Under the pieces are notes generated by a model. It saw only the letters and a list, made by a program, of their open reading frames with translations. It had not been told where the DNA came from and ran no database searches. From Geodermatophilus sp. YIM 151500 (GTDB lineage: Bacteria > Actinomycetota > Actinomycetes > Mycobacteriales > Geodermatophilaceae), in assembly GCF_025716945.1 (NCBI RefSeq), contig NZ_JAOVZT010000002.1:463097-527096 (forward strand): 64,000 bases of DNA, read 5' to 3'. Below, one piece after another: positions 1-64,000 of the stretch; within the stretch, counting starts at the first letter, position 1; every line of letters starts with the position of its first letter. The position numbers and the translations under genes were made by a program.

Positions 1-757
1 AGTCACCCCCGACCGTCTCCCGGATCCGGTCGATGATCCGCAGCGGGAACCGCATCCGGCCCTCGAAGTCGCGGCCGTACTCGTCCGTGCGGACGTTCTG
101 GGCCGGGGACAGGAAGCTCAGCAGCAGGTAGGCGGTCCCCATGTGCAGCTCGACGCCGTCGAAGCCGGCCTACCGGGCCCGCCGGGCGCCGCCGGCGAAG
201 GCCTCGACCATCGTGTCGACGTCCTCGTGCGTCATCTCCGTCGGTACGGGACGCCCCGGTGCGGGGAGGGGGGAGGGGGCCAGCGCCGGCACCCCGCTGA
301 GCGCCGGGACCGCGACGCGGCCCCCGTGGTGCAGCTGGAGGATCGCCGGGGGCCCGTGGCGCTTGATCGCCCGGGCCAGGGCGGCCAGGCCGGGGACGAA
401 CCGGTCGTGGTGGACGGCGAGGTGGTGGGGCCAGCAGGTGCCGGAGACGTGGACGAGCGCCGACTCGACGCGGACCATCCCGAGCCCGCTCGCGGCGCGC
501 CGCTCGTAGAAGGCGCGGTGCCGGGCGTTCGACGCGCCGTCGGGGTCCGCCAGGCCGTAGGTGGTGAGGGGCGACATCACCAGGCGGTTGGCCAGCCGGA
601 GGCCGCCCACCGTGATCGGCCGGCGCAGGGCCGGGTAGGCCGCCGTCGGGCCTCCGGCGGGTCCGGCGGGTCGGGCGCCGGGCGGCGCAGCCCCCGGCGC
701 TCCGCCGTCCGGTCGCGGGACCCGGCCGGCCCGGGGGTCGCCGTCGAACTCGCCCAT
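1..757 (-). pseudogene. Old Yellow Enzyme family oxidoreductase, 5' part, interrupted by in-frame TAG
   Basis: The start is ATG at 757, preceded on the minus strand by a strong AGGAGGT ribosome site. The reading frame shows NADH:flavin oxidoreductase (OYE) features: NRLVMSPLTTYG near the N-terminus, QLHHGGR, and after the break [23 protein letters not shown] and [12 protein letters not shown]. Family members are FMN-dependent ene-reductases. A TAG codon at 172..170 interrupts the frame between RRAR and AGFDG, where relatives such as YqjM and NemA carry Glu. A single GAG-to-TAG change would explain it. The frame stays open on both sides and runs off the window edge, with no other lesion in about 250 codons. 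It may be a fresh nonsense mutation, a sequencing error, or a UAG read through as selenocysteine. The last is less likely here, because the position is not catalytic. Confidence 0.7.
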
Positions 758-901
758 CCGCCGACCTCCTGGCCGTCGCCCGCAGGGGACAGGTGCCCGT
801 GCGCGACGCGGTCCGCCGGACCCGGCCGCGCACGGCGCTGGCTGGCCTGCCGGGGTCCGGAGGCCGTCGTCGATCGTGCGGGGGACGGCGGGCGGGCGTC
901 C

Positions 902-917
902 TTGTGCGTGTCCCCAA
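902..917 (+). promoter_or_regulatory. Candidate activator-binding palindrome, site 1
   Basis: TTGTGC-GTGT-CCCCAA fits the pattern TTGTNN-N4-NNACAA found before four other transcription units in this window, with one mismatch in the right arm. Its centre (909.5) lies 63.5 bp upstream of the first base of the TAGCTT hexamer at 973, the same spacing as at sites 2, 4 and 5. It would regulate the importer/CocE operon starting at 1088. Confidence 0.45.
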
Positions 918-972
918 AAGCCGCCCGCGGGTTCTGTGCACGGGGCAGCAGTGCCGCGCGTCACACGCTGGC

Positions 973-978
973 TAGCTT
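973..978 (+). promoter_or_regulatory. Candidate -10 element of the importer/CocE operon
   Basis: TAGCTT matches the actinobacterial TANNNT -10 pattern. No good -35 hexamer sits 16-18 bp upstream, which fits activator dependence through site 1. The assignment rests mainly on the conserved spacing shared with three other promoters. Confidence 0.4.
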
Positions 979-1087
979 GTCCGCACCAACCCGGCGCCCG
1001 CCGGCACGTACACGGGGCCGTGAGCGGTCCGCCCGTCCCACCTTCTCCTGCCCCAGCACGTCCGTGATCCTCCGGAGGTAACCCGCG

Positions 1088-2155
1088 ATGGCTCTCCGTC
1101 CGATCGGCCGGCGCACCGGCGTCGCCGCCGCGTCCCTCGCCGTCCTGCTGCTCGCCACCGCCTGCGGAGGGGACGACCCCGCGTCGGGGTCCGGCTCCGG
1201 GGGCGGGGGCGGGACCGAGGACACCATCTCCATGACGTTCGGCACCGCCGGGACGCCGGTCGTCTACGGCAGCCTGATGATGCACGTGGCCGACGAGGAG
1301 GGCTTCCTCGAGAAGTACGGCCTCGACGTCGAGTTCCAGAACTTCGCCAACGGGGCGGACTCGGTCCGCGCCGTCATCGGCGGCCAGCTCGACGCCGCGC
1401 TCACGTCGACGTCGAGCCTGGTGAACGTCGTGGCCCAGGGCGCGCCGGTCACGGGCATGGTCGGGATGGACAAGCCCGACTACTACATCGCCACGACGGA
1501 CCCGTCGATCACCAGCTGCGAGGACCTCCGTGGCCAGACCATCGGCGTCGACCAGACGGGCGGGGCCCGCTACAACTCGACGGTCACCATGCTGGGCTCC
1601 TGCGGGCTCACCGTCGACGACGTCGAGTTCGTCAACTTCGCCGGCCCGCCGATCATCCAGGCGCTGGTGCAGGGGCAGATCACCGTCGGGAACCTGCACT
1701 ACGACGAGGAGGCCTTCATCGAGTCCACCACGGACGTGCAGGTCGAGGAGGTCCTGAGCCTGGTCAAGGACGTCAACCCGGACACGCACTACGTCCTGCA
1801 GGTGGCCACCACCGACTACATCGAGCAGAACCGGGAGGCCGTCGTCCGGCTGACCGCCGCCTACATCGACGCCAACGAGTTCGTGCGGAACCCGGAGAAC
1901 ACCGAGCGCTTCGCCGAGATCGCCTCGAAGTACAACAAGCAGCCGGTGGAGGTCGCCCAGCAGGCCGTCGAGCTGTTCCTCGACTTCGAGTTCTGGCCCG
2001 AGGGGTCCGGGCTCGACGAGACGAAGATCATGGGCGTCGTCCAGGAGCAGATCGACGCCGGCGCGATCACCGAGGCCCAGGCCCCGTCCTACGAGGACCT
2101 CGTCGACCCGAGCATCTACGAGGAGGCCATGGAACTGGTCGAGTCCACCAGCTGA
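1088..2155 (+). CDS. ABC transporter substrate-binding lipoprotein (NMT1/THI5, nitrate/taurine type)
   Basis: This 355-residue protein has an N-terminal signal with positively charged residues, a hydrophobic core and a lipobox LLATAC, placing the lipidated Cys at about residue 26. A Gly/Ser-rich linker follows, then an NMT1-like fold (MTFGTAGTPVVYGSLMMHVADEEG; GGQLDAALTSTSSLVNV). It would sit on the outer face of the membrane and deliver a small organic anion to the permeases encoded just downstream. The ATG has a GGAGGT site 8 nt upstream. Relatives bind taurine, nitrate, pyrimidine precursors, phthalate and other aromatic acids, so the ligand cannot be named. It is first gene of an operon with two permeases, an ATPase and two CocE hydrolases. 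Confidence 0.88.
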   Translation: MALRPIGRRTGVAAASLAVLLLATACGGDDPASGSGSGGGGGTEDTISMTFGTAGTPVVYGSLMMHVADEEGFLEKYGLDVEFQNFANGADSVRAVIGGQLDAALTSTSSLVNVVAQGAPVTGMVGMDKPDYYIATTDPSITSCEDLRGQTIGVDQTGGARYNSTVTMLGSCGLTVDDVEFVNFAGPPIIQALVQGQITVGNLHYDEEAFIESTTDVQVEEVLSLVKDVNPDTHYVLQVATTDYIEQNREAVVRLTAAYIDANEFVRNPENTERFAEIASKYNKQPVEVAQQAVELFLDFEFWPEGSGLDETKIMGVVQEQIDAGAITEAQAPSYEDLVDPSIYEEAMELVESTS

Positions 2156-2183
2156 TCCGAGAGCCCGCGACGAGGGGGTTCGG

Positions 2184-2948
2184 GTGTTCGCGACCGAGAG
2201 GCCGGCCCGGTGGTCGGTGTACGCGCTCAGCCTGGTCGTGCTGGCGGTGGTGTGGCAGCTGGCGGCGATCGAGGCCGGGACGCTGCTGGCGAGCTTCACC
2301 GAGACGATGGCGCGACTGGCGGAGCTGGTCAGCAGCGGGGAGCTCGGCTCGGCGCTGTGGGCGTCGGGCCGGATCTTCCTGACCGGCCTGGCCTTGTCCA
2401 TCGTCCTCGGCCTGCCCCTGGGGCTGGTGTTCGCCCGGTTCCCGCTGGTCACCGCCGCCGTCGAGACGTACGTGTACGCCCTGTACGCGATCCCGGTGAT
2501 CACGCTGGTGCCGTTCATCCTCGCCGGGCTCGGCTTCGACTTCCGCGCGAAGGTTCTGGTCGTCGTGCTGTCGGCGATCTTCCCGATCCTCATCAGCGCG
2601 ATGGAGGGAGCGCGCAGCGTGCCGGGACGGCTGCTCGACGTCGCCCACTCCTACGGCTCGCGCGAGCGGCAGCTGTGGGCGGACGTCGTGATCCCGTACA
2701 CGGTCCCGTACGCCATCACCGGCATCAAGCAGGGGATCGCCGGGGCGCTGGTCGGCACGATCATCGCCGAGCTGTTCCTCAACGCGACGGGTGTGGGCGA
2801 CCTGCTCATCCGCGCGTCCACCAACTACGACTCCGCGGGGGCACTCGCGGTCACGCTGGTCATCTCCGTCATCGCCGTGAGCCTGATGGGTGCCAGCGGA
2901 GCGGTCGAACGGCGCTACGCGCGCTGGCGGGAGGGGCTCTCCGGATGA
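2184..2948 (+). CDS. ABC transporter permease (nitrate/taurine type), first of two
   Basis: GTG start, 254 residues. It is an integral membrane protein of the BPD_transp_1 (SsuC/TauC) family with about six hydrophobic segments. The cytoplasmic coupling loop that docks on the ATPase is visible around GARSVPGRLLDVAHSYGSRE. The gene begins 28 nt after the binding-protein gene and its TGA overlaps the ATG of the second permease (ATGA), a sign of translational coupling. Two different permeases imply a heterodimeric channel, whereas classical Ssu/Tau systems use one permease gene. Confidence 0.85.
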   Translation: MFATERPARWSVYALSLVVLAVVWQLAAIEAGTLLASFTETMARLAELVSSGELGSALWASGRIFLTGLALSIVLGLPLGLVFARFPLVTAAVETYVYALYAIPVITLVPFILAGLGFDFRAKVLVVVLSAIFPILISAMEGARSVPGRLLDVAHSYGSRERQLWADVVIPYTVPYAITGIKQGIAGALVGTIIAELFLNATGVGDLLIRASTNYDSAGALAVTLVISVIAVSLMGASGAVERRYARWREGLSG

Positions 2949-3865
2949 CGAAGCGAACCGGGACCGGGACCGGGACCGGGACCCGCGAGCCCGCTGCCGG
3001 GAGACCGGTGAGCGTCCCGGCGGGCAGCGGCTCCTCGGCGACGGAGGCGGTGCCGCTGCCGGCCGAGCCCTCCGGCACGCCGCAGGCCGTGCCGCCCGGA
3101 CCGACCAGGCGGGAGCGCGGCAAGCCACCGGCCTGGCTGCTCCGCACCGGAACGGGATTGCTGCTGCTGGCGCTGTGGGAGGCGGCCGCCCGGCTGCTCG
3201 GGTCGGAGTTCGTGGCCCGCCCGACGGCGGTCGCGGCGGCCATCCCCGAGGTCCTGGTGACGGAGACCTTCTGGCAGGACGCCTGGGCGACGGTCGGCGC
3301 CGTCGTCTACGGCGTGCTCATCGGCGCCGTCGCCGGCATGGTCCTCGGCCTGGCGATGGGTCGGATCAAGGTCGTCCGTTGGTTCTTCACCTCGTACGTC
3401 AGCGGGCTCTACACCCTGCCCATGGTCGCGGTCGTGCCCCTGATGACGATCTGGCTCGGCTACACCAGCGAGACCCGCCTGGTCGCCGTGGCGCTGTCGG
3501 CCTTCCTGCCGATCGTCGTGACGACGGCCGACGGGTCGCGGGCCATCCCCAAGGAGTACCTCGACGTCGCGCACACCTTCCGGGCGCGCCTGCACCACAT
3601 CTGGTTCGGCATCGCCCTGCGCAACGCGATCCCGTACCTGATCGCCGGCATGCAGCTGGCCATCGCCCGCGCGCTGGTCACCGCGGTCGCCGTGGAGTTC
3701 CTCGCCGGGGTCCCGGGACTGGGCTACTCGATCCTGCAGCAGACCCGCAGCTTCCAGCAGAACGAGGCCTTCGTCGGCGTCATCCTGCTGACCCTCTTCG
3801 TCGTCGGCGCCCGGGCCCTGCTCACGCTGGCCCGGCGGCGCTTCCTGCCCTGGTACGGCCGATGA
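2945..3865 (+). CDS. ABC transporter permease (nitrate/taurine type), second of two
   Basis: ATG at 2945 inside an ATGA overlap with the preceding permease, 306 residues. The first 60 or so residues are a polar, low-complexity extension rich in Gly, Pro and Thr. It contains a (GT)n run encoded by a GGGACC hexanucleotide repeat at about 2957-2983. The usual SsuC/TauC-type permease follows, with membrane segments and the coupling loop near GSRAIPKEYLDVAHTFRARL. The extension is probably cytoplasmic and dispensable, grown by repeat expansion. It likely pairs with the upstream permease and the ATPase at 5779. Confidence 0.85.
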   Translation: MTKRTGTGTGTGTREPAAGRPVSVPAGSGSSATEAVPLPAEPSGTPQAVPPGPTRRERGKPPAWLLRTGTGLLLLALWEAAARLLGSEFVARPTAVAAAIPEVLVTETFWQDAWATVGAVVYGVLIGAVAGMVLGLAMGRIKVVRWFFTSYVSGLYTLPMVAVVPLMTIWLGYTSETRLVAVALSAFLPIVVTTADGSRAIPKEYLDVAHTFRARLHHIWFGIALRNAIPYLIAGMQLAIARALVTAVAVEFLAGVPGLGYSILQQTRSFQQNEAFVGVILLTLFVVGARALLTLARRRFLPWYGR

Positions 3866-3985
3866 CCGCACCCCGGTAGCGCGGGCGGACGACGCCGTCC
3901 GACCCCGGATCCCCACCTCCCCGACCCCCCACCCCGGCTCGCCCGGGCCCGCCGCGGCGGGCACCCGACCGAGAGAGGACCTGCT

Positions 3986-5749
3986 GTGGCCCCGTTCGAG
4001 ACCCCCGGCGCGCACCACCGCGAGACCACGCCCGAGGACATCGTCGTCGAGTGGGACGTGCCGATCGAGATGGACGACGGGCTCGTCCTGCGCGCCGACG
4101 TCTACCGCCCCACCGGCGAGGGCCGGCACCCCGTGCTCATCACCTACGGCCCCTACGGCAAGGGCCTGCCGTTCCAGCAGGGCTACGAGACGTCCTGGGA
4201 GATCATGGCCAGGAACCACCCGGACGTGACCGCCGGCTCCACCAACCGCTTCCAGAACTGGGAGGTCGTCGACCCCGAGAAGTGGGTGCCCCGCGGCTAC
4301 GTCTGCGTCCGGGTCGACTCCCGGGGCGCGGGCCGGTCACCGGGGAAGATGGACCTCTGGTCGGCCCGCGAGACCCGGGACTTCCACGACTGCATCGAGT
4401 GGGCCGGCACCCAGCCGTGGTCCAACGGCAAGGTCGGCCTGAACGGCATCTCCTACTACGCGATGAACCAGTGGCAGGTCGCCGCCCTGCAGCCGGAGCA
4501 CCTGGCCGCCATCTGCGTCTGGGAGGGCGCCTCGGACTGGTACCGGGACATGAGCCACCACGGCGGGATCCTGTGCACGTTCGTGTCCAACTGGATCCCG
4601 ATGCAGGTGACGACGGTGCAGCACGGGCGCGGCGAGGACGGTCCCCGCGACCCCAACTCGGGCCTGCTGGTCTGCGGCGACGAGAAGCTGTCCGAGGAGG
4701 AGCGGGCGGCCAACCTGACCGACCTCGACGTGCAGTTCCGCCGCCATCCCCTGGACGACGAGCTCTACGCCGAGCGCACCCCCGACTTCGAGAAGATCAC
4801 CGTCCCGCTGCTGTCGGCCGGCAACTGGGGAGGCCAGGGCCTGCACCTGCGCGGCAACGTCGAGGGGTACGTCCGGTCGGCCTCGCCGCAGAAGTGGCTG
4901 GAGATGCACGGACTCGAGCACTGGAGCCACTTCTACACCGACTACGGCCGCGAGCTGCAGCTGCGCTTCTTCGACCACTTCCTGAAGGGCGAGGACAACG
5001 GCTGGCCGGACCAGCCCCCGGTGCAGCTGAACGTCCGGCACGTCGACAGCACCTTCGTGGTGCGGCCCGAGCAGTCCTGGCCCCTCGAGCGCACCGAGTG
5101 GACCCGCTTCTACCTCGACGCCGGTGCCGGCTCGCTGAGCACCGACCGGCCGTCGTCGGAGGCGTCGGTCGCCTACGACACGACGGGCGACGGGGCCTCG
5201 TTCACCCTGGGCCCGCTGCCGGAGCAGGTGGAGGTCACCGGCCCGCTGGCGGCCAAGCTCTTCGTCGAGTCCAGCACCGCGGATGCGGACCTGTTCCTGG
5301 TGGTCCGGGTGTTCTCGCCCGAGGGCGAGGAGGTCGTCTTCCACGGCGCGCTGGATCCGCACACGCCCGTCGCGCAGGGTTGGCTGCGGGCCTCGCACCG
5401 CAAGCTCGACGACAAGCTGAGCCTTCCGTACCGGCCGTACCACACGCACGACGAGGTCCAGCCGCTCCAGCCGGGCGAGGTGTACGAGGTCGACGTCGAG
5501 ATCTGGCCGACCTGCCTCGTCGTCCCCGCCGGCTACACGATCACTCTGGACGTCCGCGGCAAGGACTACGTCTACCCCGGCCCGGCCGAGCACCTGTCCA
5601 ACATGAAGAACCCCATGACCGGCTGCGGCCCGTTCGTGCACGACGACCCCCAGGACCGTCCCGCCGAGCTCTTCGACGGCACGGTCACCGTCCACACCGG
5701 TGGGGACCGGCAGTCCTACCTCCTCCTCCCGCTCGTCCCGTCCGCCTGA
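3986..5749 (+). CDS. CocE/NonD family alpha/beta hydrolase, paralogue 1
   Basis: GTG start, 587 residues, the normal length for the cocaine esterase / X-Pro dipeptidyl peptidase S15-like family. The N-terminal catalytic domain has the nucleophile elbow GLNGISYY with Ser at about residue 156, preceded by RVDSRGAGRSPG. A probable catalytic His lies in HGLEHWSHFYTDYG, and a C-terminal jelly-roll domain holds the strand motif DADLFLVVRVF. Relatives hydrolyse esters or amides such as cocaine, glutaryl-7-ACA and acylated amino acids. No signal peptide is seen, so it is probably cytoplasmic. It sits between the permease and ATPase genes of the importer, which suggests it acts on the imported compound. 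Paralogues lie at 6725 and 17483. Confidence 0.85.
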   Translation: MAPFETPGAHHRETTPEDIVVEWDVPIEMDDGLVLRADVYRPTGEGRHPVLITYGPYGKGLPFQQGYETSWEIMARNHPDVTAGSTNRFQNWEVVDPEKWVPRGYVCVRVDSRGAGRSPGKMDLWSARETRDFHDCIEWAGTQPWSNGKVGLNGISYYAMNQWQVAALQPEHLAAICVWEGASDWYRDMSHHGGILCTFVSNWIPMQVTTVQHGRGEDGPRDPNSGLLVCGDEKLSEEERAANLTDLDVQFRRHPLDDELYAERTPDFEKITVPLLSAGNWGGQGLHLRGNVEGYVRSASPQKWLEMHGLEHWSHFYTDYGRELQLRFFDHFLKGEDNGWPDQPPVQLNVRHVDSTFVVRPEQSWPLERTEWTRFYLDAGAGSLSTDRPSSEASVAYDTTGDGASFTLGPLPEQVEVTGPLAAKLFVESSTADADLFLVVRVFSPEGEEVVFHGALDPHTPVAQGWLRASHRKLDDKLSLPYRPYHTHDEVQPLQPGEVYEVDVEIWPTCLVVPAGYTITLDVRGKDYVYPGPAEHLSNMKNPMTGCGPFVHDDPQDRPAELFDGTVTVHTGGDRQSYLLLPLVPSA

Positions 5750-5778
5750 CCGCGGACGACCCGACAAGGAGTTCCGCG

Positions 5779-6624
5779 ATGACGCGATCCCCAGCCGGCA
5801 CCGGCGCCGTCCCGACCGCCCGTCCCGCCGACCCGGGCCCCGGCGGTGCGGGCGGACCCCGGGTGGTGGTGTCCCGCGCCGGCGTGCGCTACGGCGACCT
5901 CACCGTCTTCGACGGCATCGACCTGACCATCCAGGACCGCGAGATCGTCTCGATCGTCGGCCCCTCGGGCTGCGGCAAGACCACGCTGCTCCGCAGCATC
6001 GACGGGCTGACCCGCCTGGACTCGGGGTCGGTGAGCATCGACGGCACGGTCGTCGACGGGCCGACGCCGGGCGTGAGCATGGTCTTCCAGCACTTCGGGC
6101 TCTTCCCGTGGAAGAACGTCTACAACAACGTCGCCTACGGTTTGAAGCTGCAGAAGGCGCCCAAGGAACGCATCGCCCAGGTGGTGCCGGAGTACATCGA
6201 CCTGGTCGGGCTGTCGGGTTTCGAGAAGGCCTTCCCGCACCAGCTCTCCGGTGGCATGCAGCAGCGGGCCGGCCTCGCCCGCGCGCTGGCCGTGGAGCCG
6301 CAGGTGCTGCTCATGGACGAGCCGTTCAGCGCCATCGACGCCCAGACCCGGGAGATCCTGCAGTTCGAGCTGCTGCGGATCTGGGAGAGCCGGCCCATCG
6401 CGATGCTGTTCGTGACCCACTCCATCGAGGAGGCGGTGCTCATGGGTGACCGCGTCGTGGTGCTCAAGGGGCGGCCCAGCCACATCCACGAGGTCATCGA
6501 CGTCGGCATCCCGCACCCGCGGACCCGGGACACGCTCAAGAGCGCGCGCTTCCAGGACGTCACCGCGCACGTCTGGGACCTGCTCATGCAGGACGTCATC
6601 GAGGCCGAGCGAGAAGTCGGCTGA
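5779..6624 (+). CDS. ABC transporter ATP-binding protein (SsuB/TauB type)
   Basis: ATG at 5779 after an AAGGAG site, 281 residues. About 30 low-complexity residues precede a standard nucleotide-binding domain with Walker A GPSGCGKTT, the Q-loop (VFQHFGLFPW), signature LSGGMQQR, Walker B VLLMDEPF and switch His in FVTHSIEEAV. It would power uptake through the two permeases at 2184 and 2945. The gene is separated from them by the first CocE gene and is followed by the second, so transporter and hydrolases form one transcription unit. Confidence 0.88.
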   Translation: MTRSPAGTGAVPTARPADPGPGGAGGPRVVVSRAGVRYGDLTVFDGIDLTIQDREIVSIVGPSGCGKTTLLRSIDGLTRLDSGSVSIDGTVVDGPTPGVSMVFQHFGLFPWKNVYNNVAYGLKLQKAPKERIAQVVPEYIDLVGLSGFEKAFPHQLSGGMQQRAGLARALAVEPQVLLMDEPFSAIDAQTREILQFELLRIWESRPIAMLFVTHSIEEAVLMGDRVVVLKGRPSHIHEVIDVGIPHPRTRDTLKSARFQDVTAHVWDLLMQDVIEAEREVG

Positions 6625-6724
6625 GCCCCGAGCCGCTGCCGCCCGCCGGCGGCACGTGCTCCTGCCCAGGAGGAACGGCGACCGCCGGGACCACCCCGCA
6701 CCCCGACCACGACGAAGGAGTTCC

Positions 6725-8479
6725 ATGCGCCACAGGGAGAAGACCGAGCTGCGCGACGGCATGCTGATCGACTGGGACGTGCCGATCGTGATGGACGACG
6801 GCGTCGTGCTGCGGGCCGACGTCTACCGCCCGCCGGCCGAGGGTCGCTACCCGGTGATCATGACGCTCGGCCCCTACGGCAAGCAGCTGCACTTCGAGGA
6901 CGGCTACGCGTTCCAGTGGCACCTCATGTGCACCGAGCACCCCGACGTGCCGACCGGCTCGACCAACAAGTACCAGGTGTGGGAGGTCGTCGACCCGGAG
7001 AAGTGGGTGCCGGACGGCTACGTGGTGATCCGGGTGGACAGCCGCGGGGCCGGTACGTCCGAGGGCGTCATCGACATCTGGTCGCTGCGCGAGGCGCAGG
7101 ACCTGGCCATCTGCGTCGACTGGGCCGGCGTCCAGCCGTGGTCCAACGGCAAGGTGGGCCTCAACGGCATCTCCTACTTCGCCGAGAACCAGTGGCAGAC
7201 CGCCGCCCTGCAGCCGGAGCACCTCGCGGCCATCTGCACGTGGGAGGGGGCGGCCGACTTCTACCGGGACATGGCCCACCACGGCGGGATCTTCTGCAAC
7301 GGGTTCACCAAGGCCTGGTCGGAGGCCCAGGTGTGGAGCGTCCAGAACGGCAAGGGCGCCAACGGCTACCGGAGCCGGCTCACCGGCGACTGGGTGTCCG
7401 GCCCGGAGACGCTGACCGAGGAGCAGTTGGGCGCCAACCGGCGCGACTTCTACGAGGACTGCTTGGCGCACAAGCTCGACACCGACGAGTACTGGCAGTC
7501 GCGCATGCCGGACTGGAACAGGGTCCGCGTGCCGCTGCTGTCGTCGGCGAACTGGGGCGGGCAGGGACTGCACCCCCGCGGCAACTTCGAGGGCTTCGTC
7601 CGCTCGGCCAGCGAGCAGAAGTGGCTCGAGGTGCACGGTCTCGAGCACTGGACGGAGTTCTACACCGACTACGGCGTGGCCCTGCAGAAGAAGTTCTTCG
7701 GGCACTTCCTGAAGGGCGAGGACACCGGCTGGGACACCCAGCCCGCCGTGCAGCTGCAGGTGCGCCACCCCGGCGAGCGCTTCGTCGAGCGGCACGAGGA
7801 CGAATGGCCGCTGGCACGGACGCGGTGGACCGAGTACTACCTCGACGCTGCCGGGCTCACCCTCTCCGACCGCCCCGCGGACGGCGACGCCTCGGTGACC
7901 TACGCCGGCTTCGGGGACGGTGCCACGTTCCTCACCCCGCCGATGGAGGCCGAGACGGAGCTCACCGGTCCCGTCGCGGCCAAGCTCTTCGTGTCGTCGG
8001 CGACCGAGGACGCCGACCTCTTCCTCGTCGTCCGCGTCTTCGGTCCCGACCTCAAGGAGGTCGTCTTCCACGGCGCGCTCGATCCCCACACGCCGGTCGC
8101 CCAGGGCTGGCTGCGGGCCTCGCACCGCAAGCTCGACAAGGAGCTCACCCTCCCGTACCGGCCGTACCACACGCACGACGAGATCGAGCCGCTCACGCCG
8201 GGGGAGATCTACGAGCTGGACGTCGAGATCTGGCCGACCTGCATCGTGGTCCCCGCCGGGTACCGCATCGGGCTCACCGTGCGCGGCCGGGACTACGTCT
8301 ACCCCGGCGACGTCAGCGACACGGGGGAGAAGCTCGCGGGCGTGTGGAACGGGGTCGGGCCCTTCAAGCACGACGACCCCCGTGACCGTCCCGCCGAGGT
8401 CTTCGGCGGGGACGTGACCGTGCACACCGGTCCCGACCGCCAGTCCTACCTGCTGCTGCCGGTCATCCCGGAGCGGTGA
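6725..8479 (+). CDS. CocE/NonD family alpha/beta hydrolase, paralogue 2
   Basis: ATG at 6725, 5 nt after GAAGGAG, 584 residues. It is collinear with paralogue 1 over its whole length, sharing DWDVPIVMDDGVVLRADVYRP, WEVVDPEKWVP, WSNGKVGLNGISY with Ser at about residue 150, LSSANWGGQGLHPRGN and the C-terminal jelly roll. The family hydrolyses esters or amides. Two divergent copies in one operon suggest different substrates or steps rather than simple dosage. The stop is 4 nt before the next start. Confidence 0.85.
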   Translation: MRHREKTELRDGMLIDWDVPIVMDDGVVLRADVYRPPAEGRYPVIMTLGPYGKQLHFEDGYAFQWHLMCTEHPDVPTGSTNKYQVWEVVDPEKWVPDGYVVIRVDSRGAGTSEGVIDIWSLREAQDLAICVDWAGVQPWSNGKVGLNGISYFAENQWQTAALQPEHLAAICTWEGAADFYRDMAHHGGIFCNGFTKAWSEAQVWSVQNGKGANGYRSRLTGDWVSGPETLTEEQLGANRRDFYEDCLAHKLDTDEYWQSRMPDWNRVRVPLLSSANWGGQGLHPRGNFEGFVRSASEQKWLEVHGLEHWTEFYTDYGVALQKKFFGHFLKGEDTGWDTQPAVQLQVRHPGERFVERHEDEWPLARTRWTEYYLDAAGLTLSDRPADGDASVTYAGFGDGATFLTPPMEAETELTGPVAAKLFVSSATEDADLFLVVRVFGPDLKEVVFHGALDPHTPVAQGWLRASHRKLDKELTLPYRPYHTHDEIEPLTPGEIYELDVEIWPTCIVVPAGYRIGLTVRGRDYVYPGDVSDTGEKLAGVWNGVGPFKHDDPRDRPAEVFGGDVTVHTGPDRQSYLLLPVIPER

Positions 8480-8483
8480 CCCG

Positions 8484-9488
8484 ATGACGGACGACGACCG
8501 CATCGGCTGGGGCCTCGTCGGCCTCGGTCGGATCGCCGACACCGAGATCGCACCGGCGATCGCCGCGTCGGCCAACGGCGCGCTCGCCGGCGTGGTCAGC
8601 CGGGACGCGGCGAAGGCCGAGGACTTCGCCGGCCGGCACGGGGCGGCCGCCGCGTACGACGACTACCGCGCGCTGCTCGAGGACCCCGCCGTGGACGCCG
8701 TCTACGTCGCCACCCCGAACGGCCTGCACGCCGACCAGGTGGTGGCGGCGGCGGAGGCCGGCAAGCACGTGCTCTGCGACAAGCCCCTCGCGACGACGGT
8801 GGCGGACGCCGAGCGCGCCGTGGCCGCCTGCGCGGCGGCCGGGGTGCGCCTCGGGGTGACCTTCCAGACCCGCAACCACGAAGGCATGCGGGAGATCCGG
8901 GACCTGCTGGCCGCCGGCGGGATCGGGTCGGTGCGGCTGGCGCAGGTCGAGCTCGGGCCCGGCCGGATGCTGCCGCAGAACTGGCGCACCGATCCGGAGA
9001 TGGCCGGGGCCGGCGTGATGAACAACCTCGGGGTCCACGCCTACGACCTGCTCCGCTACCTGCTGGGCTCGGAGGTCGTGGAGGCCACGGCCGTGGTCGA
9101 CGTGGAGCCCGGGTTCCGGGTCGACACGCTGGCCCTGGCGCTCCTCCGCTTCGAGAACGGCGCCCTCGCCTACGTCAACGCGAACCAGTCGCTGCCGAAC
9201 CCGCAGCAGAACCTGTCGATCTGCGGGACGGAGGGGACCGTGCTCGGCCGCAACGTCACCCGGCCCAACCTGGCCGGGAGCATCTCCGTCATCGGCCGCG
9301 ACGGCACCACCGAGCGGGCCGTCTCGTCGACCGGCGCCTTCCTGGCGACGGTGGAGAACTTCGCCGACGCGGTCCTGCACGGCCGGGAGCCGAGCCCCTC
9401 CGGCGTCGACGGCCTGCGCAGCGTCGAGCTGACCGAGGCGCTGGCCCGTTCGGCGCGCGACCGGCGGCCGGTCGCCGTCGGCGGCTGA
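8484..9488 (+). CDS. Gfo/Idh/MocA family NAD(P)-dependent oxidoreductase
   Basis: ATG, 334 residues, the usual length. The N-terminal Rossmann fold has GLVGLGRIADTEI. The dehydrogenase motif is CDKPLATT, with Asp in place of the usual Glu of EKP. A C-terminal alpha/beta substrate domain follows, with NLGVHAYDLLRYLLG. Family members oxidise or reduce sugars, inositols and other hydroxy compounds with NAD(P). It is coupled to the upstream CocE gene and followed 22 nt later by the amidase, so it likely acts on a hydroxylated product in the same pathway. Confidence 0.85.
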   Translation: MTDDDRIGWGLVGLGRIADTEIAPAIAASANGALAGVVSRDAAKAEDFAGRHGAAAAYDDYRALLEDPAVDAVYVATPNGLHADQVVAAAEAGKHVLCDKPLATTVADAERAVAACAAAGVRLGVTFQTRNHEGMREIRDLLAAGGIGSVRLAQVELGPGRMLPQNWRTDPEMAGAGVMNNLGVHAYDLLRYLLGSEVVEATAVVDVEPGFRVDTLALALLRFENGALAYVNANQSLPNPQQNLSICGTEGTVLGRNVTRPNLAGSISVIGRDGTTERAVSSTGAFLATVENFADAVLHGREPSPSGVDGLRSVELTEALARSARDRRPVAVGG

Positions 9489-9510
9489 GACCGCCGCGGA
9501 CGGCCCGACC

Positions 9511-11838
9511 ATGACCGACGGGACCGGGTTCCGGCTCGAGGAGGCGACGATCGCCGACCTCCACCGGGCCATCCGCTCCGGGGAGACGACCTGCGTCGCG
9601 GTCGTGCAGCACTACCTCGACCGGGCGCGCGCGTACAACGGCGTCTGCAGCATGCTCGTGACCGAGGACGGCGCTCCGGTCCCGCCGGCGACCGGCGCCG
9701 TCCGGGCGGGGCGTCCGCTCCGTTTCCCGACCGGGACGGTCCCGGCCGCCGCGCTGCTGCCCGACCTGGACCGGTACGAGGGGCCGCCGCTGGAGTTCGG
9801 CCGGATGGAGGCGACCGCCTCCGATCCCGAGGTCCAGCAGCAGTTCGGGATGATCGTCGGCATCCCGGACGCCGGGCAGGTCAACGCCCTGGCGACGCTC
9901 AACGTCCGCGGGGAGCGATCGGTCACCTGCCGGGGCGACTTCGACCGCCACCCCTCCGAGGGCCCGCTGCCACCCGGTGCACCGCCGGTGTGCGAGCTCT
10001 TCCGCCGGCTGCCCGACGCCCTGGAGCAGGCCGCGCACCTGGACGCCACCCACGGCCGCGAGCCCGACCTCGAGGCGATGCCCATGTACGGGGTGGTGTT
10101 CTCGTTCAAGGACCCGTTCGACACCAAGGACATGCGGTCCACCGGCGGAGCCGACGCCCGGTACGACATCGACTTCCCGGCGCGCGACCACGTGCTCGTG
10201 GAGCAGCTGCGCGCCAAGGGGGCGATCATCTACGCCAAGGCCGTCAACACCGAGTACAACGGCCGCGTGGGCGACCCGGGCGGCCGGCACGTGCCGGACC
10301 GGGTGCTGCCCTCCACGCTCGGCTACCAGCGCAGCACCTGGGGCGGCAACCCGGGCAACCCGTACGACACCACCCGCTCGGCCTCGCTCGGGTCCAGTTC
10401 CGGGTCCGCGGTGTCGGTCAGCACGAACCTCGTCATGTGCAGCCTCGGCGAGGAGACCCGGGCCTCCTGCCGCGGGCCCTCCAACCACAACGCGGTGGCG
10501 CTCATCCTGCCGCACAAGGCGATGCTGGGCTTCGACGGCGGCGCGATCGGTGCCGACATCTACGTCGACCGCAGCGGCATCCACGCCCGCACCCTCGAGG
10601 ACGCGGCCAAGGTCCTCGATGCGCTGAAGGATCCCGTCGAGGGCTACTACGACCCGCGCGATCCGTACACCACCGTCCCGCGGTCCACGGTGCTCGGCAC
10701 CCCCTACGCCGTGCACGCGCGGCGCTCCGGTGCCGCGGGGTCGCTGCGGGGGGTCCGCATCGGCGTCATCCGCGAGTCCATGGTCGTCCGTCCCGGCGCC
10801 CACGCGTCCTCGGTGATCCCCCCGCTGGCGGTTGCGGAGATCGCATCGGTCCTGGGCCGGCACCTCGGCGCGACGCTGGTCGAGTCCGGCGACCCGCTGT
10901 GGCCCCGGGACCCGGAGGTCGAGGCCATGGGCACCGACTTCCGCCGTGCCCTCGCCCGCCTGGTGCCGGTCCTCATGCCGGACCTGCTGTTCCGGCTGCG
11001 GCCGGACGGGGAGCCGGTGTTCCCCGACGTCGCCGCGGCCGTCGTGCCGACGGAGTTCGCACCCGGCGCGGTGTTCGGCACCGGGACGCTGCAACCGGTC
11101 GACTACTTCGTCCAGCTGGTGGAGGGCCGCATCCCGCCGCCGGGGAACCTGGACGTGGCGACCGTGCAGGAGCAGGAGCTGGCCATGGCCTTCCGCTTCC
11201 ACATCGCCCAGTACCTGACGCGCCGCGCGGCCGACTGGGCCGAGCGCGGCTGCACCGAGACCCTGGCCGACTGGTCCGCCCTCAACGCCCGCTCCAAGTT
11301 CTGGGGAGAGGACCAACGGGCCTGGTGGCGGAACTGGGCCGAGGTCGCCGACATGCGCAACCCGCTGACCGGCCGCCAGGGCGTGGACGAGCGGGTGATG
11401 TTGCGGGAGCTGCTGCGCCGCGTGGACATGATGGTGCTCCTGGAGAACCACCTCGACGTGCTCGTCCGCCTGCACACCCCGCTTCCACCGGGCCGGATCG
11501 GGGGCGCGAGCGAGCCCGGGACGCCGCAGAACCTGCGCCTGGAGTCCTTCTCGGGCCCGAACGCCGGGCTGACCGAGGTCCTGGTGCCCGCGGGGTACGT
11601 GCGGACGGTCCACGACCCCGTCTTCGTCCTGGGCGACGACCGGACCGAGTACCTGCCGACCGAGTCCGCCGAGGCGACCACGCTGCCGGCGCCCGGCCTG
11701 CCCTTCTCCCTCGTCTTCCGGGGCGAGCCGGGCCGCGAGGACGTCCTGCTGGAGGTGGCGTCGGCCTACGAGGCGGCGTCCCGGCGGCGCGTCCCGCCGC
11801 CCGCCTTCGGGCCGCTGCCCGGCCGCGGGGACGGGTGA
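9511..11838 (+). CDS. Amidase signature family protein, unusually long (775 residues)
   Basis: ATG, 775 residues, against 450-550 for typical amidases. The amidase core is recognisable. The catalytic Lys is about residue 200 in YGVVFSFKDPFDTKDM, the Ser-rich loop is LGSSSGSAVSVS near 293-304, and the nucleophile region is EETRASCRGPSNHN, with Ser about 319. About 110 residues sit before the Lys beyond the usual amount and about 250 form a C-terminal extension. The nucleophile segment differs from the common GGSIR form. It probably hydrolyses an amide or ester in the cytoplasm. It ends the importer operon and converges on the DMT transporter gene. Confidence 0.8.
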   Translation: MTDGTGFRLEEATIADLHRAIRSGETTCVAVVQHYLDRARAYNGVCSMLVTEDGAPVPPATGAVRAGRPLRFPTGTVPAAALLPDLDRYEGPPLEFGRMEATASDPEVQQQFGMIVGIPDAGQVNALATLNVRGERSVTCRGDFDRHPSEGPLPPGAPPVCELFRRLPDALEQAAHLDATHGREPDLEAMPMYGVVFSFKDPFDTKDMRSTGGADARYDIDFPARDHVLVEQLRAKGAIIYAKAVNTEYNGRVGDPGGRHVPDRVLPSTLGYQRSTWGGNPGNPYDTTRSASLGSSSGSAVSVSTNLVMCSLGEETRASCRGPSNHNAVALILPHKAMLGFDGGAIGADIYVDRSGIHARTLEDAAKVLDALKDPVEGYYDPRDPYTTVPRSTVLGTPYAVHARRSGAAGSLRGVRIGVIRESMVVRPGAHASSVIPPLAVAEIASVLGRHLGATLVESGDPLWPRDPEVEAMGTDFRRALARLVPVLMPDLLFRLRPDGEPVFPDVAAAVVPTEFAPGAVFGTGTLQPVDYFVQLVEGRIPPPGNLDVATVQEQELAMAFRFHIAQYLTRRAADWAERGCTETLADWSALNARSKFWGEDQRAWWRNWAEVADMRNPLTGRQGVDERVMLRELLRRVDMMVLLENHLDVLVRLHTPLPPGRIGGASEPGTPQNLRLESFSGPNAGLTEVLVPAGYVRTVHDPVFVLGDDRTEYLPTESAEATTLPAPGLPFSLVFRGEPGREDVLLEVASAYEAASRRRVPPPAFGPLPGRGDG

Positions 11839-11853
11839 GCGCACCGGCGGCCG

Positions 11854-12699
11854 TCAGCCGACCGCCAGCAGCGCGACGCCGGAGAGGGCCGCCGCCAGCC
11901 CGACGCGCTGGCTGGCCACCAGCCGCTCGCGGAGCAGCACGACGGCCAGCGCCACCGTCACCAGCGGCGACAGCGTGGACAGCACGGACACCACGCTGAC
12001 CAGGCCGACCTGCGTGGCCAGCGCGAAGGTGGTGACCCCGGAGAGGATCAGCAGCCCGTTGACCACCGCCAACGGGACCGCCCGGCCGGGTAGTCGCAGG
12101 CTGGTGCCCCGGAGCAAGGGCAGCACGACGGCCGTGCCGAGCAGCGCGGCGCGGCTGGTGAGGACCGCCCAGGCCTCCCCGCCCTCCGCCGCCTCGGCGA
12201 ACAGGCTGAGGAACAACCCGTAGGAGACCGCCCACCCCGCGGCCAACCAGAGACCGACCGGCCGGGACGGTCGGACCGGCGCCGCGCGGCGGCCCTGACC
12301 GGCGGCGACCAGGACCACGCCGACGATGGCGAGGGGGATGCCGGCCAGCTGCCAGGCGCTGGGACGCTCGCCGAGGACCAGCGCCACGACCACCGGCACC
12401 GCACCCCCGGTGGCACCGATGGGCGCCATGACGCTGATCCGCAGGTACCGGGCGGCCTCGAACATGGCGGTCAGCGCGACGCCGTTGGCGACCCCGGCCA
12501 GGCCTCCGAGCAGGAGCCAGTGCGGCGCGGGAGCGGCACCCCCCACGGCGAGCACCGGCGCCGCGGCGGCGGCCACCGCGGCCACCTGGCCCACCGCCAG
12601 CACCGCGGACGGGCTGTGGCTGCGGCTGAGCACCGGCCCGAGATAGGCGGCCGAGCCGAAGAGGACCGCGGTGAGCAGGCCCAGCACGATGGCCGTCAC
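11854..12699 (-). CDS. DMT superfamily (EamA) transporter
   Basis: GTG start at 12699 in a GTGA overlap with the upstream molybdenum hydroxylase gene, 281 residues. About ten hydrophobic segments form two EamA repeats, each ending in the typical pattern near the fourth helix of the repeat (VPVVVALVLGERPSAWQLAG and LVTVALAVVLLRERLVASQR). EamA proteins are metabolite exporters or importers of the inner membrane. Tight coupling to the molybdenum hydroxylase suggests movement of its substrate or product, but the direction is unknown. Confidence 0.82.
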   Translation of the reverse strand: MTAIVLGLLTAVLFGSAAYLGPVLSRSHSPSAVLAVGQVAAVAAAAAPVLAVGGAAPAPHWLLLGGLAGVANGVALTAMFEAARYLRISVMAPIGATGGAVPVVVALVLGERPSAWQLAGIPLAIVGVVLVAAGQGRRAAPVRPSRPVGLWLAAGWAVSYGLFLSLFAEAAEGGEAWAVLTSRAALLGTAVVLPLLRGTSLRLPGRAVPLAVVNGLLILSGVTTFALATQVGLVSVVSVLSTLSPLVTVALAVVLLRERLVASQRVGLAAALSGVALLAVG

Positions 12700-14918
12700 G
12701 CCGAGATGACCGCCGCGATGCGCTCGGGTGTGAGCGGCAGCTCGCGGACCCGGACGCCGACGGCGTCGGCGACCGCGTTCGCCAGCGCGGCGGTCACCGG
12801 GCCACCGGCCACCTCGCCCGCGCCGAGCGGTGGCTCGCCGGGCCGGGGGAGCAGGGTCACGTGCACCCGCGGCGTCCGCCCGAACCGCAGGACCGGGTAG
12901 GTCTCCCAGTCCCGGCTGGTGACGGTGCGCCGGTCGGAGGTGACCTCCTCCAGGAGCGCCCAACTGGTGGCCTGGATCGCGCCCCCCTCCACCTGGTTGA
13001 CCAGCCCGTCGGGGTTGATCACCTGGCCGGCGTCCACGGCGATCCAGAGGTCGCTCACGCGCACGTCGGACACGGCCTCCACGCGGGCGACCACCGCGCA
13101 GTACGCGCAGACGTCCTTGTAGCGCGAGTACCCCAGCCCCCATCCCACGGCGTCCGGGGTGGAGCGCGTCACCCAGCCGGCGCGCTCCGCGACCGTCTCC
13201 AGGACCGCACGCCCGCGCTCGTCGCGGAGGTGGCGCAGCCGGTACTCGAGGGGATCCACGTCCGCGCGGGCGGCGAGCTCGTCCACCATCGACTCGATGG
13301 CGAGGACGTTCACCGTGGCACCCAGCCCGCGCAGCGCCGAGGTCCGCAGCGGCATGTCCGTGACGCGGTGGGCCTGCACGTCGACGTGGTCGACCGCGTA
13401 CGGGGGGACCGCGTTGCGGGCGGTCCCCCCGCCGACGGCCAGCGGGGGATCGCTCGCCACGACCGCCGGGACGTCGGCGGCGTGCCACCCGCCCAGCAGC
13501 CCGGGCTGGCCGGCGAACCCCGGACGGCTGTCGTGCCCGGTGCTCCAGCAGTGCTGCTCCCAGCTGAGCGGGTCGCCCGCCGCGTCGACGCCGACGGTGA
13601 TCTCGGTGACCATCGCCGGCGCGTAGGGCTCCCACGCGAACTCGTCGTCCCGCGACCACTGGACCTGCACGGGACGTCCCGGGACGGCCCGCGCCAGCAC
13701 CACCGCGTCGTACGCGACGTCGTCGGCGCTGTTGTGCCCGTAGCAGCCGGGGCCGTCGGCGTGGTGCACGACGATCCGGTCGGCGGGGAGGTCGAGGCTC
13801 GCGGACAGGGCCTCGCGCAGCGGGTAGACGCCCTGGCTGTGCGTCCACACCTCGACCCCGCCCTCGACCCCGCCGTCGTCCCCGCCCTCGACCCCGCCCT
13901 CGACCCCGCCGTCGTCCCACCGGGCGAGGGCGCAGCCGGGGCCGATCGAGGCGTGCGCGAGGTGCGGGCGGCCGTAGCGCTCCCGGACGACCGCCGCCAC
14001 CCGCTCCGGCGCCACCGGCTCGCCGTGCCGCACGACCGGTATGCGCTCCGCCGGTCGGCCGGGGAGGTCGCGCAGCCACGTCGCAGCCTCGGGGAGGCCG
14101 TCCTCCTCCCGCCAGGTCGCCGAGGCGCGCAGCAGCTCGGCGGCCCGGACGGCCTCCTCCTCGCGGTCGGCGACCACGCCGAGGAAGCTGCCGCGCCGCA
14201 CCACACCCACCACGGCGGGCAGCGCCCGGGCCGCCGAGTCGTCGACGGCGAGGAGGCACGCACCGGGGGACGGCGGCCGGACGACCCGGCCGAAGAGCTG
14301 GCCGGGCAGGGCCAGGTCGGACACGAACGCGGGTGCGCCGGTGAGCTTCGCCGGGAGGTCGGTGCGGGGCAGGCTGCGGCCGACGACGGTGTGGTCGGCC
14401 GGGTCCTTGGCCGGCGCCTCACCGGTCACGGGGACCTCCAGCCGTCCGGGCCCGAGCAGCGTCCAGTAGCTGCCGTGCTCGGTCCCCGCCCGGTCGCGGA
14501 CGGCGCCGTCCCGGACCCCGAGCTCCGCGGCGGGGATCCCGGAGCGGTCGGAGGCCACGGAGAGCAGGAGGGCGCGCGCCTGCGCGCACACCGCCCGCAG
14601 CGCGCCGCCCGAGTCCATGACGGATCTGCTGCCCGCGGTGAAGGCCTCGTCGGGGCTGCTGTCGGTGCCGGCCGGCAGCACCTCGATGCTCGACCAGTCC
14701 ACGTCGAGCTCCTCGGCGGCGATCTGGCCGAGGGCGGTGCGGATCCCCTGGCCCAGTTCCACCTTGCCGACGAGCACCCGCACCCGGCCCCCGGGCACGA
14801 AGCGCAGCCAGCGGGACAGCAGGGGGTTGCTGCGCAGGCTGCCGCCGAAGGAGGAGTACTGGGCGGGCAGCCCGCCCGGTAGTGCCGGCGCCGCGGCACC
14901 GGGCGGTTCGCCGCTCAC
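12696..14918 (-). CDS. Molybdenum hydroxylase large subunit (isoquinoline/aldehyde oxidoreductase, IorB-like)
   Basis: GTG at 14918 in a GTGA overlap with the 2Fe-2S subunit gene, 740 residues. It is a xanthine-dehydrogenase family molybdopterin-binding subunit of the IorB type. Early in the protein lies GKVELGQGIRTALGQIAAEE, in the middle RTSALRGLGATVN, and near the end GAGEVAGGPVTAAL, where the Glu is the expected base at the Mo site. Such enzymes hydroxylate N-heterocycles or oxidise aldehydes using water. It has no recognisable Tat signal, unlike many IorB proteins. A Gly-Val-Glu-Gly-rich loop is coded by tandem repeats at about 13851-13917. It acts with the small subunit at 14915-15505. 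No FAD subunit is adjacent, consistent with a two-subunit enzyme. Confidence 0.83.
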   Translation of the reverse strand: MSGEPPGAAAPALPGGLPAQYSSFGGSLRSNPLLSRWLRFVPGGRVRVLVGKVELGQGIRTALGQIAAEELDVDWSSIEVLPAGTDSSPDEAFTAGSRSVMDSGGALRAVCAQARALLLSVASDRSGIPAAELGVRDGAVRDRAGTEHGSYWTLLGPGRLEVPVTGEAPAKDPADHTVVGRSLPRTDLPAKLTGAPAFVSDLALPGQLFGRVVRPPSPGACLLAVDDSAARALPAVVGVVRRGSFLGVVADREEEAVRAAELLRASATWREEDGLPEAATWLRDLPGRPAERIPVVRHGEPVAPERVAAVVRERYGRPHLAHASIGPGCALARWDDGGVEGGVEGGDDGGVEGGVEVWTHSQGVYPLREALSASLDLPADRIVVHHADGPGCYGHNSADDVAYDAVVLARAVPGRPVQVQWSRDDEFAWEPYAPAMVTEITVGVDAAGDPLSWEQHCWSTGHDSRPGFAGQPGLLGGWHAADVPAVVASDPPLAVGGGTARNAVPPYAVDHVDVQAHRVTDMPLRTSALRGLGATVNVLAIESMVDELAARADVDPLEYRLRHLRDERGRAVLETVAERAGWVTRSTPDAVGWGLGYSRYKDVCAYCAVVARVEAVSDVRVSDLWIAVDAGQVINPDGLVNQVEGGAIQATSWALLEEVTSDRRTVTSRDWETYPVLRFGRTPRVHVTLLPRPGEPPLGAGEVAGGPVTAALANAVADAVGVRVRELPLTPERIAAVISA
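13851..13917 (-). repeat. In-frame tandem repeat inside the IorB-like gene
   Basis: About five units of a 12-15 bp motif (CTCGACCCCGCC on the plus strand, with GTCGTC variants) encode a GGVEGG/GGDDGG-type loop. All units keep the reading frame. The repeat falls between two conserved blocks, so it probably extends a surface loop. Confidence 0.8.
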
Positions 14919-15505
14919 CGCGCTCCCCGTGGACCATCGGCCCGTGGGGCGGTTACCGGCGGACCGTCCGCGCCGCACTCAGCCCGGCGTGCCGCCTGCA
15001 GGGCCTCGGCGGCGTCGGCCACGGCGGCCAGCACCCGGCCGTGGCTGCCGCACCGGCAGAGGTTGCGTTCCAGCGCCTCGGCCGTGCTGACCGGATCGGT
15101 CGCGGCGCCGGCCCGGAGGTGCGCGCAGGCGGACACCAGGATCCCGGACGTGCAGAAGCCGCACTGGGCGGCCTGCCGCCGGAGGAACGCCTGCTGCAGC
15201 GCGCTCATGACCGGGTCGGGCGCCAGCCCCTCGACCGTCTCGACCTCGTGGTCCTCGGCCGCCCAGGCGGGCAGGTCGCACGAGGGCACCGCGCGCCCGT
15301 CGAGCAGCACCATGCAGGCGCCGCACTGGGCCAGCCCGCAGCCGAACCGGGAGCCGCGCAGGCCCAGGTCGTTGCGCAGCAGGTAGAGGAGCGGGGTGTC
15401 CCCGCGGCAGACGACCGTGCGGCTCTCCCCGTTGACGCGGAGGCGGACCTCCCGGACGGGCTCGGGCACCGCGCGAGGGCGGCACCACTCAGGCGTACTC
15501 GTCAT
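14915..15505 (-). CDS. 2Fe-2S subunit of molybdenum hydroxylase (IorA-like)
   Basis: ATG at 15505, 196 residues. The N-terminal plant-ferredoxin-like domain has the cluster motif CGLAQCGACMVLLDG. The C-terminal domain holds the second cluster with CGFCTSGI and CRCG. It passes electrons from the Mo subunit encoded directly downstream. It is slightly longer than the usual 155-165 residues because of short N- and C-terminal tails. It is the first gene of the minus-strand operon and diverges from the alpha/beta hydrolase at 15731. Confidence 0.87.
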   Translation of the reverse strand: MTSTPEWCRPRAVPEPVREVRLRVNGESRTVVCRGDTPLLYLLRNDLGLRGSRFGCGLAQCGACMVLLDGRAVPSCDLPAWAAEDHEVETVEGLAPDPVMSALQQAFLRRQAAQCGFCTSGILVSACAHLRAGAATDPVSTAEALERNLCRCGSHGRVLAAVADAAEALQAARRAECGADGPPVTAPRADGPRGAR

Positions 15506-15730
15506 GGCAGCGACCCGCCGGCTCTCCTGTCAACCCTCCCCGGTCAGCGGGGGAGGGACGTAGACGCCTTGCATGCGTATGCACGATGACGTCCGCCACA
15601 ACGTAGGGAAGGATGCCGGGGACGTCAATCAGCGCCGGGTGGTCGTCGACCGCCTGCGGCTCCGCGCGGCCGTCCCCGGACGTGCCGGACCGCGGCCGCG
15701 CCGTCCGGCGGAGTCGACCTGCGGAGAGCC

Positions 15731-16552
15731 GTGCCTGCCGAACTCGTCGCCATCCCCACGCCCGGGACGCCGCTGGACGGCCTCTTCTACGAGGCGCCGC
15801 CACCGGGGCCACGCGGCGCGGCACTGCTGATGCACGGCAACGGCATGAACTTCTACTACGGCGCGTCCGGCTTCCTGCCCCCGCACCTCACCGGGATCGG
15901 GCTCGCCACGCTGGCCTTCAACCGCCACGGCCACGACACGGTCAGCGCCCGCACCCGCGTGGCCGAGGGGAACGCCTACCAGACGACCGCCGAGGCCATC
16001 CAGGACAACGAGCTGGCCGCCGGCTGGCTGCGGGAGCGGGGCTTCGCCGCGCCGGTCGTGATCGGCCACAGCAACGGCGGGATGCTGGCGGCCGAGCACG
16101 TCGCCCGCCACCCGGAGACGCCCGCGCTGGTCCTCCTGTCGGCCCACATGGGAGGCACGGGCATGCTCCGGCGCGGCTCGGAACTCGGGTTGCTGGCGGC
16201 CGACCGGCTCGAGGAGCTCTCGCAGCAGGCCCACGCGCTCGTGGACGCCGGCCGCGCGGACGAGCTCATGCTCCTGCCCGGGTGGTTCTACGTCATCACG
16301 GCCGGGTCGTTCGTGGACCTGGAGAGGAACCTCCCGGTCCTGGTCGACAACGCCGCACGCATCTCCTGCCCGGTGCTCTACCTGCGCGGCGACCAGGAGG
16401 ACCCGGAGATGTACCCGGCCGAGCGGTTCGCCGAGGCGGCGGGCGGGCCGGTCGACGTCCGCATCCTCCGGGACTGCGACCACTTCTACACCGGCCACGA
16501 GGCGGAGGTGGCCCGCATCGTCTCCGCCTGGCTCGACGAGACGCTCGGATGA
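15731..16552 (+). CDS. Alpha/beta hydrolase
   Basis: GTG at 15731 after GGAGAGCC, 273 residues. The nucleophile elbow is GHSNGG, the oxyanion-hole segment is MHGNGMNF, and the acid and base are probably the Asp of YLRGDQEDPEMY and the His of DCDHFYTGHE. It is a cytoplasmic serine hydrolase of unknown substrate. Its stop overlaps the ATG of the following SDR gene, so the two are co-translated. The region between it and the divergent molybdenum hydroxylase operon (225 bp) has the near-palindrome GCAT-GCGT-ATGC at about 15571. Confidence 0.78.
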   Translation: MPAELVAIPTPGTPLDGLFYEAPPPGPRGAALLMHGNGMNFYYGASGFLPPHLTGIGLATLAFNRHGHDTVSARTRVAEGNAYQTTAEAIQDNELAAGWLRERGFAAPVVIGHSNGGMLAAEHVARHPETPALVLLSAHMGGTGMLRRGSELGLLAADRLEELSQQAHALVDAGRADELMLLPGWFYVITAGSFVDLERNLPVLVDNAARISCPVLYLRGDQEDPEMYPAERFAEAAGGPVDVRILRDCDHFYTGHEAEVARIVSAWLDETLG

Positions 16553-17340
16553 GCGTGGCCCGCGGCCCGGGGCGGGCCGTGGTGGGCACGGACGGACCGC
16601 CCGGCCAGGTCGCCCTCGTCACCGGTGCGGGTGCCGGGATCGGCCGGGCCTGCGTCGAACGACTCGCGGCCTCGGGCACCCGGGTGGCACTCCTGGACCG
16701 GAACCCCGACCGGCTCGCGGAGGTCGCCGCCGCCGTCCGCGGGACGAGTGGGGACGTCGAGCTCTCCGTGGCCGACGCCACCGACGAGCAGGCCGTGGCC
16801 GGGGTCGTCGGCGCCGCTGTCGAGCGCTGGGGCCGGGTCGACGTCCTGGTGACGTGCGCCGGGGGGTTCCGGGGCGTCGGGCCCGTCACCGAGGTGGGAC
16901 TCGACGAGTGGAACGCCCAGCTCGAGGCCAACCTGACGAGCACGTTCCTGGCCTGCCGGGCCGTCGTGCCGGTCATGCGCCGCCGGCGCTACGGCCGCAT
17001 CGTCACCGTGGCCTCGATGGCTGCGCGCACCGCGCTCGGGCAGGCGCCGCACGCCTACGCGGCGGCGAAGGCCGCCGTCGTCGGGCTGACCCGCCAGCTG
17101 GCCCTCGAGGTGGCGGGCGACGGCGTGACGGTCAACGCCGTCGCCCCGGGCGTGGTGCGCTCGCCCCGCGTCGCGGGTCTGGGCCCCGAACGCCTCCGGG
17201 CGCTCGCCGAGGAGACCCCGATGCGGCGGACCGGGACGCCGGAGGAGGTCGCGGCGGCGGTGTGCTTCCTCGCCGGACCGGATGCGAGCTTCATCACGGG
17301 GGCCACGCTCGACGTCAACGGTGGCCGGTTCATGGGCTGA
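16549..17340 (+). CDS. SDR family NAD(P)-dependent oxidoreductase
   Basis: ATG at 16549 overlapping the upstream hydrolase stop, 263 residues. Classical short-chain dehydrogenase: cofactor motif TGAGAGIG after about 20 extra N-terminal residues, VTCAGG in the NNAG position, active-site Ser in VASMAAR, catalytic YAAAK, and PGVVRSP. FabG-like relatives interconvert alcohols and ketones on small or acyl substrates. It is likely to act on the product of the alpha/beta hydrolase. Confidence 0.85.
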   Translation: MSVARGPGRAVVGTDGPPGQVALVTGAGAGIGRACVERLAASGTRVALLDRNPDRLAEVAAAVRGTSGDVELSVADATDEQAVAGVVGAAVERWGRVDVLVTCAGGFRGVGPVTEVGLDEWNAQLEANLTSTFLACRAVVPVMRRRRYGRIVTVASMAARTALGQAPHAYAAAKAAVVGLTRQLALEVAGDGVTVNAVAPGVVRSPRVAGLGPERLRALAEETPMRRTGTPEEVAAAVCFLAGPDASFITGATLDVNGGRFMG

Positions 17341-17369
17341 GCCGCCGGGCCGCTCGTCGCGCCGCAGGC

Positions 17370-17385
17370 TTGTCGAGCGGGACAA
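17370..17385 (+). promoter_or_regulatory. Candidate activator-binding palindrome, site 2
   Basis: TTGTCG-AGCG-GGACAA has near-complementary six-base arms around a 4-bp spacer, like sites 1 and 3-5. Its centre (17377.5) is 63.5 bp before the TACGGT hexamer at 17441. It lies in the 142-bp gap upstream of the third CocE gene. Confidence 0.5.
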
Positions 17386-17440
17386 ACGCCGTCCCGCCGA
17401 GCTGTCCCCGCGGCGGTGTCCCGCCCGTCGAGCGCGCCGA

Positions 17441-17446
17441 TACGGT
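17441..17446 (+). promoter_or_regulatory. Candidate -10 element of the third CocE gene
   Basis: TACGGT fits TANNNT and precedes the ATG at 17483 by about 36 bp. The -35 region is weak. Spacing to palindrome site 2 matches that at three other promoters in the window. Confidence 0.4.
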
Positions 17447-17482
17447 CGGCGCCCGACCGGCGGCCGCCGAGGGGAGACGTCG

Positions 17483-19216
17483 ATGGGCAAGACCACCCAG
17501 TTCACCAGGACCATGCGGATCGACTGGGACGAGCCGATCCTGATGGGGGACGGCACGGTGCTGCGGGCGGACGTCTACCGCCCCCTGGGTCCCGGCCGGT
17601 TCCCGGTGATCCTGACCTACGGCCCCTACGCCAAGGGCCTCTCCTTCCAGGAGGGCTATCCCGACCAGTGGAAGGCGATGGTGACCGAGCACCCGGACGT
17701 CACGGCCGGGTCCACCGGGAAGTACCAGAGCTGGGAGGTGGTCGACCCGGAGAAGTGGGTGCCGGACGGCTACGCCTGCGTCCGCGTCGACGGTCGCGGG
17801 TCCGGGCGGTCGCCGGGCTTCCTCGACCCCGTGTCCCCGCAGGAGAACCGGGACCACTACGAGTGCATCGAGTGGGCGGGGACCCGTACCTGGAGCAACG
17901 GCAAGGTCGGCCTGAACGGCATCTCCTACTACGCCTGGAACCAGTGGCACGTGGCGTCGCTGCAGCCCCCGCACCTCGCGGCGATGTGCCCGTGGGAGGG
18001 CGCGGCCGACTGGTACCGCGACATGACCCACCACGGCGGGATCCTCAGCACCTTCTTCGCGACCTGGTACCCGGAGCAGATCCTCAGCGTCCAGCACGGC
18101 GTGGGGGACCGGGCGCCGCGGAACCCGAACACCGGCGAACCGGTGGCCGGCCCCGAGACGCTGCCCGACGACGAGCTGATCCGCAACCGCGTCGACCTCG
18201 GCGTGCAGGCGCTCGCGCACCCGCTGGACGACGAGCACGCCAGGAGCCGCTCCGCGGACTGGTCGAAGGTCACCGTCCCGTTCCTGTCGTGCGCCAGCTG
18301 GGGCGGGCAGGGACTGCACCCCCGCGGCAACTTCGAGGCGTTCACGCGGGCCGCGTCGACGGAGAAGTGGCTCGAGGGGCACGGCCTCGAGCACTGGACG
18401 CACTTCTACACCGACTACGGGCGGCTGCTGCAGAAGCGGTTCTTCGACCACTACCTCAAGGGCGAGGACAACGGCTGGGACCGGCAGCCACGGGTCCTCC
18501 TGCAGGTCCGCCACCCCGGCGAGCGCTTCGTCGAGCGCGCGGAACAGGAGTGGCCGCTGGCCCGCACCCGGTGGACGACGTTCTACCTGGACGCAAGCAC
18601 CATGGCGCTGACCTCGGAACCACCGGCCGCGGGCAGCGCCGCGTACGAGCCGCTCACCAGCGACGGGCTGACCTTCTCCACCCCGCCGCTGGATCAGGAG
18701 ACGGAGATCACCGGTCCCGTGGCCGCGCGGATCGCGCTGTCCTCGGCCACGGCCGACGCCGATCTCTTCCTCGTCCTGCGGGTGTTCGACCCGGACGGGG
18801 ACGAGGTGCTGTTCGCCGGCACCATCGACCCGCACACCCCCGTCGGGCAGGGCTGGCTGCGCGCGTCCCACCGCAAGCTCGACCCCGAGCTCTCGCTGCC
18901 CCACCGCCCCTACCACACGCACGACGAGCGGCAGCCGCTCACGCCGGGCCAGCGCTACGACGTCGACGTCGAGATCTGGCCCACCTGCATCGTGGTCCCG
19001 GCCGGGTACCGGATCGCGCTCACCGTGCGCGGGACGGACTACGACTACGGCGGCCCGCCGATCAACGTCGGGTGGTTCGTGATGAAGGGGTCGGGAGCCT
19101 TCATCCACGACGACCCGACCGACCGCCCCCGCGAGGTCTTCGGCGGGACGGTGACCCTGCACACCGGCGGCGAGGACGCGCCCCACCTGCTCCTGCCGCT
19201 GGTCCCGGAGGCCTGA
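17483..19216 (+). CDS. CocE/NonD family alpha/beta hydrolase, paralogue 3
   Basis: ATG at 17483 with GGGGAG upstream, 577 residues. It shares the full block order of the two paralogues at 3986 and 6725, including VLRADVYRP, WEVVDPEKWVPDGY, WSNGKVGLNGISYY with Ser at about residue 148, HGLEHWTHFYTDYG and the jelly-roll domain. It hydrolyses an ester or amide of unknown identity. It has its own promoter region with palindrome site 2, the same type of site that precedes the operon containing the other two copies. Confidence 0.85.
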   Translation: MGKTTQFTRTMRIDWDEPILMGDGTVLRADVYRPLGPGRFPVILTYGPYAKGLSFQEGYPDQWKAMVTEHPDVTAGSTGKYQSWEVVDPEKWVPDGYACVRVDGRGSGRSPGFLDPVSPQENRDHYECIEWAGTRTWSNGKVGLNGISYYAWNQWHVASLQPPHLAAMCPWEGAADWYRDMTHHGGILSTFFATWYPEQILSVQHGVGDRAPRNPNTGEPVAGPETLPDDELIRNRVDLGVQALAHPLDDEHARSRSADWSKVTVPFLSCASWGGQGLHPRGNFEAFTRAASTEKWLEGHGLEHWTHFYTDYGRLLQKRFFDHYLKGEDNGWDRQPRVLLQVRHPGERFVERAEQEWPLARTRWTTFYLDASTMALTSEPPAAGSAAYEPLTSDGLTFSTPPLDQETEITGPVAARIALSSATADADLFLVLRVFDPDGDEVLFAGTIDPHTPVGQGWLRASHRKLDPELSLPHRPYHTHDERQPLTPGQRYDVDVEIWPTCIVVPAGYRIALTVRGTDYDYGGPPINVGWFVMKGSGAFIHDDPTDRPREVFGGTVTLHTGGEDAPHLLLPLVPEA

Positions 19217-19243
19217 CCGGGCACAAGTTCGCCCCGCCCGCCT

Positions 19244-19259
19244 TTGTGGACGACCACAT
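19244..19259 (+). promoter_or_regulatory. Candidate activator-binding palindrome, site 3
   Basis: TTGTGG-ACGA-CCACAT matches the shared pattern with one mismatch at the last base. It lies 108 bp upstream of the winged-helix/symporter operon. Unlike sites 1, 2, 4 and 5 it has no clean TANNNT hexamer about 64 bp downstream. The nearest is CAGGGA at 19314. Confidence 0.35.
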
Positions 19260-19366
19260 GGTCCCCGGCGCGGGATCGGCCTTGACTACCCGGGACCCCG
19301 GTTGCCGTCGGCACAGGGAAGGCCGCCGGGGGACGGGAAGCCGTACCGAACCGGAGGAGGACCCGC

Positions 19367-19849
19367 GTGCGCCGGTCGACCGCGGAACTGGACGACGTCG
19401 AGGAGCGGGTGGTCCGCTGCCTGCTCTTCGGCCGGACCACCATGGACCTGCTGTGCGACAGCCTGTACATCCAGTGCCACCAGGTGCGGCAGGCCCTGGA
19501 CGGCCTCGAGGCGGCGGGCCTCGTCCGGCGGCGCGGTGAGGATGGCCGGGGCGCGCTCGAGGCCGAGCTGACCGACGCGGGCCGGGCGTGCGCGCTGGAG
19601 GGGGTCGATCCGCGCCAGGCTGCCTCGGCCGACCAGCAGCTCTCGGCCGACGACGTCCGCTACCTCCGCGCCCTCGCCGACGGGGCACCGCCGCCCCGCC
19701 AGGCCGAGTGCGAGTGGGGCGTGGGAGCCACCCGCCAGCACCTGTGGGAACTGCGGCTGATCGACGTGACGGGCTTCATCCGGCCGCGGTCGGTCCTGAC
19801 CGACCGCGGCCGGGACGTCGTGCGCGGCCTGGAGGGGGTCCTGTCATGA
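19367..19849 (+). CDS. Small winged-helix DNA-binding-like protein
   Basis: GTG at 19367 after a strong GGAGGAGG, 160 residues. It contains two predicted winged-helix-like modules. The first spans about residues 8-70 (VRCLLFGRTTMDLLCDSLYI then HQVRQALDGLEAAGLVRRR), the second about 93-155 (ADDVRYLRALADG, VLTDRGRDVV). The pattern LxxxGLVRRR followed by LTDAGR resembles MarR/PadR-type readers of DNA. The family is not recognised beyond that. The stop overlaps the symporter ATG (ATGA), so it may regulate transporter output or be its cytoplasmic partner. Confidence 0.6.
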   Translation: MRRSTAELDDVEERVVRCLLFGRTTMDLLCDSLYIQCHQVRQALDGLEAAGLVRRRGEDGRGALEAELTDAGRACALEGVDPRQAASADQQLSADDVRYLRALADGAPPPRQAECEWGVGATRQHLWELRLIDVTGFIRPRSVLTDRGRDVVRGLEGVLS

Positions 19850-21315
19850 GCCAGTCGGTCTGGCTGTGGACCTTCCTCGTCGTCTACACGGTCGGGATGA
19901 TCGGCCTGGGCTTCTGGACCAAGCGCTGGATCGACGACGACGAGGACTTCATGGTCGCCGGGCGCGGGCTGTCCTGGCCCCTGCAGGGCATGGGCATGAC
20001 CGCGATCATCATCGCGGGCACGACCGGCGCGACCGTCGGGGCCATCGGCTACGCCAGCGGCTACGTGGCCCACTGGTGGATCACCGGCTGGATCCTCGCC
20101 GTCGTCATCGGCGCGTTCACCATCGCCCCGTTCGCCCGCCGCACCGGCGGCGTGACGATGACCGAGTGGTTCGAGGCGAACTTCGGCAAGTGGGTGCGGA
20201 TCGTGGCCGGCCTGGCCCTGGCGCTCGGCCTGCTGTTCTCGCCGCTGGCGAACATCCTCGGCGGCAGCCTCATCCTGTCGGGACTCATGGGGATCACGCC
20301 GGAGTCGGCCATCCTCATCCTGGGTTTCAGCGGCCTGGTCTACCTCTACCTCGGTGGCATGTGGGCGACGGTCTTCTCCGACCTCGTCCAGTTCGTGCTC
20401 TTCGCCCTCGCCTTCATCGGGGGCACGCTGTGGCTGGTCCTCGGCAGCGACGGGACGCGGGCGCTGTCCGAGCTGCCGTCCGGCTTCTTCAACCCGCTGC
20501 CGCACGGTGACTTCGCCGGGCTCAGCTGGACGGCGGGCAGCGCCTTCGGGCTCTTCTTCCTCATGTTCTGCCTGGCGTTCGGCGGCACCTACTGGCACCG
20601 GGGAGCCGCGGCCCGCTCGCCGGCGGAGGCCCGCAAGGGATGGCTGCTCGGCGTCGCGCTCGCCGTCCCCTTCGCCGTCGTCATGCCGCTGGCCGGCATG
20701 TACATCCGCGGTCAGGGCATCACGCTGGACGATCCGCAGCAGGCCTTCGGCGTGTTCATCGCCGAGCTGCCGCCCGTCGCCGCCGGGGCGATGCTCGCCG
20801 GCATCCTGGCCGCCACCATGTCGACCGTCGAGGTGGGCGTCGTCGCCGGCGTGAGCGTGCTGTTCCGCGACGTCATCGAACGCGGTCGCGGGATCAAGTT
20901 CAGCCCCGCGGCCAGCGTCCGCTGGATCCGCATGATCACCGTCGTCTACGGCGTCATCGCCATCTTCGGCGGCATCTTCCTGCACGGCGTGAGCCCGGGC
21001 GTCGGTGCGCTCATCGGTATCGCGTTCCTCAGCGCCTTCTCCGCGGCGCTGCTCCCGTCGGTGTTCGCCACCATGCTCGGACGGCGCTTCTGCAGCCGCG
21101 AGGCCTCGCTGCTCAGCATCGTCGCTGCGACGGTCTACACGGTCTACAGCCTGGCCTCGGGCACCTACGTCGAGGTGCACCCGATGTTCGTCTCGGCGAT
21201 CATCGCCACCGTCGTGTACGTGGTCGTCGCCGCGATCGTGCGGATGACCGGGCCGTGGTGGGGTGCCGAGGAGCGCGTCCGGCAGCCGGCCGCCTCCCGG
21301 CAGCCTGCGTCGTGA
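19846..21315 (+). CDS. Sodium:solute symporter (SSS family)
   Basis: ATG at 19846 in an ATGA overlap with the winged-helix gene, 489 residues with about 13 hydrophobic segments. Typical SSS features are the early FMVAGRGLSWPLQGMGM, GYASGYVAHWW, and the long core with LAGILAATMSTVEVGVVAG, where the Ser/Thr-rich stretch contributes to the sodium site in the family. It would import an organic solute with sodium at the plasma membrane. Substrates in the family range from sugars to carboxylates, and none can be assigned here. Confidence 0.85.
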   Translation: MSQSVWLWTFLVVYTVGMIGLGFWTKRWIDDDEDFMVAGRGLSWPLQGMGMTAIIIAGTTGATVGAIGYASGYVAHWWITGWILAVVIGAFTIAPFARRTGGVTMTEWFEANFGKWVRIVAGLALALGLLFSPLANILGGSLILSGLMGITPESAILILGFSGLVYLYLGGMWATVFSDLVQFVLFALAFIGGTLWLVLGSDGTRALSELPSGFFNPLPHGDFAGLSWTAGSAFGLFFLMFCLAFGGTYWHRGAAARSPAEARKGWLLGVALAVPFAVVMPLAGMYIRGQGITLDDPQQAFGVFIAELPPVAAGAMLAGILAATMSTVEVGVVAGVSVLFRDVIERGRGIKFSPAASVRWIRMITVVYGVIAIFGGIFLHGVSPGVGALIGIAFLSAFSAALLPSVFATMLGRRFCSREASLLSIVAATVYTVYSLASGTYVEVHPMFVSAIIATVVYVVVAAIVRMTGPWWGAEERVRQPAASRQPAS

Positions 21316-21367
21316 TGCCGCGGCGCCCGGGACCCTGCGCTCGCGCGGCCGGTCGGGAGGGTGCGGG

Positions 21368-22600
21368 GTGACCGTTCCCGGCGTGCTGGAGCAGCGGGCC
21401 GTCGAGTTCGTGGGCTACCACGACCTCGACGGCCGGCCGGGGTTCAAGCTGGCGATGCAGCGGCGCGGCGACCGCTGGTACCTGTACCTCGGTCACCTGT
21501 GGCACCGGGGGTGGTCGATCGTCGACGTGACCGACCCCCGGTCCCCGAGGCTCTGCCGCTTCGTCGAGGGGCCCGCGCACACCTGGACCATCCAGGTGCA
21601 GGTGGCCGACGGGCGAATGGTCACCGCGCTGGAGAAGCCCAACGAGGGGTGGGGTGTCGACCCCGGCCTGCCCTTCGAGGAGGGCGCCTACATCTGGGAC
21701 GTCGGCACCGACCCCGAGGACCCGCGGCTGCTCGGCCACTGGCGGACCGGCGGCACCGGCACCCACCGGAACTTCTACGCCGGCGGCGACCTCGTGTGGA
21801 TGACGGCCAACCCGGAGGGCTTCGCCGGCCACCTGCTCGCCGTCGTGGACATCGCCGACCCCACCCGGCCGACCGAGATCGGCCGGTGGTGGTGGCCCGG
21901 CCAGCACGTGGCCGGCGGGGAGGTGCCGGAGCACGACTTCTACCTGCACGGCCCGGCCTACGTCGTCGACGGGCGGGCCTACCTGGGTTACGGCCGCGTC
22001 GGGATGGTGATCCTCGACGTGGCCGACCCGACGGCGCCGGCGCTCGTCGGTCGGGTGTCCTTCGGCGACCTGGGGAGCGTGCTGGGCTGCCACTCGGCGG
22101 TACCCGTGGGCCGCGGCCTGGTGGTGGCGAACAGCGAGACGATCCTCGAGGGCACGGGTGACCCGGTGAACTACGCCTGCGTCGTCGACGTCGCCGACGA
22201 GCGGCCGAGGATCATCTCCACCTTCCCGCTGCCGCGGCCCGAGCCCGGCACCCCCTCGGCGAGCTACTACGCCAAGGGCGGTCGGTTCGGTCCGCACAAC
22301 CAGCACCACCCCCAGGGGCACCCCGACCTGGCCGCCCCCGGGAACCGGGTCGTCATGACCTGGTTCAACGCCGGGCTGCGGGTCTTCGACATCTCCGACC
22401 CCTACGTCCCCGAGGAGGTCGGCTGGTTCGTGCCCGAGGACCCCCGGGAGCGGCGCGGGACGCTGCCCACGACGCTGGTCACCCAGTTCGAGGACGTCCT
22501 GGTCGACGCGCGAGGCTACGCGTACTGCACGGACAAGAACCACGGCCTGTTCGTCCTGCGCCCGGAGGGCGGCGCCGCCCCGGGGGACGGCTCGGCGTGA
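21368..22600 (+). CDS. LVIVD-repeat beta-propeller-like protein
   Basis: GTG at 21368, 410 residues. At least four copies of a D(V/I)xDPxxP element (DVTDPRSP, DIADPTRP, DVADPTAP, DISDPYVP) mark blades of an LVIVD-type propeller. Many His and Trp residues are conserved-looking, for example HLWHRGWSIVDV and GPHNQHHPQGHP, which could bind a metal. No signal peptide is visible. The biochemical function of this family is not established. Its position after the symporter, with a gap of 52 nt, suggests the same transcription unit. It converges on the amidohydrolase gene. Confidence 0.65.
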   Translation: MTVPGVLEQRAVEFVGYHDLDGRPGFKLAMQRRGDRWYLYLGHLWHRGWSIVDVTDPRSPRLCRFVEGPAHTWTIQVQVADGRMVTALEKPNEGWGVDPGLPFEEGAYIWDVGTDPEDPRLLGHWRTGGTGTHRNFYAGGDLVWMTANPEGFAGHLLAVVDIADPTRPTEIGRWWWPGQHVAGGEVPEHDFYLHGPAYVVDGRAYLGYGRVGMVILDVADPTAPALVGRVSFGDLGSVLGCHSAVPVGRGLVVANSETILEGTGDPVNYACVVDVADERPRIISTFPLPRPEPGTPSASYYAKGGRFGPHNQHHPQGHPDLAAPGNRVVMTWFNAGLRVFDISDPYVPEEVGWFVPEDPRERRGTLPTTLVTQFEDVLVDARGYAYCTDKNHGLFVLRPEGGAAPGDGSA

Positions 22601-22646
22601 TCCGACCCGACCGGCCGTGAGCCGGGCCCGACCGGCGGCCGGGTGG

Positions 22647-23489
22647 TCAGGCGGGCCAGCGCAGCCAGGCCAGCACGCTGCCGCCCATGACGGCCTCGAC
22701 GTCGGCGGGGGAGAGGAAGTCGAGGTCCTCCCGGAAAAGCCGCACCAGGTCGGCGTAGCTGCCGCGCAACCGGGACAGGTCCGAGCCCCAGAACAGCCGC
22801 TCCGGGCCGTACGCGTCGTAGAGCTGCCGGAGCAGCGGGTGCAGCGCCGGATAGGGGTAGGGCTCGGTGCTGTAGCAGGGCGCCGCGGTGAGCTTGACCG
22901 AGACGTTGGGCAGGGTGGCCAGCCCGGCCAGGGTGGCGATCTCGGGCGCCGCGGCGGCGTCGGTCCGCTCCCCGGTCAGCCCCAGGTGGTCGACCGCGAG
23001 CCGCAGCCCCGGCCGCCGGCGGGCCAGCTCGCCGAGGGCGTCGAGCTGGCCCGACGCCAGCAGCATGACCGGGACGTCCTCCTGCTCGGCGAACTCCCAG
23101 AACCACTCCGCACCCGGGTCGTCGACCCGACCGGCGTCGGCCGGCAGGAAGACCAGCCGCACGCCGGCCACCACGGGGTCGCGCAGCAGCTCCCGCACCG
23201 GCCCGGCGTCGCCGGTACGCAGGTCGACGCGGGCCATCACCCGGAAGGCGTCCGGCGCCTCGGTCGCGCAGGCGACGGCGTGGTCGTTGCGGTACCCCTC
23301 GAAGAACGGCGGCACCAGGACGGCGCGGTCGACGCCGACCGCCCGCATCTCGGCCAGCAGCCCGCTGCCGCTGATCGGCTCGGCGCGGTGCATCGCCTTC
23401 GCCCGCTCGGCGCCGCCCGGCGGCCACGGCCGGTCGGGGGCCTCGGGCAGCCACACGTGCACCTGCGCGTCGACCACGGGAGCCGCCAC
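22647..23489 (-). CDS. Amidohydrolase-2 family TIM-barrel hydrolase
   Basis: GTG at 23489 with GGGAG upstream, 280 residues. N-terminal VVDAQVHVW is the QVHxW variant of the metal-binding HxH strand. VDHLGL carries the next His, and FWGSDLSRLRG carries the catalytic Asp near the C-terminus. Relatives include lactonases and decarboxylases acting on carboxylated rings. It lies 2 nt after the LLM oxidoreductase gene, which suggests it processes that enzyme's product. Confidence 0.8.
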   Translation of the reverse strand: MAAPVVDAQVHVWLPEAPDRPWPPGGAERAKAMHRAEPISGSGLLAEMRAVGVDRAVLVPPFFEGYRNDHAVACATEAPDAFRVMARVDLRTGDAGPVRELLRDPVVAGVRLVFLPADAGRVDDPGAEWFWEFAEQEDVPVMLLASGQLDALGELARRRPGLRLAVDHLGLTGERTDAAAAPEIATLAGLATLPNVSVKLTAAPCYSTEPYPYPALHPLLRQLYDAYGPERLFWGSDLSRLRGSYADLVRLFREDLDFLSPADVEAVMGGSVLAWLRWPA

Positions 23490-23491
23490 GG

Positions 23492-24511
23492 CTACAGCTC
23501 CCGGACGGCGGGCAGCACCTTGCGCCCGATCAGCTCCAGCGACGACATGATCGCCTCGTGCGGCAGGCCGCCCAGGTGCAGGAAGAGCATGACGCGCTCG
23601 ATGCCGAGCTCCCGGATGTCGCGGAGCCGCGAGACCACCGTGTCCGGGCTGCCGAACAGCGCGCTGTCGCGCAGGTCGGCGTCCAGGTCGAAGGGGCTCC
23701 GCCCGCCCTCGGCCGCGCCGGCCGACGTCGCCCGGCGGAGCTTGTCGGCGTACCCCAGGAAGTCCTTGTACGGGTCCTCCGCCTCGGCCCACGCCTGCTC
23801 GTCCGTCGGGGCCACGTGGGTCGCCCGGGCGAGGTAGACCCGCCCCCCGTCCGGGTCCGCGCCGGCGCCGGCGAGCGCCTCCGCGTAGCGCTTGACCTGG
23901 CCGGCGGTGACGGTGAGCGAGGTGCCCTGGGGCAGGAGCACGCCCCAGTCCTTCGCGGCGCAGGCGGCCAGCCCCTCGGGGCTGGCCGTGGCCATCCAGA
24001 ACGGCGGGTGCGGGCGCTGGAAGGGCCGGGGCTGCGGGGCGGCGTCCTCGAACGACCAGTACCGGCCGGCGTGCGACACCGGCCCCTCGCTGGTCCAGAC
24101 CCGCTCCAGCACCGCCAGCGCCTCGGCGAACCGCTCGTGCTTCTCGGCGATGTCGACGCCGAAACCGCGGAACTCGCCGGGCTGGTAGCCGCTGCCGATG
24201 CCGAGGTCGAGGCGCCCGCCGCTGAGCTGGTCGACCGTCGCCGCGGTCTCGGCGAAGCGCAGCGGGTGGTGCAGCGGCAGCACGGAGACCGCGGTGCCCA
24301 ACCGCACCCGGTCGGTGCGCGCGGCCAGGTGCGCCAGCACGGCGAGGCTGTCGGAGACGATCCCGTGCCGGCTGAAGTGGTGCTCGGTGAGCCAGAGCGA
24401 GTCGAAGCCGAGCTCGTCGGCGCGGCAGGCCTGGCGCAGCGCCTGGTCGTAGCGGTCCCGCTGGTCGCTGCCCTCGGGCCACTGGACGGAGTGGAACAGG
24501 CCGATCTGCAT
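23492..24511 (-). CDS. LLM class flavin-dependent oxidoreductase
   Basis: ATG at 24511, 339 residues. It is a luciferase-like TIM-barrel flavoprotein with LTEHHFSRHG near residue 42, RVRLGTAVSVLPLHHPLR, and the GRLDLGIGSGYQPGEF motif. These enzymes use FMNH2 or F420 from a separate reductase to oxygenate or oxidise small organic molecules. Forms a two-gene operon with the amidohydrolase. The divergent 217-bp gap contains palindrome site 4, which faces the other way. Confidence 0.83.
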   Translation of the reverse strand: MQIGLFHSVQWPEGSDQRDRYDQALRQACRADELGFDSLWLTEHHFSRHGIVSDSLAVLAHLAARTDRVRLGTAVSVLPLHHPLRFAETAATVDQLSGGRLDLGIGSGYQPGEFRGFGVDIAEKHERFAEALAVLERVWTSEGPVSHAGRYWSFEDAAPQPRPFQRPHPPFWMATASPEGLAACAAKDWGVLLPQGTSLTVTAGQVKRYAEALAGAGADPDGGRVYLARATHVAPTDEQAWAEAEDPYKDFLGYADKLRRATSAGAAEGGRSPFDLDADLRDSALFGSPDTVVSRLRDIRELGIERVMLFLHLGGLPHEAIMSSLELIGRKVLPAVREL

Positions 24512-24615
24512 GCGTCCTCGGCTCCCGGGAGAGGGGTGCGGCGGCGGTGCCCGGGGCGAGCCGGGCCGCGCGCACGGGTCATCCCGCATGCAACCGCACC
24601 GCCGGGCCCGGGTGC

Positions 24616-24631
24616 TTGTGGAGATCCACAA
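24616..24631 (+). promoter_or_regulatory. Candidate activator-binding palindrome, site 4
   Basis: TTGTGG-AGAT-CCACAA is the most perfect member of the set, and the symmetry extends to CTTGTGGA/TCCACAAG. Its centre (24623.5) is 64.5 bp upstream of TAGGGT at 24688. A looser TTTGTGTGGGTGGCGA copy follows at about 24645. It precedes the branched-chain-type ABC transporter operon. Confidence 0.6.
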
Positions 24632-24687
24632 GCCAGCAGGCCGACTTTGTGTGGGTGGCGATGAGACCTAGGTCACCGTGCCGCTCG

Positions 24688-24693
24688 TAGGGT
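24688..24693 (+). promoter_or_regulatory. Candidate -10 element of the branched-chain-type transporter operon
   Basis: TAGGGT in the context CGTAGGGTCCCCG closely resembles CGTAGCGTCCCCG at the promoter before 37973. It precedes the ATG at 24729 by about 36 bp. The -35 region has no good TTGACA match. Confidence 0.5.
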
Positions 24694-24728
24694 CCCCGGG
24701 AAACGATCTCCGGTGAGAGGTGGATCAC

Positions 24729-25982
24729 ATGCGGGTCACGGCAGCCCTGGTCGCCAGCGCCGCCCTCCTGGTCTCCGCCTGCGGGGGGACCGTCGCCGGC
24801 GGCGGCGGCGGAGGCGGCGGGGCCTCCGACGAGCCGCTGCGGGTCGGCGTCATCACCGGCCTCACCGGGGCCTACGTCCAGCTCGGCGAGGAGCAGCGGG
24901 CCGGCGCCGAGCTGGCCGTCCAGGCGCTCGACGGCATGGCCGGCGACCGCCCGATCGAGCTGATCGTCCGCGACGACCAGCTCAAGCCGGACGTGGCGCT
25001 GCGGGAGGCGCAGGCCCTCGTCCAGGAGGAGCAGGTCGACTTCCTGACCGGCTGCGTGTCCGCCGCGACCACGCTGGCGGTCAACCAGATCGCCTCCCAG
25101 GCGGGCGTGCCGTACCTGGGGACCTGCCAGACCGAGCAGCTGAACCGTCCGCCGAACTACGACCCCGAGGTGACCTACCACCTGGCGCCCACGCCGTCGC
25201 AGGCGATCAAGGCCGGCTCGCCGTTCATCTGCGGGCAGCTGGGGCAGCGGGTCTTCCTGCTGATGCCGGACTACGCCTTCGGCCACGAGCAGGAGACGGC
25301 GTACAAGAACGCGATCCCCCAGCAGTCGGGCTGCAGCGTCGTCGGCACCGCCTACTTCCCGCTCGGGACGACGGACTTCAACCCCTACATCCCGACGATC
25401 GAGGGCTCGGGCGCCGACGCCCTGGTGTTCGGGGGAGCCGGCCGCGACCAGGTGAGCTTCCTGCGCCAGGCCGAGCAGTTCGGCCTCACCGACCGGATCC
25501 GGACGTTCATCAGCATCGAGGACCTCACCTTCGACGAGGAGCTGGGCTTCGACCTCATCGACGGGACCTGGGCCATGGCGGCCTTCTACTGGAACGTCGA
25601 CGACCCCGGCGTGCAGGAGTACGTCGAGGCGTTCCGCACCGAGTACGGGCGGCCGCCGGGCGGCTACGGCGTCTACCTGTGGAACGCGCTGCACCTCATC
25701 GCCCAGGGCGTCGAGGAGGGTGCGGACAGCCCCGAGGCGTTCAGCGAGTTCATGTCGGGCCGGGAGGTCAGCCTGGCCCAGGGCGAGATGACGGTCCGCG
25801 AGTGCGACCACCAGGCCCTCGCGCCGGTCTACATCCTCGAGGGCCTGTCGGCCGAGGAGGCGGCCGACCGGGGCGGCGACCCGCAGTTCGGGCTCCGCGC
25901 GGTCGTCGAGACCGTCCCGGGCACCGAGGAGTACGCGCCCACCTGCGAGGAGGTCCAGACGGAGTTCCAGCGCGCCGGGTGA
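24729..25982 (+). CDS. Branched-chain amino-acid-type ABC transporter substrate-binding lipoprotein
   Basis: ATG at 24729 after GAGAGGTGG, 417 residues. The signal peptide ends in the lipobox LLVSAC, with lipidated Cys at about residue 18, followed by a Gly-rich linker. A Peripla_BP_6 (LivK-like) bilobed domain begins at VGVITGLTGAYVQLGEEQRAGAELAV. Such proteins bind branched-chain amino acids, amides, urea or aromatic acids. The surrounding catabolic genes argue for something other than leucine. It is followed by a strong hairpin and the permease and ATPase genes. Confidence 0.87.
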   Translation: MRVTAALVASAALLVSACGGTVAGGGGGGGGASDEPLRVGVITGLTGAYVQLGEEQRAGAELAVQALDGMAGDRPIELIVRDDQLKPDVALREAQALVQEEQVDFLTGCVSAATTLAVNQIASQAGVPYLGTCQTEQLNRPPNYDPEVTYHLAPTPSQAIKAGSPFICGQLGQRVFLLMPDYAFGHEQETAYKNAIPQQSGCSVVGTAYFPLGTTDFNPYIPTIEGSGADALVFGGAGRDQVSFLRQAEQFGLTDRIRTFISIEDLTFDEELGFDLIDGTWAMAAFYWNVDDPGVQEYVEAFRTEYGRPPGGYGVYLWNALHLIAQGVEEGADSPEAFSEFMSGREVSLAQGEMTVRECDHQALAPVYILEGLSAEEAADRGGDPQFGLRAVVETVPGTEEYAPTCEEVQTEFQRAG

Positions 25983-25991
25983 CGTCGCGCC

Positions 25992-26019
25992 GCCCCGCGG
26001 AGCCGCCGCTCCGCGGGGC
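25992..26019 (+). terminator. Intercistronic GC hairpin between binding protein and permeases
   Basis: An 11-bp perfect stem (GCCCCGCGGAG pairing with CTCCGCGGGGC) with a CCGCCG loop and no T-tract follows the binding-protein stop by 10 nt. Such hairpins commonly stabilise the upstream mRNA or cause partial termination, so that the binding protein is made in excess over the membrane parts. Confidence 0.6.
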
Positions 26020-26063
26020 CTGCTGTCGTCAGCCGGACCGATCGTCGTGCCCGGGAGGTGCGG

Positions 26064-26924
26064 ATGGACCAGCTGGTCTCCCAGCTGCTGCTCGGCCTGG
26101 TCAGCGGTGCGTTGCTCGTCCTGCTCGCGCTCGGCCTGAACCTGATCTTCGGGTTGCTGGAGTTCATCAACTTCTCGCACGGGGCGCTGTACATGGTCGG
26201 CGCCTACGTCGCCTCGTACCTGGCCGCGGCGACGGGCAGCATCTGGCTCGCCCTGCTCGTCGTGCCGATCGTGATGCTGCTCGTCGGCGCCGGCCTGGAA
26301 CGGACGATCATCCGGCCGATGTACGGGCGGGACCAGGTCGACGCCCTGCTGCTCACCTTCGGTCTCACCTACGTGCTCATCGAGGGCATCCGGATGATCG
26401 CCGGCTCCGGGGGTCGGCGGGTGCGGGCGCCGGAGCTGCTCGACTTCCAGGTGCCGCTGGGCATCGGCCGGCCCATCCCCGCCTACCTGCTCTTCGTCGT
26501 CCTGGTCGTGGCCCTGGTCGTCGGCGGCCTGTGGCTGTTCCTCCAGCGCACCGACGTGGGGCTGGTCGTGCGGGCCGGCATCCGCGACCACGTGATGATC
26601 CGGGCGCTGGGCGTGCGGTTCGACCGCTACCGCACGCTGGTCTTCGCGATCGGCGTGGCCGTCGCCGGGATCGCGGGCGTGCTCACCGGCCCGATCACCG
26701 GCGTCTACCCGGAGATGGGGGCCGACATCCTGATCCTCGCCTTCGTCGTCGTCGTGGTCGGCGGGATGGGCAGCTTCTGGGGTGCGGTCGCCGCCGGCCT
26801 GCTCATCGGCGTCCTCGTGTCGCTGACCACGCTGTACGCCAGCGTGTACGCCGGCATCGTGCCGTTCGTCCTCATGATCCTCGTGATGACCTTCCGTCCG
26901 CGCGGCCTGCTGGGGGCGACGTGA
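26064..26924 (+). CDS. Branched-chain-type ABC transporter permease (LivH-like)
   Basis: ATG at 26064, chosen over an in-frame GTG at 26058 because GGGAGG lies at proper spacing. The protein is 286 residues with about eight hydrophobic segments. LivH hallmarks are GLNLIFGLLEFINFSHGALYM near the N-terminus, the cytoplasmic loop around GIRDHVMIRALGV, and GGMGSFWGAVAAGLLIG near the end. Pairs with the LivM-like permease, whose GTG overlaps this stop. Confidence 0.88.
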   Translation: MDQLVSQLLLGLVSGALLVLLALGLNLIFGLLEFINFSHGALYMVGAYVASYLAAATGSIWLALLVVPIVMLLVGAGLERTIIRPMYGRDQVDALLLTFGLTYVLIEGIRMIAGSGGRRVRAPELLDFQVPLGIGRPIPAYLLFVVLVVALVVGGLWLFLQRTDVGLVVRAGIRDHVMIRALGVRFDRYRTLVFAIGVAVAGIAGVLTGPITGVYPEMGADILILAFVVVVVGGMGSFWGAVAAGLLIGVLVSLTTLYASVYAGIVPFVLMILVMTFRPRGLLGAT

Positions 26925-27973
26925 CCCACGTGACCACGACGCCGTCGTCCGACGGGACGCCGGTCGAGGGAGCCGCGCCGGCGACGCTGGCGCGCGTCCG
27001 CGGTTCCCGCGCCGCGCGCTGGACCTGGGGGCAGCTGGGGCTGCTGCTGGTGCTGGCCGTCATCGTGCTGTTCACCGTGCCCAACCCGAGCCTGGCCATC
27101 GGCATGCTGATCTACGGGCTGTGGGCGGCCGGGCTGAACCTGCTGGTGGGGTACGGCGGCCTGGTCTCCTTCGGGCACGCCCTGCCCTTCGCCTGGGGTG
27201 GCTACGCCGCCGGCCTGGTGCTGCTGCACGTGAGCACGAGCGTCTGGCTCGCGCTGCTCGTCGCGGTCGCGTCGATGGCGCTGCTGTCGACGCTGGTCGG
27301 CGCCGTGTGCCTGCGGCGCACCGAGGTCTACTTCTCGATGCTCACGCTGGCCTTCGCCCAGCTCGGGTTCTTCATCGCGCTGCAGTGGGACAGCGTGACC
27401 GGCGGGGACGACGGCCTGGCGGGCATCCCCGTCCCGACGCTAGGACTGGGCACCGGCATCGAGCTCAACGCGCTGCGCGACCCGCTGACGTTCTTCCTGT
27501 TCACCGGCGTCGTCGTCCTGGTGACCTTCGCCGGGCTAATCCTGTTCACCGAGTCGCCGATGGGCCGGGTGCTGCAGGCCATCCGGGAGAACGAGGAGCG
27601 GGCCCGCGGCTGCGGCTACAACACCCGGCTCGTCCAGCTGGTCACCTTCGTGCTCGCGGGCACGGTCGCGGGCCTCGCCGGTGGCCTGTTCGCCATGCTG
27701 AACAACTTCGTCGGGCTGCAGCCCTACTGGCTGCTGTCCGGCGTGGTGCTGATCATGGTGATCCTCGGCGGGCGCTCGTCGCTGTTCGGCCCGGTGCTCG
27801 GCGCCGTCGTGTACCTGGTGCTGGAGAGCACGCTGAGCCGCTACTACGCGTCGTGGCAGCTCATCGTCGGGGCGATCTTCATGGTCTGCGTCCTGGCCTT
27901 CCCGCAGGGCCTGTGGGGCCTGGTGACGCAGACGGTGCCCGGCCTGTTCCGGAGGAGGCGATCGGCGGGATGA
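26921..27973 (+). CDS. Branched-chain-type ABC transporter permease (LivM-like)
   Basis: GTG at 26921 in a GTGA overlap, 350 residues. An N-terminal polar tail of about 30 residues precedes membrane segments with LLVGYGGLVSFGHALPFAWGG, the LivM counterpart of the LivH motif. The EAA-like loop lies around QAIRENEERARGCGYN. The stop overlaps the ATG of the LivG-like gene. It forms the channel together with the LivH-like protein. Confidence 0.88.
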   Translation: MTHVTTTPSSDGTPVEGAAPATLARVRGSRAARWTWGQLGLLLVLAVIVLFTVPNPSLAIGMLIYGLWAAGLNLLVGYGGLVSFGHALPFAWGGYAAGLVLLHVSTSVWLALLVAVASMALLSTLVGAVCLRRTEVYFSMLTLAFAQLGFFIALQWDSVTGGDDGLAGIPVPTLGLGTGIELNALRDPLTFFLFTGVVVLVTFAGLILFTESPMGRVLQAIRENEERARGCGYNTRLVQLVTFVLAGTVAGLAGGLFAMLNNFVGLQPYWLLSGVVLIMVILGGRSSLFGPVLGAVVYLVLESTLSRYYASWQLIVGAIFMVCVLAFPQGLWGLVTQTVPGLFRRRRSAG

Positions 27974-28716
27974 GCGAGCCGATCCTGCTGGCCGAGGGGC
28001 TCGACCGCTCCTTCGGCGGCATCCACGCCGTCAACGACGTGTCGCTGGAGATCCCCGAGGGGAGCCTGCACGCGATCATCGGCCCCAACGGGTCGGGCAA
28101 GACCACGCTGTTCAACCTCATCACCGGGCACACCCGGCCCAGCGCCGGCCGGGTCCGGTTCGCCGGCCAGGACATCACCGGGATGCCCTACTCCAAGGTC
28201 GCCCGCAAGGGGCTGGCCAAGTCCTACCAGATCACCACGGTCTTCCCGCTGCTGACGGTGTTCGAGAACGTGCGCATCGCCGCGCAGGCCGCCGAGCACT
28301 CCTACGTCTTCTGGCGCCCGGCCGACCGGATCAAGAGCGTCGTCCGGCACACCGAGCAGGTGCTGGAGCGGATCGGGCTGGCGCACGAGCGCGACACGAT
28401 CGCCAGCAACCTCTCCCACGGCGACCAGCGCCGGCTCGACCTGGCCATCGCGCTGGCCACCTCGCCCCGGCTGCTCCTGCTCGACGAGCCGACGGCGGGG
28501 ATGAGCCCGACCGAGACCGCGGCGACGGTCAAGCTGGTGGAGGAGCTCAACGCGGACGTGACCATCCTGATGATCGAGCACAAGATGGACGTCATCCTCT
28601 CCATCGCCGACCGGATCACCGTCCTGCACCAGGGGGAGAAGTTGTTCGAGGGGGCGCCGGCCGAGGTGAAGTCGCACCCGCGGGTGCAAGAGGTCTACCT
28701 GACGGGCAGCCTGTGA
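27970..28716 (+). CDS. Branched-chain-type ABC transporter ATPase (LivG-like)
   Basis: ATG at 27970, 248 residues. Walker A GPNGSGKTT, the LivG-specific segment GLAKSYQITTVFPLLTVFENV, a degenerate signature LSHGDQRRLDL typical of LivG, Walker B LLLLDEPTAGM and the switch His in MIEHKMDV. Cytoplasmic energiser of the transporter. Confidence 0.9.
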   Translation: MSEPILLAEGLDRSFGGIHAVNDVSLEIPEGSLHAIIGPNGSGKTTLFNLITGHTRPSAGRVRFAGQDITGMPYSKVARKGLAKSYQITTVFPLLTVFENVRIAAQAAEHSYVFWRPADRIKSVVRHTEQVLERIGLAHERDTIASNLSHGDQRRLDLAIALATSPRLLLLDEPTAGMSPTETAATVKLVEELNADVTILMIEHKMDVILSIADRITVLHQGEKLFEGAPAEVKSHPRVQEVYLTGSL

Positions 28717-29465
28717 GCGCCGTCCCGCGGGAGGGGTCCGCGCCGCCGCGCACGGCCCTGCTCGAACTGCAGGACGTGCAGGCGTACTACGGGCTCGCGC
28801 ACGTGCTGCAGGGCGTCTCGCTGGGCGTCCGGCCCGGGGAGCTGGTCGCCCTGCTCGGCCGCAACGGCGCGGGCAAGACCACCACGGTGAAGTCGATCAT
28901 GGGCATGGTGAGCGTGCGCGGCGGTTCCGTCCGCTGCGACGGCCGGGACGTCGTCGGCCTGCCCGCCGAGGACGTCGCCCAGTTCGGCATCGGTTACGTG
29001 CCGGAGGACCGGCGGATGTTCCCGGGCCTGTCCGTCCGCGAGAACTTCCGGCTGGCCGCCATCGGCGCCCGGCTGCCGCGCGGTGAGCAGCAGGACGCCC
29101 AGCGCCGCGCGCTGGAGGTCTTCCCGCAGCTCGAGGCGCACCTGGACCGCGACGCCTCCCGCCTGTCGGGCGGCCAGCAGCAGATGGTGGCCGTGGGCCG
29201 GGCGCTGATCGGCGGCCGGAGGCTGCTGCTCGTCGACGAGATCACCCAGGGCCTGGCGCCGAACATCGCCGCCGACCTCGGGCGCACGCTGCGCCACGTG
29301 GCCGACGAGGGCCTCGGGGTGCTGCTCGTCGAGCAGAACAGCCAGATGGCGCTGGAGCTGGCCGACCAGGTCTACGTCATCGACCAGGGCGTGATCGTGC
29401 ACTCCGGCGACGCCCGGGAACTGCGGGCCGACCAGAGCTGGATGGAGCAGTACCTGCAGCTGTGA
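28713..29465 (+). CDS. Branched-chain-type ABC transporter ATPase (LivF-like)
   Basis: GTG at 28713 overlapping the LivG-like stop, 250 residues. Walker A GRNGAGKTTT, IGYVPEDRRMFPGLSV, signature LSGGQQQMVAVG, Walker B LLLVDEITQGLAP with Ile replacing the usual Pro of DEP, and LLVEQNSQMA. Second ATPase of the five-part transporter. Followed 55 nt later by an LLM oxidoreductase in the same direction. Confidence 0.9.
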   Translation: MSAVPREGSAPPRTALLELQDVQAYYGLAHVLQGVSLGVRPGELVALLGRNGAGKTTTVKSIMGMVSVRGGSVRCDGRDVVGLPAEDVAQFGIGYVPEDRRMFPGLSVRENFRLAAIGARLPRGEQQDAQRRALEVFPQLEAHLDRDASRLSGGQQQMVAVGRALIGGRRLLLVDEITQGLAPNIAADLGRTLRHVADEGLGVLLVEQNSQMALELADQVYVIDQGVIVHSGDARELRADQSWMEQYLQL

Positions 29466-29520
29466 CCCGCTGACCGCCGCGGAACGCCGGCCGTCGGCCC
29501 GCGGCGAGGGAGGAGCCGGC

Positions 29521-30519
29521 GTGGCCGAGCTGGGCGTCGCACTCGTCACCTTCGCCCCGGCGCGGACGGCGGACTTCGTCGCGCTGGGGCGCGGCGCCGA
29601 GGACCACGGCTACGCCGCCGTCTACACCACCGAGTCGCTGACCGACACGCTGTCGATCGACCTGGCGATCCTGCTCGGCACCACGCGCGTCCGGGTCGGC
29701 AGCTACGTGGCCATCAGCTACCTGCGCCACCCGGTGGTCGCCGCGCAGATGGCCGTCACCGCCGCCGACCTCTCCGGCGGGCGGTTCGTGCTGGGCGTGG
29801 GGCTGGGACACAAGCTGCGCGTGGAGGCGTTGGGCGTGCCCGTCGGCCGGCCCTCGGTCGACCTGCCGGCGTACGTCCGCGACGTCAAGGCCGTCCTCTC
29901 CGGCCGCGGGCGGGAGCGCTACCCCGACCTGCCGCCGCAGTCCTACCGCGACCGGACGCTGGACTTCCGCCGTCCCGAGCACCCCGTGCCGGTGTACACC
30001 GCCGCCGTCGGGCCGCGGATGGCCGAGGCCGGCGCGGAGGTGTCCGACGGCGTGATGGCCTGGCTGGTCCCGCGGGCCGGCATCGGCGCGCTCACCGCCG
30101 CGTCGGCCCGGGCCGGGCAGCGGACCGGCCGTGCCGCACCCCCGGTGGAGGCCGCGGTGCACGCCTTCGTCTCCGACGACCTGGCGCTCGCGCGGGACGC
30201 CGCGCGGGCCGCCCTCGGCTACTGGGTAGGGCTGCCGAGCTACAACCGGGCGCTGGCCGCCGCCGGGTGGGAGGCGGAGGCCGCCGCGATCGCCGCGGCG
30301 TTCCGGGCGGGGGAGCCCGCACGGCTGCGGGCCGCCATCCCCGACCGGCTGGTCGACGAGTACTGCCTCGTGGGGCCGCCCGCCCGGTGCCGCGACCAAC
30401 TGGCCGCCTGGGACGGCACGGACGTGGCCACGGTGGTCGTCGTGCCGCACCCGGTGGCGGCGGAGGAGTCCTACGTCGACGGCGTGCGCCGCAGCCTGGC
30501 GGCGCTCGCGCCGGCGTGA
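29521..30519 (+). CDS. LLM class flavin-dependent oxidoreductase (F420/FMN-type)
   Basis: GTG at 29521 after GAGGGAGGAG, 332 residues. Luciferase-like barrel: AVYTTESLTDTLSID, RVRVGSYVAISYLRHP, GRFVLGVGLGHKLRVEALG, and a C-terminal GPPARCRDQLAAWDG element common in this superfamily. It resembles the F420-dependent methylene-H4MPT reductase-like branch more than bacterial luciferase. It may act on the compound imported by the preceding transporter. The cofactor cannot be decided from sequence. Confidence 0.82.
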   Translation: MAELGVALVTFAPARTADFVALGRGAEDHGYAAVYTTESLTDTLSIDLAILLGTTRVRVGSYVAISYLRHPVVAAQMAVTAADLSGGRFVLGVGLGHKLRVEALGVPVGRPSVDLPAYVRDVKAVLSGRGRERYPDLPPQSYRDRTLDFRRPEHPVPVYTAAVGPRMAEAGAEVSDGVMAWLVPRAGIGALTAASARAGQRTGRAAPPVEAAVHAFVSDDLALARDAARAALGYWVGLPSYNRALAAAGWEAEAAAIAAAFRAGEPARLRAAIPDRLVDEYCLVGPPARCRDQLAAWDGTDVATVVVVPHPVAAEESYVDGVRRSLAALAPA

Positions 30520-30541
30520 CGCCCGAGGAGGAGGGATCACC

Positions 30542-30751
30542 GTGCCGGAGGACGTCGAGTCCAGCAGCGAGGGGACCACGGTCCGGGGCCACCTGCACCT
30601 GGTCCCCGCGGCCGAGAAACAGCTGTTCGTGATGCGTCGGTCGTCGCACATGGTCATGTACACGGACAAGAGCCACCTGGAGCTGGCCGCGGAGCAGGGG
30701 GTGCGGTTCCTCGGCGAGCACCTCGTCGCGCCCGGTCCCGCCGGTGCCTGA
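30542..30751 (+). CDS. Small protein of unknown function, 69 residues
   Basis: GTG at 30542 with GAGGAGGG upstream. Central segment VRGHLHLVPAAEKQLFVMRR followed by SSHMVMYTDKSHLELAAEQG, mostly beta-strand-like with His-rich surroundings. Not recognised. It is coupled on both sides: 22 nt after the LLM gene and overlapping the GTG of the SDR gene. A partner subunit of the flavoenzyme is possible but unsupported. Confidence 0.6.
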   Translation: MPEDVESSSEGTTVRGHLHLVPAAEKQLFVMRRSSHMVMYTDKSHLELAAEQGVRFLGEHLVAPGPAGA

Positions 30752-30861
30752 TCCCGTGCCGTCGCCCGATCCCGTGCGGTCGCCCGATCCCGTGCGGCCG
30801 CCCGATGCCGTGCCGTCGCCCGATCCCGTGCCGTCACCCGACCCCGTGCCGTCGTCCGACC
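30744..30861 (+). repeat. 18-bp in-frame repeat carrying GTG codons
   Basis: About six and a half units of the form GTG-CCG-TCG-CCC-GAT-CCC, with point variants, encode VPSPDP/VRSPDP units at the start of the SDR gene. All units keep frame, so copy-number change would not break the gene. Confidence 0.85.
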
Positions 30862-31604
30862 CGCTGCCGTTCGCCGGTCGCGTCGCCCTGGTCACCGGCG
30901 CGTCCGGGGGCATCGGCGGCGCCATCGCGCTGCGGCTCGCCGGCGCGGGCGCCGACGTGGCGCTCACCTACGCCTCGCACCGCGGGGATGCCGAGCGGGC
31001 CGCAGGCCTGGTGGCCAGCACCGGCCGGCGGGTGGCTCTCCTCGGGGGAGACCTGGCCGACCCCGCCGTCCCGGCCCGGCTGGTCCGGCGGACGGCGGAG
31101 GAACTGGGCCCGCCCGACGTCCTGGTGGCGAACGCGGCCACCGGGACCCGCCGCGACTGGGCCGAGGTCGACCTCGACCTCTGGCAGCACACCGTCGCGG
31201 TGAACCTGACCGCACCGTTCCTCCTGGTGCAGGCGGCGCTGCCGGGCATGGTGGAGCGGGCCTTCGGGCGGGTCCTGTTCGTCTCCTCGGTGGCGGCGCT
31301 CAACGGCGGCGTGCTCGGCCCGCACTACGCCGCGAGCAAGGCCGGCTTGCACGGGCTCACCCACCACCTGGCGCCCCGGGTGGCCGGGCACGGGGTGACC
31401 GTCAACACCCTGGCGCCGGCCCTGGTCGCCGCCACCCGCATGCTGCCCCGGGCGCCGGGCGGTGCGGACGGGCTGCCGATGCCGGTCCCGGTGGGCCGGC
31501 TCGGCCGCCCGGACGAGATCGCCGACATGGCGGTGGCCGTGCTCACCAACGGCTATCTGACCGACAAGGTCGTGACCGTGGACGGCGGCCTGGTTCCCCG
31601 CTGA
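30744..31604 (+). CDS. SDR family oxidoreductase with repeat-built N-terminus
   Basis: GTG at 30744 overlaps the small upstream gene. From there the protein is 286 residues. Residues 1-40 are a tandem run of V-x-x-P-D-P units, each unit starting with GTG, so any of about seven GTG codons could start translation. The SDR domain then begins with RVALVTGASGGIGGAI, has NAATG, SSVAAL, YAASK and a C-terminal VVTVDGGLVPR. It probably oxidises or reduces an intermediate of the neighbouring flavoenzyme pathway. Tail genes on the minus strand converge on it. Confidence 0.8.
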   Translation: MPDPVPSPDPVRSPDPVRPPDAVPSPDPVPSPDPVPSSDPLPFAGRVALVTGASGGIGGAIALRLAGAGADVALTYASHRGDAERAAGLVASTGRRVALLGGDLADPAVPARLVRRTAEELGPPDVLVANAATGTRRDWAEVDLDLWQHTVAVNLTAPFLLVQAALPGMVERAFGRVLFVSSVAALNGGVLGPHYAASKAGLHGLTHHLAPRVAGHGVTVNTLAPALVAATRMLPRAPGGADGLPMPVPVGRLGRPDEIADMAVAVLTNGYLTDKVVTVDGGLVPR

Positions 31605-31675
31605 GCAACCCGTGCCCCGCTGACCCCGTTCGCTGACCCCGTGCCTGATGACCCCGTGCCCGCTGACCCCGGCGG

Positions 31676-32821
31676 TCAGCCGGCGTGGTGGGCCGCCCGG
31701 TGCGCGGCGAGGACGTCGATGCCGAAGTCCGACCCCGGGTCGCGCCACACCGAGTGCGCGTGGTTGGCCCCGCGCTGGGTGTTGTCCCACTCGGCCAGGA
31801 ACCGCGGCCCCTGCAGCCGGAAGTAGTGCGGCCGGCCCGGCTCGGTCGGCCCGGCCCACGCGATGTGCAGCTCGGACGGGTCCGGGACGGCGGCCAGCCC
31901 CTCGGGCACCCGGTCGGTGTGGGCGGCGACGAGGCGGCGCAACAGGTCGCGCTGCCCGTCGTCCAGCTCCGACGCCGGCAGCCCCTTCGGCCGGGAGGTG
32001 AGCGCCAGCCGGCCGTGATCGGCGTCGTCGTAGCCCGACGCCGCCTCCGCGCGCTCGTCCATGCCGGCGATGCGGTCGACCAGCCGGGGCTCGGTGAAGC
32101 GGCCGCGCCAGACGTCGGCCAGCAGCAGCATCCGGTCGCCGTCCCGCACCTGCGTGCGGTTGCCGCCGACGATGTCCGACGGAGCGCGGTCGAGCAGCAC
32201 GGCCCGGGCGAGCTGATCGCGGTCCAGCGAGCGCACCAGCTCCCGGGCCAGGTCCTCGGTGGCCCCGAGCGGGCGCAGCGTCGTGCCCCCGAGCAGCGGG
32301 GCCCCGGCCGGGTCCGCGCCCAGGAAGCAGGGCGTGACCGACCGCACGCGGCCGTCGACGACCAGGTTGTTCAGCGAGACGTGGTGCCCGCCGAACCGCC
32401 ACCCCCACGGCCCGTCACCGGTCGGGTCGCCGAAGACGCGCAGGTAGTACAGCCCGGGGTCGCGGCCCCGTTCCCGCCCCCAGTCGACCTCGAAGCCCTC
32501 GACGTGGTCGAGCACGTTCTCCCAGCCGATGACGGTGCACACCGTCACGTAGCCGGCCGTGGACAGGCCCGTGGCGACGAGCTGCAGAGCCCGCGACTGC
32601 TGGGCGGGGCGCTGCCCACCCAGCGGGAGGCCGCCGTGGTCGGTGGGCGTGTAGAACCAGCGCAGCCGCTCGGCCTCGGCGTCGCTGCCCGGGGCCGCCC
32701 AGGAGGCTGCCCGGCGCTGCTCGGCGTCGAGGCACGCGAGCCAGGCCGCCGCCGCGCGGGCCATCCGCTCGGCGACCTCCCGGTCCGGCGCGACCCGGCC
32801 GGTGGTGTCGACGGTCTGCAT
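31676..32821 (-). CDS. DUF3500 domain protein
   Basis: ATG at 32821, 381 residues. It matches the DUF3500 pattern: a short helical N-terminal part with WLACLDAEQR, then LRWFYTPTDHGGLPL, the WGWRFGGHHVSLN segment with paired His, FLGADPAG, and a C-terminal HIAWAGPTEPGRPHYFRLQG and FLAEWDNTQ. The function of this family is not known to me. The His-rich GGHH and HYFRLQG segments suggest a metal site. Divergent from the cyclase gene at 33119 across a 297-bp repeat-rich gap. Confidence 0.72.
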   Translation of the reverse strand: MQTVDTTGRVAPDREVAERMARAAAAWLACLDAEQRRAASWAAPGSDAEAERLRWFYTPTDHGGLPLGGQRPAQQSRALQLVATGLSTAGYVTVCTVIGWENVLDHVEGFEVDWGRERGRDPGLYYLRVFGDPTGDGPWGWRFGGHHVSLNNLVVDGRVRSVTPCFLGADPAGAPLLGGTTLRPLGATEDLARELVRSLDRDQLARAVLLDRAPSDIVGGNRTQVRDGDRMLLLADVWRGRFTEPRLVDRIAGMDERAEAASGYDDADHGRLALTSRPKGLPASELDDGQRDLLRRLVAAHTDRVPEGLAAVPDPSELHIAWAGPTEPGRPHYFRLQGPRFLAEWDNTQRGANHAHSVWRDPGSDFGIDVLAAHRAAHHAG

Positions 32822-32832
32822 GGGTGCTCCTC

Positions 32833-32881
32833 TCGGCGGCCCTGTGTCGGCGGCCCTGTGTCGGCGGCCCTGTGTCGGCGG
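32833..32881. repeat. 14-bp tandem repeat in a divergent promoter region
   Basis: Three and a half copies of TCGGCGGCCCTGTG lie just upstream of the DUF3500 start. The unit is 14 bp, so unlike the coding repeats here it is not a multiple of three. Non-coding. Confidence 0.8.
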
Positions 32882-33051
32882 CGCGGTGGACATCCTCGGG
32901 GGTCGGGCGGACCGGGCGCCTTGGTCGCGGCCACAGCCGTGCGGGGCCGGTCCTGTGCGCGGGGCCACTGGTGGTCCGGGCACGGGTCCCGGCACGATCC
33001 CGGTGCCGGTGATCATGGTCGTCGTCGAGCGCCGGCGCACCCGGTCGCGCG

Positions 33052-33807
33052 GTCCCTGTCCCGTCCCGACCGTCCCGCACCCCGTCCCCGTCCCCGTCCC
33101 GACCACGAAGGAGCACGCATGCGGATCGTCGACCTGTCGCAGGACATCTACGAGGGGATGAAGGTCTATCCCGGGCACCTGAAGACGGTGCAGTTCGAGC
33201 ACGTCACGCACGAGGAGACCGCGCCGCGGTTCGAGGGCGGGTTCTCCTTCCAGACCACCGGGTTCATCCTCAACGACAACGGGCCCACGCACGTGGACTC
33301 CTTCTCCCACCTGGATCCGGCGCCGGGCGCGGAGACCATCGACCAGATGCCGCTGGAGCTGTTCCACGGGCCGGCGGTGTGCCTGGACGTGACCGGGTTC
33401 GCGCCGCAGACCGACATCACCGCCGAGGACCTGGACCGGATCGAGGCCGCCGCGCCGGTGGAGGTGCGCCGGGGCGACATCGTGCTGTTCCACACCGCCA
33501 CCTGGAACCGCTTCGCGGGGGACAAGCGGTACCTGACCGACTTCCCGGGGCTGGGCGCCTCGGCGGCGGAGTGGATCGTCGAGCGGGGGGTGAAGACCTT
33601 CGGGGTGGACAGCCCCACCCCGGACAACCCGGCGAGCAAGACCTATCCGGTGCACATGATGTGCCGCCGGGAGCACATCACCCACTACGAGAACCTGGCC
33701 AACCTCGACCAGGTGGTGGGCACCCGGTTCACGTTCATCGGGTTCCCGCTCAAGGTCCGCGGCGCGCACGGCGGCCCCACCCGCGCCGTCGCCCTCGTCG
33801 AGTGAGC
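33052..33807 (+). repeat. Copy A of a 0.75-kb duplicated segment
   Basis: This stretch is identical to 56088-56837 except for one extra CCCCGT unit in the hexanucleotide repeat upstream of the gene, around 33076-33100. It contains the ribosome site and the whole cyclase gene, and ends 2 nt after its stop. Sequence on both outer sides is unrelated between the copies. Confidence 0.95.
33119..33805 (+). CDS. Cyclase family (kynurenine formamidase-like) protein, copy A
   Basis: ATG at 33119 after AAGGAG, 228 residues. The metal-binding motif NDNGPTHVDSFSHLDP is the family's HxGTHxDxxxH with Pro for the first His-Gly part. RRGDIVLFHTATWNR and GVDSPTPDN are also typical. Relatives are metal-dependent amidases or ring-opening hydrolases such as kynurenine formamidase and isatin hydrolase. 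The gene is identical to the one at 56149. Here it stands alone between DUF3500 (divergent) and the PucR-type regulator (convergent, 9 nt away). It looks like the derived copy, because copy B sits in an operon. Confidence 0.88.
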   Translation: MRIVDLSQDIYEGMKVYPGHLKTVQFEHVTHEETAPRFEGGFSFQTTGFILNDNGPTHVDSFSHLDPAPGAETIDQMPLELFHGPAVCLDVTGFAPQTDITAEDLDRIEAAAPVEVRRGDIVLFHTATWNRFAGDKRYLTDFPGLGASAAEWIVERGVKTFGVDSPTPDNPASKTYPVHMMCRREHITHYENLANLDQVVGTRFTFIGFPLKVRGAHGGPTRAVALVE

Positions 33808-33814
33808 CGGGTGC

Positions 33815-35707
33815 CTACTCGCCCAGGACGGTCTCGATCATGAGGGCGAGCTGGAGGTGGAGCATGGCCTGGGGGTCGGCCAGGTCGACGCCGAGGAGCT
33901 CCTCCACCCGGCGCAGCCGGTAGGCCACCGTGTTGGGGTGGACGTGCATCTGCTTGGCGGTGACCGAGACGTTGCAGCGGCGCTCCATGTAGCAGTGCAA
34001 CGTCTCCCCGAGCCGGGTGTGGTGCTGCTGGTCGTAGGCGCGCACCGTGCCCAGCATGTCCTCAGCGAACGACTGCAGCTCCCGGGGCCGCTTGACCTGC
34101 AGCAGCAGCCGGTAGGCGCCGATGCCGTCGAGGGAGACCACGCGGTCGCGCCGGTCGGACTGCTGGACGAGGTCCAGCACGCCGCAGGCCAGCCGGTAGG
34201 CGTCGCCGTACTCCGCGACGTCCGCGCACGTGGGCCCGACGCTGATCGTGGCGGTCCACCCGCCCGCGTAGGCCCGGATCTCCCGGCACAGGTGCTCGGC
34301 GAACTCCCGCGCCGACCGGCACTCCTCCTCGGAGCGCACGAGCACCACGACGTGGTCGCTGCGCGTGGCCACGAGCGTGCCGGTGCTCCACGCGGCCGCG
34401 GTGCGCTGGACGAGGGAGAGCAGCGACCGCTGCGCGTAGGCCTCCCGGTCCCCGTGGCCGCCCAGTGCGCTCCCGTCGTCCGGATCGCGCCGCACGACCA
34501 GGAGGGTGTGCGGGCGCGACAGGTCGGCGCCCAGCTGCCGGCCCCGCGCGCCGAGTGCCTCACCGGCCCGGCCCTCGGCGTCCAGGAGGTCGTCGAAGAA
34601 GTCGCGCGAGAGCCGCCACTCCACCTCCTGCGCCGTCCGCTCCTTGAGCAGGGCCAGCGCGACGACGGCGGCCGCCCGGGTCAGCGCCTCGCGCTGGCGC
34701 TCGCCGAACCCCGCCCGGGGCCGCAGCGCCCACAGGTGCCCGGCCACCTCGTCGTCGAGGACGACGGGGACGACGAGCCCGCCGGTGTCCCCGCCGTGCG
34801 GGGGGAGGACCACGGTCTCCGGGCCGACGTCGGGGCCGACCCGCTCGCGGGCCTGCTCGTAGGCCGCCGCGGTCCGCCGGTCGCGCGCTCCGGGACGCAC
34901 GTCGCAGCACGCCGACGCCAGCACGCGGCCGGCCTCGTCGTCGATGACGACCGCGCACTGCAGCGCGGCGCCGAGGAAGTCGGCGATGGCGGCCGGCCCG
35001 CCGCCGCGCAGGACCACGCCGAGCAGCTCCCGGTGCTGGTCGTGGGCCGACCGGGCGACCTCGAGCTCGGCGCGCAGGGCGGCCGCCTCCTCGGCGGCCC
35101 GCTGGGTGCGGTCCCGGGCCTCGGCCAGCCGCTGCGCGGTCTCGACGGCCAGCCCGGCCTGGTTGGCCATGCTCTCCATCAGGATGATCTCGCGGGGCGT
35201 GAACTCGTGCTTGTCCGCCGTGTAGCAGTTGACCAGGCCGAACTGGGTCTGCCCCACGACCAGGGGGACCGACAGCAGCGAGGAGTAGCCCTGCTGCGCG
35301 GCCACCGTCTCCCACGACCGCGAGGGGGCGTCGGCGGCGATGTCGAGCACGGTCGTCGGGCGCTGCGCCCGGAAGGCGCGGCTGGACGGGCCCTCGCCGG
35401 CGTCGCCGGCCCGCAGCAGCACCGGGGTGCGCGCGTTGATCGAGTCGATGTACTCCCGGGTGAGCCCGTACGACCCGCGGATGATCAGCGCGCGCCGCTG
35501 CTCGTCGGGCACGAAGACCGCGCAGAAGTCGTAGCCGGTGAGCCGAGCGGTCGTCCCGGCGATCAGGTCGAACAGCTCGTCCAGCGGGGCGTCCCGGTTG
35601 GCCGCGCGGGTGATCTCGGCGATCGCATCCAGCCAGGCGCTCAGCTCGGTCGAGGCCGGCTCGGTCGCGAGGAGGTCGCCGGTCGGTGGTGCCTGCGCCA
35701 CGGACAA
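33815..35707 (-). CDS. GAF domain / PucR-type helix-turn-helix transcriptional regulator
   Basis: TTG at 35707 is chosen because GGAGG lies 7 nt upstream. GTG at 35701 is the alternative. 630 residues. A GAF sensor domain spans about residues 28-195 (YDFCAVFVPDEQ, SLLSVPLVVGQTQFGLVNCY), a short coiled coil follows near 195-230, then a PucR/CdaR-like central domain. The C-terminal HTH_30 is at about 578-607 (VSVTAKQMHVHPNTVAYRLRRVEELL). Such proteins usually activate catabolic genes in response to a bound small molecule. It is the best candidate in the window for the protein that reads the shared TTGT-ACAA palindromes, but this is inference from position only. Confidence 0.83.
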   Translation of the reverse strand: MSVAQAPPTGDLLATEPASTELSAWLDAIAEITRAANRDAPLDELFDLIAGTTARLTGYDFCAVFVPDEQRRALIIRGSYGLTREYIDSINARTPVLLRAGDAGEGPSSRAFRAQRPTTVLDIAADAPSRSWETVAAQQGYSSLLSVPLVVGQTQFGLVNCYTADKHEFTPREIILMESMANQAGLAVETAQRLAEARDRTQRAAEEAAALRAELEVARSAHDQHRELLGVVLRGGGPAAIADFLGAALQCAVVIDDEAGRVLASACCDVRPGARDRRTAAAYEQARERVGPDVGPETVVLPPHGGDTGGLVVPVVLDDEVAGHLWALRPRAGFGERQREALTRAAAVVALALLKERTAQEVEWRLSRDFFDDLLDAEGRAGEALGARGRQLGADLSRPHTLLVVRRDPDDGSALGGHGDREAYAQRSLLSLVQRTAAAWSTGTLVATRSDHVVVLVRSEEECRSAREFAEHLCREIRAYAGGWTATISVGPTCADVAEYGDAYRLACGVLDLVQQSDRRDRVVSLDGIGAYRLLLQVKRPRELQSFAEDMLGTVRAYDQQHHTRLGETLHCYMERRCNVSVTAKQMHVHPNTVAYRLRRVEELLGVDLADPQAMLHLQLALMIETVLGE

Positions 35708-35787
35708 GGGCCCTCCTCCGCAGTGTGGTCCCGATCACCCCAACTCTACGGACGCCCTCGTTCCGGCGGGGGGCCGCCCGGCCGCCG

Positions 35788-37755
35788 TCACCCGGTCCGG
35801 GTGACGACCGACCGCGGCCAGCGCGTCAGGACGCCGGCGTCCTCGAGCGAGGAGAGGTCGCCCGGGGGCACGCCGAGGTAGGAGGCCCGGGCCACGCGCC
35901 GCAGGACCTTGCCGTTGCGGGTCTTGGGCAGCGCGTCGACGACGTGGACCGCGCGCGGCGCCAGGGCCCGCCCCAGCGCCGCGGTCACCACGGCGTGCAA
36001 CGCCTCCGCGGCGGCGGCGGGCTCGACGCCGGGGTGCAGGACGACGAAGCAGACCAGCACCTCGCCCTTGACCTCGTCCGGGACACCGACGGCGGCGGCC
36101 TCCACCACCCGGCCGTCGGCGACCAGCAGCGACTCGACCTCGGCCGGCCCGAGCCGCTTGCCGGCGACCTTGATGGTGTCGTCGGACCGGCCCAGCACGT
36201 ACCAGAACCCGTCGGCGTCGACGTAGGCGAGGTCGCCGTGGTGCCAGACGCCCGGGAACCGACGCCAGTACGAGGCCAGGTAGCGCTCCTCGTCGCGCCA
36301 GAAGCCGCGGGTCATGCCGGGCCAGACCGACCGGACCACCAGTTCGCCGACCTCACCGCGCACGGACCGGCCGGACTCGTCCACCACGTCGACCCGCACA
36401 CCGAGCGGAGGGCCGGGGAACGACGTCGGCTTGGCCGGCAACCAGGTCGCGCCGCACAGCAGCGAACCGCCGATCTCCGTCCCGCCGGAGATGTTGACGA
36501 CCGGTGCCCGGCCCTTGCCGACGTGCTCGGCGCACCACAGCCACGGTTCGACGTTCCACGGCTCACCGGTGGAGCCGATCGCCCGCAGGTCGGCCAGCGC
36601 GTGCCGGTCGGGCCACCCGTCCCCGTGCGCCATGAGCGCGCGGACGACGGTGGGGGAGACGCCGAGCACGGTGGCGCGCAGGCGCTCGGCGACGTCCCAC
36701 AGCCGATCGGGCGCCGGCCAGTCGGGCACGCCCTCGAAGAGCACCGCCGTCCCGCCGTTGCCGAGCGCCGCGGCGACGACGTAGCTGCCCATGACCCAGC
36801 CCATGTCGGTCAACCAGAGCACCGCCGAGGTCTCGTCGACGCCCAGCCCGTGCCGGGCCTCGATGGCGATCTTGAGCGGCAGGCCGGCGTGGGTGTGCAC
36901 GCAGCCCTTCGGCCGTCCGGTGCTGCCGGAGGTGTAGAGCAGCAGGCACGGATCGAAGCCGGCCATGGGCTCGGCCGCGGTCACCGGCTCGGCCGCGGCC
37001 AGCGCCGCCGCCCAGTCGACGTCGCGACCCGGGACGAGCGGGTTGCCGCTGCCGAGGCGGTCGACGACGAGGACGGTGCGCAGCCCGGCCAGGCCCCGGG
37101 CGGCCTCGTCGGCCACCCGCTTGAGCGGCACCGGGCGGCCCCGGCGCGGGAACGCGTCGCAGGTGACCAGCGCCCGGGCGCCGGCGTCCTCCAGCCGCGC
37201 CCGCACCGCCTGCGGCCCGTAGCCGCTGAACAACGGCAGCGCGATGGCCCCGATCCTCGCCGCGGCGAGGACGGCCACGACGGCCTCGGGCACCATCGGC
37301 AGCAGCAGCGCGACCACGTCGCCCCGGCCGACGCCGGCACCGCGCAGCGCCCCGGCCGCCCGGTTCACCTGCTCCGCGAGCTCCGAGTAGTCGAGCGCCC
37401 GGGTGGCGCCGTCCTCGCCCTCCCAGCGGATCGCCGGTGCCGAGCCGCGGCCCTCCCGCACCCACCGGTCGACGGCGAAGTCGGCCCAGTTGAGCCGGCC
37501 GCCGACGAAGAACTCGGGGTGCTCCACCCCGCGCGCGGTGTCGACCACCGCCCCGTAGGGGCGCATCCAGGGGATGCCGACGTCCTCGACCGCCGCCGCC
37601 CAGTACCAGGCCGGATCGGCGAGCGCGCGCTCGACGAGCGCGCCGGGGCCGGGGATGCCGTGGCGGGCCGCGAAGCGGCCGGCCGGGGAGGCGTCGAACG
37701 CGCCGGGCGGCGGGCTCCAGGTGACCGTCAGCCGCTCCAGCTCCTCGATCGGCAT
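35788..37755 (-). CDS. Acyl-CoA synthetase (ACS-like AMP-dependent ligase)
   Basis: ATG at 37755 with GGGAGGA upstream, 655 residues, the length of acetyl-CoA synthetases. An ACS N-terminal cap (FFVGGRLNWADFAVDRW) precedes the adenylation core with LLLYTSGSTGRPKG, STGEPWN, YVLGRSDDTIKVAGKRLGP and the C-terminal Lys region LPKTRNGKVLRR. It activates a carboxylic acid to its CoA thioester with ATP. The regulator gene follows 80 nt downstream in the same direction. It diverges from the LLM operon at 37973. Confidence 0.85.
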   Translation of the reverse strand: MPIEELERLTVTWSPPPGAFDASPAGRFAARHGIPGPGALVERALADPAWYWAAAVEDVGIPWMRPYGAVVDTARGVEHPEFFVGGRLNWADFAVDRWVREGRGSAPAIRWEGEDGATRALDYSELAEQVNRAAGALRGAGVGRGDVVALLLPMVPEAVVAVLAAARIGAIALPLFSGYGPQAVRARLEDAGARALVTCDAFPRRGRPVPLKRVADEAARGLAGLRTVLVVDRLGSGNPLVPGRDVDWAAALAAAEPVTAAEPMAGFDPCLLLYTSGSTGRPKGCVHTHAGLPLKIAIEARHGLGVDETSAVLWLTDMGWVMGSYVVAAALGNGGTAVLFEGVPDWPAPDRLWDVAERLRATVLGVSPTVVRALMAHGDGWPDRHALADLRAIGSTGEPWNVEPWLWCAEHVGKGRAPVVNISGGTEIGGSLLCGATWLPAKPTSFPGPPLGVRVDVVDESGRSVRGEVGELVVRSVWPGMTRGFWRDEERYLASYWRRFPGVWHHGDLAYVDADGFWYVLGRSDDTIKVAGKRLGPAEVESLLVADGRVVEAAAVGVPDEVKGEVLVCFVVLHPGVEPAAAAEALHAVVTAALGRALAPRAVHVVDALPKTRNGKVLRRVARASYLGVPPGDLSSLEDAGVLTRWPRSVVTRTG

Positions 37756-37823
37756 CGCCGCCGTCCTCCCTGCTCCGGGGCCTTCGGACGCCCGAGTATC
37801 GGGTCGAGCCGCTCGGGTGCGGC

Positions 37824-37839
37824 TTGTGCGCGTCGACAA
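37824..37839 (+). promoter_or_regulatory. Candidate activator-binding palindrome, site 5
   Basis: TTGTGC-GCGT-CGACAA keeps the TTGT/ACAA ends and 4-bp spacer. Its centre (37831.5) is 64.5 bp from TAGCGT at 37896. It sits between the acyl-CoA synthetase gene and the LLM/RibBA operon, oriented by spacing towards the latter. Confidence 0.5.
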
Positions 37840-37895
37840 CGAAATGGCGGGAGACGCTGTGGCTGCGCCACATGTGACGGGCCCCCGGGTGTCCG

Positions 37896-37901
37896 TAGCG
37901 T
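37896..37901 (+). promoter_or_regulatory. Candidate -10 element of the LLM/RibBA/molybdenum hydroxylase operon
   Basis: TAGCGT in CGTAGCGTCCCCG, nearly the same 13 bases as at the transporter promoter at 24686. GTGACG at 37874 could be a poor -35 with a 16-bp spacer. The leader to the ATG at 37973 would be about 65 nt. Confidence 0.5.
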
Positions 37902-37972
37902 CCCCGACCAGCGGGGTGGTGCACCTCACATCCCGACGCGACATCCCGACTGCGACCAGGAGGCCGGCGGCC

Positions 37973-39220
37973 ATGGTGAAGGTGATCCTCCAGCTCTACC
38001 CCCAGGTCCGGGCCACCCGCGAGGAGCGGATCGCCCAGCGTCCATTGGGCCGTGACGCCGAGCGCTACCAGGCCCTGATCCGCGAGATGCCGACGATCGT
38101 CCGCGCGGCCGACGAGCTGGGCCTGTGGGGCATCTCCTCGATCGAGCACCACTTCCACAGCGAGGGCTACGAGGTCGGCCCGAACCCCGGCCTGCTCGAC
38201 GCCTACTGGGCGGCCATGACCACGCGCATCCGGGTCGGCCAGCTCGGCTGGACGATGAGTGCGCAGAACCCGTTCCGCGTGGCCGAGGACGTCGCGATCA
38301 TCGACCACCTCTCCGGCGGCCGCTCGTTCTGCGGCTTCTCCCGCGGCTACCAGGCGCGATGGACCAACATCATCGGCCAGCACCTGGGGACGCGCGCCAC
38401 CCTGTCGCCGTCCGGCACGCAGGACAAGATGGCCGAGCTCGACGAGGCGACCCGCGCGGCCCGGATCTCCGACGACCAGGTCAACCGGGAGATCTTCGAG
38501 GAGAACGTCGAGCTCGTGCTGCAGTCCTGGACGCAGGACAGCGTCGAGGCCAAGGGCCGCTGGCAGGTGCCCTACCCCTACGAGGAGGGCGTCGACTGGA
38601 CGATGACCGCCACGCGGGAGCTCGGCGCCCCGGGTGAGATGGACGAGAACGGCAAGATCCGCCGGGTCAGCGTCACGCCCAGCCCGCTGACCAAGCCCTA
38701 CCCGCCGGTGTTCGTCTCCAGCAACGCCAGCAAGGAGACCATCGAGTACTGCGGCCCGCGCGGCTTCATCCCGACGTACTTCTCGAAGATCGAGCGGGCC
38801 GCCGAGTTCGGGGCGGCCTACGTCCACGCGGCCGCCGCCGGGGGGAGGACGTACGCGCTCGGCCAGAACCAGGCGCTGGTCCGCTGGGGCCAGATGGCCG
38901 ACACCGAGGACGAGGCCCGGCGCATGGTCGCCGAGTACGACGTCGACATCTTCCGCGACCTGTACGCGGGCACCACCCCGATGAAGTTCGACCCGGACAA
39001 CCCGGTCGACTCGGTGGTGAACTCCGGGCTGTGGGTCGTCGGCACGCCCGAGCAGGTCCGCGACCAGTACGTGGAGCTCTGGCGGCAGCTGCCGGCCGAG
39101 TACGTCGTGCTCATCTACCACTGGGCGCAGCAGCCGGCCGAGAGCGTCGTCCGCCAGCTCGAGCTGTTCATGCAGCACGTCAAGCCGGCGCTCGACGAGA
39201 TGACCCCGTACGAGGCCTGA
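37973..39220 (+). CDS. LLM class flavin-dependent monooxygenase
   Basis: ATG at 37973, 415 residues, longer than the other two LLM proteins here and closer in form to two-component monooxygenases. Features: [56 protein letters not shown], and [13 protein letters not shown] near the C-terminus. It would take reduced flavin from a separate reductase and insert oxygen into an organic substrate. The next gene, 1 nt away, makes riboflavin precursors, which fits a flavin-hungry enzyme. No reductase gene is adjacent. Confidence 0.83.
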
Positions 39221-39221
39221 G

Positions 39222-40535
39222 GTGCCGACGGCCGAGGTGCCCGGCGGGGCCCGCTTCGACCCCGTCGGGCTGGCGGTCCGGGAGATCGCCGACGGCGGCA
39301 TGGTCCTCGTCGTCGACGACGAGGACCGGGAGGACGAGGGCGACCTGATCATGGCCGCCGAGCACGTGACCGCGGCCGACGTCGCCTTCCTGGTGCGGCA
39401 CACCTCCGGGGTGCTGTGCGTGGCGCTCCCCGGCGAACGCTGCGACGAGCTCGACCTGCCGCTGATGGTCGCCGACAACACCGAGCAGCAGCGGACCGCC
39501 TTCACGCACACCGTCGACCTCGCCGCGGGCACGACGACGGGCATCTCGGCGGCCGACCGGTCGGCCACGATCCGCGGGCTGGCCGACGCGTCGCTCACCG
39601 GCGGCGCCTTCAACCGGCCCGGGCACGTCTTCCCCCTGCGCGCCCGGGACGGCGGGGTGCTCAAGCGGGCCGGCCACACCGAGGCGGCGGTCGACCTGGC
39701 GCGGCTGGCCGGGGTGACCCCGGCCGGGGTGCTCTGCGAGGTCGTCAACGACGACGGGACCATGGCCCGCCGCCCGGAGCTGCTGCGCTTCGCGGCCGAG
39801 CACGGATTGCCGATCATCACGATCGCCGACCTGGTCGAGCACCGGCGGCGCGTCGACGTCCTGGTCGAGCGGACCGGCGAGGCGCGGGTGCCGACCCCGT
39901 GGGGCGAGTTCCGCTGCGTCAGCTACCGGTCGGTGCTCGACGGGACCGAGCACGTGGCGTTCACGGTCGGCGACGTCACCGGCGAGGAGGAGCTGCTCGT
40001 CCGGGTGCACAGCGAGTGCCTGACCGGCGACATCTTCCGGTCGCTGCGCTGCGACTGCGGGCCCCAGCTGGAGTCGGCGATGGCGCGGGTGGCCGCCGCC
40101 GGCCGCGGTGCGGTGGTCTACCTGCGCGGCCACGAGGGACGGGGCATCGGGCTGGGCCACAAGCTGCGCGCCTACGGGCTGCAGGACGCCGGACGGGACA
40201 CCGTCGACGCCAACCTCGACCTCGGTGTGCCGGTGGACAGCCGGGAGTACGGCATCGGCGCGCAGATCCTGGCCGATCTCGGCGCCCGCCGGTTGCGGCT
40301 GCTCACCAACAACCCCGCGAAGTACGGCGGGCTGGACGGCTACGGGCTGGAGGTCGTGGGCCGGGAGCCGCTGCAGACGGTGCCCAACCCGGAGAACCTG
40401 CTCTACCTGCGCACCAAGAAGCGCCGGCTCGGCCACCTGCTCGACGGCCTCGACGACCTGCCGCTGCCCGTCGAGGGCACGCGGACCGACCTGCACGCCG
40501 CGGGAGGGCCCGACCGCGCATCCGTGCTCGCCTGA
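39222..40535 (+). CDS. ribBA: Bifunctional 3,4-dihydroxy-2-butanone-4-phosphate synthase / GTP cyclohydrolase II
   Basis: GTG at 39222, 437 residues. The N-terminal half (about 1-210) is DHBP synthase with [16 protein letters not shown] and the C-terminal half is GTP cyclohydrolase II, with zinc-site cysteines in [21 protein letters not shown] and [14 protein letters not shown]. Both halves look intact, so the protein can feed both entry arms of riboflavin synthesis. No other riboflavin genes are near. Its location between a flavin monooxygenase and an FAA hydrolase suggests a dedicated, co-induced copy, probably beside a housekeeping one elsewhere. Confidence 0.92.
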
Positions 40536-40579
40536 CCCCCGCGGCGCACCGCCGCCCCGCCCCTGACGGAAGGACCCGC

Positions 40580-41512
40580 ATGCGCTGGACCACCTACGTG
40601 TCACCCACCGACGGCCGCGAGCACCCGGCCGTCGTCTCCGACGGCTCGCTGCACGGTCTCCGCACGGCCACGCGGTTGCTCGACCTCCTGGGCGACGACG
40701 GCGAGCGGCTCGCCCGGGCCGGCGAGGAGGCGCTGGCCGACCCGCTCGACGTCGTCCCCGAGGGCGAGGCCGACCTGCGGGCGCCCATCCCCTCGCCGCC
40801 GTCGGTGCGGGACTTCTACGCCTTCGAGACGCACGTCCGGACCTACCGAGAGGCCAACGGCCAAGAGATGGACCCGGACTGGTACGAGCTGCCGGTCTTC
40901 TACTTCCAGAACCCGGCGGCGATCCGGTCCGCGCGGGCCGACGTGCCGATGCCACCGGGCTCGGCGAAGTACGACTTCGAGCTGGAGTTCGCCGCGGTGG
41001 TCGGCCGCGAGGGCGCGAACCTCACGCCGGACGAGGCCGAGCGGCACATCGCCGGCTACCTGCTCTTCTGCGACTGGAGCGCCCGCGACCTCCAGGCGCG
41101 GGAGGTCCGGCACAGCCTGGGACCGGTGAAGGCCAAGGACACCGCGACCAGCCTGGGCCCGTGGCTGGTCACCCCCGACGAGCTGGAGCCCCGCCGGTCG
41201 GGCCGGTCGTTCGACCTGGAGATGAGCGCCTCGGTCAACGGCCGGCCGTACAGCAAGGGCAACGCCGCGGACCTCTACTGGAGCTTTGGCCAGATGATCT
41301 CCTACGCCTCCCGCGGCACGCGGGTGCAGTCCGGCGACGTGATCGCCAGCGGAACGGTCGGCACCGGCTGCATCCTGGAGCTGTCCACCGTGCACAGCGA
41401 GGCGGAGTACCCGTGGCTGGCCCCGGGCGACGAAGTGCGGCTCGACGCCGACCTGCTCGGGTCGATCACCGCACGGATCACCGACGCCCCGCCGCTGCAC
41501 CCGCTCAAGTGA
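40580..41512 (+). CDS. Fumarylacetoacetate hydrolase family protein
   Basis: ATG at 40580 after GGAAGGA, 310 residues. The FAH fold is shown by YDFELEFAAVVGREG (metal-binding Glu-x-Glu), GYLLFCDWSARDLQ, KAKDTATSLGPWLVT and SGTVGTGC. Family members cleave C-C bonds of 3-oxo acids or hydrate/isomerise ring-opening products using Mg2+ or Ca2+. Its place after an oxygenase and before the redox genes fits a late step in ring cleavage. Confidence 0.87.
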   Translation: MRWTTYVSPTDGREHPAVVSDGSLHGLRTATRLLDLLGDDGERLARAGEEALADPLDVVPEGEADLRAPIPSPPSVRDFYAFETHVRTYREANGQEMDPDWYELPVFYFQNPAAIRSARADVPMPPGSAKYDFELEFAAVVGREGANLTPDEAERHIAGYLLFCDWSARDLQAREVRHSLGPVKAKDTATSLGPWLVTPDELEPRRSGRSFDLEMSASVNGRPYSKGNAADLYWSFGQMISYASRGTRVQSGDVIASGTVGTGCILELSTVHSEAEYPWLAPGDEVRLDADLLGSITARITDAPPLHPLK

Positions 41513-41522
41513 GGCGGTTCTC

Positions 41523-42005
41523 GTGCCCGAGCAGCGGACGACCCCCGACGTGGGGGACCGCGCCCCCGACTTCCGGCTGCGCCACACGTTCGAGGCCGAC
41601 GTCGGCCTGGCGGACACCCTCGCGCGCGGGCCGGTCGTGCTGGCCTTCTACGTGTTCGACTTCGGCGGCTACTAGCGGACCGAGCTGTCCCAGTTGGGAC
41701 ACCGGGCATCCGAGATCCGCGCGCTGGGCGCCGACGTCCTGGCCGTCGCCGTCACCGCGACCTTCTCCCAGCAGGCGTTCGCCGACGCCCTGGGCGTCGA
41801 CTTCCCGCTGCTGTCGGACTGGGACCGGGAGGTCTGCGCCGCCTACGACGTCCGCTACGACGTGTGGAAGGGCCACCGCGGGCTGGCCAAGCGGTCGCTG
41901 TTCGTCGTCGGCCGCGATGCGACCGTCCGCTACCGCTGGGTCACCGACGACGCGCTGGTGCTGCCCGACCTCGACGAGGCCGTGGCCGTCCTGCGCGAGC
42001 TCTGA
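41523..42005 (+). CDS. Peroxiredoxin-like protein with in-frame TAG at the peroxidatic cysteine (probable UAG-selenoprotein)
   Basis: GTG at 41523 after GAGG gives a 160-residue frame that is complete if the TAG at 41673-41675 (codon 51) is read. Upstream lie GDRAPDF and VVLAFYVFDFGGY, downstream RTELSQL, a conserved-type Arg in AKRSLFVVGRDATVRY, and SDWDREVCAAYDV with the only Cys (about 105). Aligning with AhpC/AhpE-type proteins (FYPxDFTxxCxxE) puts the TAG exactly on the peroxidatic Cys, with Glu at +3. The usual Thr is Gly. A SECIS-like hairpin follows at the proper distance. UAG-directed selenocysteine has been reported in Geodermatophilus and Blastococcus. The product would reduce peroxides with Sec. 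The alternative is a disrupted gene whose surviving part starts at TTG 41694. Confidence 0.78.
41673..41675 (+). other. TAG codon, candidate selenocysteine codon
   Basis: This in-frame TAG aligns with the catalytic cysteine of peroxiredoxins. It differs from the Cys codons TGC/TGT at two positions, so it is not a one-step mutation from an ordinary Cys codon. It would be one step (third-base change aside) from neither; a route from the Sec codon TGA also needs two changes. Confidence 0.7.
41676..41712 (+). promoter_or_regulatory. SECIS-like hairpin directly after the TAG codon
   Basis: The upper stem TGTCCC/GGGACA (41686-41691 with 41696-41701) closes an AGTT loop that starts 17 nt after the TAG. 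A lower CGGA/TCCG helix (41676-41679 with 41709-41712) is separated from it by an internal loop. In E. coli fdhF the SECIS apical loop starts about 18 nt after the UGA and also contains a G-U pair of bases needed by SelB. The geometry matches. Folding energy was not computed. Confidence 0.6.
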
Positions 42006-42011
42006 GCGGAG

Positions 42012-42965
42012 GTGCCGGTGACCCCCGGGGCTCCGGTCGGCGGGCCCGTGGGCCTGGTCGGCGGGCCCGTGGGCCCGGTCGGCGGGCCCGTGGGCCTGGT
42101 CGGCCTGGGCATCATGGGGTCGGCGATGTGGCGCCACCTCCTCGACCGCGGCCACCCGGTCGTCGGCTGCGACGTCGACCCCGCCCGGGTGCGCGACCTC
42201 GAGGCCGCCGGCGGCGCGGTCGCCGCCACGCCCCGCAAGGTGGCCGAGCGGGCCGACGTGGTCGTCACGTCGCTGCCCACGGAGGCCGCCGCGCGGGAGG
42301 TGTGCGCCGGCCTCGCCGGCGCCGGCCGCGCCGGCCTCGTCGTCGCCGAGACCTCGACGCTGCCGCACGAGGCCAAGGAGGACTGCCGGCGGCTGCTCGT
42401 CGACGCCGGAGGAGAGCTGCTTGACTGCCCGCTCAGCGGCACCGGGGCCCAGGCGCTGGTGCGCGACGTGGTCGTGCTGGGCAGCGGCGACGAGGCGGCC
42501 TTCGAGCGGGCCCGCCCGGCGCTGGAGGCCTTCGCCCGCTCGGTGCGCCACCTGGGCCCGTTCGGCGCCGGCTCCACCATGAAGCTGGTCGCCAACCTGC
42601 TGGTCGCGGTGCACAACGCCGCGACCGCGGAGGCCTTCGCGCTCGGGCAGGCGGCCGGGCTGGACCCGCGGCAGATCTACGACACCATCCGCGACGGCGC
42701 GGGCAACTCGGTGATCTTCGAGAAGCGGGGCGCGCTGATGGTGGACCGCCGCTGGGAGCCGCCCACCGCGAAGGTGTCGATGTTCGTCAAGGACGCCGCG
42801 CTCATCGCCGAGTTCGCCGACCGCGTGGGGGTGCTCACGCCCGTGCTGCAGGCCACCCGCCCGCTCTACGACCGCGCGGTCGAGCTCGGGCTGGCCTCCG
42901 CCGACGCGGCGGCCCTGCTGGAGGTCCTCGAGGCGCCCGCCGCGGCCCGGGAGGAGCCGGCATGA
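42012..42965 (+). CDS. Beta-hydroxyacid dehydrogenase family (HIBADH-like) NAD(P)-dependent oxidoreductase
   Basis: GTG at 42012 with GGAGGT overlapping it. Other in-frame GTGs occur at 42018, 42048, 42069 and 42090. Up to 317 residues. The Rossmann motif GLVGLGIMGSAMW is preceded by three copies of GGPVGLV. The catalytic Lys is in GAGSTMKLVANLL. The family oxidises 3-hydroxyisobutyrate, tartronate semialdehyde and similar short hydroxy acids. True translation may begin at the last repeat (VGLVGLG), which would give a normal-length protein near 290 residues. Overlaps the next gene by ATGA. Confidence 0.83.
   Translation: MPVTPGAPVGGPVGLVGGPVGPVGGPVGLVGLGIMGSAMWRHLLDRGHPVVGCDVDPARVRDLEAAGGAVAATPRKVAERADVVVTSLPTEAAAREVCAGLAGAGRAGLVVAETSTLPHEAKEDCRRLLVDAGGELLDCPLSGTGAQALVRDVVVLGSGDEAAFERARPALEAFARSVRHLGPFGAGSTMKLVANLLVAVHNAATAEAFALGQAAGLDPRQIYDTIRDGAGNSVIFEKRGALMVDRRWEPPTAKVSMFVKDAALIAEFADRVGVLTPVLQATRPLYDRAVELGLASADAAALLEVLEAPAAAREEPA
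42033..42101 (+). repeat. 21-bp in-frame repeat carrying GTG codons
   Basis: Three units of GGCGGGCCCGTGGGCCTGGTC (one with CCG for CTG) at the 5' end of the dehydrogenase gene encode GGPVGLV. Each unit carries an in-frame GTG followed by the first strand of the Rossmann fold. Confidence 0.85.
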
Positions 42966-43432
42966 CGACGCTCGCGCAGGCGCGGGCCGTCGCCTCGGCG
43001 ACGCTGGCGCACGGACGGAGCATCGGCGCCGCCCCGTTGACCGTGGCGGTGCTCGACGCCGGTGGGCACCTGGTCGTCCTCGAGCGCGAGGACGGCTCGG
43101 GCATCCTGCGCCCGCAGATCGCCTGCGCGAAGGCGTGGAGCGCGCTGGGCATGGGGTTCAGCTCGCGGGAGATCGGTGTGCGCGCCGAGCGCCAGCCGGT
43201 GTTCTTCGGCGCGCTGGCCGCGGTCGCCGACGGGCGCTGGGCCCCCGCCGCCGGCGGGGTCCTGCTGCGGTCGGACGACGGCTCGGTCACCGGCGCCGTC
43301 GGCGTCAGCGGCGACGTCTCCGACGTCGACGAGGAGTGCGCGCTCGCCGGCGTCGCCGCGGCCGGGTTGCGGTCCGACCCCCCGGCCGGGGGAGCGACGG
43401 CGGGCCCGCCCGGGGGGAGCGGCGCGCGGTGA
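42962..43432 (+). CDS. GlcG/HbpS family heme-binding-like protein
   Basis: ATG at 42962 overlapping the previous stop, 156 residues. GlcG/HbpS features: LTVAVLDAGGHLVVLERED, CAKAWSALGMGFSSREIG, AAGGVLLRSDDG and VTGAVGVSGDVSDVDEECA. HbpS binds heme outside the cell in Streptomyces. Cytoplasmic relatives such as GlcG and PduO-C occur in catabolic operons with little defined role. No signal peptide here. GTGA overlap with the FAD subunit gene. Confidence 0.82.
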   Translation: MTTLAQARAVASATLAHGRSIGAAPLTVAVLDAGGHLVVLEREDGSGILRPQIACAKAWSALGMGFSSREIGVRAERQPVFFGALAAVADGRWAPAAGGVLLRSDDGSVTGAVGVSGDVSDVDEECALAGVAAAGLRSDPPAGGATAGPPGGSGAR

Positions 43433-44304
43433 AGCCGGCGCCGTTCGAGTACGTGCGAGCCGACACCGTGCCGGAGGCGCTGGCCGCGCTCGGCGGCGCC
43501 GACGACGCCCGGGTCCTCGCCGGTGGCCAGAGCCTGGTCCCGATCATGGCGCTCCGGCTGGCCACGCCCGAGGTGCTGGTCGACGTCTCCCGGGCACCGG
43601 AGCTGCGGGAACACCGGTCGGACGGCGGGGTGCTCACCGTCGGTGCCGGGGTCACCGACCGCGAGCTGGAGCTGGACGCCGGAGTGCGCGCGGCGCACCC
43701 GCTGCTGGTGCGCACCCTGTCGCTGATCGCCCACCCCGAGATCCGCGCCCGGGGCACGCTGTGCGGCTCGCTCGCGCACGCCGACCCGGCCGCGGAGCTG
43801 CCCGCGCTGCTGCTGGCCACCGACGGCGAGGTGGAGGTCGCCGGCGACGCCGGCCGGCGTCGCGTGCCGGCCGCCGAGTTCGTCACCGGCCCGTTCACCA
43901 CCGCGCTGGCGGACGGCGAGATGGTCGTCGCCGCGCACCTGCCGCTGCCCGGGCCGGGCTCGGGCTGGGCGGTGGACGAGATCGCGCGGCGCCCGGGTGA
44001 CTACGCGCTGGCCGGCGTGGTCTGCGGCGTCGAGCTCGACGGTGCCGGGCGCTGCGCGGGGGCGCGGGTCGCCCTCTTCGGGGTGGCCGCCACACCGGTG
44101 CGGGCGCACGGCGCGGAGCGGGTGCTCGACGGCGCGGTGCCCGACGACGCCGCCCTCGACGCGGCGGCCGCCGCGGCCTTCGACGGCGTCGACGTGATCG
44201 GTGACGAGGTGCACGCCTCGGCCGGGTACCGGCGGCGGGCCGGCGCGGCCCTGGTGCGCCGGGCGCTGACCGCGGCGGTCCGGGCGGCGGGGGAGGGTGC
44301 GTGA
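43429..44304 (+). CDS. Molybdenum hydroxylase FAD-binding subunit (CoxM-like)
   Basis: GTG at 43429, 291 residues. FAD contacts VLAGGQSLVPIMALR near residue 30 and GTLCGSLAHADPAAELP near residue 105 are the two family signatures, followed by the CODH-type C-terminal domain. It takes electrons from the 2Fe-2S subunit. Order medium-small-large with 4-bp overlaps is typical of coxMSL-like operons. Confidence 0.9.
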   Translation: MKPAPFEYVRADTVPEALAALGGADDARVLAGGQSLVPIMALRLATPEVLVDVSRAPELREHRSDGGVLTVGAGVTDRELELDAGVRAAHPLLVRTLSLIAHPEIRARGTLCGSLAHADPAAELPALLLATDGEVEVAGDAGRRRVPAAEFVTGPFTTALADGEMVVAAHLPLPGPGSGWAVDEIARRPGDYALAGVVCGVELDGAGRCAGARVALFGVAATPVRAHGAERVLDGAVPDDAALDAAAAAAFDGVDVIGDEVHASAGYRRRAGAALVRRALTAAVRAAGEGA

Positions 44305-44849
44305 CGGTGGCTGGGGAACCGGTGCGGGTCCGGTTGTCGGTCAACGGCCGAGCCGAGGTCGGGCTGGCCGAGCCCCGGACGACGCTGGCCGAGTTCCTCC
44401 GCGAGGAGCTGGGGCTGACCGGCACGCACGTGGGCTGCGAGCAGGGCGTCTGCGGCGCCTGCACGGTCGTCGTCGACGGCGCCGCGGTGCGCGGCTGCCT
44501 GATGTTCGCCGTCCAGGCCGACGGCCGCGCGGTGGAGACCGTCGAGGGCCTGGCCGCCGAGGGCGGGATGCACCCGCTGCAGCGGGCCTTCTGGGACGCC
44601 CAGGCGCTGCAGTGCGGCTTCTGCACCCCCGGCCTGCTCATGACGGCGCTGGTCGCGCTGCGGGAGCGGCCGGAGTGGACCCGGGAGGCACTCCGCGAGC
44701 GGTTGAGCGGCAACCTCTGCCGGTGCACCGGCTACTCCACCGTGCTCGACGCGGTGCTCGCCGCCGGCCGCGCGGGCGCCGGGGACGGTGGCGACGACGG
44801 GAGCGCCGGCGCCGGCGCGCCGGCCTCCGGCGAGGCGGGACCGCGATGA
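44301..44849 (+). CDS. Molybdenum hydroxylase 2Fe-2S subunit (CoxS-like)
   Basis: GTG at 44301, 182 residues. First cluster CEQGVCGACTVVVDG, second cluster CGFCTPGLLMTAL and CRCTGY. A Gly/Ala-rich tail of about 20 residues follows the conserved domain. Electron carrier between the Mo and FAD subunits encoded on either side. Confidence 0.9.
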   Translation: MTVAGEPVRVRLSVNGRAEVGLAEPRTTLAEFLREELGLTGTHVGCEQGVCGACTVVVDGAAVRGCLMFAVQADGRAVETVEGLAAEGGMHPLQRAFWDAQALQCGFCTPGLLMTALVALRERPEWTREALRERLSGNLCRCTGYSTVLDAVLAAGRAGAGDGGDDGSAGAGAPASGEAGPR

Positions 44850-47203
44850 CGGGTACCGGGTACGTCGGGCGGGCCGTGCGGCGCCGCGAGGACCCCCGGC
44901 TGCTGGCCGGCCGGGGCCGCTACGTCGACGACGTGACCGAGCCCCGCCAGGCGTACGTCGCGTTCGTCCGGTCGCCGGTGGCGTCCGCGCGGATCGCCCG
45001 GATCGACACCTCGGCCGCCCGCTCGGCTCCCGACGTGCTCGCCGTGCTCACCGCCGACGACCTCGCCGGGCACTGCTCCGGCTGGCGCGGCCTGTTGTCC
45101 TGGCCCGGCATGGTCGCCGGCGAGCAGACCGCGCTGGCCACCGGCGTGGTCCGGCACGTGGGCGAGCCGGTCGCGCTCGTGGTGGCGACCGGCCGCGGCC
45201 CGGCCGAGGACGCCGCCGAGCTGGTGGAGGTCGACTACGAGGAGCGGCCGGCGGTCCTCGACCCGGTCGCCGCGCTGGAGCCGGGCAGCCCGCTGGTGCA
45301 CGAGGAGCTGGGCACCAACCTGTGCTTCGCCTCGCCGTTCGGCAGCGGCGACGTCGACGCGGCGTTCGCCGGCGCCGACACCGTGGTCGACGTGACCGTC
45401 CGCACCGGCCGGCACACCGCCGTCGCGCTGGAGACCCGCGGCATCCTGGCCGCGTTCGACCGGGACGAGCGCACCCTCACGGTGCGGATCTCCACCCAGG
45501 CACCGCAGATGCTGCAGACGCTGTACGCCCGGCTGCTCGGGCTGCCCGAGAACTCCGTCCGCGTGATCACCGAGCACGTGGGCGGCGCCTTCGGGATGAA
45601 GGCGTTCGTGTACCCCGACGAGATCGCGGTGGCGGCCGCCGCGATGCTCCTCGACCGCCCGCTCAAGTGGACCCAGGACCGCTACGAGGCGATGCAGTCG
45701 GACACCCAGGCGCGCGACGAGCGGGTCACCGCCTCCCTCGCGCTCACCGCCGACGGCCGCATCCTGGGCCTGCGCTCGCAGGTCGTCTCCGACGCCGGGG
45801 CCTGGTCGATGTACCCCCGAGGGTGCGTGACCGAGGGCGTGCAGGTGGCCACGATCATGCCGGGCCCGTACCGCGTGCCGGCCGTCGCGGCGGACCTCCG
45901 CGTCGTCTACACGAACAAGGCGCCGCTGGCGGTGTACCGCGCGGTCGGCCACCCGCCGGCGATCCTGGTCATGGAACTGCTGATGGACGAGGCGGCGCGG
46001 GCGCTGGGGCTGGCTCCCGACGAGGTCCGGCGGCGCAACCTCGTCCGGCCGGAGGACCTCCCGTACACGTCGGCGACCGGCAACGTCTACGACTCCGGGT
46101 CGCACCTGGAGTCGCTGGAGCGCGCCGTCGCCCTGCTCGGCCCGGACGGGCTGGAGGAGCGCCGGCGGGACGCCGCGGCGAGGGGCCGGCTGCTCGGCGT
46201 GGGGCTCGCCGCGTTCGTCGAGCTGTCCGCGCCGGGCGCGATGTTCTACGGCGCGAAGGGCGCGCCCATCACCGCGCACGACCAGGTCGAGGTGACGTTG
46301 CAGCCCGACGGCTCGGTGACCGTGCTGCTGGGTACGCCCGGCCAGGGCCAGGGGCTGCACACCACGGCCGCGCAGGTGGTCGCCGACGGCCTGGGCGTAC
46401 CGCTGGAGGCGGTCCGGGTCGTCTCGGGCGACACCGGCGTCGTGCCGCACGGCAGCGGCGTGTGGGCCAGCCGGTCGGCGGTGGTCAGCGCCGGGGCCGC
46501 GCACGCCGCCGCGGTCGAGGTCCGCGGCCGGGTGCTCGCCCTGGCCGGTCACCTGCTGGAGGCCGACCCGGCCGACCTGGAGCTGTCCGAGGGCGTGGTC
46601 GGGGTGCGCGGGGTGCCCGGCACCCGCGTGCCGGTGCACGAGATCGCCGCCGTGGCGTACTGGGGCACCCACCGGCTGCCCCCCGACCTGGAGGTGGGGC
46701 TCGGCGCGGTCGGCTCCTACGCCGGACCGCCGTACACCTTCAACAACGGCACGCACGTGGCGGTCGTGGAGGTTGAGCGCGCGACGGGGCTGGTCCGGGT
46801 CGTCGACTACGTCGTGGTCGAGGACTGCGGCGTGCTCATCAACCCCGACATCGTCGACGGCCAGATCCGCGGTGGCGTGGCGCAGGGCCTCGGTGGCGCC
46901 CTGCTCGAGCAGGTGGTGCACGACCCGAACGGCCAGCCGCAGACCTCCACGATGCTCGACTACCTGGTGCCCACCGCCTACGACGTGCCGGACATCCGCA
47001 TCGAGCACATCCAGACGCCGGCGCCCACGACGACCCTGGGCACCAAGGGCGTCGGGGAGGCCGGGACCGCCGGCGCGCCGGCGGCCGTCCACTGCGCGGT
47101 CAACGACGCGCTGGCCCGGGCGGGCGCCGGCGGGGTGTTCCGCCAGCCCATCCGCCCGGAGGACGTGCTCGACGCGCTCGACCGGGCGCCGGCGTCGCGC
47201 TGA
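44846..47203 (+). CDS. Molybdenum hydroxylase large subunit (CoxL/xanthine dehydrogenase family)
   Basis: ATG at 44846, 785 residues, normal for the family. Starts with YVGRAVRRREDPRLLAGRG, has the Mo-cofactor segment HVGGAFGMKAFVYPDE, and ends with TKGVGEAGTAGAP, where the Glu is the catalytic base. At the place of the form-I CO dehydrogenase motif AYxCSFR it has AVYRAVGHP, without the Cys, so it is not a CO dehydrogenase. Substrates may be N-heterocycles, purines or aldehydes. Final gene of the long operon, converging on lacI-type regulator gene. Confidence 0.9.
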   Translation: MTGTGYVGRAVRRREDPRLLAGRGRYVDDVTEPRQAYVAFVRSPVASARIARIDTSAARSAPDVLAVLTADDLAGHCSGWRGLLSWPGMVAGEQTALATGVVRHVGEPVALVVATGRGPAEDAAELVEVDYEERPAVLDPVAALEPGSPLVHEELGTNLCFASPFGSGDVDAAFAGADTVVDVTVRTGRHTAVALETRGILAAFDRDERTLTVRISTQAPQMLQTLYARLLGLPENSVRVITEHVGGAFGMKAFVYPDEIAVAAAAMLLDRPLKWTQDRYEAMQSDTQARDERVTASLALTADGRILGLRSQVVSDAGAWSMYPRGCVTEGVQVATIMPGPYRVPAVAADLRVVYTNKAPLAVYRAVGHPPAILVMELLMDEAARALGLAPDEVRRRNLVRPEDLPYTSATGNVYDSGSHLESLERAVALLGPDGLEERRRDAAARGRLLGVGLAAFVELSAPGAMFYGAKGAPITAHDQVEVTLQPDGSVTVLLGTPGQGQGLHTTAAQVVADGLGVPLEAVRVVSGDTGVVPHGSGVWASRSAVVSAGAAHAAAVEVRGRVLALAGHLLEADPADLELSEGVVGVRGVPGTRVPVHEIAAVAYWGTHRLPPDLEVGLGAVGSYAGPPYTFNNGTHVAVVEVERATGLVRVVDYVVVEDCGVLINPDIVDGQIRGGVAQGLGGALLEQVVHDPNGQPQTSTMLDYLVPTAYDVPDIRIEHIQTPAPTTTLGTKGVGEAGTAGAPAAVHCAVNDALARAGAGGVFRQPIRPEDVLDALDRAPASR

Positions 47204-47242
47204 CCCGGGACGCCGGTCACGGGAGTGCCGGTGGTGCGGGCC

Positions 47243-48400
47243 TCACCGGACGCGGACCGGCGGGCGGTCGACGGTCGCCCGCCGGACCAGGCTGGTCGCG
47301 AACACCTGCTCCCGGCCCGGACCGATCTCGTCGGCGCCCTCGATCCGCTCGGCGAGCATCCGGACCGCCGCCCGCGCCATGTCGCCGATGGGCTGGCGCA
47401 GGGTGCTGAGCTGGAAGACCTCCCACGCGGCCATCGGGATGTCGTCGTAGCCGAGGATCGAGACGTCGTCGGGCACCCGGACCCCCAGGGAGAGGGCGGC
47501 GTCGATGGCGCCGAAGGCGACGACGTCGTTGCCGCACACGATCGCGGTGGGTGGATCGGGCAGCCGCAGCAGCTCGCGGGTGTGCTGGTAGCCGTTCTGG
47601 TGGGAGAACGTCCCCTCGCGCACCAGCGCCGGATCCAGCGACAGGCCGGCCTCCGCGAGCGCCTCCGTCAGCCCGGCCAGCCGGTCGCGGCTGGTGGAGG
47701 TGTTGGCCGGGCCGCGGACCACGGCGATCCTGCGGTGCCCGAGGTCGAGCAGGTGCCGGCCGCCGATGACCGCGCCGCCGTGGTTGTCGCTGGTCACCCG
47801 GTCGACGTCGAGACCGTCGATGTACCGGTTGAGCAGCACCATGGGCAGCCTGCGCTGCTGCAGCTCCACGGCGAAGCGGGAGCCGAGCGTCGCCGTGGTG
47901 ACCAGCACGCCGTCGATCGACCGGTCGAGCAACCGCCGGAGCGTCTCCTGCCCGGTCGGGATGTCGGTGCGCTCGGTCAGGAGCACGACGCGGTAGCCCA
48001 GCAGCTGCAGCTCGTCGTAGATGGGCGTGAGCAGCGAGGGGAAGAACGGGTTGGTCAGGTCGGAGACGATGACCGCGACCGTGCGGGTCGAGCGGCGGAC
48101 CAGGCCAGCGGCCAGCGAGTTGGGCACGTAGCCCAGGCGCAGCGCCGCCTCGTCGACGCGTCGGCGGGTCTCCTCGCGCACCCGCGGGTCACCGCGCAGG
48201 GCGCGCGACACGGTCGACTGCGAGACGCCGGCCGCGCGGGCGACGGTCCAGCTCGTGGGCGTGGCGTGGCCGGTCGGCTCCGCCGTGAGCCGCGGGGGGG
48301 CCAGTGGCGCGGACAGGGTCCGCGCCCGGCGCCGCGGGCGGGCGGTCACCCCAACGTCGGTGGGCTCCCCGGGCGGGGATTCCGTGCTCACCGGGGACAC
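47243..48400 (-). CDS. LacI family transcriptional regulator
   Basis: 385 residues from GTG 48400. Helix-turn-helix [21 protein letters not shown] lies at about 50-70, so the first 45 residues, low complexity and Arg/Pro-rich, are unusual and the true start may be a later GTG. The hinge region is followed by a periplasmic-binding-protein-like sensor ([47 protein letters not shown]). Likely repressor of a neighbouring operon, with a small molecule as inducer. Its target cannot be fixed from sequence. Confidence 0.85.
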
Positions 48401-48623
48401 CCCGGGTGCAGGGCCGGATCCGGGCGGGGGCAGGGTGCCGCGACGCGCCCCGGGATCGGCAGCGCGGTGTGCAGCAGGGACCCGGGCGCCCGGCGGTCGG
48501 GTGGCGGGCTGGTGGGCATCGACGTCCCCCTCGGATGTCCTGGGCGGCGGACCGTGCGGGGCCGGAGGACGGGCCCCGGGGGACGGGCGTGCGTGCCGGC
48601 GCGCGCCCGCCCCCGGGACGACG

Positions 48624-49388
48624 TCAGCCGGCCGCGGCCACCTGCGGCGTCATCGCCTTCATGTTCTCCAGGCGGGCCAGCACCTCGGCCTGCAGCGTGG
48701 CCACCGCCGGGTCGGACTGACGCCGGGGCCGGGGCAGGTCGATGGTGATGTCCTCGAAGATCCGGCCCCCGGGCTGCAGCACGATGATGCGGTCGGACAG
48801 CTCCACGGCCTCCACCACGTCGTGCGTGACGAACACGACGGTCTTCTTCGACTGCGCCCAGATGTCCTGCAGCTGGGCGCGCAGCCCCCGCGCGGTGATG
48901 GCGTCGAGGTGGCTGAACGGCTCGTCCATGATCAGGAGGTCCGGCTCGACCGCGAAAGCCCGCGCGATGCCCACGCGCTGCTGCATGCCGCCGGACAGCT
49001 GGCCGGGGAAGAAGTCGCCGTGCTTGCCCAGACCCACCATGTCCAGGTACGTGTCGACCCGGCGCCGGGTCACCTCGTCGTCGGCGTCCTGGACGTAGAG
49101 CATGTTCCTGCGCACGCTGCGCCAGGGCAGCAGCCGCGGGTCCTGGAAGACGTAGCCGAGCCGGGCCGGCTTGCCGGCGTCGCTGGTCACCGAGATCTCG
49201 CCGGAGGTGTGGGTCTCGACGCCGGAGATGATGTTGAGCAGCGTGCTCTTGCCGCAGCCCGAGGGGCCGACGATCGAGACGAACGTCTGCCCGCGGACGT
49301 CGAAGGTGATGTGGTCCAACACCCGGTTGGCGCGCGCCGTGCCCGCGCCGAAGGTCTTGCAGAGGTCGTTCACCGTCAGGACGGCCAT
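48624..49388 (-). CDS. ABC transporter ATP-binding protein, second nitrate/taurine-type system
   Basis: ATG at 49388, 254 residues. Walker A GPSGCGKST, VFQDPRLLPWRSV, signature LSGGMQQR, Walker B LLIMDEPFSHLD and FVTHDVVEAV. Last gene of a four-gene minus-strand operon in the order binding protein, permease, permease, ATPase. The first such importer lies at 1088-6624. Confidence 0.9.
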   Translation of the reverse strand: MAVLTVNDLCKTFGAGTARANRVLDHITFDVRGQTFVSIVGPSGCGKSTLLNIISGVETHTSGEISVTSDAGKPARLGYVFQDPRLLPWRSVRRNMLYVQDADDEVTRRRVDTYLDMVGLGKHGDFFPGQLSGGMQQRVGIARAFAVEPDLLIMDEPFSHLDAITARGLRAQLQDIWAQSKKTVVFVTHDVVEAVELSDRIIVLQPGGRIFEDITIDLPRPRRQSDPAVATLQAEVLARLENMKAMTPQVAAAG

Positions 49389-49493
49389 GTCAGTGCCTCT
49401 CGGTGGGTCGGTGGTCGGAGGAGGGCGGGGGAGAGGTCGTGCCGGGCGGCGGCGCGACCGGACGCGCCGGAGGCGCCGCCGCCCGGCGACCGC

Positions 49494-50312
49494 TCAGTGG
49501 GCCGCGTCCCGCCAGCGGAACGCCCGCCGGGACAGCCGCTCGAAGATGAGCTGGTCCAGGATGATGATCACGCCGACGAACAGGACCACCCAGGCGGCGA
49601 ACCCGGCGAACTGGTTGGCGTCGTACCAGTAGCGGGCGCGGTAGCCGGCGCCGCCGGAACCGCCGAACCACTCGGCGAGCAGGACGCCGTTCCAGCCCAT
49701 GATCACCACGAACCGGATGCCGGCCATCACGTAGCCCATGACCGCGGGCAGGACCAGGTCGGAGACCCGGCGGCGCAGCGGGACGCCGTACGAGGACGAC
49801 ATGTCCCGCAGGTCGCGGGACACGCCGAGCACGCCCTGCGCCACGTTGACGATCATGAACGGCACCGCCGTCAGGAACGTGGTCACGATCGGGCTGGTGT
49901 GCCCGAACCCGAACCACATGACGGTGAGGAAGGCCCACATGATCGCCGGGATGGACAGCGCCACCATGACCGGGCTCTCGAGGAACGCCCGCGCCATCGG
50001 GGACAACCCGACCAGGACGCCGACCAGGATGCCGACCACGATCGACAGCGCCACGCCGATGCCGAACCGGTAGAAGGTGTCGGCGAAGTTGCCGAACACC
50101 TCCCCGCGGCGGAACTCCTCGACCAGCCGGTCGACGACCGACGGCGGGCCGGGGATGCGCTCGAACAGGCCGGCCAGGACGAGCCACAGCGCGAACGCCG
50201 CCACGTAGAACGTGAACCGGGCCGCCCTGTCCGAGGTGATGCGCTTCTGCCAGGCCGGTCGCGAGGAGGCCAGCTCCTCGGTCGACCGGCGGGGCGTCAG
50301 GGTCGCGGTCAC
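49494..50312 (-). CDS. ABC transporter permease, second nitrate/taurine-type system (distal)
   Basis: GTG at 50312 in a GTGA overlap with the previous permease, 272 residues, about six membrane segments. The coupling loop lies around DLRDMSSSYGVPLRRR and FGGSGGAGYRARYWY follows the fifth segment. It forms a channel with the permease at 50309-51163. Confidence 0.86.
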   Translation of the reverse strand: MTATLTPRRSTEELASSRPAWQKRITSDRAARFTFYVAAFALWLVLAGLFERIPGPPSVVDRLVEEFRRGEVFGNFADTFYRFGIGVALSIVVGILVGVLVGLSPMARAFLESPVMVALSIPAIMWAFLTVMWFGFGHTSPIVTTFLTAVPFMIVNVAQGVLGVSRDLRDMSSSYGVPLRRRVSDLVLPAVMGYVMAGIRFVVIMGWNGVLLAEWFGGSGGAGYRARYWYDANQFAGFAAWVVLFVGVIIILDQLIFERLSRRAFRWRDAAH

Positions 50313-51163
50313 GTGCGCACCCTCTCCTCCGGGCGCCAGGCGAGGACCTTGGCCTCCAGCTTGCGGAGGACCAGGCGCTCGATGATGAGCATGAACACGA
50401 TGAACAGGGCCATCCACGCGATGACGCCGGTGATGTTGAACAGCTGGTACTCGTTGCGGATCTGGAAGCCCACGCCGTTCGTGCCGCCGAAGACCTCGGT
50501 GAGGGCCTCGACCTTCCACGCCACGGCGAAGGACATCCGGACCGCGGCGAACATGTAGGGCACGATGGTCGGCAGGTACACCTCGCGGCGGATCTGCTGC
50601 TGCGAGCGCCCGAAGGCCTGGCTCATCTTCACCAGCTGCTGGTCGACCCCACGGATGCCCTCCGCCACGTTGATGGCGACGTAGGGCGTCGAGACCAGGG
50701 CCACGGCGAGGACGGGGCCGAGGTTCGACAGACCGAAGATGATCAGCGACAGGACGGCGTAGGTGAGCGCCGGGATGGTGCCCGCCACGGTGACACCGTC
50801 GTGGAAGAAGGCCTTCCAGTAGTTGTGGCGACCCATCAGGTAGCCGACGGGCGCGCCGACCAGAACGGCGACGCCGAAGCCGGCGAAGGTCTTCAGGACG
50901 CTGGCCATGAAGTCGGAGACCAGGGCGCCGCTGGCGATGATCTCCCACATCTCGGCGCCGACCTCCAGGGGGTTCGGCAGCGTGCCGAACGGGAGGTAGT
51001 ACGCGGCCACCTGCCAGATGAGCAGCAGGACCACCCAGCCGGCGACGAGGAGGGCGAGGCGCTTGCGCTTGTTGCGCGCCGCTGCGCGTCGGGCGAGCAC
51101 CTCGCCCTCCTGCCAGGTGACCGCAGGCGCCGTCGGGGGCGCCTCGATCACGGGGTTCGACAT
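50309..51163 (-). CDS. ABC transporter permease, second nitrate/taurine-type system (proximal)
   Basis: ATG at 51163, 284 residues. An N-terminal cytoplasmic tail of about 35 residues is followed by SsuC/TauC-type membrane segments and the coupling loop near GIRGVDQQLVKMSQAFGRS. Like the first importer in this window it uses two distinct permeases. Confidence 0.86.
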   Translation of the reverse strand: MSNPVIEAPPTAPAVTWQEGEVLARRAAARNKRKRLALLVAGWVVLLLIWQVAAYYLPFGTLPNPLEVGAEMWEIIASGALVSDFMASVLKTFAGFGVAVLVGAPVGYLMGRHNYWKAFFHDGVTVAGTIPALTYAVLSLIIFGLSNLGPVLAVALVSTPYVAINVAEGIRGVDQQLVKMSQAFGRSQQQIRREVYLPTIVPYMFAAVRMSFAVAWKVEALTEVFGGTNGVGFQIRNEYQLFNITGVIAWMALFIVFMLIIERLVLRKLEAKVLAWRPEERVRT

Positions 51164-51194
51164 GGCGTCGGTTCCTCCTCGTCGGGTGCGGCGG

Positions 51195-52271
51195 TCAGGA
51201 GGCCGGCTTCTCGAGGGTGGTGAAGCTCGGCTCCTCGACGTCCTCCTCGACGAAGCCGGTCTCCTTCATGAGGTCGAAGACCTCGCGCTCGCCCTCGACC
51301 CACTCCTCGGTGAGGTACGTGGTGGGCACGAACCAGTCGAACCGGTTGTCCAGCCAATCCTGCAGGAAGGCCATCTCCTCCGGCGTGCGGACGGCGAAGT
51401 CCTCCGGGTACGCCGCGATGATCTCGTCGCGGTGCTCCTGCCACTCCTGGATGCCGCGGTCCCACAGCTCGATCAGGAAGGACGCCTCCTCCTGGTTCTT
51501 CTCGACCCAGGCCTCCCGGGCGACGAAGACGTTCGTCTGCGGGTGGGTGACGTCCTCGGGGAAGCTGCTGTAGTTCTCGGCCCACATCTGCGCGGCCGAC
51601 TTCGCGTCGTACAGCGGCTTGATCTGGTTGGTCGACAGCTCCGGGATGGCGAAGTCGGGCAGGCACAGGCACGCGGCGGCGTCGCCGCGGGCCACCAGGC
51701 TGGCGAGGTTCTGGATGTCGGTGACGACGAGCTCGTAGTCGCCGCCGTCGGCCGAGAGGTCCAGACCGCACATCTCCTTGGCGTACATGCCCCAGATCAG
51801 GGTGATGCTGACCGAGGTGAAGGTCGCGATCTTCTGCCCCTCGAGGTCGCAGATGTTCTGCGCGGGGTTGTCCGCTCCGACGGCCAGGATGCTGCGGTCG
51901 GTGTTGTAGGCACCGAAGACCGTGGCGGGTTCACCGGTCGCCTCGGCGAGGTCCGGGACCTCGTAGGTGGCCGCCGAGATGACGTCGGCGTGACCGCCGG
52001 CGTAGACGCCGAACTCGTCCCACGACGAGGAGGTCAGGACCTGGATCCCGGCCGCCTCCTCCATCTCCTGCTTGATGCCCTGGTCCTCGAGCCACTTCCA
52101 GACGGGGTCGGGCGCCATGACCATGTTGATGACGCCGCCTGCGTCCGCGGCCTCGCCGGGGGGCTGGCTGGACCCGCCGCCCGACGCGCACGCCGATGCG
52201 GTGACCGCGACCGCGGCCATGCCGGCCACCAGCCGCAACCCACGGGCGTTCCCGCTCGTAGTGATCCCCAT
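51195..52271 (-). CDS. ABC transporter substrate-binding lipoprotein, second nitrate/taurine-type system
   Basis: ATG at 52271 with GGCAGGAGC upstream, 358 residues. Signal peptide with lipobox VTASAC (Cys about 28). NMT1/THI5-like mature part with INMVMAPDPVWKWLEDQGIK and GGHADVISAATYEVPDLAE. The protein is clearly divergent from the binding protein at 1088, so a different ligand is expected. First gene of its operon, divergent from the HisD-like dehydrogenase. Confidence 0.85.
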   Translation of the reverse strand: MGITTSGNARGLRLVAGMAAVAVTASACASGGGSSQPPGEAADAGGVINMVMAPDPVWKWLEDQGIKQEMEEAAGIQVLTSSSWDEFGVYAGGHADVISAATYEVPDLAEATGEPATVFGAYNTDRSILAVGADNPAQNICDLEGQKIATFTSVSITLIWGMYAKEMCGLDLSADGGDYELVVTDIQNLASLVARGDAAACLCLPDFAIPELSTNQIKPLYDAKSAAQMWAENYSSFPEDVTHPQTNVFVAREAWVEKNQEEASFLIELWDRGIQEWQEHRDEIIAAYPEDFAVRTPEEMAFLQDWLDNRFDWFVPTTYLTEEWVEGEREVFDLMKETGFVEEDVEEPSFTTLEKPAS

Positions 52272-52622
52272 GCTCCTGCCTCTCGTACGGGACGCCTCAG
52301 CGCGTCCGCCATGGGTGGATCCGTGTGGTGCTGCGTCGGCCGGCTGTGACCCAGCCCACGCGTATACGGCCGACTGTGCCTGCAATCACATGCATACGTC
52401 AAGCACGGGTGCCGCGGCCCTCCTCCGGTGGTCCGGCGCGCACCGGGCGGCGCGCCGATGCCGCGGCCGTCCCCCAGTCCTGGTGACACCGCGCTGAGCA
52501 CCGTGTTCGTCAACGGCGGGACGACGTGCGGGCCACGTGGGCCGCGCCCGACCGCGACCGCGGCTTGACATGACTAGGTATGCACAACAGGATCGTGATC
52601 CCGACGTGACCTGGAGCACAGC
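52272..52622. other. Divergent promoter region between the second importer and the HisD-like operon
   Basis: This 351-bp gap holds no convincing gene. It contains a good plus-strand promoter (52565-52593), a weaker minus-strand promoter with TTGACG at 52402..52397 and CACAGT about 18 bp further, and the palindrome CGTATACG at 52361-52368. Both promoters carry TATGCA within the spacer, a possible common repressor site. Confidence 0.6.
52565..52593 (+). promoter_or_regulatory. Promoter of the HisD-like operon
   Basis: The -35 TTGACA is a perfect match, the spacer is 17 bp and the -10 is CAGGAT, which keeps the key A and final T. The ATG follows 29 bp after the -10. TATGCA in the spacer (52579-52584) may be an operator. 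Confidence 0.65.
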
Positions 52623-53942
52623 ATGAGCCGGCAGTTGAAGGAGGCGGCGTCCACCGCGGCGCTGCGGCAGGAACGGTCCGACGTGTCGGAGGTGGTGGCC
52701 GCGGTCATCGCCGACGTCCGCGAGCGCGGCGACGAGGCGGTCCGGCAGTACTCGGAGAAGTTCGACTCCTGGTCGCCGGAGAGCTTCCGGCTGTCCGCCG
52801 GGCAGATCGAGGAGATCGTCGCGCGGGTGCCCGACGAGGTGCTCGACGACCTCCGCACCGTGCAGGCCAACGTGCGGGCCTTCGCCCAGCACCAGCTGGA
52901 GTCGATGCGCGAGTTCGAGGTGGAGACCCGGCCGGGGGTGTTCCTCGGTCAGCGGCACCTGCCGATCGCCGCGAGCGGCGCCTACGTGCCGGGCGGGCGC
53001 TACCCGCTGACCGCCTCCGCGCACATGACCGTGGTGACCGCCAAGGTCGCGGGCGTCGAGCGCGTCACCACGTGCACCCCACCCATCCGGGGCGAGATCC
53101 CCGCGGCCACCGTCGCGGCCATGCACCTGGCCGGCGCCGACGACATCTTCCTCCTCGGCGGCGTCCAGGCCGTGGCGGCGATGGCCCTGGGCACCGGGAC
53201 GATCGGCAAGGTCGACCTGCTGGCCGGGCCGGGGAACGCCTACGTGGCCGAGGCCAAGCGCCAGCTGTTCGGCGAGGTGGGCATCGACCTGTTCGCCGGC
53301 CCCACCGAGATCCTCGTCGTCGCCGACGGCAGCGCCGATCCGTTCGTGGTGGCCGTCGACCTGCTCAGCCAGGCCGAGCACGGTCCCGACTCACCGGCCG
53401 TGCTGATCAGCACCTCGGAGGAGGTCGCCCGCGCCGCCATGGCGCACATCGACCGGCTGCTCCCCGACATGCCGACCAACGACATGGCCGGTCCGGCCTG
53501 GCGCGACCACGGCCAGGTGCACGTCGTCGACGACCTCGACGAGGCCTACCGGCTGGCCGACGCCTTCGCCAGCGAGCACGTCCAGATCCTGACCGAGCGG
53601 CCGCGCGAGGCTCTGGAGAAGATGCACAACTACGGGGCCCTCTTCCTCGGCGAGGGCACCTGCGTCTCCTACGGCGACAAGGTGATCGGGACCAACCACG
53701 TGCTGCCCACCCGCGGCGCCGCCCGCTACACCGGCGGGTTGTGGGTGGGGAAGTACCTGCGCACGGTCACCTACCAGGAGGTCACCGACCGCGCGGCCAG
53801 CGCCGAGCTGGGCGAGCTCTGCGGCCGGGCCTCGCGCATCGAGCTGTTCGAGGGTCACGCGCGCTCCGGCGACGTCCGCGCCGCCAAGTACGCAGGCGCC
53901 CCGCTGCCGTGGGCCGCCGACGTGTACGCCCCCGCCCGCTGA
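52623..53942 (+). CDS. Histidinol dehydrogenase family protein (catabolic paralogue)
   Basis: ATG at 52623, 439 residues. HisD-family features: ERGDEAVRQYSEKFD, YVPGGRYPLTASAHM, AGPGNAYVAEAKRQLFG, LFAGPTEILVVAD, QAEHGPDSPAVLIS (Zn-binding Gln/His) and SEHVQI. It stands apart from histidine genes and next to an importer, amidohydrolase and dehydrogenases. HisD relatives outside the histidine pathway include sulfopropanediol 3-dehydrogenase (HpsN), a two-step NAD-dependent alcohol-to-acid enzyme. A similar oxidation of an alcohol to a carboxylate is likely. Sulfonate use is only a possibility. Confidence 0.85.
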   Translation: MSRQLKEAASTAALRQERSDVSEVVAAVIADVRERGDEAVRQYSEKFDSWSPESFRLSAGQIEEIVARVPDEVLDDLRTVQANVRAFAQHQLESMREFEVETRPGVFLGQRHLPIAASGAYVPGGRYPLTASAHMTVVTAKVAGVERVTTCTPPIRGEIPAATVAAMHLAGADDIFLLGGVQAVAAMALGTGTIGKVDLLAGPGNAYVAEAKRQLFGEVGIDLFAGPTEILVVADGSADPFVVAVDLLSQAEHGPDSPAVLISTSEEVARAAMAHIDRLLPDMPTNDMAGPAWRDHGQVHVVDDLDEAYRLADAFASEHVQILTERPREALEKMHNYGALFLGEGTCVSYGDKVIGTNHVLPTRGAARYTGGLWVGKYLRTVTYQEVTDRAASAELGELCGRASRIELFEGHARSGDVRAAKYAGAPLPWAADVYAPAR

Positions 53943-54024
53943 CCCGCCCGCTGACCCGCCCGCTCCCGACCCGCACCGTGCCGACCCGGGCACCGTGCCC
54001 CCCCACCCGAGAGGACCCGCCCGC

Positions 54025-55035
54025 ATGACCCGGAGCACCGGCCGCACCGTGGACGTCCACGCCCACGTCATCACCCCCGCCTGCCTGGAGCTGGCGCAGG
54101 GCCTGATGGAGCCGCAGTACGACCCGTTCTCCTACTGGGCGGGCAAGGAGACCAACGAGTACCAGGCCGGTCACATGAAGGAGATCCTCCCGAAGGCGAC
54201 CGACATCGACGTCCGCCTGGCCGACATGGACGCCATGGGCATCGACGTCCAGGCGCTGTCGGTGGCACCGCCGCAGTACTACTACTGGGCCGACGTCGAG
54301 CTGGGCCGGAAGCTCGCCCGCATGCAGAACGAGAACCTGGCGTCGATGGTGCAGGCCCACCCCGACCGCTTCGTCGGCCTGGCGACGGTGCCGATGCAGG
54401 ACGTCTCGTCGGCGGTCGCGGAGCTCGAGCACTGCGTCCGGGAGTACGACTTCCGCGGCGTGGAGATCAACACGAACATCTTCGGCCTCGACCTCGACGA
54501 CCCCCGCTTCCGGCCCTTCTTCGCCAAGGCGGAGGAGCTCGACGTCGCCGTCCTGCTGCACCCCAACGGGTTCACCCACGGCGAGCGGCTGCAGAAGTAC
54601 TACATGACCAACGTGATCGGAAATCCGCTGGACACCACCGTGGCGATCAACCGGATCATCCACGGCGGCGTGCTGGAGGAGCACCCGGCGCTCAAGCTGG
54701 TCCTGGTGCACGGCGGTGGGTTCCTGCCGTTCTACTCCTCGCGCATCGACCACTCCTACGAGCTGCGGCCCGAGGGGCGCCACCACATCACCCGCCCGCC
54801 GAGCACCTACCTCAAGCAGGTCTTCGTCGACTGCCTGGTGTTCGACTCGGTGCACCTGGAGTTCCTCGTGCAGCAGATGGGTGCCGACCACGTCGTCATC
54901 GGTACCGACTACCCCTTCGACATGGGGCACTACGACCCGCTGGGGCAGATCGACGGCATGCGCGGGGTGAGCGAGGAGGACAAGGACCTCGTCCGCAGCA
55001 CCACGGCGCACAAGCTGCTCAAGCTCGACCACTGA
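54025..55035 (+). CDS. Amidohydrolase (ACMSD-like) family protein
   Basis: ATG at 54025 with GAGAGGA upstream, 336 residues. Metal ligands: VDVHAHVI (HxH) at the N-terminus, LHPNGFTHG, LVLVHGGGFLPF and VIGTDYPFDMG (Asp). ACMSD-type enzymes decarboxylate or hydrolyse aromatic or semialdehyde intermediates using Zn. Lies in the HisD-like operon. Confidence 0.87.
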   Translation: MTRSTGRTVDVHAHVITPACLELAQGLMEPQYDPFSYWAGKETNEYQAGHMKEILPKATDIDVRLADMDAMGIDVQALSVAPPQYYYWADVELGRKLARMQNENLASMVQAHPDRFVGLATVPMQDVSSAVAELEHCVREYDFRGVEINTNIFGLDLDDPRFRPFFAKAEELDVAVLLHPNGFTHGERLQKYYMTNVIGNPLDTTVAINRIIHGGVLEEHPALKLVLVHGGGFLPFYSSRIDHSYELRPEGRHHITRPPSTYLKQVFVDCLVFDSVHLEFLVQQMGADHVVIGTDYPFDMGHYDPLGQIDGMRGVSEEDKDLVRSTTAHKLLKLDH

Positions 55036-55081
55036 CCGGCCCGGGCGTGCACGCGGGCGAGCGCGGAAGAGGGAGGCACCG

Positions 55082-56071
55082 GTGATCTCCGTGGCCGTGG
55101 TGGGCCTGGGCTGGTGGGGGCGCAACGTCGTCGGGCTGCTGTCGGGCAGCGAGCGCATCCGGCCGGTCCTGGGGGTGGACGTCGACCCCGCGGGCCGGGA
55201 CTGGGCCCGGTCCCGCGGCCTGGACGTGGCCGGCGACCTGCAGGAGGCGCTCGACGACCCGCGGGTCGACGCGGTCGTGCTGTGCTCGCCGCACCGTTTC
55301 CACTCGGCGCAGATCGTCGCGGCGGCCGGGGCGGGCAAGCACGTCTTCTGCGAGAAACCCTTCTGCACCACCACCGCGGAGGCCGACGCCGCGATCGCCG
55401 CGGTCGAGGCCGCCGGCGTGCGGCTCGGCATCGGGCACGAACGGCGCTTCGAGCCGGCGGTGGTGGAGCTGCAGGAGCTGTGCCGCTCCGGTGCGCTCGG
55501 CACGCCGCTGGTCTTCGAGGGCAACTTCAGCCAGGACAAGTTCCTCGCCCTGCCCCCGGACAACTGGCGGCTGTCGAGCACCGAGGCGCCCGTCGGACCG
55601 CTGTCGGCGACCGGCATCCACCTGGTCGACCTGGCGATCAGCGTCTTCGGCGAGCCCAGCGAGGTGTGGGCCCGGCTCGCGACCCGCGCGACGTCGTTCC
55701 AGAACGGCGACACCCTCTCGGTGACGCTGGGCTTCCCGGACGGCGCCACCGCCTCGATCACCGCCGTCCTGACCACGCCGTTCATCGGCCGGATCTGCGT
55801 GCTCGGGTCGAGGGGCTGGATGGAGATCCGCGATCGCAGCCACCCGGAGAACCCGACGGGGTGGGACGTCACGACGCAGTACCGCGACGAGGCGCCGAGC
55901 ACGCGGTTCGTCCCGCCGAGCCCCGCCGTCCTCGACAACCTCGAGCGGTTCGCCGCCGCCGTGGAGGGGACGGCGGAGTACCCGGTGAGCGCCGCGGACA
56001 TCCGCGCCAACGTGCGGGCCTTCGAGGCGATCACCCGCTCCGCGCTCAGCGGCGCGGTGGAGAAGCTCTAG
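55082..56071 (+). CDS. Gfo/Idh/MocA family NAD(P)-dependent oxidoreductase
   Basis: GTG at 55082 after GAGGGAGG, 329 residues. Rossmann VVGLGWWGRNVVG, catalytic CEKPFCTT, and a C-terminal domain with VGPLSATGIHLVDLAISVFG. Second MocA-type enzyme in the window (the first at 8484). It keeps the usual Glu-Lys-Pro motif. Likely oxidises a hydroxylated intermediate. The stop is TAG and is followed by unrelated frame, so it is a true stop. Confidence 0.85.
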   Translation: MISVAVVGLGWWGRNVVGLLSGSERIRPVLGVDVDPAGRDWARSRGLDVAGDLQEALDDPRVDAVVLCSPHRFHSAQIVAAAGAGKHVFCEKPFCTTTAEADAAIAAVEAAGVRLGIGHERRFEPAVVELQELCRSGALGTPLVFEGNFSQDKFLALPPDNWRLSSTEAPVGPLSATGIHLVDLAISVFGEPSEVWARLATRATSFQNGDTLSVTLGFPDGATASITAVLTTPFIGRICVLGSRGWMEIRDRSHPENPTGWDVTTQYRDEAPSTRFVPPSPAVLDNLERFAAAVEGTAEYPVSAADIRANVRAFEAITRSALSGAVEKL

Positions 56072-56087
56072 CCGCCTCCCCGCGCCC

Positions 56088-56837
56088 GTCCCTGTCCCGT
56101 CCCGACCGTCCCGCACCCCGTCCCCGTCCCGACCACGAAGGAGCACGCATGCGGATCGTCGACCTGTCGCAGGACATCTACGAGGGGATGAAGGTCTATC
56201 CCGGGCACCTGAAGACGGTGCAGTTCGAGCACGTCACGCACGAGGAGACCGCGCCGCGGTTCGAGGGCGGGTTCTCCTTCCAGACCACCGGGTTCATCCT
56301 CAACGACAACGGGCCCACGCACGTGGACTCCTTCTCCCACCTGGATCCGGCGCCGGGCGCGGAGACCATCGACCAGATGCCGCTGGAGCTGTTCCACGGG
56401 CCGGCGGTGTGCCTGGACGTGACCGGGTTCGCGCCGCAGACCGACATCACCGCCGAGGACCTGGACCGGATCGAGGCCGCCGCGCCGGTGGAGGTGCGCC
56501 GGGGCGACATCGTGCTGTTCCACACCGCCACCTGGAACCGCTTCGCGGGGGACAAGCGGTACCTGACCGACTTCCCGGGGCTGGGCGCCTCGGCGGCGGA
56601 GTGGATCGTCGAGCGGGGGGTGAAGACCTTCGGGGTGGACAGCCCCACCCCGGACAACCCGGCGAGCAAGACCTATCCGGTGCACATGATGTGCCGCCGG
56701 GAGCACATCACCCACTACGAGAACCTGGCCAACCTCGACCAGGTGGTGGGCACCCGGTTCACGTTCATCGGGTTCCCGCTCAAGGTCCGCGGCGCGCACG
56801 GCGGCCCCACCCGCGCCGTCGCCCTCGTCGAGTGAGC
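56088..56837 (+). repeat. Copy B of a 0.75-kb duplicated segment
   Basis: Identical to 33052-33807 apart from one fewer CCCCGT unit in the upstream hexanucleotide repeat. The right end falls 2 nt after the stop, inside the first codons of the following gene. That suggests copy B is parental and that copy A was made from it. Confidence 0.95.
56149..56835 (+). CDS. Cyclase family (kynurenine formamidase-like) protein, copy B
   Basis: ATG at 56149, 228 residues, identical in DNA and protein to copy A at 33119. Metal site THVDSFSH, plus FHTATWNRFAGDK and HMMCRREHITHY. Here it is embedded in an operon: MocA dehydrogenase upstream, and a TGA that overlaps the GTG of a beta-hydroxyacid dehydrogenase (GTGA). 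It likely hydrolyses a cyclic amide or lactone intermediate. Confidence 0.9.
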   Translation: MRIVDLSQDIYEGMKVYPGHLKTVQFEHVTHEETAPRFEGGFSFQTTGFILNDNGPTHVDSFSHLDPAPGAETIDQMPLELFHGPAVCLDVTGFAPQTDITAEDLDRIEAAAPVEVRRGDIVLFHTATWNRFAGDKRYLTDFPGLGASAAEWIVERGVKTFGVDSPTPDNPASKTYPVHMMCRREHITHYENLANLDQVVGTRFTFIGFPLKVRGAHGGPTRAVALVE

Positions 56838-57734
56838 GACACGTCCGCAGGCGGCGCCGGCGACGGCGCCGCCCCGGTCGTCGCCGTCCTCGGCGCGGGG
56901 GCGATGGGCGCCGGCATGGTGCGTTCCCTGCGCCGGGCGCAGGTACCGGTGCGGGTGTGGAACCGCGACGCGGCCAAGGCCGAGGCGCTGGCCGGATCGG
57001 GGGCCGAGGTCTGCGCGACGCCGGCCGACGCGGTGGCCGGCGCCGACGTCGTCCTCACCGTGCTGCTCGACGCCGAGGCCGTGCTCGACACGGTCCGGCG
57101 GGCGGCCCCGGCGGCCGGCACCGTGTGGCTGCAGTGCGCGACGGTGGGCCTCGACGGGTTCGACCGCACCGCGGACCTGGCGCGCGAGCTGGACCTCGTC
57201 CTGGTCGACTGCCCGGTGCTCGGCACGCGCAAGCCCGCCGAGGACGGCGCCCTCGTCCTGCTCGCCTCCGGCCCCGAGGACGTCCGCGACCGGCTGGAGC
57301 CGGTGTTCGCGGCGATCGCGCGCAAGACGCTGTGGCTGGACGGCGACGGCGCGGGGACCCGGCTCAAGCTGGTCTGCAACGCCTGGATCTTCATGCTGAC
57401 CGCCGGGGTGGCCCAGTCCGTCGCCCTGGCGCGCGCGCTGGACGTGGACCCGCGGCACTTCTTCGCCGCCATCGAGGGAGGCCCGCTCGACACCCCCTAC
57501 GCCCACGTCAAGGGCGCGCTCATCCGCGACGGCGAGTACCCGGTGAGCTTCGCGCTGCCTGGCGCGATCAAGGACAACCGGTTGATCCAGGCGGCGCTGG
57601 CCTCGGCCGGGCTGTCCGACCGCTTGACCGCGGCCGTGCTGGAGACCATGGAGGCCGCCGCCTCCGGGTTGACCGACCCGGCGTCCGCGGACATGGCGGT
57701 GATGGTCGAAGGCCTGTCGCGCTCGCGGGACTGA
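56832..57734 (+). CDS. Beta-hydroxyacid dehydrogenase family NAD(P)-dependent oxidoreductase
   Basis: GTG at 56832 overlapping the cyclase stop, 300 residues. Rossmann VVAVLGAGAMGAGMVRSL after a 15-residue Gly/Ala tail, and catalytic Lys in GAGTRLKLVCNAW. Similar in class to the enzyme at 42012 but divergent. Last gene of the catabolic region before the cimA leader. Confidence 0.85.
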   Translation: MSDTSAGGAGDGAAPVVAVLGAGAMGAGMVRSLRRAQVPVRVWNRDAAKAEALAGSGAEVCATPADAVAGADVVLTVLLDAEAVLDTVRRAAPAAGTVWLQCATVGLDGFDRTADLARELDLVLVDCPVLGTRKPAEDGALVLLASGPEDVRDRLEPVFAAIARKTLWLDGDGAGTRLKLVCNAWIFMLTAGVAQSVALARALDVDPRHFFAAIEGGPLDTPYAHVKGALIRDGEYPVSFALPGAIKDNRLIQAALASAGLSDRLTAAVLETMEAAASGLTDPASADMAVMVEGLSRSRD

Positions 57735-57800
57735 TCGGTCGGCTGCCGCCGGGTCCGTGGGGGGTGGCCGCCGGAGGGACGGCTCGTGCCGGTGCTGTGC

Positions 57801-57806
57801 TTTACT
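57801..57806 (+). promoter_or_regulatory. Tentative -10 element of the cimA leader transcript
   Basis: TTTACT lies 7 nt before the leader-peptide ATG, so transcription could begin at or next to that ATG. The -35 region is not convincing. Confidence 0.3.
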
Positions 57807-57813
57807 CGACGTG

Positions 57814-57846
57814 ATGCACGGCACCGGCACGATCATTCTCAGCTAG
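57814..57846 (+). CDS. cimA leader peptide (MHGTGTIILS)
   Basis: A 10-codon frame, ATG to TAG, contains consecutive ATC-ATT-CTC codons for Ile-Ile-Leu near its end. ATT is rare in DNA this GC-rich. It is followed at once by two hairpins, the second an intrinsic terminator, and then by cimA, an isoleucine-pathway gene. This is the layout of ribosome-mediated attenuation: stalling at Ile codons when isoleucine is scarce would favour readthrough. An in-frame GTG lies one codon earlier. Confidence 0.75.
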   Translation: MHGTGTIILS

Positions 57847-57872
57847 CGCGCAGTCGACTCCCGACCGCGCGC
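57846..57872 (+). promoter_or_regulatory. First hairpin of the cimA attenuator
   Basis: GCGCGC pairs with GCGCGC, and GTCG with CGAC, around an ACTCC loop. The 5' arm begins in the leader stop codon, so a ribosome at the stop or at the Ile codons would affect folding. Probably the pause or protector hairpin. The alternative antiterminator pairing could not be resolved by eye. Confidence 0.6.
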
Positions 57873-57900
57873 AGACCTCCCGTACCCGGGGGGTCTTTTT
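57873..57900 (+). terminator. Intrinsic terminator of the cimA attenuator
   Basis: A 9-bp stem GACCTCCCG/CGGGGGGTC with a TACC loop is followed directly by TTTTT. It ends 37 nt before the cimA ATG and would stop transcription when the leader is translated freely. Confidence 0.85.
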
Positions 57901-57937
57901 CGTGTCGAGGGTCCCTCGCCGCCGACCGGAGGGCGTC

Positions 57938-59515
57938 ATGAGCGTTCCGACAGACTTCCACGTCTTCGACACCACCCTGCGCGACGGCGCACAGCGGGAG
58001 GGCATCAGCTACTCCGTGGCCGACAAGCTCGCGGTGGCGCGGCTGATGGACCAGGTGGGGGTGGGCTTCATCGAGGGCGGCTGGCCCGGGGCGCTGCCCA
58101 AGGACACCGAGTTCTTCGCCCGCGCCCGCAAGGAACTGGACCTCCAGCACGCGCAGCTCGTCGCCTTCGGGTCCACCCGCAAGGCCGGGGTGCGCGTCGG
58201 CGACGATCCGCAGGTCCGCGCGCTGCTCGATGCGGAGACCCCGGTCGTCTGCCTGGTGGCGAAGTCCGACGTCCGGCACGTGCGCGAGGCGCTGCGCACC
58301 ACGCTCGAGGAGAACCTGGCGATGGTGGCCGACACGGTCGCCTTCTTCGTCGGGCACGGGCGGCGGGTGTTCCTCGACTGCGAGCACTTCTTCGACGGGT
58401 ACGCGGCCGACCGCGACTACGGCGTCCGCGTGCTGGAGGCGGCGTTCGGTGCCGGCGCCGAGGTCGGCGTCCTCTGCGACACCAACGGCGGCATGCTGCC
58501 GATGGGGGTCGGCCGGGTGGTCGCCGACGTCCGGTCCCGGGTCGACGGGAAGCTCGGCATCCACTGCCAGGACGACACCGGCTGCGCTGTGGCCAACAGC
58601 CTGGCCGCCGTCGAGGCCGGCGTCACCCACGTCCAGGGGACGGCGAACGGCTACGGCGAGCGCGCCGGCAATGCCGACACCTTCTCGCTGATCGCCAACC
58701 TGGAGACCAAGATGGGCCTGCGGGTGGTGCCGCCCGGGTGCCTCGCGGAGCTGCAGCGGGTCAGCCACGCGATCGCCGAGCTGGCCAACATCGCCCCGGA
58801 CGAGCACCAGCCGTTCGTCGGCGCCTCGGCGTTCGCGCACAAGGCCGGTCTGCACGCCAGCGCCATCAAGGTCAGCCCGGAGCTGTACAACCACCTCGAC
58901 CCTGCGGTCGTGGGCAACGACATGCGCATCCTGGTCACCGAGATGGCCGGTCGCGCCTCGGTCGAGCTCAAGGGCCGCGAGCTCGGCGTCGACCTCGACG
59001 GGCACGCCGACGTCATCGGCCGCGTCGTCGACCAGGTGAAGGTGCTCGAGGCCGACGGCTGGTCCTTCGAGGCCGCGGACGCGTCCTTCGAGCTGCTGCT
59101 GCGCGCCCACCTGCCCGAGGCGCCGGAGCCGTTGTTCGACCTGGAGAGCTACAGGACCTCGGTCGAGCACTGGGGCAACGGCGTCGTGGTCAGCGAGGCG
59201 ACGGTCAAGGTGCACGTCGACGGCGAGCGGATCATCTCCACCGCCGAGGGCAACGGCCCGGTCAACGCCCTGGACAACGCGCTGCGCCAGGCGCTGGTCA
59301 GCCGCTACCCGCGGCTGGCCGACGTCGCGCTGGCCGACTACAAGGTGCGCATCCTCGGGTGGAAGGGCGGCACCAGCGCCACCACCCGGGTGCTCATCGA
59401 CACCACCGACGGCGTGGGGGAGTGGACCACCGTGGGTGTGCACGCCAACATCGTCGAGGCCTCCTGGCACGCGCTGGTCGACGCCCTGACGTATGCGGTG
59501 AACTGCCGCGGCTGA
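57938..59515 (+). CDS. cimA: (R)-citramalate synthase
   Basis: ATG at 57938 with GGAGGG upstream, 525 residues, the CimA length. DTTLRDGAQREGISYSVADK is the alpha-IPM synthase-like catalytic start, followed by GIHCQDDTGCAVANSLAAVEAG with metal-binding His, GYGERAGNAD, HKAGLHASAIKV and a C-terminal regulatory LeuA dimer domain. It condenses pyruvate and acetyl-CoA to citramalate, the threonine-independent route to isoleucine. The upstream Ile-rich leader supports this over 2-isopropylmalate or homocitrate synthase. Confidence 0.92.
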   Translation: MSVPTDFHVFDTTLRDGAQREGISYSVADKLAVARLMDQVGVGFIEGGWPGALPKDTEFFARARKELDLQHAQLVAFGSTRKAGVRVGDDPQVRALLDAETPVVCLVAKSDVRHVREALRTTLEENLAMVADTVAFFVGHGRRVFLDCEHFFDGYAADRDYGVRVLEAAFGAGAEVGVLCDTNGGMLPMGVGRVVADVRSRVDGKLGIHCQDDTGCAVANSLAAVEAGVTHVQGTANGYGERAGNADTFSLIANLETKMGLRVVPPGCLAELQRVSHAIAELANIAPDEHQPFVGASAFAHKAGLHASAIKVSPELYNHLDPAVVGNDMRILVTEMAGRASVELKGRELGVDLDGHADVIGRVVDQVKVLEADGWSFEAADASFELLLRAHLPEAPEPLFDLESYRTSVEHWGNGVVVSEATVKVHVDGERIISTAEGNGPVNALDNALRQALVSRYPRLADVALADYKVRILGWKGGTSATTRVLIDTTDGVGEWTTVGVHANIVEASWHALVDALTYAVNCRG

Positions 59516-59521
59516 GGGCGG

Positions 59522-59902
59522 TCAGAGCGGTGCCACGCGCCGGCCCAGGAGGCAGAACTCGTTGCCCTCCGGGTCGGCGAGCACGTGCCAGCTCTCGCCG
59601 CCGGTCTGACCGACCTCCGCCGGCACGGCGCCGAGGGCGAGCAACCGCCGCAGCTCGGCGTCCTGGTCGCGGTCGGTGGGGCTCAGGTCGACGTGCAGCC
59701 GCACCTTGCCCGGCGTGGGATCGGCCACCGGCGCGAAGAGCAGCGTGGGGGCCGCCCCGCCGAAGCCCTCGGCGGGGCCGATCTCGACGCTGCCGTCCTC
59801 CTCGCGGCCGAGGACGCGGTAGTCGAGGACGGCGGACCAGAAGGCGGCCAGCGCCTCGGGGTCCCGGCTGTCGACGACGAGCTCGGTGAACCGGCAGGCC
59901 AT
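59522..59902 (-). CDS. VOC (glyoxalase/dioxygenase fold) family protein
   Basis: ATG at 59902, 126 residues. FTELVVDSRDPEALAAFWSAVLDY at the start and WHVLADPEGNEFCLL at the end are the paired beta-alpha-beta signatures of the glyoxalase-like fold. The metal ligands seem incomplete, as in the many binding-only or uncharacterised members. It converges on cimA with a 6-nt gap. Confidence 0.83.
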   Translation of the reverse strand: MACRFTELVVDSRDPEALAAFWSAVLDYRVLGREEDGSVEIGPAEGFGGAAPTLLFAPVADPTPGKVRLHVDLSPTDRDQDAELRRLLALGAVPAEVGQTGGESWHVLADPEGNEFCLLGRRVAPL

Positions 59903-59946
59903 CGGACGAGCCTAGAGCGGCGGCGGGCCGACGCCGTCGGCACGGT

Positions 59947-59952
59947 TAACCT
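59947..59952 (+). promoter_or_regulatory. -10 element of a leaderless transcript
   Basis: TAACCT (TANNNT) stands 6 nt before the GTG of the FAA hydrolase gene, which has no ribosome site. This places the transcription start at the start codon, as in many actinobacterial leaderless mRNAs. Confidence 0.6.
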
Positions 59953-59958
59953 CGCGAT

Positions 59959-60771
59959 GTGCGCATCGTCCGCTTCGCCTCCCCGCAGGGCATGTCCTTC
60001 GGCATCCTCGACGGGGACGGCAACGTCGCCCAGATCGAGGGGCACCCCTTCGGCCGCATCTCCTTCACCGGCGCCCGGTACGCGCAGGCCGACATCCGGC
60101 TGCTGTCCCCGATCCTCCCCAGCAAGGTGGTCTGCGTCGGCAAGAACTACGCCGCGCACGTCACCGAGCTCGGCCCGGGCGACGCGCCGTCCGAGCCGCT
60201 GCTGTTCCTCAAGCCGTCCACGTCGGTGATCGGCCCCGGTGACGCGATCCGCATCCCGCCGGGCAGCACCAACGTGCACCACGAGGTCGAGCTCGCCGTC
60301 GTGATCGGCGCCCGCGGCGCCCGGCACGTGACCCCCGGGCAGGCGCTCGGCAGCGTCTTCGGATACACGGTCGGCAACGACGTCACCGAGCGCGACATGC
60401 AGAACCGCGACGGGCAGTGGACCCGCGCCAAGGGCTTCGACTCCTTCTGCCCGCTCGGTCCGTGGATCGAGACCGACCTCGGCGCGCTGGGGCTCGACCC
60501 CGCGGACCTCGAGCTGACCTGCACGGTCGACGGCGAGCGCCGCCAGCAGGGCCGCACCAGCCAGCTGCTGTTCGACGTGCCGACGCTGATCTCCTACATC
60601 TCCCAGGTGATGACGCTGCTGCCCGGCGACGTCGTCCTCACGGGCACCCCGGCCGGCGTCGGCCCGATCCGCGCCGGCCAGCAGGTCGAGTGCACCGTCG
60701 AGGGGCTCGGCACGCTGACCAACGCCGTCGCCGACGCCGACGTCGTCTCCACCGCCGGAGGTGCCCGGTGA
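59959..60771 (+). CDS. Fumarylacetoacetate hydrolase family protein (FAHD1-like)
   Basis: GTG at 59959, probably leaderless, 270 residues. Features: [30 protein letters not shown] (metal Glu residues), [32 protein letters not shown] and [15 protein letters not shown]1-like enzymes act as acylpyruvate hydrolases or oxaloacetate decarboxylases. Its place directly before gltX is a common actinobacterial arrangement, from memory, so it counts as core genome. Confidence 0.88.
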
Positions 60772-62249
60772 CCGCGCCCGCGACGGTCCGCACCCGGTTC
60801 TGCCCCTCGCCGACCGGCCTGGTGCACGTCGGCCTGGTCCGGACGGCGCTGTTCAACTGGGCGCACGCCCGGCACGCCGGCGGCGCGTTCGTCTTCCGCA
60901 TCGAGGACACCGACGCCGCCCGCGACACCGAGGAGTCCTACCGGCACCTGGTCGACAGCCTGCGCTGGCTGGGGCTCGACTGGGACGAAGGCCCCGAGGT
61001 CGGCGGCCCGCACGGCCCCTACCGGCAGTCGGAGCGGCACGACGTCTACCGCGAGGTGGCCGCGAAGCTGCTGGCCGCCGGTTCGGCCTACGAGTCGTTC
61101 TCCACCCCGGAGGAGGTGGAGGCGCGACGGCTGGCCGCCGGGCAGGACCCCAAGCTCGGCTACGACAACGCCGACCGGTACCTCACCGACGCGCAGAAGG
61201 CCGCCTTCCGCGACGAGGGCCGCCGGCCGGTGCTGCGGCTGCGGATGCCCGAGGAGGACCTGGGCTGGACCGACCTGGTCCGCGGGGAGGTCCGCTTCAC
61301 CGCCGGCGCCGTCCCCGACTTCGTGCTCGTGCGCGCCAACGGCGCGCCGCTGTACCCGTTCGTGAACCCGGTCGACGACGCCCTGATGGGCATCACCGAC
61401 GTGCTCCGCGGCGAGGACCTGCTGCCCTCCACCCCGCGGCAGCTGGCCCTGTACGCGGCGCTGGCCGACATCGGCATCGGCACGGGCGCTCCGCGCTTCG
61501 GCCACCTGCCGCTGGTGACCGGCGAGGGCACCAGGAAGCTGTCCAAGCGCGACCCGCAGTCCAACCTCGACGTCCACCGCGAGCGCGGGTTCTTGCCGGA
61601 GGGGCTGGTCAACTACCTGGCGTTGCTCGGCTGGGCGATCGCCGAGGACCGCGACGTGTTCACCCCCGCCGAGCTCGTCGCGGCCTTCGACGTGACCCGC
61701 GTGAGCGCCAACCCGGCGCGCTTCGACCTGAGGAAGGCCGAGGCGATCAACGCCACGCACCTGCGGGCGCTGCCGGTCGAGGAGTTCGTCGAGCGGGTGA
61801 CGCCGTTCCTCGCCGCGGTCGGGTTGGTCGCCGACCCGCCCACCGACGACCAGCGGCGGGTGCTGACGGCGATCGCCCCACTGGCCCAGGAACGCATGGT
61901 CGTGCTGTCCGACGCGGTCGACCTGCTCGGCTTCCTGTTCACCGACGAGGTCGCCCTCGACCCCGGTGCCGTCGGCAAGCAGCTGTCCGGGTCCGGGGCG
62001 GTCGAGGTGCTCGACGCCGCGTCGGCCGCCCTCGCCGACCTGGCCGACTGGTCCACCGCGGAGATCGAGGCGGCGCTCCGGACGGCCCTGGTGGACGGGC
62101 TGGGCCGCAAGCCGCGGCAGGCCTTCGGGCCGGTCCGGGTGGCGGTGAGCGGCCGGACGGTCTCCCCGCCGCTGTACGAGTCGATCGAGCTGCTGGGCCG
62201 GGAGCGCACCCTCGCCCGGCTGTCCGCCGCCCGCGGCGCCGCCGGATGA
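60768..62249 (+). CDS. gltX: Glutamyl-tRNA synthetase
   Basis: GTG at 60768 in a GTGA overlap, 493 residues. Class I signature [21 protein letters not shown] (HVGL in the HIGH position) and KLSKRDPQS (KMSKS equivalent), with an anticodon-binding C-terminal domain. It charges tRNA-Glu and, in actinobacteria that use GatCAB, probably also tRNA-Gln. Genes for both tRNAs lie 1.4 kb downstream. Confidence 0.95.
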
Positions 62250-63568
62250 CCGGTCCCGACGCGGGGGAGGAGCCCTACGCAGGGCCGCCGCCGACCGAGC
62301 GGCCCGAGCCCTGGCAGTGGCAGCCGGCGTGGCTGCCGCCCGGACCGTGGTCCGGCCCGCCCGGACCGTGGTCCGGCCCGCCGGGGCCGTGGCCGCCACC
62401 GCCGCCGGGGTACGGCCGGCCGCCGTGGCCGGCAGCGCCGCCGGGGCCCGGGCCGGCGACCGCTCCGCCCGGCTACGGGGCGGGTGCGCCCGGGCCCGGG
62501 TACGGACCGCCGCCCCCGGGAGGGCCGTGGCCCGGCACGCCCGGTGCGCCCGCGCCCTGGTACGGCCCGCCCGGCGGGCCGCCGTGGCCGCCGGTCCTGC
62601 CGCCGGGCATGCGCTGGGTCCCGCCGCCGGGGACGCCGCCGCACGACGAGCCGCGCCCGTACCTGCGGGTGATGCGGTCGCGCACGTGGGCGTGGTGGCG
62701 GGCCCTGGTCGGCCTGCTGCTGGTGCTGGTCGTCTACACGGTCGCCGCGACCGCGATCGTGCTCGCCGGCGTCCTGCTGGGGCTCGACCCCGCCCTCGAC
62801 ACGCTCGACCTGGTCGACCCCGCCGTGCTGCTGCTGACCAACCTGACGCTGATCGCCGCCATCCCGGTCGTCTGGCTGGCCTGGGTGGCCGCGCACGGCA
62901 TGGGCATCGGGTGGTCGTCGTCGGTGCTGGGCCGGCTGCGGTGGCGGCTGTTCCGGCCCTACGCGCTGCTGGCCCTCGTCACGCTCGGCGTCGGCATCGG
63001 CGTCTCCGTGCTGCTCGGCATGCTGGTCGACGACCAGCCGATCACCGGGCCGGTCGAGTCCTTCGGCTGGCTGCTGCTGGTGGTCGTGCTCACCACGCCG
63101 CTGCAGTCCGCAGCGGAGGAGTACCTCTTCCGCGGCTACCTCAGCCAGGCCATCGCCGGCTGGATCCGGGCACCCCGGGCCGGCGCCGTCGTGGCCGCGG
63201 TGACCACCGCCGCGCTGTTCTCCGCGGCGCACGCACCCGGTGACGTGTGGACCTTCCTCGACCGTTTCGCCTTCGGGCTGGCCGCGTCCGCGGTCGTCGT
63301 CCTGACCGGCGGCCTGGAGGCGGCGATCGTGCTCCACGCCGTGAACAACGTCATCGTCTTCGTGCTGGCCGGTGCACTGGGGGAGGGGGTGGCCACCGAG
63401 GAGGTGCCGCAGGGGGCCGGGGTGCTGTTCGTGCTGCTCAGCGTGCTGGCGATGGGCGCCTACGTGGTGGTGGTGGCGCGCTCGGGCCGCCGCCTGCGTC
63501 CCGACCGGGCGACGCCGGCGCACGACCTGCGCGCCCCGCCGGTCGCGCTGCCCGCCGCTCGCCCGTGA
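62246..63568 (+). CDS. CPBP family intramembrane metalloprotease with Pro/Gly-rich N-terminus
   Basis: ATG at 62246 overlapping the gltX stop, 440 residues. About 130 residues of Pro, Gly, Trp and Tyr (repeats of PPGPWSG, encoded by a 21-bp unit near 62337-62397) form a cytoplasmic tail. Hydrophobic segments follow with CPBP motifs [20 protein letters not shown] and HAVNNVIVF. The family includes CAAX prenyl-protease-like and bacteriocin-immunity proteins. The substrate is unknown. Confidence 0.86.
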
Positions 63569-63612
63569 CCCGCCGTCGGGAGGGCGCTGCCCGGCCGTCT
63601 CCGGACGTCGGG

Positions 63613-63618
63613 TATCGT
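63613..63618 (+). promoter_or_regulatory. Probable -10 element of the tRNA operon
   Basis: TATCGT preceded by GGG lies 33 bp before the tRNA-Gln gene and 45 bp after the CPBP stop. It is the only good TANNNT hexamer in the 82-bp gap. The -35 is weak. Confidence 0.45.
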
Positions 63619-63650
63619 CTCCTGCGGCGCCGCGAGGTGCCGCGCCACCT

Positions 63651-63722
63651 TGGGGTATGGGGTAATTGGCAGCCCGACGGATTCTGGCTCCGTTAGTCTA
63701 GGTTCGAGTCCTGGTACCCCAG
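63651..63722 (+). tRNA. tRNA-Gln (anticodon CUG)
   Basis: Acceptor TGGGGTA pairs with TACCCCA. The anticodon stem ACGGA/TCCGT holds loop TTCTGGC with anticodon CTG. The T-loop is GTTCGAGTC. The discriminator is G and CCA is not encoded. Confidence 0.95.
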
Positions 63723-63763
63723 CGAGGAAGCACCACCTCCTCCGCACCACCAGCACCACCGAG

Positions 63764-63836
63764 GGCCCCGTCGTCTAGCGGCCTAGGACGCCGCCCTCTC
63801 ACGGCGGTAGCGAGGGTTCGAATCCCTTCGGGGCTA
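63764..63836 (+). tRNA. tRNA-Glu (anticodon CUC), first copy
   Basis: Acceptor GGCCCCG pairs with CGGGGCT with a terminal G-U. The anticodon stem CCGCC/GGCGG holds loop CTCTCAC with anticodon CTC, and the T-arm is AGGGTTCGAATCCCT. It follows tRNA-Gln by 41 nt, so the two are probably cotranscribed. Confidence 0.95.
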
Positions 63837-63843
63837 CGGCAGG

Positions 63844-63878
63844 CGAGAGCCCCCGACCAGCGCGGTCGGGGGCTCTCG
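63844..63878 (+). terminator. Intrinsic terminator after tRNA-Glu
   Basis: A perfect 15-bp stem (CGAGAGCCCCCGACC with GGTCGGGGGCTCTCG) closes a 5-nt loop AGCGC. It lies 7 nt after the tRNA. The T-tract is poor, as is common in high-GC genomes. Confidence 0.85.
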
Positions 63879-63916
63879 TCGTCCTCCCCCGCGACGAGCC
63901 GGCCTGGCGGCCGTGG

Positions 63917-63922
63917 CAGGAT
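63917..63922 (+). promoter_or_regulatory. Possible -10 element of the second tRNA-Glu
   Basis: CAGGAT lies 12 bp before the second tRNA-Glu gene and after the terminator, so that gene seems to be transcribed separately. No clear -35 is seen. Confidence 0.35.
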
Positions 63923-63934
63923 GGGCAACCGCAC

Positions 63935-64000
63935 GGCCCCGTCGTCTAGCGGCCCAGGACGCCGCCCTCTCACGGCGGTAGCGAGGGTTCGAATCCCTTC
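63935..64000 (+). tRNA. tRNA-Glu (anticodon CUC), second copy, cut by window end
   Basis: Identical to the first copy over the 66 nt present, apart from one base in the D-loop (GGCCCAGG versus GGCCTAGG). The acceptor 3' strand lies beyond the window. Confidence 0.93.

Follow-up and report, generated by a model that had tools for sequence, protein, structure and literature searches.

A peroxiredoxin-like gene of Geodermatophilus sp. YIM 151500 with a probable UAG-encoded selenocysteine at its catalytic position

Introduction

The window analysed here, the whole stretch of 64,000 nucleotides from Geodermatophilus sp. YIM 151500, contains a peroxiredoxin-like gene with an in-frame TAG at its catalytic position. 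Is this codon a stop, the scar of a nonsense mutation or a sense codon, and if the last, for which amino acid?

UAG-directed incorporation of selenocysteine (Sec) in Geodermatophilaceae was reportedly described by Mukai and co-workers in 2016. In the accessible part of Santesmasses et al. 2017 (PMC5330540), CUA tRNA-Sec genes are given for three genomes of this family, Mukai 2016 is cited for formate dehydrogenases (FDHs) with UAG and for proteins with the UGSC motif, and an AhpC with Sec-TAG, a SECIS and a CUA tRNA is given for Blastococcus saxobsidens DD2. Going by this part of the source, the use of UAG for Sec in Geodermatophilaceae and one UAG-containing AhpC-like gene in B. saxobsidens DD2 are already known.

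Results

The reading frame and its internal TAG

The gene (41523..42005, plus strand), recognized by its translation and AhpC-TSA match, starts with GTG and comprises 160 codons and a final TGA. A Shine-Dalgarno-like GAGG can be read at 41511..41514 (plus strand), 8 nt before the GTG. Translation gave one internal stop, the TAG at 41673..41675 (plus strand, residue 51), and the preliminary description of a 160-codon frame with a ribosome site, interrupted by TAG only, was borne out. The read-through product matched AhpC-TSA with 93.4 bits (cut-off 26), and in the profile alignment residue 51 fell on the peroxidatic Cys of the solved peroxiredoxin (Prx)/BCP chains. The placement of the TAG on the peroxidatic Cys of an AhpC-type fold stood, but the motif comparison that accompanied it had overlooked the Val and Gly in place of the Pro and Thr of PxxxTxxC. 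This replacement occurs in all 20 close copies of the gene, so the canonical Prx motif is absent from them.

In the six pairs formed by the four TAG-bearing genes described below, dN/dS was 0.20–0.59 upstream and 0.22–0.41 downstream of the TAG. Since it is low both before and after the codon, both halves of the gene appear to be kept as protein.

This bears on the possibility that only fragments are made, either through termination at UAG or through initiation at TTG (Leu58) giving a C-terminal piece, as annotated in databases. Of 1077 database relatives found, the best 120 were listed, and 118 of these proteins indeed begin at residues 55–65, past the codon; the fragment from the window itself is one of them. 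However, gene callers yield such starts behind any stop, the TTG at Leu58 is explained by the hairpin stem described below, and the N-terminal half is conserved in frame, as the upstream dN/dS values indicate; we consider production of fragments alone very unlikely. Many of the headless pieces among the best 120 listed are named peroxiredoxin, with the catalytic residue missing from the records.

The codon at residue 51 in related genes

At E ≤ 1e-30 the gene was detected in four of 112 Geodermatophilaceae genomes, each copy having exactly one stop, TAG. These genomes, of three genera, are the source genome, G040, Geodermatophilus ruber (G053, locus L137) and Blastococcus sp. CT_GayMR19 (G029, locus L138), the last two being matched to their loci through equal tRNA coordinates. 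A DNA scan of genome contigs with peptide patterns omitting residue 51 gave 24 loci. Eighteen were close (55–79% identity), with TGA in 16, TAG in two and Cys in none at residue 51; the distant loci had TGA (three) or the Cys codon TGC (two), and one further match was short and its codon was left unread. The prediction of a Sec codon at 41673..41675 is based on TAG in 4/4 copies from Geodermatophilaceae and TGA in 16/16 other close copies, with no sense codon at residue 51 among these 20 copies read as DNA. The record titles of the TGA copies include Acidimicrobiia, Nitriliruptorales and Streptosporangiales, five read just "Actinomycetes bacterium" and one just "bacterium"; none of the 16 genomes is named as Geodermatophilaceae, six titles being too general to place.

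The alignment of homologues at codon 51, which the preliminary description had proposed, gave a clear answer for the DNA copies, but two full-length proteins among the best 120 listed relatives, both known as protein only, have Trp (P0002) and Arg (P0030) at this position. The Trp of P0002 could stem from a TGA read by another code. In the tree, the four TAG and the 16 TGA copies together formed a group of 20 rows (support 97/94); a branch setting the TAG copies apart occurred in 10% of bootstrap trees.

In every genome with a detected tRNA-Sec, the anticodon fitted the codon: CUA in all four TAG genomes, and UCA in 13 of the 16 close and 3/3 distant TGA genomes. No tRNA-Sec was detected in the two Cys-form genomes or in three of the 16 close TGA genomes (those of L145, L150 and L152), all three being metagenome bins; a tRNA-Sec match in the genome of L150 proved to be a tRNA-Ser. 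These copies suggest a subfamily, devoid of Cys copies as far as the search went, in which the Sec codon would follow the tRNA-Sec anticodon of the host.

Could the gene instead be a pseudogene, once a Cys peroxiredoxin, whose catalytic codon suffered a nonsense mutation? TAG seems to be a working stop elsewhere, as it ends three of the 39 window ORFs with a coding-like G+C pattern (TGA ends the other 36). Against decay stand the same TAG in 4/4 genomes of three genera, the purifying selection after it, the TGA in 16 other close copies with no Cys copy, and the presence of a matching tRNA-Sec. Hence the earlier judgement that a random nonsense mutation is unlikely was upheld, and we regard a pseudogene as highly improbable. 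The 3/39 share of TAG suggests that the codon is recoded at selected positions and has not been reassigned in general.

A predicted SECIS hairpin behind the codon

A bacterial SECIS hairpin, UGUCCC-AGUU-GGGACA, is predicted at 41686..41701 (plus strand), 10 nt after the TAG. Its loop starts 16 nt after the TAG, at the lower limit of the 16–37 nt given for bacterial SECIS loops in the accessible part of PMC10778597. Folded as a 27-nt core, every one of the 20 close copies formed the hairpin; as a 45-nt piece 17 did so, L142, L150 and L154 deviating. Folding revealed it in neither of the two Cys forms. In the ungapped alignment of the 20 copies 81.4% of cells paired, against 41–59% when the alignment was slid; five copies pair in a register shifted by one, and therefore 81% and not all cells pair. 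Three of the hairpin pairs showed two-sided changes, and covariation reached 0.180 in comparison with 0.124 for shuffled data, 2 of 500 shuffles being as high.

Leu58 is encoded by TTG in all 17 copies that have Leu (the remaining three have Phe), and TTG makes up only 14 of 339 Leu codons in eight neighbouring genes or gene pieces. Similarly, the codon for Gly59 is GGA or GGG in 19/20 copies, and GGC serves for 247 of 364 Gly residues in eight neighbouring genes. Common to the four TAG genes are 21 identical bases after the codon, including UGUCCC-AGUU-GGGAC; an identical run of 21 nt was reached in 779 of 20,000 codon permutations and is only mildly unusual. The folding-energy z-scores were -2.1, -2.1 and -0.9 for 50, 37 and 70 nt, respectively. 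The case for the putative hairpin is carried by codon choice and covariation, the identical run and the energy z-scores being weak evidence.

The Sec decoding machinery of the source genome

In the source genome (4,771,094 bases in 53 contigs, 99.8% complete), a tRNA-Sec with the anticodon CUA was found at G000:C49:2601-2692 (RF01852, 66.4 bits; gathering threshold 47). The other RF01852 match above the cut-off was a tRNA-Ser. Profile searches identified selA (424 bits), selB (275 bits) and selD (387 bits), each above its curated cut-off and at most 6 kb from the tRNA-Sec gene; selD, the tRNA-Sec gene, selA and selB all lie within 8 kb on contig C49. The SelB frame of 581 aa equals the model length, with the profile match spanning model positions 2–339. 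Thus both the tRNA-Sec(CUA) and the three sel genes that the preliminary description had proposed to look for were detected.

The same tRNA was labelled tRNA-Pyl by ARAGORN, a label in favour of UAG standing for pyrrolysine or being decoded by a different suppressor tRNA. The covariance model (cmscan) called it tRNA-Sec with the score given above, and the search of the source genome for PylS gave at most 21.9 bits versus a cut-off of 178.15 (of 14 control genomes, 13 likewise gave such weak PylS matches, with one exceeding the cut-off). Moreover, selA, selB and selD stand beside the tRNA gene, and the position in question is a redox Cys in relatives. On these grounds such a reading of the codon is scarcely credible.

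A scan of the FDH and AhpC-TSA families indicated at least three TAG-containing selenoprotein genes in the source genome. The FDH alpha gene on contig C52 encodes ENQARI-TAG-HSATV, followed by a 7-bp hairpin with the loop GGUCU. A stop was present in two of the 11 AhpC-TSA matches, the gene 41523..42005 and L230 (G000:C3:23442-23723, minus strand), which encodes LRGDW-TAG-PYCC and is referred to here as the UPYC gene. The assignment of the genome to the group with UAG selenoproteins was confirmed, since it groups with Geodermatophilaceae and has the tRNA-Sec(CUA) together with TAG at the Sec position of FDH.

Sec codons across Geodermatophilaceae

A tRNA-Sec was detected at E ≤ 1e-11 in 108 of the 112 Geodermatophilaceae genomes, and in all 96 with a completeness of 90% or more and a contamination of 5% or less. 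The 110 tRNA-Sec genes read in the 112 genomes had the anticodon CUA (102) or UCA (eight). Counted by genome, CUA occurred in 101 and UCA alone in seven, and G059, one of the 101, had both. The seven UCA-only genomes (G067, G069, G070, G071, G073, G074 and G075; loci L028–L033 and L036) belong to the genera g6, g7 and g8 and are drafts of 190 to 550 contigs.

FDH at E ≤ 1e-80 gave 119 matches in 99/112 genomes, 118 of them with exactly one TAG; the odd match (G080) is partial, stopping at query residue 153, and the codon sits at 161. No TGA was found in FDH among these 119 matches, and no FDH at this threshold was present in any of the nine g6–g8 genomes, where TGA copies had been hoped for. 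In G098 and G099 FDH was present and no tRNA-Sec match was obtained.

UAG for Sec is general in the main Geodermatophilaceae genera. From group labels, used without a species tree, we infer a switch from UGA to UAG inside the family, between g6–g8 and the rest, and the UCA-only genomes of g6–g8 may mark the older state before this switch. As a separate observation, the pair of the anticodon stem beside the loop is U-A in the UCA tRNAs of g6–g8 versus C-G in the CUA tRNAs shown.

Besides its CUA tRNA-Sec and a TAG-containing formate dehydrogenase, the Geodermatophilaceae genome G059 has a UCA tRNA-Sec (L061, G059:C17, 1173-1263, minus strand; anticodon read). Approximately 300 bp from the latter lies an AhpD/CMD-like gene (L061, G059:C17, 1579-2157, plus strand; PF02627, 28.2 bits, cut-off 23) encoding RCFY-TGA-M (CxxU), with a 7-bp hairpin behind it. 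Among 68 family genomes with a relative of this gene (E ≤ 1e-15), only the G059 copy has the stop. The stretch has 59–63% G+C inside DNA of 69–79% G+C, and near the UCA tRNA-Sec there are genes that we take to be transposase-like. This stretch might stem from contamination.

The genetic neighbourhood

The gene lies between a fumarylacetoacetate (FAA)-hydrolase family gene (40580..41512, plus strand; PF01557, 175.8 bits), which ends 10 nt before its start, and a 3-hydroxyisobutyrate-dehydrogenase (HIBADH)-like gene (42012..42965, plus strand; PF03446 and PF14833), whose longest reading begins 6 nt past its stop. The FAA-hydrolase gene adjoins the Sec gene in all four TAG genomes; the HIBADH-like gene does so also in L138 and in neither L024 nor L137. 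The order LLM monooxygenase, ribBA, FAA hydrolase, Sec gene is kept in L137 and L138, the TAG genomes with long flanks, and the order ribBA, FAA hydrolase, Sec gene is kept in L024; the genes behind the Sec gene differ in L024 and L137. When 10 neighbouring window proteins were compared, no cluster shared with the TGA copies emerged, only scattered matches. A GlcG/HbpS-like match lies 5 kb from the gene in L140 and L143 and 3 kb from it in L145, and a HIBADH-like gene is found just behind the gene in L139 (29% identity) and, in L142 and L145, at a long distance from it.

Two further features of the region were observed. A catabolic-looking cluster extends over 35788-48400 of the window and is kept in L138 and partly in L137; its members are presumably, for the most part, an AMP-ligase-like protein, LLM monooxygenase, ribBA, FAA hydrolase, a GlcG/HbpS-like protein, three CO-dehydrogenase-like Mo-hydroxylase subunits and a LacI regulator. 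At 42035-42104 a 21-bp unit is repeated 3.3 times (95% matches), and the N-terminal part of the HIBADH-like protein accordingly shows a GGPVGLV-like repeat, which may reflect a misplaced start of that gene or a recent expansion.

Fold, active site and function

The structure model (pLDDT 85, 19 sequences) had Bcp4 (TM 0.86) and PrxQ (TM 0.76) as its nearest folds, with residue 51 located on the first turn of an α-helix that spans 48–67. The profile search likewise gave archaeal PrxQ/Bcp4 (2ywn, 2cx3, 3hjp) and Mycobacterium tuberculosis AhpE (5id2) as the closest solved relatives. At the position of residue 51, 2ywn, 2cx3 and 5id2 have Cys (the 3hjp chain has Ser), preceded by Pro and Thr/Ser, whereas Val and Gly precede it here. 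Within the motif VFDFGxxU, V44 and G48 do not vary among the 19 sequences that make up alignment A4, the protein itself included, and L150, which was left out of A4, has them too. A conserved active-site Arg is a feature of peroxiredoxins; R124 is invariant in A4 and aligns with the Arg of PrxQ chains, including 2ywn. Thirteen of the 19 sequences, all four TAG copies among them, carry Cys105, a candidate resolving Cys.

The presence of Sec in a Prx fold appears well supported by these comparisons; classical peroxidase activity is less sure. Sec may be inserted into an enzyme that is no hydroperoxide-reducing Prx and acts on another substrate; it could, for instance, be a thiol or selenenyl-sulfide oxidoreductase whose role is linked to the catabolic genes nearby. 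The invariant V44 and G48 speak for this, as do the failure of every NCBIfam model to reach its cut-off (the best, NF040737 for PrxU, scored 47 versus 270 bits) and the position of the gene behind the FAA-hydrolase gene in the four TAG genomes. The AhpC-TSA score, the nearest folds and the invariant R124 aligned with the PrxQ Arg argue against it, and we think such a function rather unlikely.

Discussion

The gene 41523..42005 very probably encodes a Sec-containing peroxiredoxin-like enzyme, the UAG at residue 51 being read as Sec by the cell's own tRNA-Sec(CUA) with SelA, SelB and SelD, guided by the predicted hairpin. This judgement is drawn from genome sequence. Decay to a pseudogene, decoding as pyrrolysine and the making of fragments alone were each put to the test and rejected on the evidence against them.

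In the proposed mechanism, SerRS would charge the tRNA-Sec(CUA) with Ser, which SelA would convert to Sec using selenophosphate supplied by SelD. SelB would hold the Sec-tRNA at the hairpin and deliver it at the UAG against release factor 1, and UAG elsewhere would remain a stop. Such decoding is workable because in E. coli UAG is translated as Sec by means of a CUA tRNA-Sec and a SECIS, according to the accessible part of PMC3834832. As the fold suggests, Sec51 would lie on the first turn of the helix that carries the peroxidatic Cys in peroxiredoxins and attack a peroxide from there; reduction of the oxidised selenium would then fall to Cys105, in copies that have this residue, or to an external thiol.

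The system resembles that of Mukai 2016 in the tRNA-Sec(CUA), the FDH with TAG and the bacterial family; it differs in its product, as the selenoproteins attributed to that study in the accessible part of PMC5330540 are FDHs and UGSC proteins, and no peroxiredoxin is named there. UGA-encoded bacterial seleno-peroxiredoxins, for which the accessible part of the review PMC13188914 gives the motif PxxxTxxU, resemble the present protein in that Sec occupies the peroxidatic position within an AhpC-TSA domain. Unlike them and PrxU, it has VxxxGxxU, the codon UAG and the low PrxU score given above. UAG appears in the accessible part of PMC13188914 at three places, concerning engineering, ordinary stops and a reference title.

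With the AhpC of DD2 the protein has in common its AhpC-superfamily membership, Sec at UAG, a SECIS and a CUA tRNA, and the identity of the two genes was considered. Genome G009, which we take to be that of B. saxobsidens DD2, holds a single TAG among its 13 AhpC-TSA matches. It lies in the UPYC protein L237, which is 25% identical to the product of the gene 41523..42005 over 115 residues; the latter gene was absent from G009 at E ≤ 1e-30. The proposal that it is the published DD2 AhpC was dropped for this reason, subject to the assumed identity of G009. On the same assumption, the DD2 AhpC probably belongs to the UPYC family, other than that of the gene studied here. The source genome has both the UPYC gene and the VxxxGxxU gene, and of these G009 has UPYC alone.

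In the open-licence literature, as far as its accessible text goes, no report was found of this subfamily or of a genome with both CUA and UCA tRNA-Sec. As far as the literature searched can tell, what appears new, again on the strength of sequence comparison, is a VxxxGxxU subfamily with no Cys copy found and with its codon matched to the anticodon, together with the anticodon census.

Tentatively, and somewhat short of an even prospect, we propose a wider picture in two parts. A Sec-only Prx family would cross a code border, using UGA in the majority of actinobacteria and UAG within Geodermatophilaceae, the codon following the tRNA-Sec anticodon and the hairpin staying unchanged; and G059 would use two stop codons for Sec, the second brought by a tRNA-plus-selenoprotein cassette.

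A change in what a codon means can seldom be observed with the two versions of a single gene available for comparison. In the present family one catalytic residue is written as UGA or as UAG, and both the anticodon and the hairpin are known, so that the rules matching SelB, hairpin, codon and release factor would be testable by swaps. The in-frame Sec codon would also explain why databases hold mostly headless fragments of this subfamily. Finally, G059, should its two anticodons prove genuine, would show in a living cell whether two Sec codons can coexist.
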